Assembly: GCF_022761125.1 (NCBI RefSeq)
Contig: NZ_JAKWJR010000007.1
Span: 248,001-312,000 of the forward strand
Source of the DNA: Nocardioides sp. SR21
GTDB taxonomy: Bacteria; Actinomycetota; Actinomycetes; Propionibacteriales; Nocardioidaceae
Direction of reading: 5' to 3'
DNA length: 64,000 nucleotides
The notes under the pieces were generated by a model, which saw nothing but the letters and a program-made list of their open reading frames with translations, was not told where the DNA came from and ran no database searches. This document shows, piece by piece, positions 1 to 64,000 of the stretch (within the stretch, counting starts at the first letter, position 1; each line of letters begins with the position of its first letter). The translations under genes were made by a program, and so were the position numbers.

Positions 1-1175
1 CGGCCGACTGCTCGACGGCGTTCACCTGGAGGTCGTACGACGGCACGTCGATGTCGGCGGCCGCGCCGGTCGCCGCGTCGACGACGGCCAGCCCGCCCTC
101 GAAGCTGCCGCCGGCCCAGAGCTCGTCGCCGTTCAGCGCGAGGTCGTAGACGCCGGCCGCGACGTACGGGAGGTTGCCCTTCGAGGGGATGACCGGGGCG
201 AACGTCGGGTCGAGGTGGCCGGTCTCGGGGTCGACCGCGACCAGCCGGCCGGCCTGGCCCTGGACCAGGGTGCGGTCGCTGCCGATGTAGAGCCGGTCGG
301 CGGTGGGGAGCAGGGTGTGGACCCGGTGGTTCGCGTCGACCGCCATCGGGGTGCCGGTGTCGAACCCGGCATCCACGGCGCCGGTGTCCGGGTCGAGGGC
401 GATCACCTCGGCGCCGCCGACGTACAGCCGGTCGGCGCCCAGTGCGAGCGCCTGGACGGGGCTGTCCGGCGGCGCGGAGAAGCCGGGGACCGGCGCGCCG
501 GAGGTGGCATCCAGCGCGTGGATGCCGTCGGAGGCCACGTAGAGCCGGCCGGGGCCGTCGGCGGGCGGGCTGAACACCATCTCGGTGACCCGGCTCGCCT
601 GCGGGGCGTCGAACGGCAGCAGTGAGCCGTCCTCGGTCGACAGCGCGGCCAGGCGTCCGCGCGCGGTGCCGTCGACGGACGAGAAGGAACCGCCCACGTA
701 CAGCGTGTCCTGGACCAGCACCATCGCGCTCACGAGGCCGTTGGTGACCGGCAGGAAGTCGGTGTCGAGCTCGCCGCTGGCGAGCACGTGCGCGAGGCCG
801 CCGGCGGGCTGGCCCCCGATCCGGGTGAAGTCGCCGCCGAGGTACCAGCCGCCGGCGCCGTCGCGGACCGCCACGGAGACCTGGCCGTCGGCGATCTGGG
901 GGCTCGGCTCGGCCGAGCCGTCCGCGGCGCTCAGGGCCGCCCCCGGGCCGGCGTACCGCCCGACGGTGTCGATAGGCGTAGACCCGGTCGCCCGCGCGGG
1001 CGATCTGGAAGATCTGCTCGTTGGCGACCACCGCGCCGGCGGGCAGGTCGTCGGCGGTGTCCGGGACCTGCTCGGCGGCCTGTACGGCCGGGGGAGCGGG
1101 CTGGGCGGAGGCCGTCGGGCTGAGGCCGAGCGCGAGGACGACGGGCAACGTGAGAAGGACGCGGCGGGGGGCCAT
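1..1175 (-). pseudogene. Secreted beta-propeller (PQQ/WD-like repeat) protein, frameshifted and cut by the window edge
   Basis: The reading frame opens at ATG 1175 with a good Sec signal peptide (MAPRRVLLTLPVVLALGLS, then an Ala-rich cleavage region). It runs to DRVYAYRH near 970. From about 973 downward the coding frame is the next one over, beginning IDTVGRYAGPGAAL and continuing as repeated strands such as LYVGGSF, LYVASDG, LYVGGAE and LYIGSD, typical of a beta-propeller. The start codon lies in frame 2 (mod 3) and the propeller body in frame 1, so one continuous protein cannot be made from this sequence. The break falls where a GGxF strand is expected, so a few residues also seem to be missing. 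The gene continues past position 1. It could be a true pseudogene or a sequencing indel. Role unknown; exported proteins of this kind bind surfaces or ligands. Confidence 0.7.
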
Positions 1176-1263
1176 GCCGCGACGGTAAAGGCTCATGGAT
1201 TGGCGCACGCCGGTTACGGGGACAACAGTGTCAACGGTCTAGGCCAAGTCTCGGAGGAGCCTG

Positions 1264-1734
1264 ATGAACCGCATCGCTGTCGCCCTGCCCACCACCCTGC
1301 TCGCCGCCCTCGCGCTGGCGCCGATCCCGGCCGGATCGGCCCCACCGACGGGCCTCACCGCCGGTCGCTACCAGAACCAGGCGGTCCAGGCGACGAACCG
1401 GGTCCGGCACCACCACGAACGGGCCGGGTTCCGGACACAGGACTGCCTGCAGAGGTTCGCAGAGCGCCAGGCGCGACGGATGGCGCGCCAGGACCGGATG
1501 TTCCACCAGGAGCTGCGCCCGATCCTGCGCCAGTGCGACCTGACCACGGCGGGGGAGAACGTCGCGTACGGCTACCCGAGCGGCCGCTCGGTGGTGAACG
1601 ACGGCTGGATGAACTCCGAGGGCCACCGCGAGAACATCCTCAACCCGGGGTTCCGGCTGATGGGGATGGGGGCCCGGCAGAGCCGGGACGGTACCTGGTA
1701 CGCCGCGCAGGTCTTCGGCGGCAGGACTCGCTGA
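1264..1734 (+). CDS. Secreted CAP-domain (SCP-like) protein
   Basis: 156 residues with a signal peptide (about 1-25, Ala-Leu-rich core) followed by one CAP domain. The conserved CAP pocket residues are visible: His81 in MFHQEL, Glu98 in AGENVAYG, and Glu119 and His121 in NSEGHRENIL. Cys61 and Cys91 could form a disulfide. The ATG is preceded by GGAGG at a normal distance, which fixes the start. Bacterial CAP proteins are exported and their molecular activity is mostly unknown; some bind lipids or sit in the cell wall. The gene is transcribed away from the propeller gene at 1175, so the 88 bp between them is a divergent promoter region. The domain call is secure; a specific function cannot be given. 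Confidence 0.88.
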   Translation: MNRIAVALPTTLLAALALAPIPAGSAPPTGLTAGRYQNQAVQATNRVRHHHERAGFRTQDCLQRFAERQARRMARQDRMFHQELRPILRQCDLTTAGENVAYGYPSGRSVVNDGWMNSEGHRENILNPGFRLMGMGARQSRDGTWYAAQVFGGRTR

Positions 1735-1756
1735 GGGCTGAGCGGCGTACCGGGGG

Positions 1757-1930
1757 TCAGTCGTGCGAGCGGTCGGAGACGGTGACGTCCGGTCGTCCGA
1801 CGTCGCTCGCGTTGGCCAGCTGGGCCACGGAGAGCAGGGAGGCGGCCACGAGCCCGGCGACCGCGACCGCGCCGACGATGCGCGCGCGGTGGCGTCGCAA
1901 CGCGGGGGTGGGGCGGACTTCGATGATCAT
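1757..1930 (-). CDS. Small single-pass membrane or exported protein, unknown
   Basis: 57 residues starting MIIEVRPTPALRRHRARI. The ATG at 1930 follows GGGAG at about 7 nt. A short basic N-terminus precedes one hydrophobic segment (about residues 20-42, VGAVAVAGLVAASLLSVAQL). A short polar tail follows, ending DVTVSDRSHD. Composition and the ribosome site suggest a real small gene, a membrane-anchored or secreted peptide. I recognise no family. It ends 22 bp from the convergent end of the CAP gene. Its upstream region (1931-2147) is shared with the divergent receiver/ATPase gene. Confidence 0.5.
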   Translation of the reverse strand: MIIEVRPTPALRRHRARIVGAVAVAGLVAASLLSVAQLANASDVGRPDVTVSDRSHD

Positions 1931-2134
1931 GGCGTGCTCCCGAGAGCGGTGGTGGGGAATGTCGGGGGTCGATCTGGCGACCCTGGGAGGGCCGGTGAGA
2001 AGAGATTGGCAGGGCCGCAACAATTTCGGACGAAATCCGTGGCTCAGGTAAATGCGCTGCACAAAACTGCAGAAAACTGCAGCCGGAGCCATTTTGACCC
2101 CCCGACGGTGCGTGCTTGGGCCCGTGATGACGCC

Positions 2135-2140
2135 TAGGCT
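2135..2140 (+). promoter_or_regulatory. Minus-10 box TAGGCT of a leaderless gene
   Basis: TAGGCT lies 7 nt before the GTG at 2148, the spacing at which transcription would begin on the start codon itself. No Shine-Dalgarno sequence precedes this GTG. The same box-to-start geometry recurs many times in the window. Confidence 0.55.
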
Positions 2141-2147
2141 GCCCATC

Positions 2148-2861
2148 GTGCCGATCCGCGTCCTCCTGGTGGATGACGTCGTCGAGGTACGCCGGCAGGT
2201 CCGCACCTCCCTCCGTTTCCGGGGCGGGTTCGAGGTCGTGGGCGAGGCCGCCGACGGTGCAGAAGCCGTCCGGCTCGCCTCGCTGCTGCGTCCCGACGTC
2301 GTGGTCCTGGACCTCGACCTGCCCGAATTCGCCGGCGACGACCTGCTCGGCCAGGTGCGCACCGCGGCGCCGGGGGCGAAGATCGTGCTGCCCGAGGACG
2401 GCGACCTGGGCCGCCTCGTGGAGCTGATCGAGTCGCTCGAGGAGCCCGACGAGGTCGACGAGACCGCGGCGGTCATCGACCTGCCGCACGAGCTGAGCAG
2501 CGTGAGCCGGGCCCGGGAGTTCGTGCGGGCGCGCTCGGCCGAGTGGGGGATCGCCGACCCGCTGGACGACGCGCTGCTGGTGGTCAGCGAGCTCGCCGCG
2601 AACGCGCTGACCCACGCGGGGTCGTCGTACCGCGTGCGGCTGTCGGCGACCGCGCAGGCGCTCCGGATCGAGGTCGACGACGACGGGGCCGGCACACCGG
2701 AGCCGCAGCCGCTGACCGAGACCGACGAGCACGGCCGCGGGCTCTACCTCGTCAGCGCGCTGGCGACGTCCTGGGGGATGGGGGCCGCCGAGGGCGGCGG
2801 CAAGCGGGTCTGGGCCGAGCTCGCGCTCCCCTCGCCGCGGAGGGTCGGCGAGGCCGAGTAG
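2148..2861 (+). CDS. Receiver-like domain fused to an RsbW-type HATPase domain
   Basis: 237 residues. Residues 1-100 resemble a response-regulator receiver: beta1 RVLLVDDV with the acidic pair Asp9-Asp10, and the phospho-acceptor candidate Asp55 in VVLDLDLP. The domain is short. After beta4 (AKIVLPED) the conserved Thr/Ser and the beta5 Lys are not found. Residues about 112-237 form a GHKL ATPase of the RsbW/SpoIIAB anti-sigma-kinase type, with N-box [18 protein letters not shown] and GRGLYLV motifs. The start is taken at GTG 2148, which has a leaderless promoter; an in-frame ATG at 2127 is an alternative. Such fusions probably control a partner sigma factor or anti-anti-sigma protein in the cytoplasm. 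The partner is not adjacent. Domain calls are firm; the signalling output is inferred. Confidence 0.75.
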
Positions 2862-2881
2862 GCCCACCGGGCGCGGACCCG

Positions 2882-2887
2882 TAACCT
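2882..2887 (+). promoter_or_regulatory. Minus-10 box TAACCT of prfB
   Basis: TAACCT sits 8 nt before GTG 2896, with no ribosome-binding site between them. This is consistent with a leaderless prfB transcript and selects GTG 2896 over the TTG at 2887. Confidence 0.5.
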
Positions 2888-2895
2888 TGCTCCTT

Positions 2896-4014
2896 GTGGC
2901 GGGCACGGACTACGACGCAGCGATCAAGCAGCTCCAGGCGACGATGTACACCATCGAGCAGGTCCTGGACGTCGACGCCATGCGCCGGGAGATCGCCGAC
3001 CTGGGCGAGCGCGTCGCCGCGCCCGACCTGTGGGACGACCAGGAGAACGCGACCCGGGTGACCGGCCGGCTCTCCGCGCTCCAGGGCGAGATGGACCGCT
3101 TCACCGGTCTGCGGAGCCGCATCGAGGACCTCGCGCTGATGGTCGAGATGGCCCAGGAGGAGGGCGACGCCGACGCGCTCGCCGACGCCGAGACCGAGCT
3201 GGCCCGCCTGCAGAAGTCCGTCGAGGCGCTCGAGGTCCGCACGCTGCTGTCGGGCGAGTACGACGCCCGCGAGGCGATCGTCACGATCCGCTCCGGCGCC
3301 GGTGGCGTCGACGCCGCGGACTTCGCCGAGACCCTGATGCGGATGTACACGCGCTGGGCCGAGCAGCACAAGTACCCCGTCGAGGTCTTCGACGTCTCCT
3401 ACGCGGAGGAGGCGGGCATCAAGTCCGCCGAGTTCGCGATCCACGCGCCGTACGCCTACGGCACCCTGTCGGTCGAGGCCGGCACCCACCGCCTGGTGCG
3501 CATCTCGCCCTTCGACAACCAGGGCCGCCGGCAGACCTCGTTCGCCGCAGTCGAGGTGGTCCCGGTGCTCGAGCAGACCGACGAGATCGAGGTCGACGAG
3601 AACGACCTGCGCGTCGACGTCTTCCGCTCGGGCGGCCCCGGCGGCCAGTCGGTCAACACCACCGACTCCGCCGTCCGCCTCACGCACCTGCCGACCGGCA
3701 TCGTGGTCAGCTGCCAGAACGAGAAGTCGCAGCTGCAGAACAAGGCCTCGGCCATGGTGGTCCTCAAGGCCAAGCTCCTCGCGAAGGCGAAGGCCGAGGA
3801 GGCCGCGCTCCGCAAGGACCTCAAGGGCGACGTCGCCGCCACCTGGGGCGACCAGATGCGCAACTACGTGCTGAACCCGTACCAGATGGTCAAGGACCTG
3901 CGCACCGGCTTCGAGGTCGGCAACCCGCAGGCGGTCTTCGACGGCGACGTCGACGGCTTCATCGAGGCCGGCATCCGCTGGCGCCGCGGCGCCGAGAAGG
4001 CCGCCGAGAACTGA
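2896..4014 (+). CDS. prfB: Peptide chain release factor 2
   Basis: 372 residues, normal RF2 length. RF2 reads UGA and UAA stop codons in the ribosomal A site and triggers hydrolysis of peptidyl-tRNA. Visible signatures are the codon-recognition tripeptide Ser204-Pro205-Phe206 in [11 protein letters not shown] and the catalytic GGQ at 249-251 within [16 protein letters not shown]. The N-terminal helical domain occupies about the first 110 residues. The frame is continuous: the programmed +1 frameshift known from many bacterial prfB genes is absent, as is usual in actinobacteria. In related genomes prfB is commonly followed by ftsE; here two genes and a repeat element lie between them. The start is GTG 2896. 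Confidence 0.97.
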
Positions 4015-4042
4015 TCGCGGCCGCGACAGCGGGCGCGATGAT

Positions 4043-4157
4043 GGTGGTCGAGCAAGCCGCGACCGGCGTGTCGAGACCCGGTGAGCCGAACGACCACGGT
4101 GGTCTCGTCGGTTGCGGGGGCTCGACGACGCTCGCTGGCGCTCGCTGCTCGACCACC
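4043..4157. repeat. Palindromic intergenic element, copy A
   Basis: Perfect 11-bp terminal inverted repeats GGTGGTCGAGC (4043-4053) and GCTCGACCACC (4147-4157) bound a 115-bp element. It fills most of the gap between prfB and the oxygenase gene. Its right end, read in reverse complement, closely matches the left end of the copy between narG and narH (GGTCGAGCAGCGAGCGC...). No open frame or transposase is inside. It may act as a terminator, a nucleoid-protein site or a MITE-like element. Confidence 0.7.
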
Positions 4158-4195
4158 GATGTTAGTCAGCATTCACACGGACCCGGAACCTGTTC

Positions 4196-4201
4196 TAGGG
4201 T
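4196..4201 (+). promoter_or_regulatory. Minus-10 box TAGGGT of a leaderless gene
   Basis: TAGGGT ends 6 nt before ATG 4208, with no Shine-Dalgarno sequence. The gene therefore has its own promoter immediately after repeat copy A. Confidence 0.5.
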
Positions 4202-4207
4202 CGGGCC

Positions 4208-5113
4208 ATGAGGCGCGACCACTGGAAGTCCCGCAACGACGCTCTCGATCCGGCGACCGACTACGTCGAGATCAGCCGCAACGTGGTGATGCACGAGTTC
4301 CCGTGGGACATGAACCAGGCGCTGAGCTTCGCGCTGTTCCGCACCTACGCCGTGCCGGGGATCGGGCGGCTGCTCTACGAGACGGGGCAGTTCACCGAGG
4401 CCGTGCAGAAGCGGTACGACGACACGGCGCTGCTGCTCGAGCCGCCGACGCGGGTGGGGTTCGAGCACCCGGAGGCGAAGGCGGCGATCCGCCGGATCAA
4501 CGCGATGCACCGCGCCTACGACATCCCCAACGACGAGTTCCGCTACGTGCTGAGCACGTTCGTGGTGGTCCCGAAGCGGTGGATGGACGACTACGGCAAG
4601 CGGCCGTTCACGGCCAACGAGATCGAGGCGTCGGTGCAGTACTACCGGGTCCTCGGCCGGCACATGAACATCAAGGACGTGCCGGAGACCTACGCCGGGT
4701 TCGAGGAGCTGATGGACTCCTACGAGGCCGAGCACTTCGCGTACGACGAGGGGGCGCGCCAGGTGGCCGACTCGACGCTGGCGCTGATGCAGACGTTCTA
4801 CGCCAAGCCGCTGCAGAAGCCCGCGGGCCTCTTCGCGCGGGCGCTGATGGACCAGCCGCTGCGCGACGCCTTCCGGTACGACGCCCCGCCGCTCGCGGTG
4901 CAGAGTCTCAGCCGGGCCGCGCTCAAGGCCAGGGGAGTGGCGCTGCGCGCCTTCCCGGCCAGGCGGAGGCCGAAGCTGATCGAGGACATCTCCTGGATCC
5001 GCAGCTACCCGGACGGCTACGACGTCGAGCAGCTCGGCACGTTCCCCGTCCCGGGCGTGAAGGGCTGCCCGGTGCGGCACGAGGACCCGGTCGAGCGGGT
5101 CAGCGGCCCCTGA
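4208..5113 (+). CDS. MpaB-type (DUF2236) oxygenase family protein
   Basis: 301 residues, all-helical and soluble, with no signal peptide. The stretch INAMHRAYDIPNDEFRYVLSTFVVVPKRW and the following long helices match the oxygenase MpaB/rubber-oxygenase (DUF2236) family. In characterised members a b-type haem is bound and oxidative cleavage takes place. The HR in NAMHRAY and the later VLGRHMNI region carry candidate haem-pocket residues. The physiological substrate in actinobacteria is generally unknown. Its 3' end overlaps the convergent metalloprotease gene by 14 bp (5100-5113). The gene sits inside the usually compact prfB-ftsE block, so it may have been inserted there. Confidence 0.78.
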   Translation: MRRDHWKSRNDALDPATDYVEISRNVVMHEFPWDMNQALSFALFRTYAVPGIGRLLYETGQFTEAVQKRYDDTALLLEPPTRVGFEHPEAKAAIRRINAMHRAYDIPNDEFRYVLSTFVVVPKRWMDDYGKRPFTANEIEASVQYYRVLGRHMNIKDVPETYAGFEELMDSYEAEHFAYDEGARQVADSTLALMQTFYAKPLQKPAGLFARALMDQPLRDAFRYDAPPLAVQSLSRAALKARGVALRAFPARRRPKLIEDISWIRSYPDGYDVEQLGTFPVPGVKGCPVRHEDPVERVSGP

Positions 5114-7025
5114 CCCTCTTCGAGGCCTTGCTGAGGGGGCCGGTGCCGATGTCGTTGAAGGCGCGGACCCGGAAGCTCCAGATCCCGGCCTTGGGCAGCT
5201 GCAGCGATGACGACAGCTGGCTGGCCGGCAGCACGTCGGTCGAGCCGGACCAGAGCGCCGACCCGAGCACGCTCCACCGGGTCGCCTTGATGACGTAGCC
5301 CGTGATCGCGGATCCACCGTCGTCCGCCGGCGGTGCCCAGCGCACGCTCGCGGTGACCTTGCCGCCGAGCGCACCGCTGCCGGCGCCGGTGATGACCGGC
5401 GGTCCCGGTACGTCGCCGGTCGAGAACGACGTGGTCGCCGCGGCGCCGGCGCCGGCGTCGTTGACCGCGACGACGCTCACGTCGTACGTCTCACCGCGGC
5501 TGAGCCCGGTCGCCTCATAGGAGAACGTGGCCGCCGAGACGCTGTCGGTGACGCCACCGACGGTGACCTCGTAGCCGGTGATCGCGCTCCCGCCCTCGTC
5601 GGCGGGCTCGTCCCAGCTGATCAGCGCCGAGGTACCGGACGGGTCGGGCGAGGCCGACAGGCTCTGCGGAGCGCTCGGCGTCTCACCGCCCGGGTCGACC
5701 GGTCCGCCCTCGCAGCCGGTGACGGTCAGCGTGTAGGCACCGACGCTGGCGTAGTCGTCGTAGCCCGTCTTGGGACTGCCGTTGCCGACACCGTCGACGG
5801 CGGCGACGTACTGCCCGGCGCCGACCGACGTGGTGATCGCCGCGTTCATGCCGGAGGCCACGTCGGCGTCGACCTTCGCCGACAGCGGGTTGTTGACCGC
5901 GACCTGGGTGCCGCCGGCGTCGTACAGCCGCAGCTCGATGTCGAGGTTGGTGCCGACGGCCGCACCGGTGGCGGTGACCTTCACGGAGCCCGAGCACTGG
6001 CCGAGCGCCCAGAAGTCCTTGTCGGTGCGGCTGGCGATGTACGCCGTGCCGTCCGGCAGCGCCGACGCGGCGCCGACGCTGTTGCCGGCGTCGTCGGTGC
6101 GGAGGTTCAGCCCGGCCCCCGCGATGACCGCGAAGTCGTCCTGCTGGTTGTCGGCGTCGTCGTAGTCGCCCTTGCTCCACTGGCTGATCGGCTCGAAGTC
6201 CGAGTTGCCCATGATCGGCGCCCACGGGGCGTGGCCGGAGTCGTAGCCCTCCTGGCTGTTCCCGTCGTGCTCGAGGTCGAGGTTGTGGCCGACCTCGTGC
6301 GAGACGGTCTCCGCGATGCCCTTGGCGTTGTCCTCGTAGTACTGCGGGAAGACCCAGACCGGCTGCGAGTCCCCGCCGACCTGGTCGAACACGTCGAGGT
6401 AGGCGATGCCCACGCAATCGCCGTCGCAGAGCTGGTCGACCGCGTTGCTCGGCGTGATCAGCGCGCGGGCGCCGAACACCTGGTCGCCGGCGCCGCTACG
6501 GACGATGCCGGCGGTGCCCGGGTCCTCGGTGGTGACGTCGACGTCGAACGGCGCGAAGTCCTCCGCGACCCGCTGCCAGATCTCCTGGATCAGCGTGCGC
6601 TCGTTGTTGTTGAACGTCGACGCGTTGCCGTCGAGCGTCCAGGCGGGGTGGCTGCCGTTCGGCAGTCCTTCGCTGTTCCAGGCCGTGCCCGAGACGGTCG
6701 CGCCGTCGAAGTCGAGGAGGATCGTGCGGTCCGACCCGGGCTGGCTGTGCAGCTGGAACGTCTGGCTCAGCGGGAACTGCGGCGCCAGCGCGGGCACCGC
6801 CTGCCGGGCGCGTACGGCGGCCGCGCTCGGCACCGGCTCGGTGTAGTAGAGGTTGCCGTCGCTGTCGAGCGACGCGGTGGGGTCCTCGTGGACGATCGCG
6901 GCGTACCGCGCGGCCTTCCGGTCGCTCCCGACCGCCTGGCTCGAGGTGCTCGTCACACCGACGGCGGCCAGCGCCGCGGCGATCGCCGTGGCGCACGCCA
7001 CAGTCCGCCCCATCCTCCGGTTCAT
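5100..7025 (-). CDS. Secreted metzincin-like zinc metalloprotease with PPC-like and two fibronectin III domains
   Basis: 641 residues. ATG 7025 follows GGAGGT with 6 nt spacing, so the longer upstream frame is not needed. A signal peptide (MNRRMGRTVACATAIAAALAAVGV) is followed by a short propeptide. The catalytic region carries His243-Glu244-x2-His247-x5-His253 (HEVGHNLDLEHDG) and a later Met-turn candidate APIMG. In the usual metzincin motif the position after HExxHxx is Gly; here it is Asp250. Residues of about 325-445 resemble a bacterial pre-peptidase C-terminal domain ending VGAYTLTVTGC. Two fibronectin III domains follow (SAPQSLSASPDPSG... and PGPPVITGAGSG...). It is an exported protease that probably degrades extracellular protein; the Fn3 domains would aid substrate or surface binding. 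Confidence 0.85.
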   Translation of the reverse strand: MNRRMGRTVACATAIAAALAAVGVTSTSSQAVGSDRKAARYAAIVHEDPTASLDSDGNLYYTEPVPSAAAVRARQAVPALAPQFPLSQTFQLHSQPGSDRTILLDFDGATVSGTAWNSEGLPNGSHPAWTLDGNASTFNNNERTLIQEIWQRVAEDFAPFDVDVTTEDPGTAGIVRSGAGDQVFGARALITPSNAVDQLCDGDCVGIAYLDVFDQVGGDSQPVWVFPQYYEDNAKGIAETVSHEVGHNLDLEHDGNSQEGYDSGHAPWAPIMGNSDFEPISQWSKGDYDDADNQQDDFAVIAGAGLNLRTDDAGNSVGAASALPDGTAYIASRTDKDFWALGQCSGSVKVTATGAAVGTNLDIELRLYDAGGTQVAVNNPLSAKVDADVASGMNAAITTSVGAGQYVAAVDGVGNGSPKTGYDDYASVGAYTLTVTGCEGGPVDPGGETPSAPQSLSASPDPSGTSALISWDEPADEGGSAITGYEVTVGGVTDSVSAATFSYEATGLSRGETYDVSVVAVNDAGAGAAATTSFSTGDVPGPPVITGAGSGALGGKVTASVRWAPPADDGGSAITGYVIKATRWSVLGSALWSGSTDVLPASQLSSSLQLPKAGIWSFRVRAFNDIGTGPLSKASKRVRGR

Positions 7026-7143
7026 CGACCCACCTCCGCCCGGGACGCTAGCGGTGTCATCGACGGTGCGTCCCCGGAACGGAGCAGTCTTCACCCGGCA
7101 CTCCCGGCCGGGACGGGTTCGCCGGGGGCGTGGGGTCACCGAC

Positions 7144-7149
7144 TACCCT
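7144..7149 (+). promoter_or_regulatory. Minus-10 box TACCCT of ftsE
   Basis: TACCCT lies 7 nt before GTG 7157. It supports a leaderless ftsEX transcript and the GTG start rather than the in-frame start further upstream at 7130. Confidence 0.5.
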
Positions 7150-7156
7150 CGATCCG

Positions 7157-7846
7157 GTGATCCGCTTCGAGAAGGTCGTCAAGGCCTACCCCGGCCAGGC
7201 GCGCGCCGCCCTCGACCAGGTGTCGGTCGACATCGACAAGGGGGAGTTCGTCTTCCTCGTCGGCACGTCAGGGTCCGGCAAGTCGACCTTCCTCCGCCTG
7301 GTGCTCCGCGAGTACCGCGCCACCTCCGGCCGGATCTACGTCGCAGGCAAGGAGATCAACCGGCTCGCGAGCTGGAAGGTCCCGCGGATGCGCCGCCAGA
7401 TCGGCACCGTGTTCCAGGACTTCCGCCTGCTCCCCAACAAGACCGTCAGCGAGAACGTCGCCTTCGCGCTCCAGGTGATCGGCCGGTCCCGCTCCGAGAT
7501 CAACAAGCTGGTCCCCGAGACGCTCGAGCTGGTCGGCCTCGACGGCAAGGGCGACCGGATGCCCGACGAGCTCTCCGGCGGCGAGCAGCAGCGGGTCGCG
7601 GTCGCACGGGCGTTCGTGAACCGGCCGATGATCCTCATCGCCGACGAGCCCACCGGAAACCTCGACCCCACCACCTCGGTCGGCATCATGAAGCTGCTGG
7701 ACCGGATCAACCGCACCGGCACCACCGTGCTGATGGCCACCCACGACGCCGGCATCGTCGACCAGATGCGCAAGCGCGTCATCGAGCTGGACGACGGCCG
7801 GGTCGTGCGCGACCAGGTCCAGGGCAGCTACGGCTTCCAGCACTGA
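7157..7846 (+). CDS. ftsE: Cell-division ABC-type ATPase FtsE
   Basis: 229 residues. FtsE is the cytoplasmic ATPase of the FtsEX complex, which works at the septum and switches on cell-wall hydrolases. Walker A is GTSGSGKST (36-44), the Q-loop lies in QIGTVFQDF, the ABC signature is LSGGEQQR (139-146) and Walker B is MILIADEPT (158-166) with catalytic Glu164. The H-loop is in MATHDAG. ftsX follows 37 bp later on the same strand, with an M23 hydrolase after it, so the three likely form one operon. Length and motifs are those of a normal FtsE. Confidence 0.96.
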
Positions 7847-7883
7847 CGTACGACGTACTCCACCGAAACGAGTCTCCGCACCC

Positions 7884-8795
7884 ATGCAGCTTCGCTACGT
7901 CTTCTCCGAGCTCGGGCAGGGCCTGCGCCGCAACCTGTCCATGCACGTGGCCGTCATCCTCACGCTGTTCGTCTCGCTGACCCTGGTCGGCCTGGGCGTG
8001 CTGCTCAACCAGCAGGCCGAGAAGGCCGCCGAGCAGTGGGGCTCGGAGCTGCAGATCACGGCGTTCCTCTGCAAGGACCGCGACGACAACCCCGCCTGTG
8101 CCGGTGAGGTCACCGAGGCGCAGAAGGAACGGATCGCGGCGGTCGTCGAGGAGAACCCCGAGGTCGACAGCTACCGCTTCGAGACCAAGGAGGAGGCGTT
8201 CGAGAAGATCAAGGAGCTGCTCGGCGCCGACAAGTTCGAGGGTCCGAACCCGGCCGCGACCGCCGAGGACATGCCGGAGTCGGTCTGGATCACGCTCAAG
8301 GACCCGGACGAGTACGAAGGCATCGAGAGCGCGATCATCGGGCTCGACGGCGTCTCCAGCGTCCGGGACCAGCGCCAGATCGTCGGGCCGGTGCTCCAGG
8401 GCTTGAACGTGATGCGGATCGGCGCGCTCGGGATCGCGGCGTTCCTCGTGGTCGCGGCCCTGCTGCTGGTCGCCAACACGATCCGGCTGGCGGCGTTCGC
8501 CCGTCGCCGCGAGATCGGCATCATGCGGCTGGTCGGCGCCTCCACTCTCTACATCGCGCTGCCGTTCCTCATGGAGGCGCTGGTGACCGCGGCGATCGCG
8601 GTGGGCATCGCCGTCGGCGCCCTCGGGGCGTTCATGTGGTTCGGCGTGCACAAGCAGCTGGAGGACCTCGTCGGCTTCATCCCGTGGATCGGGATGGAGG
8701 AGTTCACCTACGCCGCGATCGTCGTCGCGATCCTGGGGCCGGTGCTCACGCTGCTTCCGACACTCGTGTTGACGCGCAAATACCTCAAAGTCTGA
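7884..8795 (+). CDS. ftsX: Cell-division permease-like protein FtsX
   Basis: 303 residues. Topology is typical: a cytoplasmic N-terminus (MQLRYVFSELGQGLRRNLSMH), TM1 at about 20-42, an extracytoplasmic loop of about 130 residues (about 43-170), then TM2-TM4 in the C-terminal half with the conserved ARRREIGIMRLVGAS segment. The large loop has Cys residues at CKDRDDNPAC, possibly a disulfide. In the family this loop binds and activates a coiled-coil peptidoglycan hydrolase; here the next gene encodes just such a protein. FtsX pairs with FtsE encoded immediately upstream. Confidence 0.95.
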   Translation: MQLRYVFSELGQGLRRNLSMHVAVILTLFVSLTLVGLGVLLNQQAEKAAEQWGSELQITAFLCKDRDDNPACAGEVTEAQKERIAAVVEENPEVDSYRFETKEEAFEKIKELLGADKFEGPNPAATAEDMPESVWITLKDPDEYEGIESAIIGLDGVSSVRDQRQIVGPVLQGLNVMRIGALGIAAFLVVAALLLVANTIRLAAFARRREIGIMRLVGASTLYIALPFLMEALVTAAIAVGIAVGALGAFMWFGVHKQLEDLVGFIPWIGMEEFTYAAIVVAILGPVLTLLPTLVLTRKYLKV

Positions 8796-8848
8796 TCCGC
8801 GCGGGTTAACGTCTTCGCGTTCACTTCCCCGAACACGAAGGCAACACG

Positions 8849-10108
8849 GTGCGTCACTTCCCCCGTACCGCACGCCAGCGTCTTGCGGCGGCCACTGCGG
8901 CCTGCACGCTCGCGCTCGGTGCGCTGGCTGTCCCCCTCGCCAGTGCCGACCCCAAGGACCTCAAGCACAAGCAGCACGAGGCCCAGGAGCAGGTCGAGCA
9001 CGCCGAGCACGCGCTGGACGAGTCCAGCGGCCGGCTCCAGGCGGCGCGCAGCGCCCTGCAGCAGGCGGTCACCGACCTGGCGTCGGCCCGCGGGCAGTAC
9101 TGGGCCGCCCGGGCGAAGCTCGACGCCGCTGAGGTCCGTGACCAGGAGATGCAGCTGCAGCTGGAGGAGGCCGAGCAGCGGCTCGAGGAGGCGCAGGCCG
9201 ACCTGGAGCAGGGCCAGCAGGACCTCGCCGACCAGCGGATCGAGCTCACCGACACCGTCACGGACATCTACGAGCAGGGCGACCCGCAGCTGCTGGCGTT
9301 CGCCACCATCCTCGAGTCCCGCACCACCGCCGACCTCACCCGTCAGGCCGAGCTCAGCAGCGTGATCGTCGGCCGTGAGGCGCGGGCGTACGACGACCTG
9401 CACGCCGCCGAGGTGCTGCTCCAGGTCCGCGAGAACGAGGTCCAGGCCGCTCGCGACGACGTCGAGGAGCAGCGGGAGGCCGCGGCCGAGCACCTGAAGA
9501 CCATGCAGACGCTGACCGCGGAGGCGGCCACGGCGAAGGAGTCGGTCCGCACCCAGGTCGAGAACCGCCGGGGCGCCCAGGTCGAGGCGGTCGCCGCGCG
9601 CCAGCAGGACCTCGCCGACCTGCGCGAGGCCAAGAAGCGCGAGGCCCGCATCAAGCAGCTGATCCTGGCGGCCGCGGCGCGCGCGAAGGGCGGGTACACC
9701 GGCTCGACCAACGGGCTGCTGATCCGCCCGGTCCCTGGCTCCGTGACGTCGCCGTTCGGCTACCGCGAGCACCCGATCTACCACTACTGGGGCCTGCACG
9801 ACGGCACCGACTTCGGCGTCTCCTGCGGCGAGTCGATGAAGGCCGTCGCCGGCGGCACCGTGATCGCGGCGTACTACTCCGCGGTGTACGGCAACCGGCT
9901 CTACCTCAGCCTGGGCCAGATCAACGGCAAGAACGTCACCGCCGTCTACAACCACGCCACGTCGTACCGCGTCGGGGTCGGCGACCGCGTCGCCCAGGGC
10001 GAGACCGTCGGGTACGTCGGCAACACCGGCTGGTCCACCGGCTGCCACCTGCACTTCACGATCCTCGTCAACGGCGACGCCGTCGACCCGATGGGCTGGC
10101 TGTCGTAG
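8849..10108 (+). CDS. EnvC-like coiled-coil M23 (LytM) peptidoglycan hydrolase
   Basis: 419 residues with a GTG start. A signal peptide (about 1-32, ending in an Ala-Ser-Ala region) is followed by a long coiled coil (about 35-280) rich in Glu, Gln, Ala and Leu. The C-terminal LytM domain (about 290-419) has the zinc ligands His317-x3-Asp321 (HDGTDF) and His400-x-His402 (HLHF), plus a conserved YNH. It therefore looks catalytically active, unlike degenerate EnvC. The architecture matches FtsEX-regulated hydrolases, and the gene follows ftsX by 53 bp. The inferred job is septal wall splitting on command of FtsEX. In mycobacteria that partner is an NlpC/P60 enzyme, RipC. Confidence 0.9.
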   Translation: MRHFPRTARQRLAAATAACTLALGALAVPLASADPKDLKHKQHEAQEQVEHAEHALDESSGRLQAARSALQQAVTDLASARGQYWAARAKLDAAEVRDQEMQLQLEEAEQRLEEAQADLEQGQQDLADQRIELTDTVTDIYEQGDPQLLAFATILESRTTADLTRQAELSSVIVGREARAYDDLHAAEVLLQVRENEVQAARDDVEEQREAAAEHLKTMQTLTAEAATAKESVRTQVENRRGAQVEAVAARQQDLADLREAKKREARIKQLILAAAARAKGGYTGSTNGLLIRPVPGSVTSPFGYREHPIYHYWGLHDGTDFGVSCGESMKAVAGGTVIAAYYSAVYGNRLYLSLGQINGKNVTAVYNHATSYRVGVGDRVAQGETVGYVGNTGWSTGCHLHFTILVNGDAVDPMGWLS

Positions 10109-10125
10109 GCCCTCCCAGGCACGGA

Positions 10126-10211
10126 GGTCTCGAGACAGGCGCCAGGGCGCCTTCCTCGACCACCGTGCCCGGTGGTCGAGGTGGTTGTGAAGCAACCGTC
10201 TCGAAACCACC
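10126..10211. repeat. Palindromic intergenic element, copy B
   Basis: A TCGAG-rich element related to copy A fills the gap before smpB. It starts GGTCTCGAGAC and ends GTCTCGAAACCACC. Its core is a perfect 11-bp hairpin, CCTCGACCACC (10154-10164) and GGTGGTCGAGG (10171-10181), with a 6-nt loop. The hairpin may end transcription of the ftsE-ftsX-M23 operon, but there is no T-tract. Confidence 0.65.
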
Positions 10212-10224
10212 TTGCCGCTCCTGA

Positions 10225-10230
10225 GAGAAT
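10225..10230 (+). promoter_or_regulatory. Minus-10-like box GAGAAT of smpB
   Basis: GAGAAT ends 6 nt before ATG 10237, and no ribosome site is visible. It is a weaker match to TANNNT than the other boxes in the window. Confidence 0.35.
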
Positions 10231-10236
10231 GGCGGA

Positions 10237-10716
10237 ATGGCCAAGGAGACCGGGCAGAAGATGGTCGCGCAGAACAAGAAGGCGCGACACGACTACCTCA
10301 TCGAGGACACCTATGAGGCGGGTCTCGTCCTGATGGGCACCGAGGTGAAGTCGCTGCGGCAGGGTCGCGCCTCCCTGGTCGACGGGTTCGTGGACATCGA
10401 GAACCACGAGGCGTGGCTGCACGGCGTGCACATCCCGGAGTACTCCCAGGGCACCTGGACCAACCACTCCGCCCGGCGCAAGCGCAAGCTGCTGCTCAAC
10501 CGCGACGAGATCGACAAGATCGAGCGCCGGGTGAACGAGAAGGGCCTCACCGTCGTGCCCCTCGCGCTGTACTTCAAGGACGGCCGCGCCAAGGTCGAGA
10601 TCGCGCTCGCCAAGGGCAAGAAGTCGTGGGACAAGCGGCAGGCCATCGCCGAGCGGACGGCCGACCGCGAGACCCAGCAGGCGATCGGCCGGCGGATGAA
10701 GGGCATGCGTGACTGA
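10237..10716 (+). CDS. smpB: tmRNA-binding protein SmpB
   Basis: 159 residues, normal length. SmpB binds the tRNA-like end of tmRNA and guides it into stalled ribosomes for trans-translation. Family signatures are [30 protein letters not shown] near the start and [30 protein letters not shown] in the second half. The basic C-terminal tail ([27 protein letters not shown]) decodes the empty mRNA channel. Its RNA partner ssrA is encoded on the same strand at 14055. The last 8 bp overlap the start of the amidohydrolase gene. Confidence 0.97.
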
Positions 10717-11584
10717 CCCCGACGTCCCTGCTGTCCGGGAGTTCTGGCAGGGGCTCGGGCTGCCCGGGCTGTTCGACGTGCACGTCCACTTCCTGCCGCC
10801 GAACATCCAGCGCGCGGTGTACGCCGTCTTCGACGCCGCCGGCCCGAAGATCGGCCGCGAGTGGCCGATCCGCTACCGCCAGGACCACGCCGAGCGGGTC
10901 GAGATCCTGCGCGCGATGGGGGTGCGGCACTTCCCGACGCTGCCCTACGCCCACAAGCCGGGCGTCGCGGCGTACCTCAACGACTGGGCCGCGGGCTTCA
11001 AGCGCGACGTGCCCGAGTCGCTGTGGTCGGCGACGTTCTACCCCGAGGACGGCGCGGCGTCGTACGTCGGCGCCGCGGTCGAGGCCGGGGTCGAGGTCTT
11101 CAAGCTGCACCTGCAGGTGGGGGAGTTCCACGTCGACGACCCGCTGCTCGACGGCGTCTGGGGCCAGCTCGAGGACTCCGGGACGCCGGTCGTGCTGCAC
11201 GCGGGCTCCGGCCCGGTCGGCAACGAGTTCACCGGTCCAGCGTCGACCGAGCGGCTGCTGCGCCGCCATCCGCGGCTGGCGCTGGTGCTCGCGCACATGG
11301 GGGCTCCGGAGTGTGCGGAGTTCCTCGCGCTCGCCGAGCGGTACGACGAGGTCCGCCTCGACACCACGATGGTGTTCACCGACTTCTTCCCGGCGTACCC
11401 CGCCGACCTCGTGCCGCGGCTGCGCGACGTCGCGCACAAGGTCCTGCTCGGCAGCGACTTCCCGACGATCCCGTACCCCTACGCCCACCAGCTCGAGGGC
11501 CTGGCCCGCCTCGACCTCGGCGACGACTGGCTGCGCGCGGTGTGCTGGGAGAACGGCAGCCGTCTGTTCGGGGCGCGGCCGTGA
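10709..11584 (+). CDS. Amidohydrolase-2 family metal-dependent hydrolase
   Basis: 291 residues, GTG start at 10709 inside the 3' end of smpB, with GGATGAAGGG before it. The TIM-barrel metal site is visible: HxH in FDVHVHF near residue 25, His in VVLHAGSG, His in [10 protein letters not shown] and Asp in [11 protein letters not shown]. These residues place it in the amidohydrolase_2 superfamily (decarboxylases and hydrolases acting on ring or carboxylate substrates). The substrate cannot be read from sequence. Its TGA overlaps the GTG of the following phosphoesterase gene, so translation of the two is probably coupled. Confidence 0.86.
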
Positions 11585-11955
11585 TCTACGTCGTGCAACG
11601 CCACCGCGCGACCACGCTGCACTTCGACCTCCGGCTGGAGGTCGACGGCGTCCTCGTGTCGTGGGCGGTGCCGAAGGAGCCGACGACGGACCCGCGCGTG
11701 AAGCGGCTGGCCGTCCAGGTCGACGACCACGAGCTCGAGCACGCGACGTACGAGGACGCGGACAAGACGATCTGGGACCACGGCACGTACGAGAACCTGA
11801 TCGAGCCGGACGCCGCCGGCGCGATCGCGGCCGGGCACCTCAAGGTCCGCCTCCACGGCGCCCGGCTCGACGGTGTCTTCGCGCTGACCCGCACCTCGAT
11901 GAACGGCGACCCGCGGAACTGGATCCTGGTGAAGGTCGCCGATCCTCAAGTCTGA
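11581..11955 (+). CDS. Stand-alone LigD-type 3'-phosphoesterase domain protein (short-loop variant)
   Basis: 124 residues, GTG start overlapping the previous stop. It matches the N-terminal 3'-phosphoesterase domain of bacterial LigD, which trims 3' ribonucleotides and phosphates during non-homologous end joining. The metal and phosphate residues line up by spacing with the well-studied Pseudomonas domain: His8, His14, Asp16, Arg18 and His50. The expected Tyr four residues after His50 is His54 here. The normal GxIPxGxYGxG loop before the WDxGxY strand is shortened by about nine residues. No ligase, polymerase or ku gene is adjacent. It could be a small end-cleaning enzyme or a divergent binding protein. 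Confidence 0.8.
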   Translation: MIYVVQRHRATTLHFDLRLEVDGVLVSWAVPKEPTTDPRVKRLAVQVDDHELEHATYEDADKTIWDHGTYENLIEPDAAGAIAAGHLKVRLHGARLDGVFALTRTSMNGDPRNWILVKVADPQV

Positions 11956-11979
11956 GCCGCACCTGCCGATGTCGAAGAT

Positions 11980-12999
11980 GTGCTGGACCGCGTACTCCTC
12001 CCTGTCCTCGTCGCCTCCACGGTGACGGTGGCAGGCGTCGTCGGCGGCAACGTCGTCGACTGGCGCGTCGCGTCCACGGCGGTCGAGCAGCAGGCGGTGC
12101 TCGCTCCCGAGCCGACGGTCGCCCTCGCGGTCCCGCCCCCGCCGGCCGACCCCGCACCCGTCCGGTCGGCCGCGACCCTCCGGCTCCGCCCGACCCCGAC
12201 GGCGCCTCCGGCTGCCCCCGAGAGGGTGGAGAAGCGGGTCGTGACGCTCCCCACCCAGCCCGTCGTCGTACCGCCGGCCGTCGCGAAGGCGCCGGCCGCC
12301 CCCACGCCCACGAGCGTGTCGATCACCCAGGCCAACCTCTACCAGGGGATGTCCGCGGCGCTCTTCGCCCAGGACCTGGCCGCCGTCGCCTCCACGGAGC
12401 CCGACTTCATCACCCTCAACGAGGCCGGCCACCGCGGCGACGCGGAGATCCGGCCGCCGGGCTACGCCTCCTTCCGGACCACCGGCTCGCCGTACCTCGC
12501 GGAGACGCCCGTGCTGTGGCGCACCGACCGCTGGACCCAGGTCGACGCCGGCAGCCGCTGGCTCACCACCCGCAAGGTCAAGTGGGGGGAACGGGCGGTC
12601 AACTGGGTCACCCTGCGCTCCACCGCCGGCCAGGTCCTCAGCGTCGTCTCGGCCCACCCCGCGCCCACGCTGCGGCGCACGGCGGGGCTGCTGCCCGTCT
12701 TCATGGACGGGCTCGCGGTGCTGGTCCGCGAGCTCCGATCGCGCGGCCCGGTCCTGGTCGGTGGCGACTTCAACGCCGGCTACCACGGCCCGCTCTGGCC
12801 GGGCGACGCTCTCGCGACCGCGGGGCTGACCTCGACGTACGACGCCTTCGGGGTGCCGGACGGCGGCACCGGCGACCACGGCGGCCACACCATCGACTAC
12901 GTCTTCCACACGGCCGGTCTCACCCCGACCGCGCAGTCGACGCGCGAGCTGACCTCCGACCACGACGCGGTCCTCGCGAGCTTCTCGCTCGAGGGCTGA
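11980..12999 (+). CDS. Membrane-anchored endonuclease/exonuclease/phosphatase (EEP) family protein
   Basis: 339 residues, GTG start. An N-terminal hydrophobic segment (about 4-25) anchors or exports the protein. A long Pro/Ala/Thr-rich linker (about 35-108) follows, then an EEP fold (about 112-339). Active-site landmarks are TQANLYQ near 113, LNEAG with the metal-binding Glu, GGDFNAGYHG with the Asp-x-Asn pair, TIDYVFH and the C-terminal SDHDAVLAS. This superfamily includes DNases, phosphatases and sphingomyelinases; the exact substrate is not evident. The extracytoplasmic location suggests scavenging of nucleic acid or phosphate. Confidence 0.83.
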   Translation: MLDRVLLPVLVASTVTVAGVVGGNVVDWRVASTAVEQQAVLAPEPTVALAVPPPPADPAPVRSAATLRLRPTPTAPPAAPERVEKRVVTLPTQPVVVPPAVAKAPAAPTPTSVSITQANLYQGMSAALFAQDLAAVASTEPDFITLNEAGHRGDAEIRPPGYASFRTTGSPYLAETPVLWRTDRWTQVDAGSRWLTTRKVKWGERAVNWVTLRSTAGQVLSVVSAHPAPTLRRTAGLLPVFMDGLAVLVRELRSRGPVLVGGDFNAGYHGPLWPGDALATAGLTSTYDAFGVPDGGTGDHGGHTIDYVFHTAGLTPTAQSTRELTSDHDAVLASFSLEG

Positions 13000-13112
13000 C
13001 CGGACACACCGCACGAGGCGCCGGTGTGCTGCAGGGGGCTTCCCACGGACGCCAATTGCTGATGGAGTAGCAGCCGGTCCGGGGACAGACCTTTCTCGAG
13101 GGAGTCTGATCC

Positions 13113-13973
13113 ATGCGAAATCGTCTGCTCATGCTGGTCGCTGCCGTACTTCTTGCGACCGGCTTCACCGTCGTCTCGGCACCTGCCCAGGCCAGTACCG
13201 GTGGCACCCCTGACGGGGAGACCCACCCCAACGTCGGCCTGATCCTGTTCTACGACGCCACCGGCCGCTACCGCTGCAGCGCGACCCTGGTGAGCCCGAC
13301 GGTGCTGCTCACCGCGGCACACTGCACGTCCGGCACTCTCGGCAAGACGCTGGTGACCTTCGACTCCGTGATCGCCGAGGCGCCGCCGTCGCCGTTCCCG
13401 GTGGCTGCCGACCCCACCGTCGGCTACACCGAGGCGGAGCTCGCCGCAGCGGGTTACCTGTCCGGGCAGGCGTACACGCATCCGGAGTACTCCGACTTCA
13501 CCGACCTGGACAACTGGAACGACGTGGGAGTCATCGTCCTCGACGAGCCGGTCACCGACATCGAGCCGGCGACGATCGCCGAGCTGGGGACGCTTGACGC
13601 GATCGCGTCCTCCCGGCTGCGTCGCACGATCTTCACCGCGGTCGGCTACGGCACCGAGGTGCGCAAGCCCGACTCGGGTCCGCAGAAGCCGCAGCCGATG
13701 AGCTACCCGCTGCTCCGTCGGTACGTCGACATGCCCGGCCAGAAGCTCACCCCGCAGATCCTGCAGACGAACGGGAACGAGAAGGACCCGTTCGGCACCG
13801 GCGGGACCTGCTTCGGTGACTCCGGCGGTCCGGTGTTCCTGAACGGTGAGGTCGTCGCGGTCACCAGCTACGGCTACACCAACAACTGCCGGTACCTCGG
13901 CGGCTACCAGCGCGTCGACATCCAGGTCGTGCAGGACTGGCTCGACGACTTCGGCCTCACCTTCGGGGGCTGA
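13113..13973 (+). CDS. Secreted trypsin-fold (S1) serine protease
   Basis: 286 residues. The ATG follows GGGAG. A signal peptide covers about 1-27 (ending PAQA). The catalytic triad is clear: His70 in LLTAAHC, Asp137 in WNDVGVIVL and Ser237 in CFGDSGGPVF. Six residues before the catalytic Ser is Gly rather than the Asp of trypsin, so a trypsin-like preference for Lys/Arg is not expected. Paired Cys around His70 and near Ser237 fit the S1 disulfides. It is an exported protease without extra domains. The 113 bp before it hold a ribosome site and nothing else recognised. Confidence 0.9.
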   Translation: MRNRLLMLVAAVLLATGFTVVSAPAQASTGGTPDGETHPNVGLILFYDATGRYRCSATLVSPTVLLTAAHCTSGTLGKTLVTFDSVIAEAPPSPFPVAADPTVGYTEAELAAAGYLSGQAYTHPEYSDFTDLDNWNDVGVIVLDEPVTDIEPATIAELGTLDAIASSRLRRTIFTAVGYGTEVRKPDSGPQKPQPMSYPLLRRYVDMPGQKLTPQILQTNGNEKDPFGTGGTCFGDSGGPVFLNGEVVAVTSYGYTNNCRYLGGYQRVDIQVVQDWLDDFGLTFGG

Positions 13974-14054
13974 CGAGACCACGGCGGCGGGCATGTCGGA
14001 ATACCGATGTGCCCGCCTGTGGTTGTCCCACTACACTCGAAGTACAACTCAAGA

Positions 14055-14425
14055 GGGGCTGATCGGTTTCGACTTGGGACGTTAGTTCCAGGGGAAGCGG
14101 GTCGAGGAGCCAGCGTTATCTCGTTAACGATCGCTGGAAACCAATAACTGCCAACGCTAAGCGCAGTTCCTTCGCTCTCGCCGCCTGAGCGGTGATCGAA
14201 GCGTCAGACCGGGTATCCGTCTCCGGCCCGGACCCTGGCGTCATCTAGGAGACTTGCTGCTCACTCCGTGTCGCGGAGGGTGAGCGGGACTATTCCGTGA
14301 CTGAGCCTGTCGGGGACGTGTCCGTGCGAGCCCCGGGGCCGAGAAAAGCGACATCACGGACTGCACCCGGAGAAGACCTGGATCGACGCTCGAGGACCGG
14401 GGTTCGATTCCCCGCAGCTCCACCA
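14055..14425 (+). ncRNA. ssrA: Transfer-messenger RNA (tmRNA)
   Basis: The 5' end GGGGCTGATCGGTTTCGAC and the 3' end GGTTCGATTCCCCGCAGCTCCACCA form the tRNA-Ala-like acceptor and T arm; GGGGCTG pairs with CAGCTCC. The tag reading frame runs 14150-14188 and encodes ANAKRSSFALAA followed by TGA, with the typical ...ALAA degradation signal. The RNA is one-piece, about 371 nt. With SmpB it rescues stalled ribosomes and marks the incomplete protein for proteolysis. A TACAAC box at 14043-14048 may be the minus-10. The hairpin at 14465-14499 is the likely terminator. Confidence 0.97.
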
Positions 14426-14464
14426 CCACTCTCACGCGTGAGATCTGCTGATCACCTCTTGAGG

Positions 14465-14499
14465 TCAAGCCGCGTCGACATCCCGTCGACGCGGCTTGA
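14465..14499 (+). terminator. Terminator hairpin downstream of ssrA
   Basis: A perfect 15-bp inverted repeat (14465-14479 and 14485-14499, arms TCAAGCCGCGTCGAC and complement) with a 5-nt loop lies 40 nt past the tmRNA CCA end. No strong T-run follows, as is common in high-GC actinobacteria. Confidence 0.8.
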
Positions 14500-14622
14500 C
14501 TCACGTGTCCCCGCTCGGGACGGGACGTCGGTCCCGTCGCCGGGAACGACGGGTCATTCCTCCTGCTCCGTCCGTGATCGCAGGCTCGGTCGTCGGGACA
14601 CGGCGGCGACGCAACGTGCGGC

Positions 14623-16191
14623 ATGCGCACCTACCGACACCACCGCCGGACCTCGTCCCTCGCCGGGCTGGTCCTCGCCCTGACCCTGATCACGACCGCC
14701 TGCTCGGCCTTCGAAGCTGCCGAGGGTCCGCCGGCGGACCTCCCCGAGGACCAGATCGAACCGACGGCGCGGCCGCCGTCGCTCGCGGCCGCCACGACTC
14801 CACGGACCCGCGGGAGCGAGGACTGGCGGCTGCGGGAGCCAGCCGCCGGTCGTATCGCGGCGTACACGACCCACATCAGTGCTCCGCCCGGCACGCGCGT
14901 CGGTCTCAAGGTCTCGACCGTCGCGCCTCGCTACCGAGTGTCGGCGTACCGCATCGGGTGGTACCCCGGTGGGACCGGCGCCCTGGTGTGGCGCTCGCCG
15001 GTGCTGGAGGGGCAACAGCAGGCCGACGCCGTCCTCCGGCCCGTCGAGACCCGGACGGTGGTGGCCCCCTGGCGGACCAGCCAGTGGGTCGACACCACCG
15101 GATGGGATCCGGGGTTCTACGTCCTCAAGGTCCGGATGGGGTCGGGCGGCGAGACGCTCGTCCCGTACGTCGTGTCGTCGCCCTCCGCCGAGGGCACCGT
15201 CGCCCTGGTGTCGCCCGTGACGACCTGGCAGGCCTACAACGAGTGGGGCGGCTACAGCCTGTACCACGGCCCCGACGGCGACCGCCGGAGCTGGGCGGTG
15301 AGCTTCGACCGCCCGTTCAACGGGGCGACGGGCGCCAACGACTACCGCACGGCCGCGATCCCCGTCGTGGTCCGAGCCGAGCGGCTGGGCATCCCGCTGA
15401 GCTACTACACCAACGTGGACCTCCACCAGGACCCCGGTCTGCTCCAGGGTGCTGCGGGCTACGTGTCGATGGGCCACGACGAGTACTGGACGCCGGCGAT
15501 GCGCCGCGCGGTCGAGAAGGCCCGCGACGGTGGGACCAACCTCGCGTTCCTGGGCGCCAACACGATGTACTGGCGCATCCGGCTGGACGAGACGCACGCG
15601 GGCCAGGCGCGGCTGCAGACCGGCTACCGCTCCGACGCGCATCTCGACCCGCTGCGCGAGGAGCGCCCGCGGGAGGCGACGTCACGGTTCCGGGACGCTC
15701 CGGCCGCAGAGTCCGAGCAGGGGCTGGTGGGCATGGAGTACGAGTGCTACCCCGTCGATGCCGACTTCGTGGTCGCATCGCCGACGTGGTGGGGTTTCCG
15801 CGGCACCGGCGCCCGATCGGGTGACCGGATGCCGGGTCTGGTCGGGCCGGAGGCCGACCGGGTCTACCTCAACGCCTCCACTCCTCGGCCCATGGAGGTG
15901 CTCAGCCACACGTCGTACCCGTGCGGTGGGGTGACCACGACCAGTCAGTCGGTGTACTACACCACGGACTCGGGCGCCGGGGTCTTCACGGCGGGCACGC
16001 TGCGGTGGGGCTGCGCCCTGATCGACCGGTGCGACGACCCGCTCGGCGCGCGCGTGCAACGGTTCGTGCACCAGGTCACCCTGAACCTGCTGCGCACGTA
16101 CGCCGCCGGCCCCGTCGGCTTCGAGCACCCGGCCCGTGACACGGTGACCAGGTACCACCTGCCCGACCTCAACTCGGTGGGCGCGAGCTGA
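14623..16191 (+). CDS. Lipoprotein with N,N-dimethylformamidase large-subunit-like domain
   Basis: 522 residues. The N-terminus ends in the lipobox LITTAC (Cys about 27), so it should be an exported lipoprotein. The body resembles the C-terminal domain of the dimethylformamidase beta subunit. It has a beta-rich N-terminal part (YRVSAYRIGWYPGGTGALVW), then SPVTTWQAYNEWGGYSLYHG, YYTNVDLHQDP, YVSMGHDEYWTPAMR and GGTNLAFLGANTMYWRIRL. Those Trp/Tyr/His-rich motifs are the family hallmark. The characterised enzyme uses an iron site to hydrolyse dimethylformamide, but exported relatives in actinobacteria have no known substrate. It stands alone between ssrA and the lipoprotein/LCP pair. Confidence 0.72.
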   Translation: MRTYRHHRRTSSLAGLVLALTLITTACSAFEAAEGPPADLPEDQIEPTARPPSLAAATTPRTRGSEDWRLREPAAGRIAAYTTHISAPPGTRVGLKVSTVAPRYRVSAYRIGWYPGGTGALVWRSPVLEGQQQADAVLRPVETRTVVAPWRTSQWVDTTGWDPGFYVLKVRMGSGGETLVPYVVSSPSAEGTVALVSPVTTWQAYNEWGGYSLYHGPDGDRRSWAVSFDRPFNGATGANDYRTAAIPVVVRAERLGIPLSYYTNVDLHQDPGLLQGAAGYVSMGHDEYWTPAMRRAVEKARDGGTNLAFLGANTMYWRIRLDETHAGQARLQTGYRSDAHLDPLREERPREATSRFRDAPAAESEQGLVGMEYECYPVDADFVVASPTWWGFRGTGARSGDRMPGLVGPEADRVYLNASTPRPMEVLSHTSYPCGGVTTTSQSVYYTTDSGAGVFTAGTLRWGCALIDRCDDPLGARVQRFVHQVTLNLLRTYAAGPVGFEHPARDTVTRYHLPDLNSVGAS

Positions 16192-16274
16192 CGACGACGA
16201 TGATCAACAACTCCCGGTCGACCCGGGACTCCAGTCCCGGGTCGACCGCGCCGGCCACCTCTCATCATGGAGCC

Positions 16275-16883
16275 ATGGCCCGACGAGGAACCGCACGCCA
16301 CCGGCGTCTCGGAACCACGGGCCTGCTGCCGTGCCTAGCGGCGGGGGCGGTCGTGGTGACACTGGTCGCGGCGTGCACGGGGGAGGAGCCCGAGCCCCCG
16401 GACTCCCCGTCCACGGCGCTCCGGGTGGCCACGGTCCACGGCGACGGCCTCGACGAACGTGCCCGGGCGCGGTTCGAGTCCGAGGTCAGCGACGTCGTCG
16501 CCCGCTACGTCGAGGCCGGCTTCCTCGGGGGCTATCCCCGTGACGACTTCGTGCAGGGCTTCGAGGACTTCACCAGCGGAGCAGCGGAGCAGGCCGTCGG
16601 CGACCTCGAGGTGCTGACGGCGGCCCGTTTCGAGAACGCGAGCTCGGTGCGGGCGACCGACCTCGGGGCGGCGCTGTCGTTCTACGTCGTCGACGGGGAG
16701 GCGCTCGGCGCCACCGCCTGGATCGACTTCGCCTTCGATGTCGACGACGGCGAGTCCACGACGACCGCGGCGCTGGACGGACGGCTCGTGCTCGAGCGGC
16801 GCAACGAGCGGTGGTCGGTGTTCGCCTACGACGTACGCCGGGACGACAGCGACGCACTGCCGGTGGAGGCGACGACACCATGA
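16275..16883 (+). CDS. Putative lipoprotein of unknown function
   Basis: 202 residues from ATG 16275 (MARRGTARHRRLG), chosen because it begins a proper basic-hydrophobic signal peptide ending in the lipobox VAAC. An upstream in-frame ATG at 16200 would put 25 polar residues in front. The mature part is acidic and about 165 residues long, with an NTF2-like feel (VSDVVARYVEAGFLGGYPRDDFVQGF; ...VLERRNERWSVFAYDVRRDD). The stop overlaps the ATG of the LCP gene (ATGA), so the two are almost certainly co-translated. It may assist the LCP enzyme at the outer face of the membrane. Confidence 0.7.
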   Translation: MARRGTARHRRLGTTGLLPCLAAGAVVVTLVAACTGEEPEPPDSPSTALRVATVHGDGLDERARARFESEVSDVVARYVEAGFLGGYPRDDFVQGFEDFTSGAAEQAVGDLEVLTAARFENASSVRATDLGAALSFYVVDGEALGATAWIDFAFDVDDGESTTTAALDGRLVLERRNERWSVFAYDVRRDDSDALPVEATTP

Positions 16884-17788
16884 GTCACGCTCTCCGCGCG
16901 CTTCGGACGGCGCTCCAGCTGCTCCCCATCGCGCTGGTGCTGGTCGTCCTGGTCCCGGGCTCGGCGGTGCAGCCTACCACGCTGACCCTCACCAAGGTCA
17001 CCACCGCGGAGGGGTACGACGCCGGCAGCGACGTCGTCTGGGTCCTCGTGCTGGGCGAGGACAGCGTCCACGACACCGACGCCATCCAGCTGCTCGGTAT
17101 CGATGCGCGGACCGGCGCTGCCGCCGGGATCGGGATCCCGAGGGACAGCTGGGTCGACCTCGGTGGCGGCGAGATGGGGAAGATCAATCAGGCCTACGGG
17201 GAGGACGCCGACGCTGAGCGGGTGAGCGAGGTGGTTCGCGAGCTGGTCGGGATCACAGCCGACTACGTGCTGGCAACCGCCGGTGACGGATTCGTGTCGA
17301 TGGTGGACGCGCTCGGCGGGGTCACGGTCGTCTCGTCCCAGGCCTTCGTCACCGACGACAGGAACATGCAGGTCGACAAGGGTCCGAACGAGTTCACCGG
17401 GGACGAGGCCCTGGACTTCGCCATGACACGCGATGCGTTCCCGGACGTACCGGGCGACTTCGTCCGGTCCGAGAACCACCAGGCCCTGCTGCTCGGGCTG
17501 CTGAAGCAGCTCCAGCGGCAGGACGGCGACCGGGGCTTCGTCGAGCTGATGGCCCTGTCGGCCCTCGAGGGGCTCGACACCGACGCCTCCCCGGTCGACC
17601 TCTACCGCCTGCTCAACGTGCTGACCGGCGTGGATCCCGACCAGGTGGAGGGCTGCATCGTCGTCGGCAGGGAGGACGTAGACGCGCGGGGCAACCAGAT
17701 CATCGTTCCCGACGACGAGCTGGCGGAGCGGCTGGGACGAGAGGCGGCCGCAGACGCGACGTTCGAGAGCGGCTGCGAGCCGCGCTAG
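16880..17788 (+). CDS. LytR-CpsA-Psr (LCP) family protein
   Basis: 302 residues. An N-terminal transmembrane segment (about 12-32) is followed by an extracytoplasmic LCP domain. Motifs include VLGEDSVHDTDAIQLLGIDARTG, GIPRDSWVDLGGGEMGKINQAYG and FAMTRDAFPDVPGDFVRSENHQALL, containing the Arg and Asp residues that bind polyprenyl pyrophosphate. LCP proteins transfer teichoic acids or other glycopolymers from lipid carriers to peptidoglycan. The ATG overlaps the preceding lipoprotein stop. The C-terminus ends near the convergent response-regulator gene with no gap. Confidence 0.88.
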   Translation: MSHALRALRTALQLLPIALVLVVLVPGSAVQPTTLTLTKVTTAEGYDAGSDVVWVLVLGEDSVHDTDAIQLLGIDARTGAAAGIGIPRDSWVDLGGGEMGKINQAYGEDADAERVSEVVRELVGITADYVLATAGDGFVSMVDALGGVTVVSSQAFVTDDRNMQVDKGPNEFTGDEALDFAMTRDAFPDVPGDFVRSENHQALLLGLLKQLQRQDGDRGFVELMALSALEGLDTDASPVDLYRLLNVLTGVDPDQVEGCIVVGREDVDARGNQIIVPDDELAERLGREAAADATFESGCEPR

Positions 17789-18457
17789 CTAGTCGGGTCG
17801 CGTGTCGGGGTTCTCGATACCGGCCTCACGGGCCAGCACGATCGCCTGGGCGCGGTGCGCGACGTGGAGCTTGGCGAAGATGTTGCTGGCGTGGTTGCGG
17901 ACGGTCTTGACCGAGAGGCCGAGATCCCGGGCGATCTCCGCGTTGTCCATGCCCTCCGCGATCTTGCCGAGCACCATCCGCTCACGGTCCGTCAGCTCCG
18001 GGAAGGCCTGCTCGGTCGGCCGGCTGCGCGCGTGCCGGAAGTACGTCATCACGCGCTCGGCGATGCCGGGACCGAAGATCACCTCTCCCGCACAGACCGC
18101 CTCGATCGCGCGCTCGATCTCGGATCGCCGCGCTCCCTTGAGCAGGTATCCGTGCGCCCCGGCACGGACCGCGGCGAACACCGAGTCGTCGTCCTCCATC
18201 ATGGTGAGCACCAGGACCGCGATGTGCGGCGAGGACTGGACGATGAGAGCAGTCGCCTCGACGCCGTTGAGCTGCGGCATGTGCAGGTCCATCAGCACGA
18301 CGTCCGGCTGCAGGTTGAGAGCGAGCTCGACGGCGCGGCGCCCGTCTCCGGCACGGCCCACGACCTCGATGCCCTCCATCGCGCCGAGCAGCAGCTCCAG
18401 GCCGTGCCGGAACTGCTCGTGGTCGTCCACGACCAGCACCCGCACCGCGCCGGTCAC
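17789..18457 (-). CDS. NarL/LuxR-family response regulator
   Basis: 222 residues. The receiver has Asp11-Asp12 and phospho-acceptor Asp57 (DVVLMDLHMP), with Thr in LVLTMM and Lys in YLLKGA. The C-terminal LuxR-type helix-turn-helix (about 160-215) reads LTDRERMVLGKIAEGMDNAEIARDLGLSVKTVRNHASNIFAKL. The start GTG 18457 overlaps the TGA of the upstream kinase (GTGA) and follows GGAGG. This makes a coupled two-gene operon with that kinase. Target genes are not obvious; the sigma-factor gene lies divergent on the other side of the kinase. Confidence 0.93.
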   Translation of the reverse strand: MTGAVRVLVVDDHEQFRHGLELLLGAMEGIEVVGRAGDGRRAVELALNLQPDVVLMDLHMPQLNGVEATALIVQSSPHIAVLVLTMMEDDDSVFAAVRAGAHGYLLKGARRSEIERAIEAVCAGEVIFGPGIAERVMTYFRHARSRPTEQAFPELTDRERMVLGKIAEGMDNAEIARDLGLSVKTVRNHASNIFAKLHVAHRAQAIVLAREAGIENPDTRPD

Positions 18458-20697
18458 GAGTCCTCCCCTGCCCGGAGCGGGAGCAGCGCCTCGACCACGG
18501 TGCCGCGACCGTCGGAGGCGACGGTGCACGTGCCGCCGAGCTCCTCGGCCCGCTCCCTCATGGAGGACAGGCCTACACCAGCGGGTCGGCCTTCGGCCAT
18601 CCCTACGCCATCGTCGCCGATGCGAACCCGCAGCTGAGCGTCGTCGCGTCGCAACGTCACCACGCACTCGCGCGCGTGGCTGTGTCGTACGGCGTTCGTG
18701 ACGGCCTCCAGCACGATCCGGTACGCCGCCACCTCGACCGCCGCCGGCAGCGGCTCCACCTCCTCGGCCTCGACCCTCCACGCGAGCCCGTGGCCGCCCG
18801 CCGCCTGCTCGTGCTGCGCGGCACGCTGGCGCAGCGCCGAGACCAGGCCGAGCTGGTCGAGGACGCCGGGGCGCAGGCCCTCGACGAGACGGCGGACCTC
18901 CGCGATGTCGTCGTGGGCGAGGTCCGCGAGTCCTCCGAGCGCCACGGCGGCCTGGTCGGGATCCGTCGCGATCAGCTCCTGGGCGGACTCCAGCCGCATC
19001 ATCATCGTGGCGAGTGACGGGCCCAGGCCGTCGTGCAGGTCGCGACGCAGCCGACGGCGCTCCTCCTCGCGGGCGGTGACCAGCGCCTGGCGAGACCGCT
19101 GGAGCTCACGATTGGCCAGCACGGCCTGGACGAGCGCGCCGACCTGGGCACCGACGTCCTCGAGGAGCCGGCGATCGCCACGACCGAAGGGGTCGCGGAG
19201 CGGGTGGGTCTCGAGGTGCAACGACCCGATCGTCGCGCCGCTCGCGACGAGGTCGACGACGACCCGTCCACCGCCGCTCGGCTCGCCGTACGAGGCCAGG
19301 GCCGGCCCGTCGGTCCCGGGCAGCTGGATGGCCGCGTGCGACAGGTGCAGGCGCCGGCACAGGACGCTCAAGGTCTCGGTGAGCGCCTCTGACGGCGCGG
19401 TGGAGGAGTCGAGCCGGCGCAGCTCGGCCACGACGGACCGGGGGAGCTCGCGGTCGCCGAACACGACGTGGCGGACCCTGCGCTGGAGGGCAACGGCGAG
19501 CGGGAGCACCACCAGGGCCGCCACGCCGCCGGCCAGGATCGACCCGACCGACACGTCGGCGGCCCGCCCGACCGTCGCCGCGACCACCACGAAGGCGGTC
19601 CCGAACACGGCCGCGACCGCTCCCTGCACCACCGCCCGGCGAACGTTCGGCTCGATGACGTCGAGCCGGTAGCCGACGAGCGCCACGACCACGCCGGCCA
19701 GGATCGGAGGGACGACCAGGAGCATCAGGACGTCGAACGGCAGGACCGGGTCTCCGACCACCCGCTCGGGCAGGACGCCGAGGAGCAGGAGGAGTCCGAG
19801 ACCCGCAGTGAGGACCATGAGAGCGAGCCGCGTCGCGAGGCGGGTGTCGCGGGAGCTCGCCCGCAGGTAGCCGAAGATGAGCACCGCCAGGGCCGCGGGC
19901 ACGACGACGACCAGCGCGGGAGCGGCTACCGCCAGGAGCGCCTGGGTGCGGGCCGCCCCCTCCTCGCCGGTCGAAACCGCAGCGACCCACACGGCGTACC
20001 CGGCGAAGGGCAGGGCAAGAGCGGCGGGCACCACCCAGGGGTGGCGCGAGAGCCAGCCTCGAGGGGTGGGCAGCGTGGCCGCGGCCAGCACCGCGAGACC
20101 GAGCCCCAGGGCGAACACCACCTGGGCGACGACGTGCGGCCAGTAGCCGCGGCCGCCGGCCAGGTCGAGTGCGCCCAGGCCCCACGGGGACGACGCCAGA
20201 CCGATCGGCACCAGGGAGGCGAAGCCGAGGAACGCCCTCGCGGCCACCAGCCCCGGCCGGAGGTAGAAGGCGACGCTCCCCGCGACCAGCAGCAGCAGGG
20301 CGACCAGCACCTGGGGCAGGTCGGCCACGAGGGCCCGGCCCAGCGGAAAGTGGGTCACGGTCACGGTCCGGTCGTACTCCCGAGGGCTGCCGTCCTCGAC
20401 CCGCCGGACGTGGTACCGGATCGTCTCGCCCACGGACACGTCCGAGGACGTCTCGCCTGCGAGCCAGTGGTCGAGCGGCCGGCCGTCGATGCTCAACAGG
20501 ACGTCGCCCGGGAGCAGCAGGGAGTCGCCGTAGGTCCGGCGTACCGTGACCGCCGATCCCCACTCGTCGCCGCCGGCGACCGGGGACGACCAGACGACGG
20601 TCCCGTCCGAGGGGCGGGTCCCGAGCTCCGCGCCGATCCACACGACCGGGATCGCCCAGGCCGCGACGATCACCAGGACCTGAGCCGTACGCGCCAT
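18454..20697 (-). CDS. DegS/NarX-type sensor histidine kinase with N-terminal PDZ domain
   Basis: 747 residues from ATG 20697, which begins right at the first membrane segment (MARTAQVLVIVAAWAIPVVWI). An extracytoplasmic PDZ-like domain (about 45-115; LLLPGDVLLSIDGRPL) follows. Some eight to ten hydrophobic helices (about 125-395) come next, then a GAF-like region (about 425-530), a HisKA_3 dimerisation domain with phospho-acceptor His555 (RRDLHDGLGPSLA) and a HATPase (EAVTNAVRHSHA; GDDGVGMAEG; GVGLSSMRER). The next gene is its response regulator. A PDZ sensor on a kinase suggests sensing of exposed protein C-termini or a membrane protease partner. Start uncertain; the open frame extends to 20826. 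Confidence 0.85.
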   Translation of the reverse strand: MARTAQVLVIVAAWAIPVVWIGAELGTRPSDGTVVWSSPVAGGDEWGSAVTVRRTYGDSLLLPGDVLLSIDGRPLDHWLAGETSSDVSVGETIRYHVRRVEDGSPREYDRTVTVTHFPLGRALVADLPQVLVALLLLVAGSVAFYLRPGLVAARAFLGFASLVPIGLASSPWGLGALDLAGGRGYWPHVVAQVVFALGLGLAVLAAATLPTPRGWLSRHPWVVPAALALPFAGYAVWVAAVSTGEEGAARTQALLAVAAPALVVVVPAALAVLIFGYLRASSRDTRLATRLALMVLTAGLGLLLLLGVLPERVVGDPVLPFDVLMLLVVPPILAGVVVALVGYRLDVIEPNVRRAVVQGAVAAVFGTAFVVVAATVGRAADVSVGSILAGGVAALVVLPLAVALQRRVRHVVFGDRELPRSVVAELRRLDSSTAPSEALTETLSVLCRRLHLSHAAIQLPGTDGPALASYGEPSGGGRVVVDLVASGATIGSLHLETHPLRDPFGRGDRRLLEDVGAQVGALVQAVLANRELQRSRQALVTAREEERRRLRRDLHDGLGPSLATMMMRLESAQELIATDPDQAAVALGGLADLAHDDIAEVRRLVEGLRPGVLDQLGLVSALRQRAAQHEQAAGGHGLAWRVEAEEVEPLPAAVEVAAYRIVLEAVTNAVRHSHARECVVTLRRDDAQLRVRIGDDGVGMAEGRPAGVGLSSMRERAEELGGTCTVASDGRGTVVEALLPLRAGEDS

Positions 20698-20934
20698 TGT
20701 GGCTATGGTGCACCGCCCCTCGGCAGGGAGGAAGGCGCTGCAGTCCCGACGGGCCATGGGCATTCGTCCCGGTCGGTCGGGACGCGGCAGGGTCGTGGCC
20801 GGTGCCTCGTGCCGGGCTACGGTCATGGCCCGTTCGGACTAGTCGGACCCTCGGGTCGGACCATTACGGACGAGTAGCGATCTTTTCCTCGGCCAGCCGC
20901 GTCATGGGTGGTCGTCAGGCCCGTTTGGTCTGCG

Positions 20935-21807
20935 ATGACGACGCACACCGCACCCACCGAGACCCCTGCCCACGACGACGCCGACGAGCTCGCCGTCCGC
21001 TACCTCCCGATCGTGACGTACCTGGTCCGCGAGACGATGTCCCGGGTGCCGTCGTACGTCGACGAGGACGCCCTCCACTCCGCCGGCAACCTCGCCCTGG
21101 TCGCTGCCGCCCGGGCGTTCGACCCCGCCCGCGGCGTGCCGTTCGAGCGGTACGCGTCCACCCGGATCCGCGGCGCGATCGTCGACGAGCTCCGCTCCAC
21201 CGACTGGGCCACGCGCTCGCTGCGCCGCCGCAGCCGCGACGTCGCCGACACCCGCGCCCGGCTGGCCGTCGCGGGTGGCGGGACGCCGAACGACGCCGAG
21301 GTCGCCCAGGAGCTCGGCATGAGCGTGGACGAGGTCGTCCGGACCGACGCCGACATCGCCCGCGCGACCGTCCTCCCGCTCGAGCCCGGCCCCGACTTCT
21401 CGTACGCCGACACCCTGCGCGCCCCGGGCGCCGGACCGGAGGCGAGCGCGTTGAGCACCGAGCGGGTCGAGTACCTCGCCGATGCCATCGCCGAGCTGCC
21501 GGAGCGGCTCGCGGCCGTGGTCCGGGGGTACTTCCTCGAGGAGCGCCCGATGGCCGAGATCGCCGCCGAGCTCGGCGTCACCGAGTCACGGATCTCGCAG
21601 CTGCGCGCCGAGGCCCTCGTGCTCCTGCGCGACGCGCTCCACACGGCGCTCGACCCGGAGGTGCCGCTGCCGGAGGCCCGACCGGCGGGTGTGGTCGGCC
21701 GGCGTCGCGCCGCCTACGCGGGCGCCGTCGTCGAGCGGCACGCCCAGCGGCACGCGCAGCGGCGGGCCTACGCGACGGCGTCGGTCGCGCAGCTCGCCGC
21801 CACCTGA
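20935..21807 (+). CDS. Sigma-70 family factor of the FliA/WhiG type
   Basis: 290 residues from ATG 20935. Region 2 is DEDALHSAGNLALVAAARAFDPARGVPFERYASTRIRGAIVDELRSTDWATRSLRR, closely following the FliA/WhiG pattern. Region 3 (PNDAEVAQELGMSVDEV) and region 4 (LPERLAAVVRGYFLEERPMAEIAAELGVTESRISQLRAEAL) follow. An Arg/His/Ala-rich tail of about 50 residues extends past region 4. In actinobacteria this class drives motility or development genes; no flagellar genes are in this window. The gene is divergent from the two-component operon and ends at a strong terminator hairpin. Confidence 0.88.
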   Translation: MTTHTAPTETPAHDDADELAVRYLPIVTYLVRETMSRVPSYVDEDALHSAGNLALVAAARAFDPARGVPFERYASTRIRGAIVDELRSTDWATRSLRRRSRDVADTRARLAVAGGGTPNDAEVAQELGMSVDEVVRTDADIARATVLPLEPGPDFSYADTLRAPGAGPEASALSTERVEYLADAIAELPERLAAVVRGYFLEERPMAEIAAELGVTESRISQLRAEALVLLRDALHTALDPEVPLPEARPAGVVGRRRAAYAGAVVERHAQRHAQRRAYATASVAQLAAT

Positions 21808-21816
21808 GCTGAGCGA

Positions 21817-21852
21817 CGAGACGCCCCCGGCCAGGTGGCCGGGGGCGTCTCG
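21817..21852. terminator. Bidirectional terminator between sigma-factor and hydrolase genes
   Basis: Inverted repeat CGAGACGCCCCCGGCC (21817-21832) and its complement (21837-21852) with a 4-nt loop. It lies between two convergent genes, so it can serve both. Confidence 0.85.
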
Positions 21853-21868
21853 TTCAGTCACGCTTCGA

Positions 21869-22744
21869 TCAGTCCGACGTCCAGTCGAACACGTAGTTGA
21901 GCCGCGTGTCCTTGGTGATCATCGGCGAGATCGTGTTGAGACCGGTCGCGACGCCGCCCAGGTAGCGAGCGAAGAACGCCTTCGAGGAGTCCTGCACGAT
22001 GTTCGAGCCGGACAGCACCATGTCGTGCTTCGCGCCGGACAGCTCGATCTTGCCCTTGGGGAAGGTCATGGCGTTGTAGACCGCACGCGAGTTGGCGGGA
22101 GCGATCGTGGTGTCGGCGGTGCCGAGCATCACGAGGATCGGCGGGGCGTCCGTCCACGACGGCTTGCCCTCACGCGCCCACGGGGAGCGGAGCACGAAGG
22201 CCTTGATGCGCTTGTCCCGCACGGTCGGGTCCTGCATGGTGACGCCGGTGATCGCGCCGTTGGAGCCGCCGTAGTAGCCGACGCGGTTCGGCAGGACGCC
22301 GGCGGTCAGGCTGGGAGCGGCCAGCACGGCGTCGAGGGCGCGGCTCATGAGGCGGGCCTTGTTCGTGTACGACGACTGCGCGTCCATGTTCGAGCTCACC
22401 GTGACGTAGCCCGCCTTGTTGAGGAACGCGCCGTTGTTCATGACGTTCGCCATGTTCGATCCCATGCCCATCCCGTGCCCGATGAGCACGACCGGGCGCT
22501 TGGGGGCGATCGCGCCGTTCACCGTGGGGTAGCGGACGTGGACGGCCTCGCCGGCCGTGGTCTTCAGCGTCGTGGAGCCCGTGGTGGAGAAGGAGGCCGT
22601 CTGCGGCGACGGGTTCGGGTCCGTCGTGGTGGCGGCCTTAGCCGCGGACGGCGCCGGGACGGCCGCGCCGGAGGAGGCGAGGGTCGCGGCGGTGGTGACG
22701 GACAGCGTGGAGCAGAGGAGAAGAGCCCCGAGAGCCTTTTTCAT
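21869..22744 (-). CDS. Secreted alpha/beta hydrolase
   Basis: 291 residues from ATG 22744; AGGAG lies 11 nt upstream, a little far. A signal peptide (MKKALGALLLCSTLSVTTAATLASSGAA) and a Thr/Pro-rich linker precede the hydrolase domain. Landmarks are the oxyanion loop VVLIGHGMGMGSNMANV, the nucleophile elbow YYGGSNGAITG with Ser between two Gly-x positions, the acid Asp in MLGTADTTI and the His in SGAKHDM. It is an exported esterase or lipase-like enzyme; the substrate is unknown. It shares a 164-bp divergent promoter region with the MMPL gene. Confidence 0.83.
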   Translation of the reverse strand: MKKALGALLLCSTLSVTTAATLASSGAAVPAPSAAKAATTTDPNPSPQTASFSTTGSTTLKTTAGEAVHVRYPTVNGAIAPKRPVVLIGHGMGMGSNMANVMNNGAFLNKAGYVTVSSNMDAQSSYTNKARLMSRALDAVLAAPSLTAGVLPNRVGYYGGSNGAITGVTMQDPTVRDKRIKAFVLRSPWAREGKPSWTDAPPILVMLGTADTTIAPANSRAVYNAMTFPKGKIELSGAKHDMVLSGSNIVQDSSKAFFARYLGGVATGLNTISPMITKDTRLNYVFDWTSD

Positions 22745-22908
22745 GAATGCGGTCACTCCTGGTGTGGTGTTGGACTTGCGCTGGGTGCATCGGTCACGGG
22801 CGCGCGATGATGAGAGCCGCGGGGGCCGGATACCTGTTATTGGGGATGCCGGCACGGCCCCCGACCGCGCCATCCTCGAAGGACCGGACGGCCCGGAGGG
22901 ATGGTGCG

Positions 22909-25878
22909 ATGGCGCGGCTCCTGCACGCCCTCGGCCTGTTCTGCGCCCGGCACGGACTCGTCGTGATCTGCGTGTGGGTGCTGCTGGCGGCCGGCGTCGG
23001 CGTCGCGGTGTCGACCGTCGGCGCGCAGACGAACAACGACCTGTCGCTGCCCGGGACCGGCAGCCAGGCCGCCAAGGACCTGCTCGAGGAGCGGTTCCCG
23101 CCCCAGCAGAACGGCGTCAACCCGATCGTCTTCGACGTCTCGACGGGCACGCTGAGCGACGAGGCGAACGCCAAGGCGGTCTCGGCCTCGGTCACGGCGA
23201 TCGCGCAGGTCGCCCACGTCCACAGCGTCACCGACCCGATGAGCAGCGCCGGCCAGACCGCCGGCCTCCTGGCCGAGGACGGGCAGACCGCGTTCGCGCC
23301 GGTGCTGCTCGACATCGGGTCGGGCGACCTCACCGTCGAGATGGCCCAGGACGTCGTGGACGCGACCGCACCCGCCCAGGAGGCGGGCATCACGGTCGAG
23401 GCGGCGGGCTCGATCGGCTCCACCCTGTCGACCGACGACTCGGAGACCAGCGAGATCGTCGGCATCGTCGCCGCGATGTTCATCCTCAGCTTCGTGCTCG
23501 GCAGCCTGGTGGCGATGGGACTGCCGATCCTGACGGCGGTGGCCGGACTCGGCGTCGCGCTCGGCGTCGTGGGGCTGCTCGGCCACGTGCTCGCGATCCC
23601 GTCGAGCGGGCCGACCCTGGCCACGATGATCGGGTTGGGCGTCGGCATCGACTACGCGCTGTTCCTCATCACGCGGCACCAGGACAACCTCCGGAGCGGG
23701 GCGTCGACCGACGACTCCGTGGCTCAGGCGGTCGCGACGTCGGGGAGCGCGATCGTCTTCGCCGGGTGCACGGTGGTCGTCGCGCTCCTCTCGCTCAGCG
23801 TGGCCGGGATCCCGCTGGTGAGCACCCTCGGACTCGCCTCCGCGATCGCGGTCGTGGCGGCGGTCCTGGTCGCGATCACGCTGCTGCCGGCGCTGCTCGG
23901 GCTGCTCGGGCACCGGGTCAACTGGTTGGCGCTCCCGGGGTTCATGCGCTCGACGCACACGCACAAGGGCGGTGTGTGGGAGCGGTGGGCCGGCGTCGTG
24001 CGCCGGCACCCGGTCGTCGTGACCGTCGTGTCGCTGGCGGCGCTGGTCCCGCTCATCATCCCGGCGTTCTCGCTGGAGCTCGGGCAGGAGGACGTGGGCG
24101 CCACCTCGCCCGAGACCACGGAACGCCGGGCCTACGACCTGATCACCGCCGGATTCGGCGTGGGCTACAACGGTCCGCTCCAGGTCGCCTCGGAGCTCGA
24201 CCCGGTAGCCGCGCCCAGTGACGAGTACACGCAGAAGTACGACGAGGCGCAGTCGCTCCAGGCAGACCTGGAGAGCAAGCAGAAGACGCTCACGAAGCAG
24301 AAGCAGCGGCTCGAGGAGCAGCAGGCACAGCTGGAACAGGAGCAGGAGCGACTCCAGTCGGAGCAGGCCGAGCTCGAGCAGCAGCGCGACGAGCTCCGGG
24401 CGCGGCAGGCGGCGCTGGAGGACGAGGCCGCGGCGCTCGAGGAGCAGCAGGCCCGCCTCGAGAGCCGCAAGGCCGCCTTGGAGCGGCAGGCGGAGGCCCT
24501 GGCCGACCGGGCCGGGCCGCTCGTACGGCACCTGGCGCTGCTCGACGTGCGCGAGCGCGTCCTCGAACGCCGGATCGACCGAGCCCAGGACCACCCGGAC
24601 CGGCTCGCTCGGCTGCGGGAGCGGCTCGCCAGGGTGCGCGACCGTCAGGCGGACGTCCGCGCGCGGCTGGCGCCGCTGGAGCAGCAGGCGCGCCGTCTCG
24701 CCGACGAGGCGCGCCAGCTGGAGGCCGAGGCCGACCAGCTGCGGCAGCAGGCCGCCGAGCTCGAGCGGCAGAAGGGCGAGCTGGAGCAGGAGGCGGCGGA
24801 CCTCCAGCGGCAGGCCGACGAGCTCCAGCGGCAGGCCGCCTCGTTGAAGCAGCAGGCGGCCGCCCTCCAGGCGCAGGCCGACGAGCTGAAGGCGCAGCAA
24901 CAGCAGGCGCAGCAGGAGAAGAAGCGGGCCGAGAAGCTGAAGCAGGAGCTCACCGACATGGTGACCGCTGCCGGCGGCGACCCGCGCGGGACGGATCCGC
25001 GGGTCGTGAACCTCCAGCAGGGTCTGACCGCGACGCCCGGGGTGGTCGCGCTGACCCCGCCCCAGCTGAACGAGAAGGGCGACGTGGTCCTGCTCTCGGC
25101 CGTCCCGGTCACCGCGCCCGCCTCCGACGACACCGCCGACCTCGTCGGCCTCGTCCGCGACACGGTCCTGCCCGACACCAACGCGGGCGCGGGCATCACG
25201 TCGTACGTCGGCGGCTACACGGCGTCGTACGTCGACCTGGCCTCGCTCATCTCCGCCCGGCTGCTGCTCGTGATCGGGACCGTCATCGGCCTCGGCATGC
25301 TGCTGCTGATGATCGCGTTCCGATCGCTGCTGATCCCGCTGCAGGCGGCGATCACCAACCTGCTCTCGGCAGCGGCGGCGTTCGGGGTCCTGACCGCCGC
25401 GTTCCAGTGGGGTTGGGGGATCTCCCTGCTCGGGATCGACACCGCCGACAGCAGCGTCCCGATCGCGAGCTACGTGCCCCTGATGATGTTCGCCGGCCTG
25501 TTCGGTCTCTCGATGGACTACGAGGTCTTCCTGGTGAGCCACGTGCAGCAGCACCACCACGCCGGCGAGGCCGCTCGCGAGGCGGTCCGCTCGGCCCTGG
25601 GGGCGAGCGCGCGGATCACCACGGCGGCGGCGCTGATCATGGCGTCGGTGTTCGCCAGCTTCATCCTGGAGAGCGACCCGACGATCAAGCAGTTCGGGGT
25701 CGGCCTGGCAGTAGCGGTGCTGCTGGCCGGCATCCTGGTCGTCACGCTCGCGCCGGCCGTGCTCGTGCTCTGCGGGCAGGCCGCCTGGTGGCTGCCGCGC
25801 TGGCTGGACCGGCTCCTGCCGCACGTCTCGATCGAGGGCGACGGGGAGGGCGACAGGGGAGCGGTGCCCCGCAGATGA
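22909..25878 (+). CDS. MMPL (RND-superfamily) exporter with a giant extracytoplasmic coiled coil
   Basis: 989 residues from ATG 22909, preceded by GGAGGG. TM1 is at about 12-36, the first porter domain at about 37-170, and TM2-TM6 at about 180-345 with the family motif GLGVGIDYALFLITRHQ. TM7 lies near 370-390 and TM8-TM12 in the last 230 residues (second signature GLFGLSMDYEVFLVSHVQQ). Between TM7 and TM8 the second porter domain contains about 245 residues (about 440-683) of near-perfect heptads, very rich in Gln, Glu, Leu, Ala and Arg, with a short break near 540. MMPL proteins export lipids or siderophores using proton motive force. Mycobacterial MmpL4/5 also carry a coiled coil in this loop, which bridges the periplasm. 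The substrate here is unknown. Confidence 0.9.
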   Translation: MARLLHALGLFCARHGLVVICVWVLLAAGVGVAVSTVGAQTNNDLSLPGTGSQAAKDLLEERFPPQQNGVNPIVFDVSTGTLSDEANAKAVSASVTAIAQVAHVHSVTDPMSSAGQTAGLLAEDGQTAFAPVLLDIGSGDLTVEMAQDVVDATAPAQEAGITVEAAGSIGSTLSTDDSETSEIVGIVAAMFILSFVLGSLVAMGLPILTAVAGLGVALGVVGLLGHVLAIPSSGPTLATMIGLGVGIDYALFLITRHQDNLRSGASTDDSVAQAVATSGSAIVFAGCTVVVALLSLSVAGIPLVSTLGLASAIAVVAAVLVAITLLPALLGLLGHRVNWLALPGFMRSTHTHKGGVWERWAGVVRRHPVVVTVVSLAALVPLIIPAFSLELGQEDVGATSPETTERRAYDLITAGFGVGYNGPLQVASELDPVAAPSDEYTQKYDEAQSLQADLESKQKTLTKQKQRLEEQQAQLEQEQERLQSEQAELEQQRDELRARQAALEDEAAALEEQQARLESRKAALERQAEALADRAGPLVRHLALLDVRERVLERRIDRAQDHPDRLARLRERLARVRDRQADVRARLAPLEQQARRLADEARQLEAEADQLRQQAAELERQKGELEQEAADLQRQADELQRQAASLKQQAAALQAQADELKAQQQQAQQEKKRAEKLKQELTDMVTAAGGDPRGTDPRVVNLQQGLTATPGVVALTPPQLNEKGDVVLLSAVPVTAPASDDTADLVGLVRDTVLPDTNAGAGITSYVGGYTASYVDLASLISARLLLVIGTVIGLGMLLLMIAFRSLLIPLQAAITNLLSAAAAFGVLTAAFQWGWGISLLGIDTADSSVPIASYVPLMMFAGLFGLSMDYEVFLVSHVQQHHHAGEAAREAVRSALGASARITTAAALIMASVFASFILESDPTIKQFGVGLAVAVLLAGILVVTLAPAVLVLCGQAAWWLPRWLDRLLPHVSIEGDGEGDRGAVPRR

Positions 25879-25909
25879 GGGACTTTTGCTTTCCTCACCC
25901 TTCCAAGCC

Positions 25910-25938
25910 TTGACCGGGTGGCCCCTGGCACACAGGAT
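25910..25938 (+). promoter_or_regulatory. Housekeeping-type promoter of the S8 protease gene
   Basis: TTGACC (25910-25915) and CAGGAT (25933-25938) are separated by 17 bp, the optimal spacing for a vegetative sigma factor. A leader of about 80 nt would precede the coding region, which has a GAGGGA ribosome site, unlike the leaderless genes nearby. Confidence 0.5.
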
Positions 25939-26025
25939 CACTCTGGTCCCTGGTGTTCCGGGGGCACACGGTCGGCCGGCCGCCGATCGTCCGGTTTGCT
26001 CTGGGAATCGAGGGAAATCTTGTCT

Positions 26026-28992
26026 GTGTTCCATCTCGGGCGGGTCAGGCTTGCCGTGCTCGCGCTGACGCCCGTCGTCGCGCTCAGCACCGCCCTGGCG
26101 GGTGCGCCCACGTCCTCCGCACAGTCCGCAGGGAAGGACGTCGCCCCGGTCGACGCGGCCCGCGCCGCGTTCGGCAGCGAGCCCCTCCCGGAGGCGGGCG
26201 TCTACAACGTCATCCTGAAGGCTCCTCCCTCGGCGTCGTACGCCGGAGGCCGCAAGGGCTACGCCCGGACCGCGCCGGCTACCGGCGGGTCGTTCAGCCC
26301 CCGGTCGGCCGCGGTGCAGCAGTACGAGCGGCTCCTGGCCAACCAGCAGGACCGGCTCCTCCAGCGGGTCGGCGACCCGACCACGATCTACCGCTACACC
26401 ACGGCGCTCAACGGGTTCTCCGCCCAGCTCACCGGCGCCCAGGTGCTCGCGCTCCGCAAGGACGCCAGCGTCCTGACGGTGAACCCGCAGGAGCACGTGG
26501 TCGCCAACACCGTGCACACTCCCGAGTTCCTGCACATGAGCGGCAAGAAGGGGCAGTGGGCCAAGCACGGCGGCACGGCCAAGGCCGGCAAGGGCGTCGT
26601 CGTCGGTGTCATCGACACCGGCATCTGGCCCGAGAACCCCTCGTTCAAGGGCAAGAAGGGCCCCGTGAGCGTGCCGGGCTTCTACGGCACCTGCGAGGCC
26701 GGTGAGGACTTCCCGGCCACGACCTGCAACTCCAAGGTGATCGGCGCCCGCTACTACGACGCCTACACCGAGGGCAAGGAGCTCGCCGAGACCGAGTACC
26801 GCTCGCCGCGCGACGGTGGCGGCCACGGCTCGCACACCGCCTCGACCGCGGCCGGCAACTACGGCGTCAAGGTCAAGATCGAGGGTCAGGACTTCGGCAA
26901 GGCCTCGGGCATGGCGCCGGCCGCCATGATCTCGGTCTACAAGGTGCTGTGGAGTTTCGAGGACGACTCCCAGGACGGCGGCAGCGACGTCGACATCATC
27001 GCGGCGATCGACGACGCGGTCAGCGACGGCGTGGACGTCATCAACTACTCGATCGGCAGCACCGGCGGCGGTGACGCCTTCACCGACGCCAGCAACCTGG
27101 CCTTCATGAACGCCTCCGTCGCCGGCGTGTTCGTGGCGACCTCGGCGGGCAACGACGGCCCGGACGCCACGACCGTGGGTAACAACGGCCCCTGGCTGAC
27201 CACGACGGCGGCCAGCACGTCGTACAACTACCAGGGTGGCGTGGTGCTCGGGAACGGCGCCAAGTACGTCGGCGCGATGGTCAGTGACAAGGCCGTCCCG
27301 ACCAGCCCGTTCGTGTATGCCGCCGACGTGGAGGTCCCGGAGTCCGAGGACGACGGCCTCTGCGGCCCGGACTCGCTGGACCCGTCGAAGGTCGAGGGCA
27401 CGATCGTCGCCTGTGACCGCGGCGTCTACGACCGGATCGCCAAGAGCGCCGAGGTCGCGCGTGCCGGAGGTCTCGGCATGGTGCTGCTGAACGTCAGCGA
27501 CAACAGCATCGACGCGGACTTCCACGCGGTCCCGACCGTGCACATCAACGTGCCGGACGCCGACGCGGTCTACGCCTACGTGACCGAGGACGCGAACCCG
27601 ACGGCCCGGATCAACCCGGCCCTGGCCGACAACACGCCGGTGCCCCAGATCGCCGGGTTCTCCTCGCGCGGCCCGGCCGCCGCCGGCGCCGGTGGTGGCG
27701 ACATCATCAAGCCGGACATCGCGGCTCCGGGTGTCAGCGTCGTCGCCGCGGTCGCACCGCCCAGCAACCACGGGCACAAGTGGGACCTCTACTCCGGCAC
27801 GTCGATGGCATCGCCGCACATCGCGGGCCTGGCCGCCTTCATCCACCGGCTCGAGCCGTACTGGAGCCCGGCCATGATCAAGTCGGCGATGATGACGACG
27901 TCGTACGACCTCAAGGACGAGGCCCCGTCCCCGTTCGCGCAGGGCGCCGGTCAGGTCGACCCGCGGAAGTTCCTGGACCCGGGCATCGTGTTCGACGCCC
28001 GCGGTGCCGACTACCTGAACTTCCTGTCCGGTCAGGGCGTCACCACCGCCACCGGTGCGCCGCTGACGCCGAACCCCATCGACGCCAGCGACCTGAACCT
28101 GCCGTCGATCGGCATCGGTGACCTCGTCGGCACCCAGACGGTGACCCGTCGGGTGACCAACGTGTCGGGCAAGAGCGAGACCTACACGATCGGCTCGACC
28201 GGCCTCGACGGCGTCACCGTCGCCGCCGAGCCGGCGTCGATCAGCGTCCCGGCTGGCGCGACCCGGAGCTTCAAGGTCACGCTGACCGCGGAGAACGACG
28301 CCGCGTTCGGCGAGTACACCACCGGCAAGCTGACCATGACCGGGAACCGCGGCCACAAGGTCCAGCTCCCCGTGCAGATCAAGCCGGAGGCGCTGGTCGC
28401 CGACGACGAGGTCGTCGGGACGGTCCCGAACGGGACGGCCACTGTCGAGGGCCTGGCGGGCTTCTCCGGCTCGATCGACCTCAAGCCCTCGGGCCTGGTC
28501 GGTTCGACGCCGGTCGTCCAGGACCTGCCCGCGGGTGGGTTCGACTACCAGGCGCCGAACGCCGACGCGGACACCTTCAAGTCCACCGTGGTGGTGCCCG
28601 AGGGCTCCTCGGTGCGGTTCCGCACCGACGGTGACCCGGATGACGACCTGGACCTGTGGGTCTACCTCGACGGCGAGCTGATCGGCTACTCGGCCACGGC
28701 GAGCTCCGACGAGGTCGTCACCGGCATCGGCGTCCCGGCCGGCACCTACGAGGTGTACGTCAACGCCTTCGCCGCCGGCGAGGGTGCGGCGACGATGCGC
28801 TACGACCAGTGGGTGGTCGCCGACGGCACCGACGCCGGCAACCTCGACCTCGACCCCGACCCGCTCACGGTCGAGACCGGTGAGCCGTTCTCGTACACCG
28901 CGAGCTGGACGGGACTCGACGAGGCGAAGAACTGGTTCGGGTACGTCACCTACGGCGATCGCGACATGCACACGATCGTCCAGGTCGACTAG
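26026..28992 (+). CDS. Secreted subtilisin-like (S8) serine protease with PA domain
   Basis: 988 residues from GTG 26026, 10 nt after GAGGGA; a TTG at 26020 is an alternative. A signal peptide (MFHLGRVRLAVLALTPVVALSTALAGAPTSSA) precedes an I9 inhibitor propeptide (about 60-165; YNVILKAPP...YRYTTALNGFSAQLT). The catalytic triad is Asp197 (GVIDTGIW), His267 (GGHGSHTAS) and Ser593 (GTSMASPH), with oxyanion Asn in ATSAGNDGP. A PA domain is inserted before the Ser (about 440-540). A C-terminal Fn3-like region and a jelly-roll/PPC-like segment follow. The layout resembles plant cucumisin-type subtilases found in actinobacteria. It is an extracellular, self-processed protease. Confidence 0.93.
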   Translation: MFHLGRVRLAVLALTPVVALSTALAGAPTSSAQSAGKDVAPVDAARAAFGSEPLPEAGVYNVILKAPPSASYAGGRKGYARTAPATGGSFSPRSAAVQQYERLLANQQDRLLQRVGDPTTIYRYTTALNGFSAQLTGAQVLALRKDASVLTVNPQEHVVANTVHTPEFLHMSGKKGQWAKHGGTAKAGKGVVVGVIDTGIWPENPSFKGKKGPVSVPGFYGTCEAGEDFPATTCNSKVIGARYYDAYTEGKELAETEYRSPRDGGGHGSHTASTAAGNYGVKVKIEGQDFGKASGMAPAAMISVYKVLWSFEDDSQDGGSDVDIIAAIDDAVSDGVDVINYSIGSTGGGDAFTDASNLAFMNASVAGVFVATSAGNDGPDATTVGNNGPWLTTTAASTSYNYQGGVVLGNGAKYVGAMVSDKAVPTSPFVYAADVEVPESEDDGLCGPDSLDPSKVEGTIVACDRGVYDRIAKSAEVARAGGLGMVLLNVSDNSIDADFHAVPTVHINVPDADAVYAYVTEDANPTARINPALADNTPVPQIAGFSSRGPAAAGAGGGDIIKPDIAAPGVSVVAAVAPPSNHGHKWDLYSGTSMASPHIAGLAAFIHRLEPYWSPAMIKSAMMTTSYDLKDEAPSPFAQGAGQVDPRKFLDPGIVFDARGADYLNFLSGQGVTTATGAPLTPNPIDASDLNLPSIGIGDLVGTQTVTRRVTNVSGKSETYTIGSTGLDGVTVAAEPASISVPAGATRSFKVTLTAENDAAFGEYTTGKLTMTGNRGHKVQLPVQIKPEALVADDEVVGTVPNGTATVEGLAGFSGSIDLKPSGLVGSTPVVQDLPAGGFDYQAPNADADTFKSTVVVPEGSSVRFRTDGDPDDDLDLWVYLDGELIGYSATASSDEVVTGIGVPAGTYEVYVNAFAAGEGAATMRYDQWVVADGTDAGNLDLDPDPLTVETGEPFSYTASWTGLDEAKNWFGYVTYGDRDMHTIVQVD

Positions 28993-29007
28993 CAGCAACA
29001 GCACGCA

Positions 29008-29046
29008 CTCCGGCCCCGTCCCGCACCCAGCGGGGCGGGGCCGGAG
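29008..29046. terminator. Bidirectional terminator after the S8 protease gene
   Basis: GC-rich inverted repeat of 15 bp (29008-29022 with 29032-29046; CTCCGGCCCCG arms, one G-T pair) lies between the convergent S8 and anchored-propeller genes. Confidence 0.8.
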
Positions 29047-29049
29047 TCG

Positions 29050-30306
29050 TCACTGGAAGCCGCCGTCGGGGGTCCACACCAGGCGGTCGTCGATCGTCAG
29101 GCCGTCGCCGTCGCCGAGCGGCTGCCCCGTCTCACCGGGCAGGTACGTCGACGTCCAGGTGCGCAGGTCGGGTGACGCCGCGACGGCGAGCCCGTCGCGG
29201 CACGTCATGACGACGGCGAAGCCCGCGGGGCCGGACTCGTAGCCGTCCTGCCACGTGCACCGGGCCCCCGCCGGCGCTCCCTCGAGCAGGACCGGATCGC
29301 TCCAGTGCTCGTCGCCGAGCAGGTGACTCTGCACCTGGATCCGCTGCCCGTCCGGCGAGCCGAAGGTGACGTCGTGCCAGTGCACGAACCCGATCGACGA
29401 GGAGTCGCAGCAGCCGCGCCGTACGTCGACGAGGTCGAACCCGCTCGCGTCCTCGGTCGTGCTCGTCCAGCCGCCGTCGTCCGCGACGAACCAGAACGTC
29501 GCGCCGCGGTGGTCGGACGGGTTCACCTGCACCCAGCTGTCGCTCCAGGTCGCGAGGTAGGTGCGGCAGTCCGAGGTCCGGTTGCCGCGCAGCGGTTCCG
29601 TACGCCGGTCCTGGACGGTGAGGCTCGCCGAGCCGGGTGCGCTCGTGTACAGCGCGAAGGTGCAGGACCCGCGGTCGGGCGCCGAGCCGACCATCCGCAG
29701 CGATCCGTCGGGCGCGAGCACGGGCTCCGACGGTGACGCGCGGTGGTAGTCGAAGCCGGGATGGTCCTCCCAGCGCTCCTCGTGGAACCCGTCCGACTCG
29801 TCCCAGAACAGCACGCCCTCGACGGACTGTCCCAGGTAGGCCGTCGACCCGTCCGGCGTCACCTGCGCCTCCGTGGCCCGGGACCCGGTGGCCTCGCACG
29901 TCAGGTCGCGGCAGACGACAGCGACGTACGACGCGCTGCCGTCGCTGTCGTCGTGGACGTCGGAGGTGTAGGTCTCCACGATGGCGGCGGTGCCGCCGCC
30001 GTACCGGACGGTGTTCTCGATCGCGAGGTTCTCGCGGTCGTCCCAGACGGTCTCGGGCGCGGTCCAGCCGTGCCCGTCCGGGTCGCGCCACTGCACGACG
30101 AGCGCGTGACCGTCGGGCGATCCGAGCGCGAGCTGGGCGTCGCCGTCCGGCAGGTCGACGTAGACGTTCGGCTCGCCGCGGTCGTTCCCGTAGCGCTCGA
30201 GGGCGTGGTCGTACTCGCCGTCCGCGTGCCACAGGCTCCACGCGGCCACCGCTCCGGCGCCGAACACCAGGAGGGCGAGCAGCACCACGAGCCCGAGTCG
30301 ACGCAT
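29050..30306 (-). CDS. Membrane-anchored extracytoplasmic protein, propeller-like
   Basis: 418 residues. The leaderless ATG 30306 begins a single TM or uncleaved signal (about 3-24). The remainder is extracytoplasmic, acidic and Trp/Asp-rich, with repeats such as GSPDGHALVVQWRDPDG, VLAPDGSLRMVG, GSPDGQRIQVQSH and VAASPDLRTWTSTYL. Those SPDG turns and strand-like blocks fit a six- or seven-bladed beta-propeller of the sialidase/BNR type, but no catalytic set is evident. A CC pair in DVRRGCCDSSS and four other Cys could form disulfides. Function unknown; it may bind glycans or proteins outside the cell. Confidence 0.68.
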   Translation of the reverse strand: MRRLGLVVLLALLVFGAGAVAAWSLWHADGEYDHALERYGNDRGEPNVYVDLPDGDAQLALGSPDGHALVVQWRDPDGHGWTAPETVWDDRENLAIENTVRYGGGTAAIVETYTSDVHDDSDGSASYVAVVCRDLTCEATGSRATEAQVTPDGSTAYLGQSVEGVLFWDESDGFHEERWEDHPGFDYHRASPSEPVLAPDGSLRMVGSAPDRGSCTFALYTSAPGSASLTVQDRRTEPLRGNRTSDCRTYLATWSDSWVQVNPSDHRGATFWFVADDGGWTSTTEDASGFDLVDVRRGCCDSSSIGFVHWHDVTFGSPDGQRIQVQSHLLGDEHWSDPVLLEGAPAGARCTWQDGYESGPAGFAVVMTCRDGLAVAASPDLRTWTSTYLPGETGQPLGDGDGLTIDDRLVWTPDGGFQ

Positions 30307-30313
30307 GCCGTGC

Positions 30314-30319
30314 AGCCTA
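30314..30319 (-). promoter_or_regulatory. Minus-10 box TAGGCT (minus strand)
   Basis: On the minus strand TAGGCT ends 7 nt before ATG 30306. This is a leaderless arrangement and fixes the start. Confidence 0.55.
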
Positions 30320-30345
30320 GGCACAGCATGCGCCGAACCGGATCG

Positions 30346-30975
30346 TCACCGTCGGGCGGCGACCTTCCCGGTCGCCGCCGACATCACCGCTCGCTCGCTG
30401 TAGCCCGCCTTCGAGCCGGTGACCTCCACACTGATCCGCTGGCCCTTCAGCGCCTTGGTCAGCCGCAGGTTCGGCCCGGTCGCGTGGTCGAGCGCGACGC
30501 CGCCGGCGTACCACTGGATCTCCAGCGCCACCGGCGCCGGCTTCCAGGCGCCGGTCACGACCTTGAGGGTCTTGCCGACCCTGGCCTTGCCGGTGATCCT
30601 CGGCTGCACCGCCTTCAGCGTGCCGGTCGCGACGTGCTGCCCGGTCGACGTCCGGGTGAGCGTGGCGTACCCGGCCTTCGTGCCGGTGACCCGGACGGCC
30701 AGGGTCTTCCGGGCGTCCGCCGCCGACGGGGTGTACGTCGCTGCGGTCGCCCCGGAGATGGGCGCACCGTTGGCGAGCCACTGGTAGGCGAGCGCCACCG
30801 GCTGCGGGCTCCAGCTGCCGGCGTCCGCAATGAGCGCGACGCCCACCTTGGCGTTCCCTGAGATCGTCGGCGTCCCGCCGGTCAGCGTGGCGGGGACGAC
30901 GGTGACCGCGGCCGAGGTCCTCGCCAGGTCGGCGTACCCGCCCTTGGTGCCGGTCACGGGCAACGCGATGGTCAA
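30346..30975 (-). pseudogene. Fragment of an Ig-like repeat surface protein
   Basis: About 209 residues carrying two full repeats, each opening P(T/R)I(S/T)G(N/K)A(K/R)VG and closing V(T)GT/SKAGY..., and the tail end of a third at the N-terminus (LPVTGTKGGYADLART). The only available start is a TTG with no ribosome site, 18 nt after the oxidase stop, and there is no signal peptide. The first repeat is cut in the middle. This looks like the 3' remnant of a larger exported multi-repeat protein, truncated by a junction with the oxidase gene. If translated, it would depend on coupling to the oxidase. Confidence 0.6.
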
Positions 30976-30992
30976 CGGGTTCGAGGTGACGG

Positions 30993-32216
30993 TCAGCGCG
31001 ATCGCCTGATGATGGCGTCGGCGGCCCGGTGGCCGCTGCGCAGCGCGCCCTCCATCAGGCCGCCGTGCTCGGCGTCGACGTACTCGCCCGCGAAGCCCAC
31101 CGCCCCGACCGACGCCTCGAGCGCCCGGTGGTCGTCGCCGCTCAGGTCCGCCGGCCGGCTGCTGTAGGCGCCGCGGGCGAACGGGTCGTCGGACCAGGTG
31201 CTGAGCAGCGGCGCATCGTCGGCGAACGACAGGTCGGGCCGGATCGCGTGCACCGCGTCCCGCCAGGTGTCGGGCCCGGACGCGACGTCCAGGGCGGCGA
31301 GGCCCGGCGCGGAGCCCGCGAAGCTCGAGAGGACGGGGGCGACCGTGCCCTCGACGTCGACCGCGGTCCAGGTCCAGAACCGGCCGGGCACCGACAGCAG
31401 GGCGCTGGTCCCGGGCGCCTCGGCCAGCGCCAGGTGCAGCTTCGCTGCGTGCCCCTGCGTGAGCCGCCGCATGGCGGCGCGCTTCGCGTCGGTGGTGGGT
31501 ACGGCGACATCACCCGACAGCAGCACCGCGAGCGGAAGCGCGACCACGACCTCCTCGTACTCGGCCTCCCCGGTCGTGGTCGTGACGCGGACGCCGCCCT
31601 CGTGCTCGGCGACCGAGGTGACGACCTCGCCGCAGCGCACCGCCGTGCCCAGCCGCTCGGCCAGACCGAGCGCCAGCCCCTGGTTGCCGCCGCCCAGTCG
31701 ATGGCTCGGCCGGGGCTCGAAGGAGGCGATGTGGTCGATGGCCGAGGAGTCGACCGTGTCGGCGGGCGCGGCGCTCGAGATCTCGATGCGCGCCCGCAGC
31801 GCCTCCTCGAGGTCGCCGGACAGCCCGAGCAGGGTGAGCACCTCGTCGACGGAGGCGGGCCGCCCGAGCTCGCGGACGAGCTGCGCTGCCCGGCGGCCGG
31901 CGTCAGCGAGCATCGCGACCGTGATGTCCGGCGTCTCCGCGAGCTGGCGAACGTAGTACGACATCCCGCTGTCGACCACGGGAAGGCCGAGGTCCGCGGC
32001 GAGCGCCCGGAAGGTGTCGTAGCCGTCGAGCACGAACTCCGCGCCGCGCTCGACCACGCAGGTGCGGCCGCCGACGTCGAGGATGTGCGACCAGACGCGG
32101 CCGCCGACGCGGTCGCGCGCCTCGAGCACGGTCACGTCCAGGCCCGCCTCGGCGAGGCGGGTGGCGGCGGCCAGCCCGGCGAGGCCGGCACCGAGCACCG
32201 CGATCCGTGGAGACAC
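30993..32216 (-). CDS. FAD-dependent amine-oxidase-like oxidoreductase
   Basis: 407 residues. The leaderless GTG 32216 begins directly at the dinucleotide-binding fold: MSPRIAVLGAGLAGLAAATRLAEAGLDVTVLEARDRVGGRVWS (GxGxxG, then Glu for the ribose and the RxGGR motif). The C-terminal FAD motif is VGFAGEYVDAEHGGLMEGALRSGHRAA. The family oxidises amines or related substrates, or acts as a desaturase such as protoporphyrinogen oxidase; nothing here separates these. No membrane segments are seen. It is divergent from the two small secreted paralogues, with only about 50 bp between start codons. Confidence 0.85.
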   Translation of the reverse strand: MSPRIAVLGAGLAGLAAATRLAEAGLDVTVLEARDRVGGRVWSHILDVGGRTCVVERGAEFVLDGYDTFRALAADLGLPVVDSGMSYYVRQLAETPDITVAMLADAGRRAAQLVRELGRPASVDEVLTLLGLSGDLEEALRARIEISSAAPADTVDSSAIDHIASFEPRPSHRLGGGNQGLALGLAERLGTAVRCGEVVTSVAEHEGGVRVTTTTGEAEYEEVVVALPLAVLLSGDVAVPTTDAKRAAMRRLTQGHAAKLHLALAEAPGTSALLSVPGRFWTWTAVDVEGTVAPVLSSFAGSAPGLAALDVASGPDTWRDAVHAIRPDLSFADDAPLLSTWSDDPFARGAYSSRPADLSGDDHRALEASVGAVGFAGEYVDAEHGGLMEGALRSGHRAADAIIRRSR

Positions 32217-32223
32217 GCTTCGG

Positions 32224-32229
32224 ATGCTA
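32224..32229 (-). promoter_or_regulatory. Minus-10 box TAGCAT (minus strand)
   Basis: TAGCAT on the minus strand ends 7 nt before GTG 32216, again leaderless. Confidence 0.5.
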
Positions 32230-32267
32230 CGACGCAACCTTCGGCCGGCTCCTTGCGTCAACAGAGC

Positions 32268-32774
32268 ATGAACCTTCGACTCGGGACCTTGAACCTGCCT
32301 CTCTCGCTCCTCGTGGGTGCGGCCGTCGCCCTGACGCTGACCCCCGCCCCCGCGCACGCCACCGCCGACCCGGACAAGCCGAGGCTGATCGCCTACGCCG
32401 GCGGCGAGTCGCCCGGCGTACAGGTGCAGGAGCGCGCCGACGCCAAGAACCTGCGCGGTGCCCCCAAGGCCTTCAAGCGCTTCATCGGCAAGAAGGCGCA
32501 GCGCCTCACCGACCACTCGACCTGCACCGACGGCTACGTCGGCGTGACCGTCGAGTTCCTGCGCACCGACGGCTACGCCGTCGGCGACGTCAACGACTGC
32601 GGTGGTTACGTGGCGCTGTGGGCCGTGGCGGACGGCCGCTGGAAGGAGATCGCGGGCACCCAGGACTTCTGGAGCTGCGGGGTCCTGAAGCGGCACGTGG
32701 TGCCGAGCAGCATCGCGGGCGACCGGTGCTACGACATCCGGGCCCAGCGCCTGCGGCACTACCACCAGCGCTGA
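32268..32774 (+). CDS. Small secreted protein, member 1 of a tandem paralogous pair
   Basis: 168 residues with a signal peptide (about 1-34, ending PAHATA). The mature domain has four Cys and the pattern FKRFIGKKAQRL...C...VEFLRTDGYA...C.G..ALW.VADGRWKEIAGTQDFWSC..LKRHVVPSSIAGDRCYD. The next gene encodes the same pattern, so the two arose by duplication. I recognise no named family. The conserved Cys suggest disulfides and an extracellular location. Confidence 0.7.
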   Translation: MNLRLGTLNLPLSLLVGAAVALTLTPAPAHATADPDKPRLIAYAGGESPGVQVQERADAKNLRGAPKAFKRFIGKKAQRLTDHSTCTDGYVGVTVEFLRTDGYAVGDVNDCGGYVALWAVADGRWKEIAGTQDFWSCGVLKRHVVPSSIAGDRCYDIRAQRLRHYHQR

Positions 32775-32800
32775 GCGGCGCGTCGACGAAGGGGATGACG

Positions 32801-33316
32801 ATGACCGGGAAGAAGTGGACGGCGTACGTCGCCGCCGTGGGCGTGCTGCTCGCGATGGTGGTCACGAGCTCGGCCACCGCGGCCGGCACCGGCACGCGCG
32901 GCGTCGTGTGGCGCGGGGACGGGGTCGAGATCCATCGGGCCTCGGGCGACCTGCGCAAGCTCGCGAGGACCGACAGCGAGTTCCGCGCCTTCACGAAGAA
33001 GAAGCTGAACCAGCTCTGGGGCTGGACCGACGACGACCCGGACTGCCGGACGGCGCCGCTGGTCGTCATCAAGAGGTGGCGCTCCGACGGCTGGGCGCAG
33101 ATCACGAACATGGGCGTGTTCGCCGAGCCCGAGGAGAAGTGCGCGCAGGGCGGGCACTGGGAGATCTGGGGCAAGAAGGACGGTCGCTGGCGCACGGTGA
33201 TCGGCGGTCAGGACGTGCCGCAGTGTGCCGAGCTGCGCCGCAAGCAGGTCCCGGTGGGCTTCGCGACGTGGTGCTTCACCCACCAGGACGAGGTCGTGCG
33301 GTACACCGGCCCGTGA
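32801..33316 (+). CDS. Small secreted protein, member 2 of a tandem paralogous pair
   Basis: 171 residues from ATG 32801, preferred over ATG 32795 because AAGGGG lies 6 nt before it. A signal peptide (about 1-28) precedes a domain paralogous to the previous gene product: FRAFTKKKLNQLWG...C...IKRWRSDGWAQI...C..G..EIWGKKDGRWRTVIGGQDVPQCAELRRKQVPVGFATWCF. The shared DGRW...GxQDxxxC...VP core aligns without gaps. It ends 63 bp before narG, so the DosR-like box lies just downstream. Function unknown. Confidence 0.7.
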   Translation: MTGKKWTAYVAAVGVLLAMVVTSSATAAGTGTRGVVWRGDGVEIHRASGDLRKLARTDSEFRAFTKKKLNQLWGWTDDDPDCRTAPLVVIKRWRSDGWAQITNMGVFAEPEEKCAQGGHWEIWGKKDGRWRTVIGGQDVPQCAELRRKQVPVGFATWCFTHQDEVVRYTGP

Positions 33317-33327
33317 TCACCCGCTTC

Positions 33328-33344
33328 GGGGGACCTTGGTCCCT
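33328..33344 (+). promoter_or_regulatory. DosR/DevR-like box upstream of narG
   Basis: Perfect palindrome GGGACC-TT-GGTCCC at 33330-33343 within GGGGGACCTTGGTCCCT. The GGGAC-N4-GTCCC arrangement is that of the mycobacterial DosR box. Its centre (33336.5) lies 43.5 bp before ATG 33380, the position expected for an activator touching RNA polymerase at the minus-35 region if the transcript is leaderless. Confidence 0.6.
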
Positions 33345-33367
33345 TTACATGGCGGTGAGGGCCTCCA

Positions 33368-33373
33368 TACGTT
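33368..33373 (+). promoter_or_regulatory. Minus-10 box TACGTT of narG
   Basis: TACGTT ends 6 nt before ATG 33380. No good minus-35 is seen, fitting an activator-dependent promoter driven from the box at 33328-33344. Confidence 0.45.
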
Positions 33374-33379
33374 GATGGC

Positions 33380-36300
33380 ATGCCTCGGACCAACGGTGTG
33401 GACGGGCCAGGGAGCGATGCGCTCCTCAAGGCCGGACGTTTCTTCACGAGGTGGGAGGAGACCGACGACGGTCGCGCCGTGTTCCGCGAGGGCGGCCGCG
33501 CGGGTGACGTGTTCTACCGGGACCGGTGGAGCCACGACAAGGTCGTCCGGTCGACGCACGGCGTGAACTGCACGGGCTCCTGCTCGTGGAAGGTCTACGT
33601 CAAGGACGGCATCATCACGTGGGAGTCGCAGCAGACCGACTACCCGTCCGTGGGCCCGGACCGGCCGGAGTACGAGCCCCGCGGCTGCCCGCGCGGCGCG
33701 GCGTTCTCCTGGTACACGTACTCGCCGACCCGGGTGCGCTACCCCTACGCGCGCGGCGTGCTCGTCGAGATGTTCCGCGAGGCGCGCGAGCGGCTGGGCG
33801 ACCCGGTCGAGGCGTGGGCGGAGATCGTCGGCGACCCGGAGAAGCGCCGGAAGTACCAGCGGGCGCGCGGCAAGGGCGGCCTGGTCCGTGTCAGCTGGCG
33901 CGACGCGGTCGACATGATCGCCGCGGCACACGTGCACACCATCAAGACCCACGGCCCCGACCGGTGCACCGGCTTCTCGCCGATCCCGGCGATGTCGATG
34001 GTCAGCCACTGCGTCGGCACCCGGTTCATCCAGCTCATCGGTGGCGTGATGACGTCGTTCTACGACTGGTACGCCGACCTCCCGGTCGCCAGCCCGCAGG
34101 TGTTCGGCGACCAGACCGACGTCCCCGAGTCCGGCGACTGGTGGGACTCGACGTACCTGATGATGTGGGGCTCCAACGTCCCGGTCACGCGGACGCCGGA
34201 CGCGCACTGGATGGCCGAGGTCCGCTACCGCGGGACCAAGGTCGTGACGGTCAGCCCCGACTACGCCGACAACACGAAGTTCGCCGACGAGTGGATGCCC
34301 GCCCAGGCCGGCACCGATGCGGCGCTCGCGATGGCGATGGGGCACGTCATCCTCAAGGAGTTCCTCGTCGACAAGCGCACGCCGTTCTTCGTCGACTACA
34401 TCCAGCAGTACACCGACCTGCCGTTCCTGATCCGGCTCGAGGAGCACGAGCAGGGCGGCCTGGTCCCCGGCAAGTTCCTCACCGCGCGGGACCTGGGTGC
34501 GACTGCCGACGAGGACGCGTGGAAGACCGTGCTCATGGACGGCGTCACCGGGCAGCCGGTCGTACCCAACGGCTCGATGGGCTTCCGCTACGCCGAGTCC
34601 GGCAAGGGGAAGTGGAACCTCGACCTCGAGGGCGTCAGCCCGGCCCTGACCCTCGCCGGGGGCTCGACGGGCTCGACCACCGAGGTCGAGAACGTCGAGG
34701 TGCTGCTCCCGGCCTTCACCGAGGACGACGGCTCGGGCTCGGTCCTGCGCCGGGGCGTGCCGACGCGGGTCGTCGGCGGCCACCGCGTCACCACGGTCTT
34801 CGACCTGATGCTCGCGCAGTACGGCGTGAGCCGCGAGGGACTTCCCGGCGAGTGGCCGGCGGGGTACGACGACGCGAGCACGCCGTACACCCCGGCGTGG
34901 CAGGCCGAGCGGACCAGCGTCCCGGCCGAGCAGTGCATCCGCATCGCCCGCGAGTTCGCGCGCAACGCCGAGGAGTCCGGCGGCCGCTCGATGATCATCA
35001 TGGGCGCCGGCATCTGCCAGTGGTTCCACGGCGACGCGACGTACCGCGCGATCCTGTCGCTGCTGATCCTCACCGGCTCGATGGGCCGCAACGGCGGCGG
35101 CTGGGCGCACTACGTCGGGCAGGAGAAGTGCCGCCCGATCACCGGCTGGATCTCGCTGGCCAACGGCCTCGACTGGAGCCGCCCGCCGCGCACGATGACC
35201 GGCACGTCGTTCTGGTACATGCACACCGGGCAGTGGCGCACCGACGGCTACTCCGCCGACTCGCTCAGCTCGCCGCTGGCCCGCGGGCACCTCAAGGACA
35301 TGCACACCGCCGACGTGATCGCCCGGTCGGCGCAGAAGGGGTGGATGCCGTTCTACCCGCAGTTCGACCGGAGCTCGCTGGACGTCGGCGCCGAGGCCGC
35401 GCAGACCGACGACCCGGCGCAGTACGTGAAGGACGCGCTGGCCGACGGCAGCCTGAAGCCCGCGATCGCCGACATCGACGCTCCGGAGTCCTGGCCGCGC
35501 ACGCTGGTGCTGTGGCGCTCCAACCTGTTCGGGTCGAGCGCCAAGGGCAACGAGTACTTCCTCAAGAACCTGCTCGGCACCCACTCCAACGTGCTCGGCC
35601 ATGACGGACTCGGGGGAGAGAACCCGGAGGCGCCGCGGCCGCGTGACGTCGCCTGGCACGAGGACCCGCCGGAGGGGAAGCTCGACCTGCTGGTCTCCGC
35701 CGACTTCCGGATGACGTCGACGACGCTGCTGTCGGACGTCGTGCTGCCGGCGGCCACCTGGTACGAGAAGCACGACCTGTCGTCGACGGACATGCACCCG
35801 TTCGTGCACGCGTTCAGCCCGGCGATCGACCCGCCGTGGGAGGCGCGCACCGACTTCGAGGCGTTCCACGCGATCGCGCAGCGGCTGTCGGAGCTGTCGA
35901 AGGACCACCTCGGCACGCGTCAGGACCTGGTCAGCGTTCCGCTGCAGCACGACACCCCGGGGGAGACGCCGCGCGACCCGTACGACACCGCGCCGGTGTT
36001 CCAGGTCGTCGAGCGCGACTACACCGCGATCGCCGACAAGCTCGGCAGCGTCGGTCCGCTCGCCGACAAGCTCGGCTTCACGGTCAAGAACGTCACCTAC
36101 CGGCTCGAGGAGCAGGTCGCCGCGCTGGCCAAGAGCAACGGCGTGATGTCCAGCGGCGCGGGCGCCGGCAGGCCGTCGATCGCGACCGACCAGCACATGG
36201 CCGAGGCGATCCTGCGCTTCTCGGGCACGACGAACGGCCAGCTCGCCGTGCAGGGCTTCAAGACCCTCGAGGAGCGGGTCGGCAAGAAGCTGCACGACCT

Positions 36301-37045
36301 GGCCGAGGGCTCGGAGGAGAAGCGGATCAGCTTCGCCGACACCCAGGCCGCGCCGATGCCGGTGATCACCTCGCCCGAGTGGTCGGGGTCGGAGACCGGC
36401 GGTCGCCGCTACGCGCCGTTCACCGTGAACATCGAGCGACTCAAGCCGTTCCACACCTTGACCGGACGCATGCACTTCTACCTCGACCACGACTGGATGA
36501 CCGACGTCGGCGAGGCACTCCCGACGTACCGACCACCGCTCGACATGCAGCGGCTGTTCGGCGAGCCCGCGCTCGGCCCCAACGGTCTCGAGATCACCGT
36601 CCGCTACCTGACGCCCCACTCGAAGTGGTCGATCCACTCGGAGTACCAGGACAACCTCTTCATGCTCTCGCTGAGCAGAGGCGGCCCGACGGTCTGGATG
36701 AGCCCGCAGGACGCCGCCGCGATCGAGGTCAAGGACAACGAGTGGGTCGAGGCGACCAACGCGAACGGCGTGCTCGTCGCTCGCGCGATCGTCAGCCACA
36801 AGATGCCGGCGGGCGTCGTGTACGTCTACCACGCGCAGGAGCGCACGATCGACGTACCGAAGTCCGAGGCCACCGGCCGCCGCGGCGGCATCCACAACTC
36901 GGTGACCCGGCTGCTGGTGAAGCCCACCCACCTGATCGGCGGGTACGCCCAGCTGTCGTACACGTTCAACTACCTCGGCCCCACCGGCAACCAGCGCGAC
37001 ATGGTGACGACGATCCGCCGCCGGTCGCAGGAGGTGACGTACTGA
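33380..37045 (+). CDS. narG: Respiratory nitrate reductase, alpha (molybdenum) subunit
   Basis: 1221 residues, full NarG length. NarG reduces nitrate to nitrite at a bis-MGD molybdenum centre on the cytoplasmic side and receives electrons from NarH. The FS0 cluster ligands are His60, Cys64, Cys68 (STHGVNCTGSCSW) and Cys103 (RGCPRGA). The molybdenum ligand is Asp229 in SFYDWYADLP. Other family blocks are PIPAMSMVSHCVGTRF, GMGAGICQWFHGDATYRAILSL-like text near 540 and the C-terminal cap NSVTRLLVKPTHLIGGYAQLSYTFNYLGPTGNQRD. It has no Tat signal, as expected for Nar. First gene of narG-H-J-I-K. A leaderless promoter and a DosR-like box precede it. Confidence 0.97.
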   Translation: MPRTNGVDGPGSDALLKAGRFFTRWEETDDGRAVFREGGRAGDVFYRDRWSHDKVVRSTHGVNCTGSCSWKVYVKDGIITWESQQTDYPSVGPDRPEYEPRGCPRGAAFSWYTYSPTRVRYPYARGVLVEMFREARERLGDPVEAWAEIVGDPEKRRKYQRARGKGGLVRVSWRDAVDMIAAAHVHTIKTHGPDRCTGFSPIPAMSMVSHCVGTRFIQLIGGVMTSFYDWYADLPVASPQVFGDQTDVPESGDWWDSTYLMMWGSNVPVTRTPDAHWMAEVRYRGTKVVTVSPDYADNTKFADEWMPAQAGTDAALAMAMGHVILKEFLVDKRTPFFVDYIQQYTDLPFLIRLEEHEQGGLVPGKFLTARDLGATADEDAWKTVLMDGVTGQPVVPNGSMGFRYAESGKGKWNLDLEGVSPALTLAGGSTGSTTEVENVEVLLPAFTEDDGSGSVLRRGVPTRVVGGHRVTTVFDLMLAQYGVSREGLPGEWPAGYDDASTPYTPAWQAERTSVPAEQCIRIAREFARNAEESGGRSMIIMGAGICQWFHGDATYRAILSLLILTGSMGRNGGGWAHYVGQEKCRPITGWISLANGLDWSRPPRTMTGTSFWYMHTGQWRTDGYSADSLSSPLARGHLKDMHTADVIARSAQKGWMPFYPQFDRSSLDVGAEAAQTDDPAQYVKDALADGSLKPAIADIDAPESWPRTLVLWRSNLFGSSAKGNEYFLKNLLGTHSNVLGHDGLGGENPEAPRPRDVAWHEDPPEGKLDLLVSADFRMTSTTLLSDVVLPAATWYEKHDLSSTDMHPFVHAFSPAIDPPWEARTDFEAFHAIAQRLSELSKDHLGTRQDLVSVPLQHDTPGETPRDPYDTAPVFQVVERDYTAIADKLGSVGPLADKLGFTVKNVTYRLEEQVAALAKSNGVMSSGAGAGRPSIATDQHMAEAILRFSGTTNGQLAVQGFKTLEERVGKKLHDLAEGSEEKRISFADTQAAPMPVITSPEWSGSETGGRRYAPFTVNIERLKPFHTLTGRMHFYLDHDWMTDVGEALPTYRPPLDMQRLFGEPALGPNGLEITVRYLTPHSKWSIHSEYQDNLFMLSLSRGGPTVWMSPQDAAAIEVKDNEWVEATNANGVLVARAIVSHKMPAGVVYVYHAQERTIDVPKSEATGRRGGIHNSVTRLLVKPTHLIGGYAQLSYTFNYLGPTGNQRDMVTTIRRRSQEVTY

Positions 37046-37179
37046 TGGCAACGCTGGTCGAGCAGCGAGCGCTGGCGAGCGTCCTCGAGACCCCGGAGAC
37101 CCGACGGCGGCGCGCTGGCTGCGGGGGTCTCGACAAGCTCGACCACCGGTGCGGCTCGTCCACCGGAAGGGAGCACTGA
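37045..37179 (+). CDS. Small ORF encoded by the palindromic repeat in the narG-narH gap
   Basis: 44 codons (MATLVEQRALASVLETPETR...). The ATG overlaps the narG stop by one base (TGATG) and the stop falls one base before the narH ATG, so ribosomes could pass through the whole gap. The sequence is essentially repeat copy C read in one frame. There is no sign of a conserved protein; it more likely preserves translational coupling than makes a functional peptide. The narH start has its own AAGGGAG site inside the end of this ORF. Confidence 0.35.
   Translation: MATLVEQRALASVLETPETRRRRAGCGGLDKLDHRCGSSTGREH
37055..37147. repeat. Palindromic intergenic element, copy C, between narG and narH
   Basis: Terminal inverted repeats TGGTCGAGC (37055-37063) and GCTCGACCA (37137-37145) bound a 91-bp element. 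Its left part reads as the reverse complement of the right part of copy A with a few changes. It sits inside an operon whose other junctions are 4-bp overlaps, so it is probably a later insertion. Confidence 0.75.
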
Positions 37180-37180
37180 C

Positions 37181-38851
37181 ATGCGCGTCATGGCCCAGAT
37201 GGGCATGGTGATGAACCTCGACAAGTGCATCGGGTGCCACACCTGCTCGGTGACGTGCAAGCAGGCGTGGACCAACCGCGCCGGCACGGAGTACGTCTGG
37301 TTCAACAACGTGGAGACCCGGCCCGGCCAGGGCTACCCGCGCCGCTACGAGGACCAGGAGCAGTGGAAGGGTGGCTGGGAGGTCAACAAGCGCGGGCGAC
37401 TCCGGCTCAAGACCGGCGGTCGCCTCAAGCGGCTCCTGTCGATCTTCGCCAGCCCGGTCCAGCCGGAGCTCAAGGACTACTACGAGCCGTGGACCTACGA
37501 CTACAAGACGCTGGTCGAGGCGCCCCTCGGCGACGACTTCCCGGTCGCGCGGCCCAAGTCACTGATCACCGGCGAGGACACCCAGGTCACCTGGTCGGCG
37601 AACTGGGACGACAACCTCGGCGGCGCCTCGGAGATGGGCCACCTCGACCCGATCGTCGAGAAGATCCGCAAGGAGTCCGAGGACAAGATCAAGTTCGAGC
37701 TCGAGCAGACGTTCATGTTCTACCTGCCGCGGATCTGCGAGCACTGTCTCAACCCGTCGTGCATGGCGTCGTGTCCGTCCGGCGCGATCTACAAGCGCGA
37801 GGAGGACGGCATCGTCCTCGTCGACCAGGACCGCTGCCGCGGCTGGCGCCAGTGCATCACCGGTTGCCCGTACAAGAAGATCTACTTCAACCACAAGTCC
37901 GGCAAGGCCGAGAAGTGCACGTTCTGCTATCCGCGCATCGAGGTCGGCATCCCCACCGTCTGCGCCGAGACGTGCGTCGGCCGGCTGCGCTACCTCGGGC
38001 TCTTCCTCTACGACGCCGACGCGGTCACCGCGGCCGCGTCGGTGCCGGACGAGAAGGATCTCTACGAGGCGCAGATGGACCTGCTGCTCGACCCCGAGGA
38101 CCCGGCCGTCATCGCGGCCGCCCGCGAGCAGGGCATCCCGGAGGACTGGCTCGATGCCGCCCGCAGGTCGCCGGTGTACGCGCTCGCGAAGAAGTACCGC
38201 GTCGCGCTGCCGCTCCACCCGGAGTACCGCACAATGCCGATGGTCTGGTACGTCCCGCCGCTCTCGCCGATCGTCGACCTGCTCTCGAAGCAGGGCCACG
38301 ACGCCGAGGACCAGGGCGTGCTGTTCGGCGCGATCGAGGCCTTGCGGATCCCGGCCGAGTACCTCGCCGAGCTCTTCACCGCTGGTGACACCGACGTCAT
38401 CGACGGGGTGCTCCGCAAGCTCGCCGCGATGCGCGCCTACATGCGCGGCATCAACCTCGGCCGCGACCCCGACGAGTCCATCCCGGAGTCGGTCGGGATG
38501 ACGCCCGAGTCGATGTACGAGATGTACCGGCTGATGGCGATCGCCAAGTACGACGAGCGCTACGTCATCCCCAAGGCGCACGTCGAGGATGCCCACGAGC
38601 TCGAGGAGATCGGGTGCTCGCTCGACTACGAGGACGGCCCGGGCATGTACGACTCCGGCCCGTTCGGCGAGGCCAGCGGGCGCCCGGTGCCGGTCGCGGT
38701 GGAGAACTTCCACGCGCTCAAGCAGCGCCAGACCTCCGACGAGCCGGCCGGCGACGAGGAGCTGCGCGGCCGGGTCAACCTGCTCAACTGGGACGGCAAC
38801 GGCTCCCCGCCGGGGCTCTTCCCGACCAAGCGTGAGGAGCCGACGTCATGA
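37181..38851 (+). CDS. narH: Respiratory nitrate reductase, beta (iron-sulfur) subunit
   Basis: 556 residues. NarH carries three [4Fe-4S] clusters and one [3Fe-4S] cluster and wires electrons from NarI haem to NarG. The first Cys group is Cys16, Cys19, Cys22 and Cys26 (CIGCHTCSVTCKQAW). The others lie around 185-270: CEHCLNPSCMASCPSG, CRGWRQCITGCPYKKIYFN (Trp in place of the second Cys marks the 3Fe cluster), CTFCYPR and CAETCVGRLRYLG. ATG 37181 follows AAGGGAG. The stop overlaps the narJ ATG (ATGA). Length and motifs are complete. Confidence 0.97.
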   Translation: MRVMAQMGMVMNLDKCIGCHTCSVTCKQAWTNRAGTEYVWFNNVETRPGQGYPRRYEDQEQWKGGWEVNKRGRLRLKTGGRLKRLLSIFASPVQPELKDYYEPWTYDYKTLVEAPLGDDFPVARPKSLITGEDTQVTWSANWDDNLGGASEMGHLDPIVEKIRKESEDKIKFELEQTFMFYLPRICEHCLNPSCMASCPSGAIYKREEDGIVLVDQDRCRGWRQCITGCPYKKIYFNHKSGKAEKCTFCYPRIEVGIPTVCAETCVGRLRYLGLFLYDADAVTAAASVPDEKDLYEAQMDLLLDPEDPAVIAAAREQGIPEDWLDAARRSPVYALAKKYRVALPLHPEYRTMPMVWYVPPLSPIVDLLSKQGHDAEDQGVLFGAIEALRIPAEYLAELFTAGDTDVIDGVLRKLAAMRAYMRGINLGRDPDESIPESVGMTPESMYEMYRLMAIAKYDERYVIPKAHVEDAHELEEIGCSLDYEDGPGMYDSGPFGEASGRPVPVAVENFHALKQRQTSDEPAGDEELRGRVNLLNWDGNGSPPGLFPTKREEPTS

Positions 38852-39471
38852 GGGGCCTCGACAGGCTCGACCACCGGGTGACGCGGCAGGCGGCGTCGTA
38901 CCTGCTGGCCTACCCGGACCAGGCGCTGCTCGGCCGGGTCCCGACGATCCGCGCGGCGCTCGCCGAGCAGCGGGTGACGTCGATGGACGCGTTCCTCGAT
39001 GACCTCGAGTCGAGGTCGCTGCGCGAGCTCGAGCGTCGGTACGTCGACGTGTTCGACCTGTCGAAGCGGCACGCGCTGTACCTGTCGTACTGGACCGACG
39101 GCGACACCCGGCGCCGCGGCGAGGTGCTCGCCGGCTTCAAGGCGGCCTATCGCGCCTGCGGCTTCGTCGTCGACACGTCGGGCGAGCTGCCCGACTACCT
39201 GCCGATGGTGCTCGAGTTCGCCGCGGTCGCCGACCCGGTGGCGGGGGAGACGCTGCTGCGCGAGTACCGCCCGAGCCTGGAGCTGCTGCGGATCGGGCTC
39301 GAGGAGGACCGGACGCCGTACGCCGACGTGGTGGCCGCGGTGTGCGCGACCCTGCCGGGCCCGTCGCCGAAGGACCGGGCCGCGGTGCAGGCGATGGTGG
39401 ACAGCGCGCCACCGACGGAGACCGTCGGGCTCGAGCTCGTCCAGCTGGGACCGATCGGGGGCTACCGGTGA
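38848..39471 (+). CDS. narJ: Nitrate reductase molybdenum-cofactor assembly chaperone NarJ
   Basis: 207 residues, all helical, with no cofactor motif, as in the TorD/NarJ chaperone family. NarJ holds apo-NarG until the molybdenum cofactor and FS0 cluster are inserted. Family text includes QAASYLLAYPDQALL, LERRYVDVFDLSKRHALYLSYWTDGDTRRRGEVLAGFKAAYRACGF and LPDYLPMVLEFAA. The ATG follows GAGGAG at 8 nt and overlaps the narH stop. The first codons (MRGLDRLDHR) are a copy of the palindromic repeat, so the mature N-terminus carries an extension from repeat DNA. The stop overlaps narI (GTGA). Confidence 0.94.
   Translation: MRGLDRLDHRVTRQAASYLLAYPDQALLGRVPTIRAALAEQRVTSMDAFLDDLESRSLRELERRYVDVFDLSKRHALYLSYWTDGDTRRRGEVLAGFKAAYRACGFVVDTSGELPDYLPMVLEFAAVADPVAGETLLREYRPSLELLRIGLEEDRTPYADVVAAVCATLPGPSPKDRAAVQAMVDSAPPTETVGLELVQLGPIGGYR
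38853..38877. repeat. Partial palindromic repeat, copy D, inside the start of narJ
   Basis: 25 bp matching 23 of 25 bases of the right end of copy C (GGG-CTCGACA-GCTCGACCACCGG core). It is translated in the same frame as copy C (GLDRLDHR here against GLDKLDHR there). Confidence 0.65.
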
Positions 39472-40223
39472 ACGTGCTGCTCTGGGGCGTGCTGCCCTAC
39501 CTGGTGCTCGCCACGCTGGTGCTCGGCACCATCTGGCGCTACCGCTACGACAAGTTCGGCTGGACCACGCGGTCCTCGCAGCTCTACGAGTCGCGGATGC
39601 TGCGGATCGGCTCGCCGCTGTTCCACTTCGGGATCCTGATGGTGTTCATCGGGCACGTCGGCGGACTGGTGATCCCGGAGGACTGGACCGAGAAGGTCGG
39701 CATCTCCGAGAGCCTCTACCACTTCAACGCACTGCTGTTCGGCGGCATCGCGGGCGTGTGCACCCTCGCCGGGATCCTGATCCTGATCGTGCGACGCAGG
39801 AAGACCGGCCCGGTCTTCATGGCGACCACCACCAACGACAAGGTGATGTACGTGTTGCTGGTCGGCGCGATCACCCTCGGCCTGTGGACCACGCTGGTCT
39901 CGGTCGGCGCCGGCCACGATGCCCACAACTACCGCGAGACCGTCTCGCCCTGGTTCCGCTCGCTGTTCACGCTGCAGCCCGATGTCGACGCGATGGCCGC
40001 AGCGCCCATCCAGTTCCACGTGCACGTGCTCGTCGCCATGCTGCTGTTCGCGGCGTGGCCGTTCACCCGACTCGTGCACGCCTTCACCGCGCCGGTGCAC
40101 TACCTGTTCCGGCCGTACATCGTCTACCGGAGCCGGGACGCCCGGACCCCGGCCCCGACCGGCCGCCCGCGCGCGGGCTGGAGCCCGGTCGGCACGCCCG
40201 ATCGAGACAGGAGTCCCCGATGA
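39468..40223 (+). CDS. narI: Respiratory nitrate reductase, gamma (cytochrome b) subunit
   Basis: 251 residues, GTG start overlapping narJ. Five transmembrane helices are visible (about 3-23, 48-72, 88-108, 126-148 and 182-205). NarI is the membrane di-haem cytochrome b that takes electrons from quinol. Candidate haem His are in SPLFHFGILMVFIGHVGG on the second helix and in IQFHVHVLVAMLLFAAWPFTRLVHAF on the last. The C-terminal tail after VYRSRDARTPAP is about 25 residues, Pro/Arg-rich and unusual in composition. The TGA overlaps the narK ATG. Confidence 0.95.
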   Translation: MNVLLWGVLPYLVLATLVLGTIWRYRYDKFGWTTRSSQLYESRMLRIGSPLFHFGILMVFIGHVGGLVIPEDWTEKVGISESLYHFNALLFGGIAGVCTLAGILILIVRRRKTGPVFMATTTNDKVMYVLLVGAITLGLWTTLVSVGAGHDAHNYRETVSPWFRSLFTLQPDVDAMAAAPIQFHVHVLVAMLLFAAWPFTRLVHAFTAPVHYLFRPYIVYRSRDARTPAPTGRPRAGWSPVGTPDRDRSPR

Positions 40224-41452
40224 GCGGCACCGCCGTCACCGCCGATCTGAAGTCCGGCCAGTCCAAGAACCTCGCGCTCGCGACGCTCGCCTTCGCGATC
40301 AGCTTCTGGGCCTGGAACATGATCGCGCCGCTCGGCGTCCGCTACACCGAGGAGCTCGGGCTGACCTCGGGCGAGAAGTCGCTGCTGGTCGCGACCCCGG
40401 TGCTGGTCGGCTCGCTCGGCCGGATCCTCGCCGGCGCGCTGACCGACCGGTTCGGCGGCCGGCGGATGTTCACGGTCCTCCTGCTCGCGACCGCGCCGTT
40501 CGTGCTGCTGGTGGCGTACGCCGGAGAGCAGGGGTCCTACGGGCTGCTGCTGCTCTTCGGCTTCTTCCTCGGCATCGGTGGTACGACGTTCGCGGTCGGC
40601 ATCCCGTTCGTGAACGCGTGGTTCACCGCCGACCGGCGCGGCTTCGCCACCGGCGTCTTCGGCGCCGGCATGGGCGGTACGGCGCTGTCGTCGTTCTTCA
40701 CGCCGCGCTTCGTGAACTGGTTCGGCTACGGCATGACGCACGTGATCATCGCCGCTGCGCTGGTCGTCGTCGCGTTCATCGTCTGGTCCCTGATGAAGGA
40801 CTCGCCGGCCTGGTCGCCCAACACCGACCCGGTCGTCCCGAAGCTGTCCGCGGCGCTGAAGCTGCCGATCACCTGGCAGATGTCGTTCCTGTACGCCGTG
40901 GCGTTCGGTGGGTTCGTCGCGTTCTCGACCTACCTCCCGACGTACCTCAAGGACGTCTACGACTTCGACCTCACCCAGGCCGGCACCCGCACGGCGGGCT
41001 TCGCGATCGCCGCGGTGATCTGCCGACCGATCGGCGGGGTGCTCTCCGACAAGGTCGGCCCGCGTCTGGTCGCCGCTGTCGCGTTCGCCGGTGCCGCCGT
41101 GATGGCGGTCGTCGTCGCGCTGCAGCCCGCGGCCGAGGTCCCGGCCGGCGTCTCGTTCGTCGTGATGGCCGCCTTCCTCGGCCTCGGCACCGGTGGCGTG
41201 TTCGCCTGGGTCGCCGCGGCCGCTCCCAAGGAGCGGGTCGGCAGCGTCAGCGGCATCGTCGGTGCGGCCGGCGGCCTCGGCGGCTTCTTCCCGCCGCTGG
41301 TGATGGGCGCGACGTACAACGAGGAGGACCACAGCTACACGATCGGTCTGATGCTGCTGTGCATCACCGCGGTCGGGGCGCTGCTCTTCACGCTGTTCGG
41401 CATCAAGAAGAAGCCGGCGAACGTCTCTGCACGACAGGACGTTGGTCCCTAG
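40220..41452 (+). CDS. narK: Nitrate/nitrite MFS transporter
   Basis: 410 residues with 12 transmembrane helices. Nitrate/nitrite-porter signatures are present: the first, GIGGTTFAVGIPFVNAWFTADRRGFATG, with GxGMGG following, and the second, VGAAGGLGGFFPPLVMG, near 355. The MFS loop motif is GRILAGALTDRFGGRR. It imports nitrate and/or exports nitrite for the reductase encoded upstream. ATG 40220 follows CAGGAG and overlaps the narI stop. The last codons contain the second DosR-like box, which serves the gene downstream. Confidence 0.94.
   Translation: MSGTAVTADLKSGQSKNLALATLAFAISFWAWNMIAPLGVRYTEELGLTSGEKSLLVATPVLVGSLGRILAGALTDRFGGRRMFTVLLLATAPFVLLVAYAGEQGSYGLLLLFGFFLGIGGTTFAVGIPFVNAWFTADRRGFATGVFGAGMGGTALSSFFTPRFVNWFGYGMTHVIIAAALVVVAFIVWSLMKDSPAWSPNTDPVVPKLSAALKLPITWQMSFLYAVAFGGFVAFSTYLPTYLKDVYDFDLTQAGTRTAGFAIAAVICRPIGGVLSDKVGPRLVAAVAFAGAAVMAVVVALQPAAEVPAGVSFVVMAAFLGLGTGGVFAWVAAAAPKERVGSVSGIVGAAGGLGGFFPPLVMGATYNEEDHSYTIGLMLLCITAVGALLFTLFGIKKKPANVSARQDVGP
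41436..41450 (+). promoter_or_regulatory. Second DosR/DevR-like box, at the 3' end of narK
   Basis: AGGACGTTGGTCCCT keeps the GGAC-N4-GTCC spacing of the narG box. Its centre (41442.5) is 42.5 bp before ATG 41485, the same geometry as at narG. The right half GTCCCT is identical in both boxes. Confidence 0.5.
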
Positions 41453-41484
41453 ATGCCCCGGGCCGGTTCTGGCGTGATGGAGGT

Positions 41485-41805
41485 ATGACCACTACCCGAC
41501 CGACCGACATCACCGACCTCTACCTCGCGCCCGTCGCGCTGCGGATCGACCGCCAGCTCGCCGAGCTGGACCACCTGACGGAGGAGGGCATCCACGTCTG
41601 GATCGCCCTCACGACCGACCACGAGGCGACGACGCTCGACGAGCGGCGGATCCTGGCCCTGCGTGCCCTCGCGCACGAGGTCGACACGCACCACTGGGAC
41701 CTGCAGCACGACCCGCGCGGCGTCCGGCTGAGCCACGGTGACAACTCGCTCGTCCTGGGGATCCCGGAGTCGTTGCGCTCGTACCTGAGCGGTTCCGGCA
41801 TGTGA
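41485..41805 (+). CDS. Small protein downstream of narK, unknown, possibly hypoxia-induced
   Basis: 106 residues, soluble and acidic, with no signal peptide and no Cys. A central segment (LDERRILALRALAHEVDTHHWDLQHDPRGVRLSHGDNSLVLGIP) is His/Asp-rich. GGAGGT abuts the ATG directly, too close for normal use, so initiation is probably leaderless with CGTGAT at 41473-41478 as the minus-10. The DosR-like box at 41436-41450 suggests co-regulation with nar. In M. tuberculosis a small DosR-regulated gene (Rv1738) also neighbours narK2, but I see no clear sequence similarity to it. No family recognised. Confidence 0.65.
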   Translation: MTTTRPTDITDLYLAPVALRIDRQLAELDHLTEEGIHVWIALTTDHEATTLDERRILALRALAHEVDTHHWDLQHDPRGVRLSHGDNSLVLGIPESLRSYLSGSGM

Positions 41806-41862
41806 CGTGCGACCCATCTAGCCCGGTCACGCGATCCGACGACAGCGTGGTTCACGCGCCCC

Positions 41863-41868
41863 TACTGT
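41863..41868 (+). promoter_or_regulatory. Minus-10 box TACTGT of the clostripain-like gene
   Basis: TACTGT ends 6 nt before GTG 41875, leaderless; it would drive the four-gene unit to 44898. Confidence 0.5.
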
Positions 41869-41874
41869 TCGAGC

Positions 41875-43833
41875 GTGAGCCCCCTCCCCACGCGCATCAC
41901 GAGTCTCGTGGCCGCGACGTCCGTCCTGCTCCTCCTCGCCGCCTGCAGCGGGGGAGGGAGTGACGACGACAAGTCCGACAGCTCGAGCAACCCCGGCCAC
42001 ACCGGCCGTGAGGGCGACGGGTGGACGGTGCTCCACTACTCGATGGGCGACACGAACCTCGAGCCGTTCATGGTCACCGACGTCAACGAGCTCGGCGAGA
42101 TCGGCTCCAACGAGAACCTTCACATCCGTGAGTTCATGGACCGCTCCGCCGAGTACGGCGAGGACCCGCTGCTCGACCAGGGCGACTGGGTCGGCGGCCG
42201 GATCCTCGACCTCGGCGAGCCGGGCACGAGCGAGGTCGTCGAGGACATGGGCGACGTCGACTCCGCGGACCCCGCGGTGCTGGCGCAGTTCATCGCCGAC
42301 GGCATCGAGGCCAACCGCGCCGGGCACTACGCGCTGATCATCTCCGACCACGGTGCCTCGTGGCCGGGCATCGGCCCGGACGAGGGCACCGCTCCCGAGT
42401 ACAACGTGCTCGACCTCAACGAGATCGTCGATGCCGTTTCCACCGGCCTCGAGGAGGCCGGCGTCGACCAGCTCGACCTGCTCGGCTTCGACGCCTGCCT
42501 GATGGCCAACTACGAGGTGGCCAGCGCGGTGGCGCCGCTCGCCGACCGGCTGGTGGCCTCGCAGGAGCTCGAGCCCGGCCACGGCTGGGACTACCGGTCG
42601 CTCCAGGTCCTCGCCGAGGACCCCGACGCGACCGCCGACGAGCTGGGCGAGGCGCTGATCGACGGGTTCGAGGGCCAGGCCGTGGAGTCCGGCACCCAGG
42701 ACACCATCACGCTGTCGATGGTCGACCTCACCAAGATGGGCGCGCTCGACGACGCCATGTCCGAGTTCGCCGACACGATGACCTCCGAGTCGGCCGAGGT
42801 CGCAGCGGCCGTCGGCCAGTCCGAGGCCACCACGCTGGGCTTCGGCAAGAACCCCGACGAGACCCAGGACAAGCACCTGCGCGACCTCGGCCTGTTCGCC
42901 GCGGCGATCGGTGAGAACGCCCCCGAGGTCGCCGACCTCTCGGACGCCGTCGTCTCCGCGCTCGACGACGCCGTGCTCGACTCCGTCGACGGCACCGCCA
43001 CCGCCGGCGCGACCGGCCTGACGATCTACATCCCGCCGGTGGCCGAGCTGTCGGACGCGGCCTACCTCGACGTCTCGAGCACCGAGGACTGGGGCGACTT
43101 CCTGGCCGCCTACTACGGCGCCGGCGAGGCGATCCCGGCCGACGAGCAGGCGCAGTTCACCGACGTGAGCGACGGCCCGGACGTCGCCTTCGACGCGGAC
43201 GGCGTGACGCTGACCGGTGTCTTCGACCCCGCAGGCCTCGACAACATCACCGAGGCGACGATCAGCTACGCGTTCGTCAACGACGACGGCTCGATCACGT
43301 ACTTCGGTGAGGAGATCGCCGACTTCGAGGTCGCCGACGACGGCACGCCGACGGCGTACGGCACCTACGACCTCACGGCGATGGAGATCACCGACGGCGA
43401 GGACTCGGCCACGGCGTACGTCACCCTCGACCTGAGCGACGACCTCGAGACCGCGTTCTTCGACGTCCCGCTGACCTACTACGCCTCGACCGATCCCGAG
43501 ACCCCGCAGGACGCGCTGCTCTCGCTGGTGCTCAACATCGAGGCCGGCGAGTTCGAGAGCGAGACGATCTACATCTACGACGAGGAGTCCGGCGGCTACG
43601 GCGAGCTCGCGCCCGACCCCGAGGGCATCATCGTCCCCGACGTCCTGACGATCACCGCGGACGGCGAGCAGGTCTGGGAGCCGACCACGGACGTCGGGCT
43701 GTACGCCGACATCCCGAGCCTCAACTACGACTTCGTGCCGCTCGACTCCGGGACGCCGCTCCAGGTCGACCTCTCGATCTACGACTTCGGCGGCAACCTC
43801 AGCACGGTGAGCTCGTACGTCGAGGTCCCGTGA
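41875..43833 (+). CDS. Clostripain-family (C11) cysteine peptidase lipoprotein
   Basis: 652 residues. The signal peptide ends in the lipobox LAAC, and a Ser/Asp-rich linker follows, so the protein should be tethered outside the membrane. The C11 catalytic pair is His159 (ALIISDHGASW) and Cys208 (LLGFDACLMANYEVA), in the order and spacing of clostripain-like enzymes. The C-terminal 250 residues (from about 420) are beta-rich and very acidic, possibly a binding domain. Clostripain relatives cut after Arg or Lys; specificity here is not determined. It heads an overlapping gene row with a 4-TM protein, a SHOCT protein and a DUF6325 protein. Confidence 0.85.
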   Translation: MSPLPTRITSLVAATSVLLLLAACSGGGSDDDKSDSSSNPGHTGREGDGWTVLHYSMGDTNLEPFMVTDVNELGEIGSNENLHIREFMDRSAEYGEDPLLDQGDWVGGRILDLGEPGTSEVVEDMGDVDSADPAVLAQFIADGIEANRAGHYALIISDHGASWPGIGPDEGTAPEYNVLDLNEIVDAVSTGLEEAGVDQLDLLGFDACLMANYEVASAVAPLADRLVASQELEPGHGWDYRSLQVLAEDPDATADELGEALIDGFEGQAVESGTQDTITLSMVDLTKMGALDDAMSEFADTMTSESAEVAAAVGQSEATTLGFGKNPDETQDKHLRDLGLFAAAIGENAPEVADLSDAVVSALDDAVLDSVDGTATAGATGLTIYIPPVAELSDAAYLDVSSTEDWGDFLAAYYGAGEAIPADEQAQFTDVSDGPDVAFDADGVTLTGVFDPAGLDNITEATISYAFVNDDGSITYFGEEIADFEVADDGTPTAYGTYDLTAMEITDGEDSATAYVTLDLSDDLETAFFDVPLTYYASTDPETPQDALLSLVLNIEAGEFESETIYIYDEESGGYGELAPDPEGIIVPDVLTITADGEQVWEPTTDVGLYADIPSLNYDFVPLDSGTPLQVDLSIYDFGGNLSTVSSYVEVP

Positions 43834-44240
43834 TGGCAGGCCGGATGCTGCTCGGCGTGGTGGTCCGCGCCGCCGCCCTCGTGCTGGTGATCGCGGGCTG
43901 GGCCGCGGTGCTGAACAACAGCGACACGACCGACGCGCTGAGCGCCGGCCTGCTCGCGTTCTTCCTGCTCGTGGGGTTCGCGTTCGTGTGGTCGCTGGTC
44001 GACGGCATCCGGCAGGGCTTCGTGGTCGCGACGGTGCTGTGGCTCCTGACCTCCGCGGTCGCGGGCATCGGGATCCCGACCGCGATCGCGATCGTGAACG
44101 ACTCGGCGATCACCGACGAGCTCGGCGAGAGCGGCCTCTTCTTCGGGCTGCTGCTGTTCCTGCCGGCGCTGGCCGGGGTGGCCGTCGGCGGCCTGGTGCA
44201 CCGGATCCGCGGCCGCGACGAGGTCGTCGCCGCCGGCTGA
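43833..44240 (+). CDS. Four-helix membrane protein, unknown
   Basis: 135 residues from ATG 43833, overlapping the peptidase stop (TGATG); a GTG one codon earlier is possible. Four hydrophobic helices (about 4-27, 32-55, 62-84 and 98-120) are joined by short loops, with a charged C-terminus (HRIRGRDEVVAAG). No family recognised. Tight coupling to the peptidase suggests a linked role. Confidence 0.7.
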   Translation: MAGRMLLGVVVRAAALVLVIAGWAAVLNNSDTTDALSAGLLAFFLLVGFAFVWSLVDGIRQGFVVATVLWLLTSAVAGIGIPTAIAIVNDSAITDELGESGLFFGLLLFLPALAGVAVGGLVHRIRGRDEVVAAG

Positions 44241-44257
44241 TGCGGCATGCTGGGCGC

Positions 44258-44503
44258 ATGGTGGTCCTCGTGCCCAGGCAGGTCCGGATGACCGGGATGA
44301 CCGGCAACGTGCCGTACTACGGCGGCCGGTTCACTCCCGCACAGGCGTACGCCGCCGCGCACCCGGCGCCGCCTCCTCCACCGCCTGCGCCGGAGCCTGC
44401 TCCCGAGCGCCAGCAGTCGCTGAGCGCGCTCAAGTACCTGCTCGCCGACGGCGTGATCACGCCGGCCGAGTACGACGAGCTGCGCGCCAGGCTGGACCCG
44501 TGA
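44258..44503 (+). CDS. SHOCT-domain small protein
   Basis: 81 residues from ATG 44258, with CATGCT 6 nt upstream as a leaderless minus-10. A translationally coupled ATG at 44240 would add six residues. A Tyr/Gly segment and a Pro-rich run (APPPPPPAPEPAPE) precede the C-terminal SHOCT motif SALKYLLADGVITPAEYDELRARLDP. SHOCT units are short C-terminal modules thought to mediate oligomer or partner contacts. The stop overlaps the next GTG. Confidence 0.7.
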   Translation: MVVLVPRQVRMTGMTGNVPYYGGRFTPAQAYAAAHPAPPPPPPAPEPAPERQQSLSALKYLLADGVITPAEYDELRARLDP

Positions 44504-44898
44504 CGGCGCCGGTGCAGGTGCTGGTCGTCGGCTTCGACGAGCCGACGTTCTCCGGCGAGGTGCTCGCGGAGCTCGAGCGGCTGCGTGAGCAGGGCGTGGT
44601 CCGGTTGCTCGACGTGCTGCTCGTGCAGCGCGCCGACGACGGCACCTTCGACACCCTGGAGCCGCCGCCGGGCACCGACCCCGAGCTGGGCCGCTTCGCC
44701 GCGGAGCTGCTCGGCGGTGGTGGCGGCGACCCCGACGACGGGTCGTGGTCGCTCGCCGACTCCGTCCCGCCCGGCACCCTGGCGGCGGTCGCGCTCATCG
44801 AGCACCTGTGGGCGGACCCGCTGGTCGGTGCGATCCGGCGGGCCGGTGGCCGACCGCTCGACGAGCGCTGGCTGCCACCTGAGCTGCTGGAAGCCTGA
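44500..44898 (+). CDS. DUF6325-type protein
   Basis: 132 residues, GTG overlapping the SHOCT stop. VQVLVVGFDEPTFSGEVLAELERLREQGVVRLLDVLLVQRADDGTFDTLE matches the small actinobacterial DUF6325 group (related to DUF1269 membrane-associated proteins). A Gly run (GGGGGD) separates it from a helical second half with SVPPGTLAAVALIEHLWADPLVGAIRRAGG. SHOCT and DUF6325 genes are often paired. Function unknown. Confidence 0.72.
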   Translation: MTAPVQVLVVGFDEPTFSGEVLAELERLREQGVVRLLDVLLVQRADDGTFDTLEPPPGTDPELGRFAAELLGGGGGDPDDGSWSLADSVPPGTLAAVALIEHLWADPLVGAIRRAGGRPLDERWLPPELLEA

Positions 44899-44902
44899 AA
44901 TG

Positions 44903-44939
44903 CGAGAACGCCCCCGGCTCGTGGCCGGGGGCGTTCTCG
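44903..44939. terminator. Bidirectional terminator
   Basis: Perfect 16-bp inverted repeat (44903-44918 with 44924-44939; CGAGAACGCCCCCGGC arms) with a 5-nt loop between convergent genes. It closely resembles the terminator at 21817-21852. Confidence 0.88.
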
Positions 44940-44943
44940 TGTC

Positions 44944-47900
44944 TCACTGCGCGATCAGGACCACGCGGCGGTTCTTCGCCGGGTCGTTGCCGATCTGCTG
45001 CGACTCGCCGAACCACTCGGCCACGACGTCGATCCCGTTGCCGCGGAGGTACGCCGCGACGCCCTGCGCGCGCTCCTTCGACAGGGCCAGGTTGGCCTCG
45101 TCGGAGCCGAGCGGATCGGTGTAGCCGCGCACCACGACCCGGGTGTACCCCTTGGCCTTGAGGCGCTTCACCAGGCTGACCATCCGGTCGTACTGCTTGC
45201 CGGTGAGCGCACCGATCGCGGAGTCGAAGTAGAAGGTGCCGGCGACGGCGTTCGTCACCAGGGCCTTCTCGGCCTTCGAGCTGGTGCCGTCGAGGCCGAG
45301 GACCTTCACCGACACGCGGGTACCGGCACCGGTCGCCGGCAACTTCACCGACGTGGCCTTCGTGGTGACCGTCTTGTCGCCGGCCCTGACCTCGTAGCGG
45401 GCACCGGCGGTGGGTGCCGCGTTCCAGGACACGACCATCTGCGAGCCGTTGGTCTCGGCCTTCGCAGCCAGGCCGTTCACCGAGCGGGGGGAGACGCGGA
45501 CCGCGACGGCGGCCTGGTCCTTGCCGCCCTTGCCGTCGTTCACCGTGACCGGGACGGAGTAGTCACCGGACGCGGCCTTGGTGGCGGTGATGGTCACCGT
45601 CGCCTGACCGTCGGCGACCTGGGCGATGGTCACGTCGAGGCCGGGGACCGACTTCGCCGAGACCTTCAGGTCGTCGAGGTCCGGGTCGGACACCGAGATC
45701 TCCACCTTCGTGCGGGCACCAGCGAGCAGCTGGGCGCTTCCGCCTGCGATGGCCGGGTTCTTGTTGACCTTGACGGCGGTGACCGCGAAGGAGCGGGTCA
45801 CGTCGTCGGCCGCGGCGTACGTGTCGTTGCCGGGCTGGGTGGCGGTCACCGAGCAGGTGCCGGCGCCGTCGGCGACGACGGACGTGCCGTCGACGTGGCA
45901 GACACCGGCCGGACCGGCGCCGAAGGCCACCGCCAGGGACGACGTGGCGCTCGCGGCGAGGCCCTGCTGGGCGCCGGCCTCGAGGTCGGCGAGGCCGTCG
46001 AACGCGATCGACTGCGTCCGCTTCGTGACCGTGAACGAGCCGGTCACGGCCGCGGCGGCCTCGTACTCGTCGTTGCCCGCCTGGGTGGCGGTCACCGAGC
46101 AGGTGCCCGCGCCGTCGGCGACGACGGTGCTGCCGTCGATGTGGCAGACACCGGCCGGGCCGGCCGCGAGCGTCACCGGCAGCTGCGAGGACGCGCTCGC
46201 GTCGAGGGCGTTGACCGTGCCGATCGGGCCGCCGGCCAGCGCACCGAGGGTGATGGACTGCTTCTTCTTGGTGACCGGCTGCGGCTCGGGCTGCGGGTCA
46301 GGGTTGTTGACCGGGACGGTGCTGACCTGGAACGTCCGGGTCACGTCCTCGGCGGCCTGGTACGTCTTGTTGCCCTCCTGGGTGGCGGTCACCGAGCAGG
46401 TGCCCGGACCGTCGGCGATGACGAAGCCATCGGTGAGGTGGCAGACACCCTCCGGGCCGGCCGAGGCGCCGACGAGCAGCTCCGACGACGCGGTCGGGGC
46501 GACCGGCTGGCTGGCGCCGACCAGGAGCCCGCCGAGCGGGGCGAACGTGATCGTCTGGGTGCGCTTGCCGATCTCGAACGTCTTCGACACCGGGGTGGCC
46601 GCGTCGAAGAACGAGCCGCCCGCCTCGGTGGCGGTCACGGTGCAGGTGCCCGGCGCGATGGCGACGACGTAGTCGCCGTCGCCGAGCGCACAGACGCTCT
46701 CGGGGCCGGCCTCGAGGGCGGGGACGACGTCCGCGGTGGAGCTCGCGTCGATGTCCTGGTCCTGGCCGACGAACAGATCGGCCAGCGGCTCGATCGTCAG
46801 GGTCTGCGGGTGCTTCTTGACCGTGAAGGTCTTGTCGACCGGGGTCGCGTCCAGGATCCCGTCGCCACCCTTCGCGGCCGCGGTGACCGTGCACTCGCCG
46901 GCGGCGTCGCCGACGACGATCACGTCGTCACCGAAGCCGTCGATGTGGCACACGTCCTCCGGCGCGGCAGCGTAGGAGACCGTGGTGCCCTTGTCGGACG
47001 TCGCCTTCAGGACCTGGTTGCGCTCGATCAGCAGGTCGTCCAGGTCGGGGAAGGTGATGGTCTGCGGGTCGCCGGGAACCTCCAGCTCGACCTTGAGGAC
47101 CCGCTTCGTGCCGAGGTCGCTGACGTACACGTCGGTGCCGTCGGCGTAGATGCCGGAGATCGACTTGAACGTCTCGGTCGGCAGGTCGATCAGGTCGAGC
47201 CCGCGTGCCTGCGTGTAGCGCCAGAGCAGCGACCCGTTGACCTCGAAGTTGGTGGCGCCGAAGTAGATCGCGCCGTCGCCACCGAGCGCGATGCCGTTGA
47301 TGGGGCCGTCGAAGGTGGACACGACGACCGACGACGTCTCGGTGTCGGCGTCGAAGCGCTTCAGGTCGTAGCCGTCGGAGTAGTAGATGTTGCCGTTGTT
47401 GTCGACATCGACGCGGGTGGGCCTGCTGATGCCGGTCACGACCGTGGTCCGGGCGTACGGCGGCGTGAGCTGGAACCGGTCGATCTTGATGTCGAAGGGA
47501 TCGGCGCCCCAGGCGACGTAGACGTGGTCGCTGTCGTCGACGGCGAGTCCGGAGACGCCCGGGAGGGTCGCGACCTGGGTGGTGCTCTCGCCGGCGAGGT
47601 CCTGAAGGTAGACGGCGCCTCCGGTGGCGACGACGTGGCGGCCGGCGGTGGCCCGGTCGACCGCGACCAGGTTCTCCACGGTCGAGAAGACCGTCGAGGA
47701 CGAGCTCAGGGAGTCGACCCGGAGCACCTCGCTCGTGAACAGGTCGGCGACGTAGGACGGAGACGCGGCCTCGACGTCCACCGGGTAGAACTCCTCCTCC
47801 AGGGTGGTGCCGGAGTCGGCGACGGTGTGCACGTCGTAGGGGTCGATCGTCCCGACGTCGGCGGTGGCCGGCGAGGCGGAGACCAGGGTTGCGGTTCCGA

Positions 47901-47979
47901 CCACGACGGCCGCGGATGCCAGCGTCGCGACGACGCGGCGGACCCGGCTGCGCGGGCCTGTCAGGGATTGCCTGTTCAA
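44944..47979 (-). CDS. Exported beta-propeller / Ig-like repeat / OmpA-domain surface protein
   Basis: 1011 residues from TTG 47979, preceded by GGAGAAG at normal spacing; no ATG or GTG fits better. A signal peptide (about 1-40) leads into a six-bladed SMP/NHL-like propeller (about 45-345; HVYVAWGAD, GNIYYSDGYDLKRFD, GAIYFGATN, DVYVSDLGTK). Five Ig-like repeats follow (about 350-760), most with paired Cys in GVCHIDG...GAGTCSVTATQ. A cadherin-like and an Fn3-like domain come next (about 760-900). The C-terminal OmpA domain (about 905-1011; VRGYTDPLGSDEANLALSKERAQGVAAYL...NRRV) carries the Asp and Arg that grip peptidoglycan. It is probably a wall-bound adhesin or ligand-binding protein. Confidence 0.85.
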   Translation of the reverse strand: MNRQSLTGPRSRVRRVVATLASAAVVVGTATLVSASPATADVGTIDPYDVHTVADSGTTLEEEFYPVDVEAASPSYVADLFTSEVLRVDSLSSSSTVFSTVENLVAVDRATAGRHVVATGGAVYLQDLAGESTTQVATLPGVSGLAVDDSDHVYVAWGADPFDIKIDRFQLTPPYARTTVVTGISRPTRVDVDNNGNIYYSDGYDLKRFDADTETSSVVVSTFDGPINGIALGGDGAIYFGATNFEVNGSLLWRYTQARGLDLIDLPTETFKSISGIYADGTDVYVSDLGTKRVLKVELEVPGDPQTITFPDLDDLLIERNQVLKATSDKGTTVSYAAAPEDVCHIDGFGDDVIVVGDAAGECTVTAAAKGGDGILDATPVDKTFTVKKHPQTLTIEPLADLFVGQDQDIDASSTADVVPALEAGPESVCALGDGDYVVAIAPGTCTVTATEAGGSFFDAATPVSKTFEIGKRTQTITFAPLGGLLVGASQPVAPTASSELLVGASAGPEGVCHLTDGFVIADGPGTCSVTATQEGNKTYQAAEDVTRTFQVSTVPVNNPDPQPEPQPVTKKKQSITLGALAGGPIGTVNALDASASSQLPVTLAAGPAGVCHIDGSTVVADGAGTCSVTATQAGNDEYEAAAAVTGSFTVTKRTQSIAFDGLADLEAGAQQGLAASATSSLAVAFGAGPAGVCHVDGTSVVADGAGTCSVTATQPGNDTYAAADDVTRSFAVTAVKVNKNPAIAGGSAQLLAGARTKVEISVSDPDLDDLKVSAKSVPGLDVTIAQVADGQATVTITATKAASGDYSVPVTVNDGKGGKDQAAVAVRVSPRSVNGLAAKAETNGSQMVVSWNAAPTAGARYEVRAGDKTVTTKATSVKLPATGAGTRVSVKVLGLDGTSSKAEKALVTNAVAGTFYFDSAIGALTGKQYDRMVSLVKRLKAKGYTRVVVRGYTDPLGSDEANLALSKERAQGVAAYLRGNGIDVVAEWFGESQQIGNDPAKNRRVVLIAQ

Positions 47980-48090
47980 GATTCTTCTCCAGAGGTCGGC
48001 GCCTCGACGGCACCGGATGGGAATGGGGGTCGTCCTGGCCCTTCGGTAAAGACACGCCGTCGGCTGAGCGTTTTCCTGGGGACCATCCCG

Positions 48091-48112
48091 GAACCACCCT
48101 TTTGGGGGGTTC
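48091..48112. other. Hairpin in the divergent region before the M15 peptidase gene
   Basis: GAACCACCC (48091-48099) and GGGGGGTTC (48104-48112) pair across a TTTT loop with one mismatch, 30 bp before ATG 48142. It could be an operator or a structured site; the rest of the 47980-48141 gap shows nothing else. Confidence 0.3.
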
Positions 48113-48141
48113 GGATCAGTTCCGCTGGGCACACTGCGCCC

Positions 48142-49542
48142 ATGTCGCTCGGGAACCGGCTGCTCCTTCCCGTGACCGTCGTGGTCTCGGTCCTCGCTCT
48201 GCTCGTGGGCGGCACCGCCGCCGCGCAGGCCGCGCGCGCCACGCCGACCACGGTCAGCATCGGCGGCCCGGCGGACTTCGCCGGCGAGGAGACCACGCTC
48301 CGGGTCGGGCTCGCCGACCCCGGGGGCGCTCCGGTGGCGGGCGCCGACGTGACCGTCGAGCGGCGTACCGGCGAGGGGTGGGGGCCCGTCGCGGTCGTGA
48401 CCACCGACGAGCGCGGCTCGGCGACGCTGCCGGTGGTCCTGGAGCGCAACCGCGACCGCAACGTCTTCCGCGCGACGTACGCCGGCGACGAGACCCACGA
48501 CCCCGGCGCCGCGCAGCAGCGGATCGCTCTCAAGCGTCGCGCCAGCGCGGTGCGGCTGGGCGGTCCCCGCGAGGTCAAGGACGGCCGGGCGGTGGCGATC
48601 AACGTCCTCTGGACGACCCCCGGCGGAGAGCCCGTCGCCGGCCGGGTCAAGGTGTACCGCTCGGTCGCGGGCGGCCACTGGCGGCTGGACCGGGTCGTCA
48701 CCACCGGGTCCGACGGCCGCGCCACGTTCCAGACCACCCCGCGCGCGGACTCGCGCTGGTTCGCCCGCGCGCTGCGGCAGTCCTGGGTCGTCGGTGACAA
48801 GAGTGCGGTCCACCGCATCGACAACCTCCCGCCCGGCGTGCCGGTCCGGATGCCCAAGGGTGCGCCGTACCCGCGGATCAAGCTGCCCCCGCAGGCGCGC
48901 GGCACCGACGGGGGAGCGAACGTCCGGGTCACCCGGATCCCCGACTACGTCTGGCGCGACATGACCGGCGTCTCCTGGCACCGGGGCTGCCCGGTCGGCC
49001 GGTCGGGGCTGCGGCTGGTGCGGGTCAACTACTGGGACTACCACGGCTACGTCCGCCGCGGCGAGGTCGTCGCGGCCTCCTCGGCGGCGGGGGCGATGGG
49101 CGACGCGCTGGCGGAGATGTTCGACGAGAAGCTGCCGATCCGGGCGATGTACCGCGTCGACCGGTTCGGGTACGGCCACCGCTCGCGCGGCGGCGACGAC
49201 TACGCGTCCATGTCGGCCGGCAACACGTCGGCGTTCAACTGCCGCGACGTCACCGGCCGCCCCGGTGTCCGCTCGCCGCACAGCTACGGCCGGTCGCTCG
49301 ACATCAACACCTGGGAGAACCCGTACCGCTCCGCGCAGGGGATCGTCCCGAACACCTGGTGGCAGAGCCGCTCGCACCCGCGTATCGCGTGGCGCTCCCG
49401 GTCCCACCCGGTGGTCGCGCTGATGGCGCGGCACGGGTTCCGCTGGACCTACGGCACCGGCGACACCCAGCACTTCGACTACGTCGGCAGCTACGGCCGG
49501 GCCGCGGTCGCGCCGCGGGCGTGTGACAAGTACTGCGACTAG
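48142..49542 (+). CDS. Secreted M15 (VanY-like) D,D-peptidase family protein
   Basis: 466 residues. The ATG is likely leaderless (CACACT 6 nt before). A signal peptide covers about 1-32. Two Ig/Big-like domains (about 38-225; TTVSIGGPADFAGEETTLRVGL and SAVRLGGPREVKDGRAV) precede the catalytic region. Zinc ligands of the M15 fold are His380 and Asp387 (PHSYGRSLDIN, the HxxGxxxD motif) and His444 (TQHFDY). The final Cys pair (ACDKYCD) may be a disulfide. M15 enzymes trim D-Ala or other stem-peptide bonds of peptidoglycan. Confidence 0.85.
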   Translation: MSLGNRLLLPVTVVVSVLALLVGGTAAAQAARATPTTVSIGGPADFAGEETTLRVGLADPGGAPVAGADVTVERRTGEGWGPVAVVTTDERGSATLPVVLERNRDRNVFRATYAGDETHDPGAAQQRIALKRRASAVRLGGPREVKDGRAVAINVLWTTPGGEPVAGRVKVYRSVAGGHWRLDRVVTTGSDGRATFQTTPRADSRWFARALRQSWVVGDKSAVHRIDNLPPGVPVRMPKGAPYPRIKLPPQARGTDGGANVRVTRIPDYVWRDMTGVSWHRGCPVGRSGLRLVRVNYWDYHGYVRRGEVVAASSAAGAMGDALAEMFDEKLPIRAMYRVDRFGYGHRSRGGDDYASMSAGNTSAFNCRDVTGRPGVRSPHSYGRSLDINTWENPYRSAQGIVPNTWWQSRSHPRIAWRSRSHPVVALMARHGFRWTYGTGDTQHFDYVGSYGRAAVAPRACDKYCD

Positions 49543-49603
49543 CGGATCAGTCGCCCGTGGCGGTCTGAGCGCGGCTTTGCGTGGTTTCGGTCTGTGTCGC
49601 AGC

Positions 49604-49687
49604 TTCACCATGTGATGCAGGCGAACCTGCACTTCACATGGCGTGCAGGCCATGAGAAGTGCAGGCTCACCCACTGAACATGGTGAA
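49604..49687. other. Nested inverted repeats forming a possible three-way junction
   Basis: Outer perfect 10-bp arms TTCACCATGT (49604-49613) and ACATGGTGAA (49678-49687) enclose two inner hairpins. These are TGCAGG-CGAA-CCTGCA (49616-49631) and a 10-bp arm pair at 49632-49641 and 49650-49659 with one mismatch. TGCAGG recurs at 49644 and 49660. The element lies between the M15 and HIT genes and holds no ORF. It may be a structured RNA, a folded DNA element or a MITE-like relic. Confidence 0.55.
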
Positions 49688-49712
49688 CCGGCAGCGGCCC
49701 CACCAAGACGGC

Positions 49713-49718
49713 TAGCCT
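49713..49718 (+). promoter_or_regulatory. Minus-10 box TAGCCT of the HIT gene
   Basis: TAGCCT ends 7 nt before ATG 49726, leaderless. The nested hairpins upstream would then not be part of this mRNA. Confidence 0.55.
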
Positions 49719-49725
49719 CCACACC

Positions 49726-50133
49726 ATGGCCGACTGCGTCTTCTGCCAGATCGTGGCCGGCGAGGTGCCGGCCGACGTGGTGCTCGACGAGCCCGACCTG
49801 GTCGCGTTCCTCGACCGGCGCCCGGTGTTCAAGGGGCACGTGCTGCTGGTGCCGCGCGAGCACGTGGTCACGCTGCCGGACCTCCCGGCCGGGCTGCGCG
49901 ACGGCTTCCTCGGCGCCGCCCAGCGGCTCGCGACCGCCGTGGTCGAGGGGCTCGGCGCCCAGGGGAGCTTCGTCGCGATGAACAACGTGGTCAGCCAGTC
50001 GGTCGCCCACCTGCACCTGCACGTGGTGCCGCGCACCAAGGGTGACGGGCTGCGCGGGTTCTTCTGGCCGCGGACGACGTACACCGACGGGGAGGCCGTG
50101 ACGTACGCCTCCCGACTGCGGGCCGTGCTCTGA
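49726..50133 (+). CDS. HIT-family nucleotide hydrolase
   Basis: 135 residues, normal for HINT/HIT proteins. The histidine triad is His95-x-His97-x-His99 (SVAHLHLHVVPR). Cys4 and Cys7 (MADCVFCQI) belong to the zinc site common in bacterial members. The family hydrolyses nucleotide-phosphoramidates or dinucleotides in the cytoplasm. It is a single gene ahead of the FabG-like reductase, 54 bp apart. Specificity cannot be assigned. Confidence 0.92.
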   Translation: MADCVFCQIVAGEVPADVVLDEPDLVAFLDRRPVFKGHVLLVPREHVVTLPDLPAGLRDGFLGAAQRLATAVVEGLGAQGSFVAMNNVVSQSVAHLHLHVVPRTKGDGLRGFFWPRTTYTDGEAVTYASRLRAVL

Positions 50134-50187
50134 TCCGTCCTATGGTGTCTTCTCGACAGCCAAGACCGATCGCTAGGAGTCAGCACC

Positions 50188-50955
50188 ATGGGTCGTTTTG
50201 ACGGACGGGTCGTCGTCGTCACCGGAGCCGCGCGCGGCATCGGGTTCGGCACCGCCACGCGGTTCGCCGAGGAGGGCGCCTCGGTCGCGATCCTCGACCT
50301 GGACGAGTCGGCCGCCGCGGAGGCCGCGGCGAAGCTCCCCCTCGTCGACGGTGCCAAGGCGATCGGCATCGGCTGCGACGTGGCGAACACGGAGTCCGGC
50401 GAGGCCGCGGTCGAGCGGGTCGTCAGCGAGCTCGGCGGCATCCACGTGCTGGTCAACAACGCCGGCATCACCCGCGACAACCTGCTGTTCAAGATGACCG
50501 ACGACGACTGGGACATGGTCCTGGGCGTGCACCTGCGCGGAGCGTTCGTGATGACCCGCGCCGCCCAGAAGCACTTCGTCGCCCAGAAGTACGGCAAGAT
50601 CCTCAACCTCTCGAGCGTCTCCGCGCTCGGCAACCGCGGCCAGCTCAACTACTCCGCCGCGAAGATGGGCGTGCAGGGCTTCACCCGCACCCTCGGCATC
50701 GAGCTCGGCCCGTTCGGCGTCAACGCCAACGCGATCGCGCCCGGCTTCATCGCCACCGAGATGACCGACGCCACCGCGGCCCGGCTCAAGATCGACGTCG
50801 ACGACTTCCGCAAGATGAACGCGGAGGCCAACCCGGTCCGCCGCGTCGGCTACCCGGAGGACATCGCGGCCGCTGCGGCGTTCCTCTGCAGCGACGAGGC
50901 GTCGTACATCACCGGCCAGACGCTGTACGTCGACGGCGGCGCCAAGCTCGGCTAG
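50188..50955 (+). CDS. FabG-like short-chain dehydrogenase/reductase
   Basis: 255 residues. AGGAG precedes ATG 50188, and a TATGGT box at 50141 gives a leader of about 40 nt. The NAD(P) motif is VVVTGAARGIGFGTA (TGxxxGxG), followed by NNAG near 89, a Ser in LSSVSALG, and Tyr155-x3-Lys159 (YSAAK). The C-terminal AFLCSDEASYITGQTLYVDGG is typical of beta-ketoacyl-ACP or acetoacetyl-CoA reductases. It reduces a 3-oxoacyl thioester in fatty-acid or related metabolism. No other fab genes are adjacent, so the exact role is open. Confidence 0.88.
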   Translation: MGRFDGRVVVVTGAARGIGFGTATRFAEEGASVAILDLDESAAAEAAAKLPLVDGAKAIGIGCDVANTESGEAAVERVVSELGGIHVLVNNAGITRDNLLFKMTDDDWDMVLGVHLRGAFVMTRAAQKHFVAQKYGKILNLSSVSALGNRGQLNYSAAKMGVQGFTRTLGIELGPFGVNANAIAPGFIATEMTDATAARLKIDVDDFRKMNAEANPVRRVGYPEDIAAAAAFLCSDEASYITGQTLYVDGGAKLG

Positions 50956-51093
50956 CGCGACCGGCGCGTCGAGACCGGGTCGCCCGGGCTGGCGAACCCC
51001 CGATTCTCTGGCGCGCCTCCCCGCATGCGACGATCGCCGCTGCACACTGGAAGTCGACCAAAACACACTAGTTTCACGAAACGGAGCGATCCT

Positions 51094-52104
51094 GTGCGCC
51101 GTGCCCGGCTGATCACCACCGTCCTGCTGTCCTCCGGCCTGCTGCTCGCGGGCTGCGGGGGAGGGAGCGACTCCGAGGAGGACGCCGCCCCGGCCGCCCA
51201 GCAGGTGGCCGGCGCCGAGGAGGTCGCCTCGACGTGGCCGATGACCGGCCTCCCGGTCGAGGGCGACGACGACGCGGCGCAGCCGCACCCGGTGCTGGTC
51301 ACCAAGATGGACAACACCTACTCCAGCTCCCCGCAGATCGGGCTCGGCTCGGCCGACCTGGTCGTCGAGGAGCTGGTCGAGGGCGGCCTGACCCGCCTCG
51401 CTGCGTTCTACTACTCCGAGCTCCCGGACAACGTGGGCCCGGTGCGGTCCATGCGCGCCAGCGACATCGGGATCGTCTCCCCGGTCGACGCCACCGTCGT
51501 GACCAGCGGCGCGGCCGGCAAGACCATCGCGCGGATCAACGACGCCGGCATCCCGTTCTACCAGGAGGGCGACACCGGCTTCTCCCGCGACAGCTCGCGC
51601 AGCGCGCCGTACAACCTGTTCGCGAACCTCCAGACGGTCGCCGAGGACGCCGCGATCGACGCCACCCGCCCGCAGGACTACCTGCCGTGGGGGACCGAGG
51701 AGGACTTCCCGAGCGGCCAGCCCGCGAAGAAGATCGCGGCGTCGTTCGGTGGCAGCCACACGACGAACTGGACGTTCGACGGCAAGGGCTACGTCAACGA
51801 GAACACGTACGCCGAGCAGGGCGACGAGTTCCCGGCCGACACCGTGCTGGTGCTGCGCGTCCAGGTCGGCGACGCGGGCTACCTCGACCCGGCCGGCAAC
51901 CCGGTCCCGGAGACCAAGCTCGAGGGCAAGGGCGAGGCGCTGATCTTCCACGACGGCCGCCTCGTGCGCGGCACGTGGAGCAAGGCCGCCCTGGACTCGC
52001 CGATCTCCCTGTCCACCAAGGCCGGCAAGCTGACCGTCCCGGCCGGCCGCACCTGGATCGAGCTGGTCCCCGCCGCCAACGGCGACGTGACCTTCACGAA
52101 GTAG
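51094..52104 (+). CDS. DUF3048 (YerB-like) lipoprotein
   Basis: 336 residues from GTG 51094, preceded by GGAG. Lipobox LLAGC (Cys about 19), then a Ser/Asp/Glu linker and two DUF3048-type domains: WPMTGLPVEGD...VLVTKMDNTYSSSPQIGLGSADLVVEELVEGGLTRLAAFYYSELPDNVGPVRSMRASD, and later IAASFGGSHTTNWTFDGKGY and LVRGTWSKAALDSPISL. The N-terminal block with RPVRS-like text is the family hallmark. The function is not established; the protein should sit on the outer membrane face. It is convergent with tetR, with almost no gap. Confidence 0.85.
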   Translation: MRRARLITTVLLSSGLLLAGCGGGSDSEEDAAPAAQQVAGAEEVASTWPMTGLPVEGDDDAAQPHPVLVTKMDNTYSSSPQIGLGSADLVVEELVEGGLTRLAAFYYSELPDNVGPVRSMRASDIGIVSPVDATVVTSGAAGKTIARINDAGIPFYQEGDTGFSRDSSRSAPYNLFANLQTVAEDAAIDATRPQDYLPWGTEEDFPSGQPAKKIAASFGGSHTTNWTFDGKGYVNENTYAEQGDEFPADTVLVLRVQVGDAGYLDPAGNPVPETKLEGKGEALIFHDGRLVRGTWSKAALDSPISLSTKAGKLTVPAGRTWIELVPAANGDVTFTK

Positions 52105-52105
52105 C

Positions 52106-52804
52106 TCAGGCAGTCGGTAGGCCCGGAGCGCCGGGTTCCAGGTCCACGCCGCTCTCGGCCAAGGCCCGGAAGCCGGCGAGGATGAAGCCGATCGCGGTCT
52201 CGACGTTGGCGGCCGCGGCGAGCGGGTCCTCCGCGCCGGAGACCGACTCGCCGGCCGACGACATCGCCCCGAAGAAGATCCGGGCGAAGGTCTGGGTGAG
52301 GTCCTCGTCGAGGTCCCACTGGCCGGCGGCGAGCACCGAGCGCACGATCTCGAGGACGTTCGCGAACGTCGAACGCTCCTCCTGCTCGCGGAAGCGCTCG
52401 TAGCCGAGGACCGACGGCCCTTCCTGGATCACGATCCGGCGGTAGCGCGGCTCCTGCACCACCGAGAGGAACGCGCGCAGCCCGGCGGTCGCCTTCTCCC
52501 ACGGGTCCTTGTGGCCCTTGAGCGCCTTCTGGATCGCGCGTGCGGCGTCGGACTCGACCCGCTCGAAGACCGCCTCGAACAGCGCCTGCTTGCCGCTGAA
52601 GTGGTGGTAGAGCGCGCCCTTGGTGACCTCGGCGCCGGCCACGATCGCGTCGAGCGAGGTGGCGGCGTAGCCGTTCTCGGTGAACAGCTCCTCGGCCACG
52701 TCGACCAGTCCGCGCTTGGTCGTCGCGGAGTACTGCTGGCGGCGGGTCGCGCCCGGGACGCCCGGGACGCGCGGCACCAGCTTGGAGACCGACGACTTGC
52801 TCAT
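52106..52804 (-). CDS. TetR-family transcriptional regulator
   Basis: 232 residues. A basic N-terminal extension (MSKSSVSKLVPRVPGVPGATRRQQY) precedes the helix-turn-helix (about 30-75; VDVAEELFTENGYAATSLDAIVAGAEVTKGALYHHFSGKQALFEAVF). The ligand domain (about 80-225) has FILAGFRAL near the end. It is divergent from the 152-residue gene at 52941. Three palindromes with ATACC/GGTAT arms lie in the 136 bp between them. Repression of itself and of the divergent gene is the simplest reading; the ligand is unknown. Confidence 0.92.
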   Translation of the reverse strand: MSKSSVSKLVPRVPGVPGATRRQQYSATTKRGLVDVAEELFTENGYAATSLDAIVAGAEVTKGALYHHFSGKQALFEAVFERVESDAARAIQKALKGHKDPWEKATAGLRAFLSVVQEPRYRRIVIQEGPSVLGYERFREQEERSTFANVLEIVRSVLAAGQWDLDEDLTQTFARIFFGAMSSAGESVSGAEDPLAAAANVETAIGFILAGFRALAESGVDLEPGAPGLPTA

Positions 52805-52819
52805 AGTCCCCAGACCCTA

Positions 52820-52836
52820 ATACCGACCGTCGGTAT
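52820..52836. promoter_or_regulatory. TetR operator candidate 1
   Basis: Perfect 17-bp palindrome ATACCGAC-C-GTCGGTAT starting 15 bp before the tetR start codon (52804). It is the copy best placed to block tetR itself. Confidence 0.65.
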
Positions 52837-52867
52837 GGGGTGACCTGGATCTCAGCCGTGTCGGTTG

Positions 52868-52882
52868 CATACCGTTGGTATG
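52868..52882. promoter_or_regulatory. TetR operator candidate 2
   Basis: CATACC-GTT-GGTATG, a perfect 6-bp-arm palindrome with the same ATACC/GGTAT half-sites as candidate 1. Confidence 0.55.
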
Positions 52883-52885
52883 TGG

Positions 52886-52915
52886 GCATACCGTGAGTAC
52901 GTACTCGCGGTATGC
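52886..52915. promoter_or_regulatory. TetR operator candidate 3
   Basis: A 30-bp palindrome, 14 of 15 positions paired, with outer arms GCATACCG and CGGTATGC and centre GAGTAC-GTACTC. It ends 25 bp before ATG 52941, so it would cover that promoter. Confidence 0.65.
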
Positions 52916-52940
52916 ATCCCTCCATCCCCAGGAGCACACC

Positions 52941-53399
52941 ATGACTCTCAGCACCTCCCGCGGAGCGATCCTCCGCGACGTGATCACCGCCGCCAACGCC
53001 CGCCGCGACGGCGCCCTCCCGTTCGACGTCCCCGGTGCGACCGAGGCGTTCGACGGCGAGCTGGCCCTGCTCGGCGCCCTCCAGCTCCGGTGGCACACCC
53101 GGCTCGCCGGGCGCATCGAGCGCGAGCTCATGCAGCAGCCGATGGACCTCGAGGACGCCGTGGTCGCCGCGTGGCGGGCCACCGCCGACGAGCTGCCCGG
53201 CGTGCTCGCGATCGTCGACCGGCATCGCGCCGCGCCGACCGGTCCCGAGATGGCCGACGCGATGGCGCGCTCGGCGGTCAAGGAGCACGCGCTGCTGGCC
53301 ATGATGGCCGGGCGCGCCAGCTCCTCGGACGACGCCGACCAGGTCGGCGCCTCGATCGAGCGCCGCGCCCGCCGGCGTACGGCGGTCCTCGCGGCCTGA
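52941..53399 (+). CDS. Unknown protein, probable target of the divergent TetR regulator
   Basis: 152 residues from ATG 52941, preceded by AGGAG. It is soluble and predominantly helical: MTLSTSRGAILRDVITAANARRDGALPFDVPGATEAFDGELALLGALQLRWHTRLAGRIERELMQQPMDLEDAVVAAWRATADELPGVL, with a basic C-terminus (ERRARRRTAVLAA). No signal peptide, Cys or membrane segment is seen. I recognise no family. Three operator-like palindromes upstream imply tight ligand-dependent control. A GTG at 52875 would extend the frame but overlaps operators and lacks a ribosome site. Confidence 0.68.
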   Translation: MTLSTSRGAILRDVITAANARRDGALPFDVPGATEAFDGELALLGALQLRWHTRLAGRIERELMQQPMDLEDAVVAAWRATADELPGVLAIVDRHRAAPTGPEMADAMARSAVKEHALLAMMAGRASSSDDADQVGASIERRARRRTAVLAA

Positions 53400-53532
53400 G
53401 CGCCGCACCCACACCCGGCAGCCCCGGCCCGACGCCCCCCTCCCACGCGGCCTCCCACCGCATCCCCTCGGCGTCGGGACCCGGGGCTGCTGTGCGCCTG
53501 CGCCGGTGACCGGTCTGGGTGATGATGGGGGC

Positions 53533-54090
53533 ATGACCGAGGTGCGCGCCGGGATGCTCCTGGTGGCGACGCCTGTCCTGCTCGACCCGAACTTCGTCGA
53601 GACCGTCGTGCTGCTGCTCGACGTCGACGACCAGGGCGCGCTGGGTGTCGTGCTCAACCGGCCCTCGGCGATCCCGGTCGACGCGGTCCTGGACGGGTGG
53701 GGCGACGTCGTCGTGGAGCCCGAGGTGCTGTTCCAGGGCGGGCCGGTCAGCACCCAGGGCGCGCTGGCGGTCGCGACCCTGCGCGCGGAGGACGACGTTC
53801 CGGTCGGGTTCCGCTCGGTCGAGGGCCGACTCGGCCTGCTCGACCTGGACACCCCGGTCGAGCTGCTCGAGGGCAGCCTCGAGGGCCTGCGGATCTTCGC
53901 CGGGTACGCCGGCTGGGGCGCCGAGCAGCTCGCCGGCGAGATCGAGGAGGGCAGCTGGTACGTCGTGCCCGCGCTCGAGCCCGACGTGTTCCGCCTCGAC
54001 CCCGCGAGCCTCTGGCGCGACGTGCTGCGCCGCCAGCCCGGTGAGCTCGCCTGGCACTCGACCCGGCCGATGGACCCCGAGCTCAACTGA
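53533..54090 (+). CDS. YqgE/AlgH family protein
   Basis: 185 residues, normal family length. GMLLVATPVLLDPNFVETVVLLLDVDDQGALGVVLNRPS is the family's N-terminal signature, and GGPVSTQGALAV and IFAGYAGWGAEQLAGEIEEGSWYVVPA follow. The biochemical role is not settled in any species. GATGAT 6 nt before ATG 53533 may be a leaderless minus-10. The 134 bp before it are GC-rich and hold nothing recognised. Confidence 0.92.
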   Translation: MTEVRAGMLLVATPVLLDPNFVETVVLLLDVDDQGALGVVLNRPSAIPVDAVLDGWGDVVVEPEVLFQGGPVSTQGALAVATLRAEDDVPVGFRSVEGRLGLLDLDTPVELLEGSLEGLRIFAGYAGWGAEQLAGEIEEGSWYVVPALEPDVFRLDPASLWRDVLRRQPGELAWHSTRPMDPELN

Positions 54091-54185
54091 GGTGCCGTGG
54101 CCCGAGCTTGCGGGGTCTGCGAACCGGCACCCAGGTCGAGCAGCTCCGCGGCCGAGGCACGAGGCCGCGACGAGCGCATCGAGAC

Positions 54186-54926
54186 CTAGGCGCGCACCAG
54201 GTGCTCGCGGGTCAGGAAGTCGCGGCGCAGCTCGGGCGGGAGTCCCTCGAACGGCGAGGTCTGCGAGGCGTGGACGGCGATCGCGCGCTCGCGCGCGTCG
54301 AGGTGGGCGGAGGTGTCGATGACGAGGGCGACATGCTCGTCCGGCGTACCGAGGTCGGCGTTCCTCAGGTAGACCTCGAGCTCCGGCCGGACCCCGGCCA
54401 TGTGCTCCGCCCAGCGCGTCATCAGCGAGCGCGGCAGCGCCTGGAGGTACGCCGCCACCCCGCGCTCGGCGGCGACCGTGACCGATGCGTCCCGCACGCG
54501 GGTGTGGTCGCGGTGCCCGTCGCTGGCGTCGAGGCTGACCACGACGTCCGGGTCGACGTCGGCGGCGACCGCCCGCACCGCCTCGGTGACGGCCTCGGCG
54601 TCGACGCCGCACAGGGATCCGGCGGGGGCGTCGCCCTCCATGCCGGAGTCGGTGAAGTCCAGCAGGGCCAGGCGCGCGACGCCCATCACGCCCGCGGCCT
54701 CCCACAGCTCCCGCTCGCGCACCTCGCCGAGGGTCCGCCCGGCGAGATCGGTGCCGGGCGCGGGCTCGCCGGCCTCGCCGCGGGTCCCGCAGACGACCGT
54801 CGTCTCCCAGCCCTCGCTCGCGGCGTGCAGGAGCAGCGAGCCGCACCCATACGTCTCGTCGTCGGGGTGCGCGACGACGACCAGCAGTCGCGGCGGGTCG
54901 TGGCGCGGGGTCACATCGGCGAACAC
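54186..54926 (-). CDS. PIG-L family (LmbE-like) deacetylase
   Basis: 246 residues from GTG 54926; GAGGAG lies 5 nt upstream. Zinc-site motifs are AHPDDE (His20, Asp22, Asp23) and SDGHRDHTRV. Other family text is GTRGEAG and WEAAGVMGVARLALLDFTDSGMEGD. The family removes N-acetyl groups from sugars. Actinobacterial members include MshB and Mca of mycothiol metabolism, but this one is not clearly either. The start overlaps the end of the 46-residue ORF in another frame, so the two are translationally linked, and both lie under the two PadR-type operators. Confidence 0.87.
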   Translation of the reverse strand: MFADVTPRHDPPRLLVVVAHPDDETYGCGSLLLHAASEGWETTVVCGTRGEAGEPAPGTDLAGRTLGEVRERELWEAAGVMGVARLALLDFTDSGMEGDAPAGSLCGVDAEAVTEAVRAVAADVDPDVVVSLDASDGHRDHTRVRDASVTVAAERGVAAYLQALPRSLMTRWAEHMAGVRPELEVYLRNADLGTPDEHVALVIDTSAHLDARERAIAVHASQTSPFEGLPPELRRDFLTREHLVRA

Positions 54927-55051
54927 GTGAGCTCCTCGTTGCGGGCGGCGACGACGATTCTGCGGCGTGCGCGCAGCACGGTCTCGACGCCGCGCCCGGC
55001 GGCTTCGAGCTCCTGGCCGGTGGGGAGGTCCGGGATCGGGGTGTGGGACAT
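54911..55051 (-). CDS. Small protein (46 residues) upstream of the PIG-L gene
   Basis: MSHTPIPDLPTGQELEAAGRGVETVLRARRRIVVAARNEELTCSPM. ATG 55051 follows GAGGAG at 6 nt. The stop lies inside the start of the PIG-L gene (16-bp overlap), typical of a coupled pair. No hydrophobic segment; one amphipathic helix is likely. The function is unknown. It is the first gene of the minus-strand unit controlled from the operator region at 55071-55110. Confidence 0.55.
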   Translation of the reverse strand: MSHTPIPDLPTGQELEAAGRGVETVLRARRRIVVAARNEELTCSPM

Positions 55052-55070
55052 GGCGGGCTCCTCGGATGAA

Positions 55071-55087
55071 TACTGCCGTTGGCAGTA
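55071..55087. promoter_or_regulatory. PadR operator candidate 1
   Basis: Perfect palindrome TACTGCC-GTT-GGCAGTA between the divergent padR-like gene and the small ORF/PIG-L unit. Confidence 0.65.
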
Positions 55088-55093
55088 AGTAGA

Positions 55094-55110
55094 TACTGCC
55101 CATGGCAGTG
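55094..55110. promoter_or_regulatory. PadR operator candidate 2
   Basis: TACTGCC-CAT-GGCAGTG, the same palindrome with one end mismatch, 23 bp centre-to-centre from candidate 1. It ends 15 bp before the PadR ATG, overlapping its probable promoter. Confidence 0.65.
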
Positions 55111-55124
55111 TGTCAAGATGTGCC

Positions 55125-55670
55125 ATGACCACCACCGGCTACGCCCTCCTCGGCCTGCTCGCGCTGCGGCCCTGGACGACCTACGAGCTCGCCCAGCAGG
55201 TCCGCCGCAGCCTGAGCTGGTTCTGGCCGCGCACCGAGCGCAAGCTGTACGACGAGCCGAAGCGGCTGGTCGCCGCCGGGTTCGCGACCGCGCGCGAGGA
55301 GTTCACCGGCAAGCGCAAGCGGACCGTCTACGAGATCACCGACGCGGGCCGCGCCGCGCTGCGCGCCTGGCTCGGCGAGCCGTCGGCCCCGCCCTCGATG
55401 GAGAACGAGGCGATGGTCCGGGTGTTCTTCGCCGACGGCGGCGACGTCGCGTCGCTGCAGGTCACGCTGGCCGCGATGGCCGACGGTGCCCGGGTCCGGC
55501 TGGCCGAGCTGGAGGCGATGGAGGGCGGCGAGTACCCCTTCCCGGAGCGCCGTCACATCACCCGGCTGGCCATGCGGCTCCAGCAGCGGCAGGAGCAGAC
55601 GATGATCGACTGGGCGACCTGGGCGAGCGCCGAGGTGGCGCGGTGGGACGCGACCACGAGCCCTGGGTGA
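55125..55670 (+). CDS. PadR-family transcriptional regulator
   Basis: 181 residues. The winged helix at the N-terminus is MTTTGYALLGLLALRPWTTYELAQQVRRSLSWFWPRTERKLYDEPKRLVAAGFATAREEFTGKRKRTVYEITDAGRAALRAWL, typical of PadR. A C-terminal dimerisation region (about 90-175) contains a Vir_Act-like helix. It is divergent from the PIG-L unit, and the two TACTGCC palindromes lie between them, so auto-repression and control of that unit are likely. CAAGAT a few bases before ATG 55125 may be the minus-10. Confidence 0.9.
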   Translation: MTTTGYALLGLLALRPWTTYELAQQVRRSLSWFWPRTERKLYDEPKRLVAAGFATAREEFTGKRKRTVYEITDAGRAALRAWLGEPSAPPSMENEAMVRVFFADGGDVASLQVTLAAMADGARVRLAELEAMEGGEYPFPERRHITRLAMRLQQRQEQTMIDWATWASAEVARWDATTSPG

Positions 55671-55672
55671 CG

Positions 55673-55678
55673 TACCCT
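55673..55678 (+). promoter_or_regulatory. Minus-10 box TACCCT of the DUF3039 gene
   Basis: TACCCT ends 7 nt before GTG 55686, leaderless; same hexamer and spacing as at ftsE. Confidence 0.55.
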
Positions 55679-55685
55679 TGGGGCC

Positions 55686-55946
55686 GTGACCACCATCGGC
55701 TTCTCGACAGACACCGACGTCCGCGAGGACCGTCGTACCGTCCCGACAGACGACGGTGATCACGAGCGGTTCTCCCACTACGTGGAGAAGGACAAGCTCA
55801 CCGAGGCGATGGTGATGGGAACGCCCGTCGTCGCCCTCTGCGGCAAGGTGTGGGTGCCCAGCCGGGCGCCGGAGAAGTTCCCCGTCTGCCCTGAGTGCAA
55901 GGAAGCCTGGGATTCCCTCAAGGACGACTCGGGCTCCGACGAGTGA
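55686..55946 (+). CDS. DUF3039 small zinc-ribbon-like protein
   Basis: 86 residues, GTG start. The core ERFSHYVEKDKLTEAMVMGTPVVALCGKVWVPSRAPEKFPVCPECKEAWDSL matches actinobacterial DUF3039 proteins. Cys in ALCGK and in VCPECK could hold a metal ion. Its TGA overlaps the GTG of the helicase gene (GTGA), so the two are made together. Function unknown; pairing with the helicase suggests a shared DNA or RNA role. Confidence 0.88.
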   Translation: MTTIGFSTDTDVREDRRTVPTDDGDHERFSHYVEKDKLTEAMVMGTPVVALCGKVWVPSRAPEKFPVCPECKEAWDSLKDDSGSDE

Positions 55947-57736
55947 CGGGCCGGCCCGAGGCCGACCTCCAGCCGAACGCGCTCACCCCGGCCTGGCCGG
56001 AGCGCGCGGCATGGGGCACGGCCACCTCCCTGCGTGCGTGGCAGACCGCCGCGATGAAGAGGTACTTCGACACCAACCCGCGCGACTTCCTCGCGGTCGC
56101 GACGCCGGGCGCCGGCAAGACCACGTTCGCCCTGTCGGTCGCCGCGGAGCTGCTCGGCCGCCGGATGGTCGACCGGATCACCATCGTCGCGCCGACCGAG
56201 CACCTCAAGCTCCAGTGGGCCGAGGCGGCCGCGCGAGCGGGCATCCCGATCGACCCGACGTACTCCGCCGGCAAGGGCAAGACCTCGCAGGACTTCGTCG
56301 GCATCGCGGTGACGTACGCCGGTGTCGCGGTGAACCCGCTCGCGATGCGCATCCGCACCGAGCGCTTCAAGACCCTGGTGATCCTCGACGAGGTGCACCA
56401 CGCCGGTGACGCGCTGTCATGGGGCGAGGGCGTCCGCGAGGCGTTCGAGCCGGCGACCCGGCGGCTGGCGCTGACCGGTACGCCGTTCCGCTCCGACATC
56501 AACCCGATCCCGTTCGTCACCTACGCTCCCGGCGACGACGGCACCCCGACCTCGGTCGCGGACTACGCCTACGGCTACGCGCACGCGCTGGCCGACCACG
56601 TCGTCCGGCCGGTGCTGTTCATGGCGTACTCCGGCGAGATGCAGTGGCGCACCCGCGCCGGTGACGAGATCGCCGCCCGCCTCGGCGAGCCGCTCACCAA
56701 GGACATGACCTCGCAGGCGCTGCGCACCGCGCTCGACCCGAAGGGCTCGTGGATGCCGTCGGTGCTGACCGCCGCGGACATGCGCCTCGACGAGGTGCGC
56801 CGGCACGTGCCGGACGCCGGCGGCCTGGTGATCGCGAGCGACCAGGACTCCGCGCGCGCCTACGCCAAGCTGCTGCGCCAGATCGCGGGGGAGCCCGCCA
56901 CCGTCGTCCTGTCCGACGAGAAGGCCGCGTCGAAGAAGATCACCGAGTTCAGCGAGGGAAACCAGCGCTGGATGGTCGCCGTCCGCATGGTGTCGGAGGG
57001 TGTCGACGTCCCTCGTCTCGCCGTCGGCGTGTACGCCACCACGACCTCGACGCCGCTGTTCTTCGCACAGGCCGTCGGCCGCTTCGTGCGCGCCCGGACC
57101 CGCGGCGAGACCGCGTCGGTCTTCCTGCCGTCCGTGCCGAACCTGCTCGGCTTCGCCTCCGAGATGGAGGTCCAGCGCGACCACGTGCTGAAGCGCAAGG
57201 TCAACGACGAGGGCGACATCTTCGCCGCCGAGAACGACCTCCTCGCCGAGGCCAACGCGAGCGACGCCGCCTCCGACGACCTGCTCGGCTCGTTCGAGGC
57301 GCTCGGGTCCGAGGCGCGCTTCGACCGGGTGCTGTTCGACGGCGGCGAGTTCGGCCACGAGGGCGAGGTGCACGTGGGCTCCGAGGAGGAGATGGACTTC
57401 CTCGGCATCCCCGGCCTGCTCGACCCCGACCAGATGCGCGACCTGCTGCACCAGCGGCAGAGCGACCGGGCCAAGAAGCAGAAGGCGTCGTCGCGGGTGC
57501 GGGACGACGCGGACTCCGTCGCCGAGGTCAGCACCCACGAGCAGCTCGCGGTGCTGCGCCGCGAGCTCAACGGGCTGGTCGCGGCCTGGCACCACCGCAC
57601 CAAGCAGCCGCACGGGATCACCCACGCCGCTCTGCGCAAGGAGTGCGGTGGACCGGCGGCCGCGGTCGCCACCGCCCAGCAGCTCACGGCCCGGATCGAC
57701 CGCATCCGCGAGTGGGCCGTCCGCAAGACCTCCTAG
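55943..57736 (+). CDS. DEAD/DEAH-box (superfamily 2) helicase
   Basis: 597 residues from GTG 55943. A Q-like segment SLRAWQTAAMKRYF precedes Walker A ATPGAGKTT (53-61). Motif II is DEVHHAG, motif III-like LTGTPFRSD, and motifs V/VI MVSEGVDVPRL and QAVGRFVRAR. The C-terminal 170 residues contain an acidic segment and a helical domain (EQLAVLRRELNGLVAAWHHRTKQPHGITHAALRKECGG). It resembles the RadD/UvrB-like SF2 helicases common next to DUF3039 in actinobacteria. It probably acts on DNA during repair; the substrate is not known. Confidence 0.9.
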   Translation: MTGRPEADLQPNALTPAWPERAAWGTATSLRAWQTAAMKRYFDTNPRDFLAVATPGAGKTTFALSVAAELLGRRMVDRITIVAPTEHLKLQWAEAAARAGIPIDPTYSAGKGKTSQDFVGIAVTYAGVAVNPLAMRIRTERFKTLVILDEVHHAGDALSWGEGVREAFEPATRRLALTGTPFRSDINPIPFVTYAPGDDGTPTSVADYAYGYAHALADHVVRPVLFMAYSGEMQWRTRAGDEIAARLGEPLTKDMTSQALRTALDPKGSWMPSVLTAADMRLDEVRRHVPDAGGLVIASDQDSARAYAKLLRQIAGEPATVVLSDEKAASKKITEFSEGNQRWMVAVRMVSEGVDVPRLAVGVYATTTSTPLFFAQAVGRFVRARTRGETASVFLPSVPNLLGFASEMEVQRDHVLKRKVNDEGDIFAAENDLLAEANASDAASDDLLGSFEALGSEARFDRVLFDGGEFGHEGEVHVGSEEEMDFLGIPGLLDPDQMRDLLHQRQSDRAKKQKASSRVRDDADSVAEVSTHEQLAVLRRELNGLVAAWHHRTKQPHGITHAALRKECGGPAAAVATAQQLTARIDRIREWAVRKTS

Positions 57737-57772
57737 ACGCGTAGCACGGCCATCGACGTGCGGGACGCGCCC

Positions 57773-57778
57773 TAGGCT
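57773..57778 (+). promoter_or_regulatory. Minus-10 box TAGGCT of the IclR gene
   Basis: TAGGCT ends 6 nt before ATG 57785, leaderless. Confidence 0.55.
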
Positions 57779-57784
57779 GGGGCC

Positions 57785-58423
57785 ATGCCCGCGGAGACCT
57801 CCCAGACGCTCGACCGCGGGCTTCGTGTCCTCGATGTGCTCGCGTCGGCTCCCGGCGGGCTGACCGTCACCGAGCTCGCCACGCGTCTCGACGTGAACCG
57901 GACCGTCGTCTACCGGCTGGTGAGCACCCTCGAGCAGCACGCCCTGGTACGCCGCGACCCGCGCGGCCGGCTCCACGTCGGGCTCGGTGTCCTCCACCTG
58001 GCGTCCGCGGTCCAGCCCGTGCTGCGCGACCTCGCCGTACCCGTGCTGCGCGAGCTGGCCGAGGCCGTCGGCAGCACCGCCCACCTCACCGTCGCCGACG
58101 GGGAGGAGGCGCTGGCGCTGGCGGTGGTCGAACCCTCGTGGACCGACTTCCACGTGAGCTACCGCGTCGGCTCGCGGCACCCGCTCAACCAGGGCGCGGC
58201 CGGCAAGGCGATCCTGCTCGGCCGGCAGCCGGACGGTCCGCCGTACGCCCTCACCGCCGGCGAGCTCCAGGCCGGGGCGCACGGGCTCGCGGCGCCCGTG
58301 CGCGGTGTCGAGGGGCTCGAGGCCAGCGTCGGCATCGTGACCCTCGGCGGCGCGATCGACGTGGACCGGATCGGCCCGCTGGTGCGCGACGCCGCAGCGG
58401 CCGTCGCGCTGCGCCTGTCCTAG
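57785..58423 (+). CDS. IclR-family transcriptional regulator
   Basis: 212 residues, slightly short for the family. The N-terminal winged helix (about 5-70) is QTLDRGLRVLDVLASAPGGLTVTELATRLDVNRTVVYRLVSTLEQHALVRRDPRGRLHVGLGVLHLA. The effector domain (about 75-210) has GSTAHLTVADGEEALALAVVEPSW, HPLNQGAAGKAILLG and the closing GIVTLGGAID. It usually controls a nearby catabolic operon, but its neighbours here are small membrane proteins, so the target is unclear. Confidence 0.9.
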   Translation: MPAETSQTLDRGLRVLDVLASAPGGLTVTELATRLDVNRTVVYRLVSTLEQHALVRRDPRGRLHVGLGVLHLASAVQPVLRDLAVPVLRELAEAVGSTAHLTVADGEEALALAVVEPSWTDFHVSYRVGSRHPLNQGAAGKAILLGRQPDGPPYALTAGELQAGAHGLAAPVRGVEGLEASVGIVTLGGAIDVDRIGPLVRDAAAAVALRLS

Positions 58424-58430
58424 GCGACCG

Positions 58431-58847
58431 GTGCACCCGCTCACTGCCTGGCCACGCCCGGCGCTGATGCTCGGCGTCGGCGCGGTCGTGCTGGTCGGCG
58501 CTGCGTACGGGCTCCTGTTCGCGGACCGGACGGACTACGTAGGCCACTTCCTTGCCGGGGCGGGTGCGACCTACTGGCTGCTGGCGGTCGTCGTCGAAGC
58601 GGCCCCCGAGCGCCGCTGGCCGGTGGTGATCACGGTCTGGGTGGCGGTGCTGCTGGGGGTGGTGACCGAGGCGACGGTGTTCCGGCTCGCGGAGTTCGAC
58701 CCGGTGGACCTGGCCAACCAGAGTCTCGGCGCCGTGCTGGCCGGGGTCGGCATGCTCGATGCCCGTCCGTACGACCGATCCTCCACCGTCGCCGCCGCGG
58801 CCGGGCTGGTCCTCCTGGTGACGGGGTTCTTCTATGCCTTCGCGTGA
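58431..58847 (+). CDS. Four-helix membrane protein, unknown
   Basis: 138 residues, GTG 58431 only 7 bp after the IclR stop. Hydrophobic helices lie at about 11-30, 38-57, 64-82 and 115-136. Conserved-looking residues GHFLAGAGATYWLL and DPVDLANQSLGAVLAG recall VanZ-like small membrane proteins, but this is a weak impression. It overlaps the following gene by 14 bp, forming one unit. Confidence 0.65.
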   Translation: MHPLTAWPRPALMLGVGAVVLVGAAYGLLFADRTDYVGHFLAGAGATYWLLAVVVEAAPERRWPVVITVWVAVLLGVVTEATVFRLAEFDPVDLANQSLGAVLAGVGMLDARPYDRSSTVAAAAGLVLLVTGFFYAFA

Positions 58848-59271
58848 GCACGGGTTCGTCTGGGCGGCCATCGCGCTGGCTGTCACCGGCGTGCTGTTCG
58901 CCGCGCTGGCGGCGTGGACCCTGGTGGCGCGTTCGACGATCCCTGCCGAGCTCGACGGCACCGTGACGGGCATCGAGCTACGTCACGAGAAGCATCCCGG
59001 GGTCGATGACGTCTGGATGATCTCGGTCGACGACGGCGACCTCCGACACGTCGACACCCACGTCGCCGATCTCGTCGACGTGGGTGACGCGGTCGAGAAG
59101 AGCGCGTGGGACACGAGCCTCTTGGTCAACGGAGAACCCCGACCGCTCTCGCTCAGCGATGACGCGCGAGCGATGCTCCTCCTCGCGCCGATCATCGCTG
59201 TGGTCGTCGTGTCTCTCACCTGCGCGACGCACGTCCTGTCGCGCCCCGGCCGCGTGGACAGGACCGCCTGA
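58834..59271 (+). CDS. Membrane protein with an extracytoplasmic loop, unknown
   Basis: 145 residues. Two transmembrane helices (about 9-32 and 110-133) flank a polar loop of about 77 residues (TIPAELDGTVTGIELRHEKHPGVDDVWMISVDDGDLRHVDTHVADLVDVGDAVEKSAW). The loop has a beta-strand rhythm, like a small OB- or biotinyl-like domain. Family not recognised. It starts inside the 3' end of the preceding membrane gene, so the two are probably translated together and may interact. Confidence 0.65.
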   Translation: MPSREHGFVWAAIALAVTGVLFAALAAWTLVARSTIPAELDGTVTGIELRHEKHPGVDDVWMISVDDGDLRHVDTHVADLVDVGDAVEKSAWDTSLLVNGEPRPLSLSDDARAMLLLAPIIAVVVVSLTCATHVLSRPGRVDRTA

Positions 59272-59285
59272 CGCGTCGTCGCGGC

Positions 59286-59846
59286 TCAGTCGTCCGTCCG
59301 GTCGTCGGCGGTCTTGCTCACCACGCCGTAGTCGGCGTCGAGGGTGACATCCCACTCGGTGCCGTCGTCGGCACGGACCTCGGCCTCGTAGGCCTCGCCC
59401 GGGTCGTCGCTGGCCTCGACCTGGAGGACGGTGCCGCCGCCGACTGCCTCGAGCGCCGCCTGCTCGGCGGCGGTCCGCTCCTCGGAGCCGAGGGCCCGGT
59501 CGTCCGCGTCCGGGGTGTCGCCAGCGTCGTCGGCGTCGTTGTCGTCAGCGTCGGTCTCGGTGCTGACCTCGTTCAGGTCGCCGTCCAGCGCGACGTCGAT
59601 CTCGGTGCCGTCGTCCGCGCGGACCTCGACCTCGTAGGCCACGCCCGGGTCGTCGCTGGTCTCCACCTCGTCCGCCGTGCCTCCGCCGGCGATCTCGACG
59701 GCCGCGGCGGCGACGCGGTCGCGCTCGCTTCCGCCGACGCTGTCGTCAGCCGTGGCCGACCAGACGGTGGCGCCGGCGCCGAGGACGGCGATGGTCGCGA
59801 CGGCGGGGATGATGATGCGCTTCCTGCGGAGCTTGCTGAGGTTCAC
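59286..59846 (-). CDS. Membrane-anchored protein with two PepSY domains
   Basis: 186 residues from GTG 59846 (AAAGG upstream). One N-terminal TM (about 10-32) is followed by two PepSY-type repeats: AAAVEIAGGGTADEVETSDDPGVAYEVEVRADDGTEIDVALDGDLNEVS and AALEAVGGGTVLQVEASDDPGEAYEAEVRADDGTEWDVTLDADYGVVS. They share most residues, a recent internal duplication. A long acidic Asp-rich linker separates them. PepSY domains often inhibit or sense protease or metal activity outside the membrane. CTGAAC direct repeats upstream also precede the adjacent response-regulator gene, so this is a likely target of that system. Confidence 0.82.
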   Translation of the reverse strand: MNLSKLRRKRIIIPAVATIAVLGAGATVWSATADDSVGGSERDRVAAAAVEIAGGGTADEVETSDDPGVAYEVEVRADDGTEIDVALDGDLNEVSTETDADDNDADDAGDTPDADDRALGSEERTAAEQAALEAVGGGTVLQVEASDDPGEAYEAEVRADDGTEWDVTLDADYGVVSKTADDRTDD

Positions 59847-59899
59847 GGCAGTGCCTTTCGTGACGGGATGACTGTCGCCGTCAGCGTGCACGGAGGTCG

Positions 59900-59926
59900 C
59901 TGAACCCCACCTGAACGTGTCTGAAG
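59900..59926. promoter_or_regulatory. CTGAAC direct repeats upstream of the PepSY gene
   Basis: CTGAAC at 59900-59905 and 59911-59916 (11-bp period), then CTGAAG at 59921-59926. The 11-bp spacing is typical of tandem OmpR/PhoB-type half-sites. An identical CTGAAC-N5-CTGAAC pair precedes the response-regulator gene. Confidence 0.6.
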
Positions 59927-59932
59927 GGATCT

Positions 59933-61276
59933 TCAGGTGGGCAGGCGTACGACGAACCGGGCGCCACCGAGCGCGGACGTCGTGACGTCGACCGTCCCGT
60001 GGTGGGCCGCCACGATCTCCCTCACGATGGCCAGCCCGAGGCCGCTGCCGCCCGCGTCCCGGGCCCTGGCCTCGTCGAGCCGGACGAACCTGTCGAAGAC
60101 CCGTTGCCGGTCCTCCTCGGGGATGCCGGGACCGTCGTCCTCCACGACCAGCTCCACGGTGCTGTCGGCGTCGCGGACGGTCAGGGCGACGACCTCGGCG
60201 GCGTGACGTACGGCGTTGTCGACGAGGTTCTGGACCAGCTGGGTCAGGCCCACCAGGTCCCCACGCACGCGACCCGGTCCGATCCCCGAGGTGTCGACGC
60301 GCAGCCCGGGACGCCGGGTCCCTCGGGCCACCGCGAGCGCCAGGTCGTCGAGGTCGACGTCGTGGTCGGCCCGGGACACCGCCCCCTCGTCGGCCCGAGC
60401 GAGCAGCAGCAGCTGCTCGACGAGCCGCTGCATCCGCGCGGACTCCTCTAGCACGGCGTCGGCGAGCTCGCCCTCCGGCAGTGCCCCGGGATGCGCCCGG
60501 GCCACCTCTGCCGTCTGGCGGATGCTCGCCAGCGGCGACCGCAGCTCGTGCGAGGCGTCGCCCACGAACTGGCGCTGCCGGTCGCGCGAGTCCTGCAGCC
60601 GGCCGAGCATCTCGTTCACGGTCCGCGCCAGGCGGTGGATCTCGTCGCGCGCAGGGGGTTCGGTCACCCGTCGGTCGAGCCGGTCGCCGGTGATCTGCTC
60701 GGCCTCCCGCCGGATGCGCTCCACCGGGGCCAGCGCCCGGGTGGTCGCGACCCACGTCGTGGCGCCGACGAGCAGCACCAGCACGGGCAGCCCGACGGCC
60801 AGGGGGAGCAGCAGGGCGGCCGTCGAGTCGTCGACGTCCTCGAGCGACACCGCGACCGACACGACGTACTCCTGGCCGTCGGTCGTGGCGTCCTCGGTGA
60901 CCACCAGGTACGCGTGGTCGGCGCCGGCGACCTCCACCCGGTCCGTGTCCTCGGTCGGCAGCGGCCGGGCGAGCGGTGGCGAGGCGCGTACGACGGCGCC
61001 GGACGTGTCGGTCACCTGCCACAGGAGCTCGTCGGGCTCGTCGTCGTCCTCCTCGTCGTCCGCCGGCGGCGGGTCGGGGAGACCGGTCGTCTCGATCTGG
61101 TCGGCCAGCTCACCGGCCCGCTGCTCGGCCGTGCTCTCCAGGCCGTCGCGCATCGAGTCGCGGACCAGGGCCACGAGGGCGACGCCGCCGACGAGCAGCG
61201 CGAGGGCCACGACCAGCACGGCCGCGACCGTCGTCCGCACCCGCACCGACGCGCGGTTCCAGCGACGCTCAGCCAC
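59933..61276 (-). CDS. Sensor histidine kinase (EnvZ/BaeS type)
   Basis: 447 residues, GTG 61276, overlapping the regulator gene by 8 bp. TM1 (about 16-40), an extracytoplasmic sensor region (about 41-155) with a very acidic run (ADDEEDDDEPDE), TM2 (about 157-180) and a HAMP domain (about 182-235). HisKA has His243 (VGDASHELRSPLASIRQ), and the HATPase has NLVDNAVRHA, EDDGPGIPEED and GSGLGLAIVREI. The acidic sensor run suggests cation or cationic-peptide sensing, an inference. It phosphorylates the regulator encoded just upstream. Confidence 0.93.
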   Translation of the reverse strand: MAERRWNRASVRVRTTVAAVLVVALALLVGGVALVALVRDSMRDGLESTAEQRAGELADQIETTGLPDPPPADDEEDDDEPDELLWQVTDTSGAVVRASPPLARPLPTEDTDRVEVAGADHAYLVVTEDATTDGQEYVVSVAVSLEDVDDSTAALLLPLAVGLPVLVLLVGATTWVATTRALAPVERIRREAEQITGDRLDRRVTEPPARDEIHRLARTVNEMLGRLQDSRDRQRQFVGDASHELRSPLASIRQTAEVARAHPGALPEGELADAVLEESARMQRLVEQLLLLARADEGAVSRADHDVDLDDLALAVARGTRRPGLRVDTSGIGPGRVRGDLVGLTQLVQNLVDNAVRHAAEVVALTVRDADSTVELVVEDDGPGIPEEDRQRVFDRFVRLDEARARDAGGSGLGLAIVREIVAAHHGTVDVTTSALGGARFVVRLPT

Positions 61277-61946
61277 CGTCGCTCGCCAACCGGTAGCCGG
61301 CGCCGCGCAGCGTCTGGATCGCCTCGCGACCGAAGGGCCGGTCGATCTTGTTGCGCAGGTGGCGGACGTAGACCTCGACGATGTTGGGGTCGCCGTCGAA
61401 GTCGACGTCCCAGACGGCGTCGATGATCTGACGCTTGGAGAGGACGTCCCCTGGGTGGCGGGCGAGGAACGCGAGCAGGGAGAACTCCCGGGCGGTCAGG
61501 TCGATCTCGGTGTCGCCGCGCCACACGCGTCGCGCGGCCGGGTCCACGCGCAGGTCGCCCACCTCGAGCCGGGTGGGTCGCTCGCGGGCGCCGCGGCGAG
61601 CGATCGCGCGGAGCCTGGCCACGAGCACCGGGAACGAGAACGGCTTGGTCAGGTAGTCGTCGGCGCCGGTGTCGAGACCCTCGACCTGGTCCCACTCGCC
61701 GTCCTTGGCGGTGAGCATCAGGATCGGCGTCCAGTCCTTCTCCTCGCGCAGCGCCGAGCAGACCCGGTAGCCGTTGATCCCCGGCAGCATCAGGTCGAGG
61801 ACGATCGCGTCGTAGCTGTTCTCGCGAGCGAGCCACAGCCCGTCGGTGCCGTCGTGCGCGACGTCGACCGCGAAGCCCTCGGCCTCGAGCCCCACGCGCA
61901 GCGAGCGGGCGAGCCGGACTTCGTCGTCGACCACGAGCACCCGCAT
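61269..61946 (-). CDS. OmpR/PhoB-family response regulator
   Basis: 225 residues. The receiver has Asp7-Asp8, phospho-acceptor Asp51 (AIVLDLMLPG), Thr in LMLTAKD and Lys in YLTKPF. The C-terminal winged helix (about 125-220) includes LTAREFSLLAFLARHPGDVLSKRQIIDAVWDVDFDGDPNIVEVYVRHLRNKID. It begins with ATG 61946 and is followed by its kinase. CTGAAC-N5-CTGAAC lies 25-41 bp before the start, at a minus-35-like position, suggesting autoregulation. Confidence 0.95.
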   Translation of the reverse strand: MRVLVVDDEVRLARSLRVGLEAEGFAVDVAHDGTDGLWLARENSYDAIVLDLMLPGINGYRVCSALREEKDWTPILMLTAKDGEWDQVEGLDTGADDYLTKPFSFPVLVARLRAIARRGARERPTRLEVGDLRVDPAARRVWRGDTEIDLTAREFSLLAFLARHPGDVLSKRQIIDAVWDVDFDGDPNIVEVYVRHLRNKIDRPFGREAIQTLRGAGYRLASDGG

Positions 61947-61970
61947 GGACGTCAGTGTCCCGCATCGACC

Positions 61971-61987
61971 CTGAACCCCCGCTGAAC
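61971..61987. promoter_or_regulatory. CTGAAC direct repeat upstream of the response-regulator gene
   Basis: CTGAAC at 61971-61976 and 61982-61987, an 11-bp period identical to the pair before the PepSY gene. Confidence 0.6.
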
Positions 61988-62016
61988 GGCGAGGCTCCAG
62001 GCGCGGTGTCAGAGCC

Positions 62017-62238
62017 CTAGGCGCGCAGCCACTCTCCGAGCTCGGCGTCGACCATCAGCTCGCGGGCCTCGGCCTCGCGGTCGTCGGCGACCAGGATCCG
62101 GGGCACGATCACCGGGATGGTGCCCTCGAGCACGCTCATGTTGCGGTCGGTGACCTGGTAGGGGATCCCGGCCTCCCCGAGCAGGGCCTCGACCACGGAG
62201 ATCAGCGCGACGTCGTTGGTGCGGATCAGCTCGGCCAT
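62017..62238 (-). CDS. DUF2007-type putative signal-transducing protein
   Basis: 73 residues from ATG 62238: MAELIRTNDVALISVVEALLGEAGIPYQVTDRNMSVLEGTIPVIVPRILVADDREAEARELMVDAELGEWL. This matches the small ferredoxin-like DUF2007 (PII-like fold) pattern of helix-strand-helix-strand with VPRILV near the end. The function is not established. The start lies 4 bp beyond the sulfatase stop, so it probably follows the sulfatase gene in one transcript. Confidence 0.82.
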   Translation of the reverse strand: MAELIRTNDVALISVVEALLGEAGIPYQVTDRNMSVLEGTIPVIVPRILVADDREAEARELMVDAELGEWLRA

Positions 62239-62242
62239 GTGA

Positions 62243-64000
62243 CTACCCCAGGTAGGTGACGGTGACGTTGTCGATGGTGCCATCGAACGCAAACGGAGCG
62301 CGCTCCCGGTAGTCGAGGGACACCGGGCTGCCGAGCGACCGCCCGATGTCCAGGCAGTCGTTGGCGGTGAAGAGCAGCGGAGCGCTGATCGGCACCTGCC
62401 CCGAGGCGACCGTCTCGCCGGCGGCGCTCAGGGTGACGTCGAGCGGCCCGCCGGGGCGCGGGTCGGCGTACACGGTCCGGACCTCGATCTGCGTGCGGCC
62501 GGCCGGCAGTCGGTCGGCGGACCTGATCTTGGTCCGTTGCAGGATGAAGAGGTTGTACTCGTAGCAGAGGTAGCCGTCGTCGAGGTAGCAGGTCAGCCCG
62601 CCGCTGTTGGCGCCGAGCGAGTAGAGGACCCCGCTGGCGCCCTCGCCCAGGTCGGCGTCGATGACGACGGTGTTGGCGCGGTTGCCGAGCGCGGGCGCGC
62701 AGAACTCCGGCATCCGCACGATGTCGCCGCTGAACGTCCAGCTCCGGTACGGCGTGGCGATGCGGAGCTCGGGGTGGATGGCGACGATCCAGAGCCCGCC
62801 GCCGACCGGGTAGACGCTGTTGCGCGCCGCCTCGATGGCGAAGACCTCCTTGAGCTGCGCGAGCTTCTCCGGGTGGGTGGCGGCCAGGTCGTGCGCCTGC
62901 GTCCAGTCCTCGTCGAGGTGGTAGAGCTCCCACGTGTCCTGGTCGGGGGTCCACTCGTGGATCCCCGGCGGCAGTCCCGGGACCCAGGGGGCTCGGGGTC
63001 CGAACGCCGACGCCATCCAGCCGTCGTGGTAGATCGCCCGGCTGCCCATGATCTCGAAGTACTGCGTCCGCAGCCGGTCCGCGGCGTCCGGGTCGTCGAA
63101 CGTGTACGCCAGGCTGACGCCGTCGAGCGGCTGCTGCTCCACGCCGCGCACCACGCGGGGCGGCGTGATGCCGACGACCTCGTAGATGGTGGGGACCAGG
63201 TCGTTGCAGTGGTGGAACTGCGAGCGCGGGCGGGAGTCCGGTGCGATCCGCGCCGGCCAGCGCACGGCCATCGGGTTGCGGGTGCCGCCGAGGTGGGAGG
63301 CCAGCAGCTTCATCCCCTTGTACGGCGCACTTCCGGCCCACGCCCAGCCCGCGTGGTACATGTTGTCCACCAGCGGCGATCCCAGCACGTCGAGCCCGCC
63401 GAGCTCGTCGAGCGCCGCGATGTGCATGTCGACCGTGGTCGGGATGCCGTTCTGGGCGAGCAGCTCGCTGATGGTGCCGTTCTGGCCCTCGCCGGACGAG
63501 CCGTTGTCGCCCCAGATGTAGAACACCAGGGTGTTCTCGCCGTATCCGAGTCGCTCGACCTCGTCGACGAGCCGGCCGACCTGCACGTCGACGTGCTCGC
63601 CGAACCCGGCGGCGACCTCCATCAACCTGCGCTGGAACGGCTTCTGGTCCTCCGGGATGTCGTCCCACGCCGGCAGGCTCGGGTCGCGCGGCGTCAGCTC
63701 GGCGTCCTGCGGGATCCAGCCCTTCTCCTTGGCGCGGGCGTGCACGCGCTCGCGGTAGGCGTCCCAGCCGTCGTCGAACTTCCCGGCGTACTTGTCGGCC
63801 CACTCCTTCGCCACGTGGTGCGGACCGTGGATCGCGCCGCTCGCCCAGTACATGAAGAAGGGCTTGTCCTGCTCGAACGCCTGGTGCCGGCGCAGCCAGG
63901 CGATGGCGTCGTCGGCCAGGTCCTCGCTGAGGTGGTAGCCCTCCTCCGGCGTCTTCGGCGGCAGCACGCTGGTGGTGTTGCGGACCAGGTTGGGCTCCCA
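62243..64000 (-). CDS. Arylsulfatase (sulfatase family), 5' part beyond the window
   Basis: The C-terminal 585 or so residues of a large sulfatase run off the right edge; the frame stays open (WEPNLVRNTTSVLPPKTPEEGYHLSEDLADDAIAWL). Family text includes FMYWASGAIHGPHHV, FYIWGDNGSSGEGQNGTISE, GTRNPMAVRWP and the long C-terminal beta region ending DGTIDNVTVTYLG. Metal-site residues of the second half (GDNGSSGEG and the nearby Lys/His) are visible. The formylglycine Cys motif would lie beyond the window, so catalytic competence cannot be checked. It probably releases sulfate from organic sulfate esters. Confidence 0.88.
   Translation of the reverse strand, partial: WEPNLVRNTTSVLPPKTPEEGYHLSEDLADDAIAWLRRHQAFEQDKPFFMYWASGAIHGPHHVAKEWADKYAGKFDDGWDAYRERVHARAKEKGWIPQDAELTPRDPSLPAWDDIPEDQKPFQRRLMEVAAGFGEHVDVQVGRLVDEVERLGYGENTLVFYIWGDNGSSGEGQNGTISELLAQNGIPTTVDMHIAALDELGGLDVLGSPLVDNMYHAGWAWAGSAPYKGMKLLASHLGGTRNPMAVRWPARIAPDSRPRSQFHHCNDLVPTIYEVVGITPPRVVRGVEQQPLDGVSLAYTFDDPDAADRLRTQYFEIMGSRAIYHDGWMASAFGPRAPWVPGLPPGIHEWTPDQDTWELYHLDEDWTQAHDLAATHPEKLAQLKEVFAIEAARNSVYPVGGGLWIVAIHPELRIATPYRSWTFSGDIVRMPEFCAPALGNRANTVVIDADLGEGASGVLYSLGANSGGLTCYLDDGYLCYEYNLFILQRTKIRSADRLPAGRTQIEVRTVYADPRPGGPLDVTLSAAGETVASGQVPISAPLLFTANDCLDIGRSLGSPVSLDYRERAPFAFDGTIDNVTVTYLG

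Follow-up and report, generated by a model that had tools for sequence, protein, structure and literature searches.

What is a coiled coil of some 250 residues doing in an outer loop of an MMPL exporter, and does it descend from the hairpins of the mycobacterial MmpL proteins? The question arises from a gene of Nocardioides sp. SR21 that lies at positions 22909–25878 (+) of the window, the 64,000-nucleotide stretch of contig NZ_JAKWJR010000007.1 analysed here. It was approached through structure prediction, phylogeny, comparison with orthologs and inspection of the neighbouring genes.

A helical hairpin inserted in PD2

The open reading frame encodes 989 amino acids plus a stop, and the product is by its sequence an MMPL/RND exporter. 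Pfam MMPL (PF03176) matches it above the cut-off in two stretches (7.1e-79), and hydropathy peaks fall at the usual MMPL/RND places with large loops after TM1 and TM7; coordinates, domain match and hydropathy all agree with the original prediction of an MMPL exporter carrying a coil in its second outer loop. A Shine-Dalgarno-like GGAGGG, read from the sequence (22895–22900, +), precedes the ATG by 8 nt, and the start residue is common to most orthologs in the alignment, where the start codon is ATG or GTG and the aligned part of locus L032 begins at residue 11. The count of 12 TM helices follows the family pattern, with approximate boundaries, neighbouring helices being fused in the hydropathy plot. 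The first extracytoplasmic domain, PD1 (aa ~41–177; 23029–23439, this and all following parts of the gene on the + strand), is likewise bounded only approximately by hydropathy peaks. The TM4 pair Asp248-Tyr249 (23650–23655) is invariant in seven aligned ortholog rows, and the TM10 pair Asp870-Tyr871 (25516–25521) is identical in full-length orthologs, L034 ending before it. We take D248-Y249, a D-Y pair of the MmpL3 type, to be the one expected to carry protons, and the conserved D-Y pairs suggest that the exporter would be proton-driven.

The second porter domain, PD2, is split. Its first part (aa ~393–437; 24085–24219) includes strand beta1, NGPLQVASEL, and its second part (aa ~688–773; 24970–25227) comprises the AGGDxRGTD linker, alpha1-beta2 and beta3-alpha2. 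Between them lie 250 residues (aa 438–687) of the second extracytoplasmic loop, flanked by the hydropathy peaks of TM7 and TM8. They abound in Ala and Leu as well as in Gln, Glu and Arg, the three already noticed on first inspection, and form about 33 near-perfect heptads. The earlier count of more than 30 repeats is thus borne out in number, but the heptads follow two separate registers, one per arm, instead of one. In the up arm (447–558), a large hydrophobic residue (Leu) occupies one heptad position in 15 of 16 repeats, and Ala occurs in 8/16 at one non-core position; in the down arm (563–687), a large hydrophobic residue is found at one position in 15/17 repeats, its partner position being mostly Ala. 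For each arm, the Fourier signal at 3.5 residues was stronger than in 2000/2000 shuffles; at period 7, it exceeded all 2000 shuffles for the up arm and was matched by 5/2000 for the down arm. I/L/V/M recurred every seven residues 15 times without a break, the longest such run in 1000 shuffles being 7, and many of the Leu positions 7 apart are invariant among seven aligned ortholog rows. Each helix bears a single strong hydrophobic seam with charged or Gln residues at the flanking positions, a pattern that would fit a stand-alone two-stranded rod.

AlphaFold2, applied to residues 428–694 alone, predicted helices at 438–558 and 563–688 with a mean pLDDT of 91, and the full-length protein returned the same hairpin (438–558, 563–687; pLDDT 74–90 over residues 441–680). 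The insert is, in these models, one antiparallel hairpin, made up of an up-going helix of ~121 residues (aa 438–558; 24220–24582), a 4-residue turn (aa 559–562; 24583–24594) and a down-going helix of ~125 residues (aa 563–687; 24595–24969). The coil of about 245 residues first proposed is real, its heptads outperforming the shuffles, but because the two arms are antiparallel the predicted rod measures ~18 nm (at 1.5 Å per residue), half of what 245–250 residues suggest. As the transporter core of the full-length model is unreliable (mean pLDDT 53, most TM blocks below 50, from an alignment of seven rows), the rod's orientation to the membrane was taken from topology, and by RND topology it would point outward. 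A fold search with the isolated hairpin returned generic long coils of SMC and chemoreceptor proteins as top matches, with E at most 0.001 in 1/809; their likeness is one of shape only. No PDB entry was matched by sequence at E 1e-6.

Probable separate origin and patchy distribution

A tree of 48 MMPLs, built after removal of both kinds of coil, placed 13/13 coil-bearing relatives in one clade (support 100), nested among coil-less MMPLs and joined to the one at L012 by a split with support 100, and nine mycobacterial coil-bearing MmpLs in a separate clade (support 100); an earlier tree of 44 sequences separated the two in the same way. Constraining both kinds of coil together cost 244 log units (p-AU 6.7e-10; constrained tree from a fast search). 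The insertion sites, too, lie about 33 residues apart in a profile alignment (hhalign, E 2e-6 and 3e-5), the insert following strand beta1 and preceding alpha1-beta2 in the Nocardioides-type clade, and following alpha1-beta2 in the mycobacterial one. RND porter domains usually have a ferredoxin-like fold, in which the beta1 and beta2 ends lie on the same sheet edge, so that rods from either site could point the same way. Since the clades are separate and the insertion sites differ, PD2 has most likely acquired a hairpin on two or more occasions, and the hairpins of the Nocardioides-type and mycobacterial MmpLs are most likely of independent origin. The coil-less MMPLs of Nocardioides and relatives (e.g. 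L012 of genome G024) represent the sister transporter core at 46% identity, with the two PD2 parts joined directly.

MmpL4 and MmpL5 of mycobacteria are also MMPL exporters with a long, outward-pointing antiparallel helical hairpin in PD2 ('PD3'). Their hairpin has ~195 residues against 250 here, and it differs in having a Cys pair at the tip, a Met-rich composition and MmpS4 or MmpS5 as partner, besides its insertion site and clade. The original prediction had regarded it as a shorter related device: the Nocardioides rod is indeed predicted to outreach that of MmpL5, but insertion site and phylogeny argue against relationship by descent. In a comparison of nine rows of each kind, large hydrophobic residues made up 18–23% of the coil in the Nocardioides-type clade versus 25–39% in the mycobacterial one, and Met numbered 0–4 (one in the window protein) versus 2–20. 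Cys was absent from these nine coil-clade rows and from the 15 rows used for arm comparison, with 2–3 in the nine mycobacterial rows. The nine long-insert MmpLs examined from the Mycobacterium-like genome G158, which may or may not include MmpL10, form a clade apart.

The statement that no MmpS-like gene is adjacent can be extended, the MmpS profile PF05423 finding no match in the whole genome, although a divergent partner would escape it. As a positive control, the same profile matched 20/197 genomes of the class, including nine of genus g12 with 6–17 matches each. In G080, a distant coil carrier, a weak MmpS-like match (G080:C9:16964-17380, 4.4e-5, just above the cut-off) was recorded on a contig other than that of its coil gene.

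The source genome (4.8 Mb) holds 21 MMPL-domain matches in 11 genes. Ten of these, including the window gene, aligned to the coil-less core, with a long coil in the window gene only; the eleventh (C28, an open frame of 633 aa) gave no BLASTP match to that core. The nearest named carriers of the gene are Nocardioides sp. Root1257, N. soli, sp. YIM 152315, sp. YR527 and uncultured Nocardioides. The coil-bearing gene was detected in only 5/59 Nocardioides genomes (E at most 1e-100), and its function is therefore dispensable within the genus. Wider searches (E at most 1e-95) gave matches in 6/118 genomes and 6/72 genera of the class, the coil being spanned in five and the sixth (G087) being a contig-edge fragment without it; in 4/100 genomes of the phylum, the copies of G284 and G354 being broken by a frameshift or stop; and in 3/27 genomes of the class of G318. 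The source genome is counted in the genus, class and phylum tallies, and G318 in both the phylum tally and that of its own class. In a Thermoleophilia MAG, the gene, coil included, runs up to the contig end at 49% identity. The distribution of the coil-bearing gene is patchy, and no paper on coil-bearing MMPLs outside mycobacteria was named among those listed from open-licence PMC.

Matched arms, tip and gene neighbourhood

Arm lengths were counted from YNGPL to the turn and from the turn to AGGD, the turn being set by eye from the sequence and the AlphaFold model of the window protein. In Nocardioides they were 138/125 in the window protein, 145/132 at four loci and 152/139 at two, with a difference of -13 in 7/7 measured orthologs; indels in the coil of the Nocardioides alignment rows correspond to heptads, except for two extra turn residues in L032. 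Across 13 coil-bearing sequences down to 46% identity, the two lengths correlated at r = 0.98, as computed on related rows uncorrected for kinship, and the difference was -12 to -14 in 12/13, the exception being L102 (-8). These statistics omit L032 (turn two residues longer), L110 (414 residues between anchors), L106 (anchor pattern unmatched), L033 (same record as L011), the frameshifted MAG genes L103 and L104, and two fragments, L035 and L111. With somewhat different anchors, the arm difference came to -14 for L032, -11 for L034, -5 for L102 and L103, -23 for L104 and -10 for the other Nocardioides rows; L102, L103 and L104 fit the matched-arm pattern less well. The paired growth of the arms supports the hairpin independently of the structural model, since in an antiparallel pair a heptad added to one arm should have a counterpart in the other.

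Evolutionary rates differ between coil and core, with dN/dS values of 0.49–0.58 and 0.23–0.33, respectively, in four pairs. Within Nocardioides, conservation is higher at the coil ends (0.70) and in the turn region (0.72) than along the intervening arms (0.56–0.63); among 15 relatives in a gap-free comparison, the coil ends agree at 0.47 and 0.52 and the middle at 0.30. At the turn, most distant relatives have DP or NP. The tip module (aa 535–587; 24511–24669) is Arg-rich, with 15 Arg among 53 residues and a net charge of +6. A positive tip is found in 8/8 Nocardioides orthologs, and the charge ranges from -6 to +15 in the family. A basic, wall-binding tip was considered as a mechanism for the whole family and rejected, the tip being basic in Nocardioides, L105 and L109, and near neutral or acidic in L034, L102, L107, L108 and L110. 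As the tip charge is not family-wide and the tip dN/dS is variable (0.37 to 0.84), a model with a single wall ligand is weakened. Two relatives have peculiar tips: L110 (genome G156) has a coil of ~400 residues with three successive tip-like units (PTDPAV.., SSDPAV.., ATDPVV..), as if triplicated, and L104 (genome G284, a frameshifted MAG gene) has two Cys about nine residues apart near the coil tip, reminiscent of the MmpL5 tip disulfide.

The divergent gene upstream (21869–22873, -), proposed to be a secreted hydrolase, has an apparent signal peptide by eye and a likely start Met at 22744, leaving a gap of 164 bp to the MMPL gene; it had no Pfam match at 1e-5. It was found at none (0/7) of the separate ortholog loci whose upstream sequence extends for 4.8 kb or more (tblastn, E 1e-8; L029, L030, L031, L032 = L045, L033, L043 and L034; L044 and L035 are without upstream DNA), and is not a conserved partner. 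Directly downstream (25918–28992, +) lies a large subtilase with S8, PA and fn3 domains, which was not found beside orthologs either. Apart from the MMPL gene, the only neighbours in the window that match anything beside orthologs are a response regulator (generic matches of 33–41% identity beside L043 and L044) and a histidine kinase (31%, beside L044). Some neighbours recur between pairs of loci, among them a GT87 glycosyltransferase (L030/L031) and a DUF4185-bearing protein (L029/L030/L043), one member of each having been assigned by Pfam. A conserved operon partner was sought and none was kept across the ortholog loci examined, so the locus gives no pointer to a substrate.

Reach and possible role of the stalk

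The rod is predicted to exceed the needle of MmpL5, whose tube, according to PMC12501195, measures ~13 nm, with ~18 nm from membrane domain to tip, and ends at the peptidoglycan layer; in PMC12346298, by contrast, the tip lies within the mycomembrane. It is not the longest in residues, and the idea of an unusual insert length is weakened by MmpL10 of M. smegmatis, an exporter of a trehalose polyphleate precursor, whose similar-sized insert spans 255 residues (480–734) and whose coil trimerises the pump, as described in PMC12183618. For B. subtilis and S. aureus, the inner wall zone has been reported, though with dispute, to measure 22 and 16 nm, respectively (PMC8141598). A hairpin of ~18 nm is comparable to these zones of two Firmicutes and not to a whole wall; atop PD2, it could plausibly extend to the inner surface of the wall rather than cross it. 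The original prediction of a rod that may cross a thick wall to deliver a lipid is a guess. Of the open-licence PMC papers listed for Nocardioides walls, apparently none deals with their thickness.

We favour, with a probability of about 0.5, a proton-driven MMPL/RND exporter that independently gained a rigid antiparallel stalk at the outer edge of PD2, serving to position or tether the exit of the pump. Each protomer would carry on PD2 one self-standing hairpin extending ~18 nm into the gap that separates membrane and peptidoglycan; the base would act as a conserved coupling point to PD2, the tip would touch wall material or a wall protein, and the stalk would most likely hold the pump exit in the wall. 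A further possible role of the stalk is to lead a hydrophobic or amphiphilic substrate outward along three bundled hairpins. Computation supports the assignment to the exporter family, the hairpin, the heptad-matched arms, the independent origin, the different insertion site and the lack of a detectable MmpS gene; by analogy with MmpL5 and MmpL10 we infer a trimer, and contact with the wall and any substrate are extrapolated as well.

Less probably, three hairpins would form a six-helix tube through whose lumen the substrate passes to the wall, as proposed for MmpL5. Such tubes have been described for MmpL5 and MmpL10 from cryo-EM, negative-stain EM or models (for MmpL10, ~140 Å in the model and ~150 Å by negative stain; PMC12501195, PMC12346298 and PMC12183618), the proteins share a family and carry the hairpin on the same domain, the additional Ala positions of the up arm could permit close packing, and the fold search with the hairpin retrieved MmpL5 (9mvz) as one of its weak matches (rank 46, E 0.073). 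Against this stand the single seam per helix with its charged or Gln flanks and the absence of a Met-rich lumen, and no MmpS was detected that could clamp a trimer. Of the two, the self-standing stalk is the likelier, because the coil has neither the Met-rich lumen nor the tip cysteines of MmpL4/5 and is predicted to fold alone, whereas the MmpL5 hairpin is fully ordered only with MmpS5 bound, according to PMC12346298.

An unlikely role for the coil is mainly to join protomers or sense the wall, outside the substrate path. In gel filtration, MmpL10 behaved as an apparent trimer and, once its coil was deleted, as an apparent monomer (PMC12183618), and the coil ends are kept better than the middle family-wide; yet a heptad-matched rod of 250 residues far exceeds the needs of trimerisation, and the length class varies inside one genus. 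The notion of a low-complexity expansion with little function, the loop tolerating a Gln/Glu/Arg-rich repeat, would account for repeat-like sequence in GC-rich DNA, a coil evolving faster than the core and the much longer insert of L110, but it is largely refuted by the matched arms of relatives down to 46% identity in several families and classes; with Leu invariant every seven residues and dN/dS below 1, it is highly improbable.

The main new point is an origin of the hairpin most likely separate from that of the mycobacterial MmpLs. We put forward as a speculation, itself rather doubtful, that PD2 hairpins arose separately in mycobacterial MmpLs and in a wider actinobacterial clade as a general way to reach the peptidoglycan layer and not an outer membrane, acting as a ruler that grows in whole heptads on both arms and is tuned to the gap between membrane and wall. 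Nocardioides is not known to have a mycolate outer membrane (mycomembrane). The purpose of the mycobacterial needle is disputed between a tip that stops at the peptidoglycan (PMC12501195) and one within the mycomembrane (PMC12346298). The Nocardioides exporter would represent a soil-bacterial version without a detected MmpS, whose hairpin looks stable alone and in which the relation of length to function is testable heptad by heptad. An independent and longer hairpin in such a genus argues against access to an outer membrane as the main purpose of these devices.
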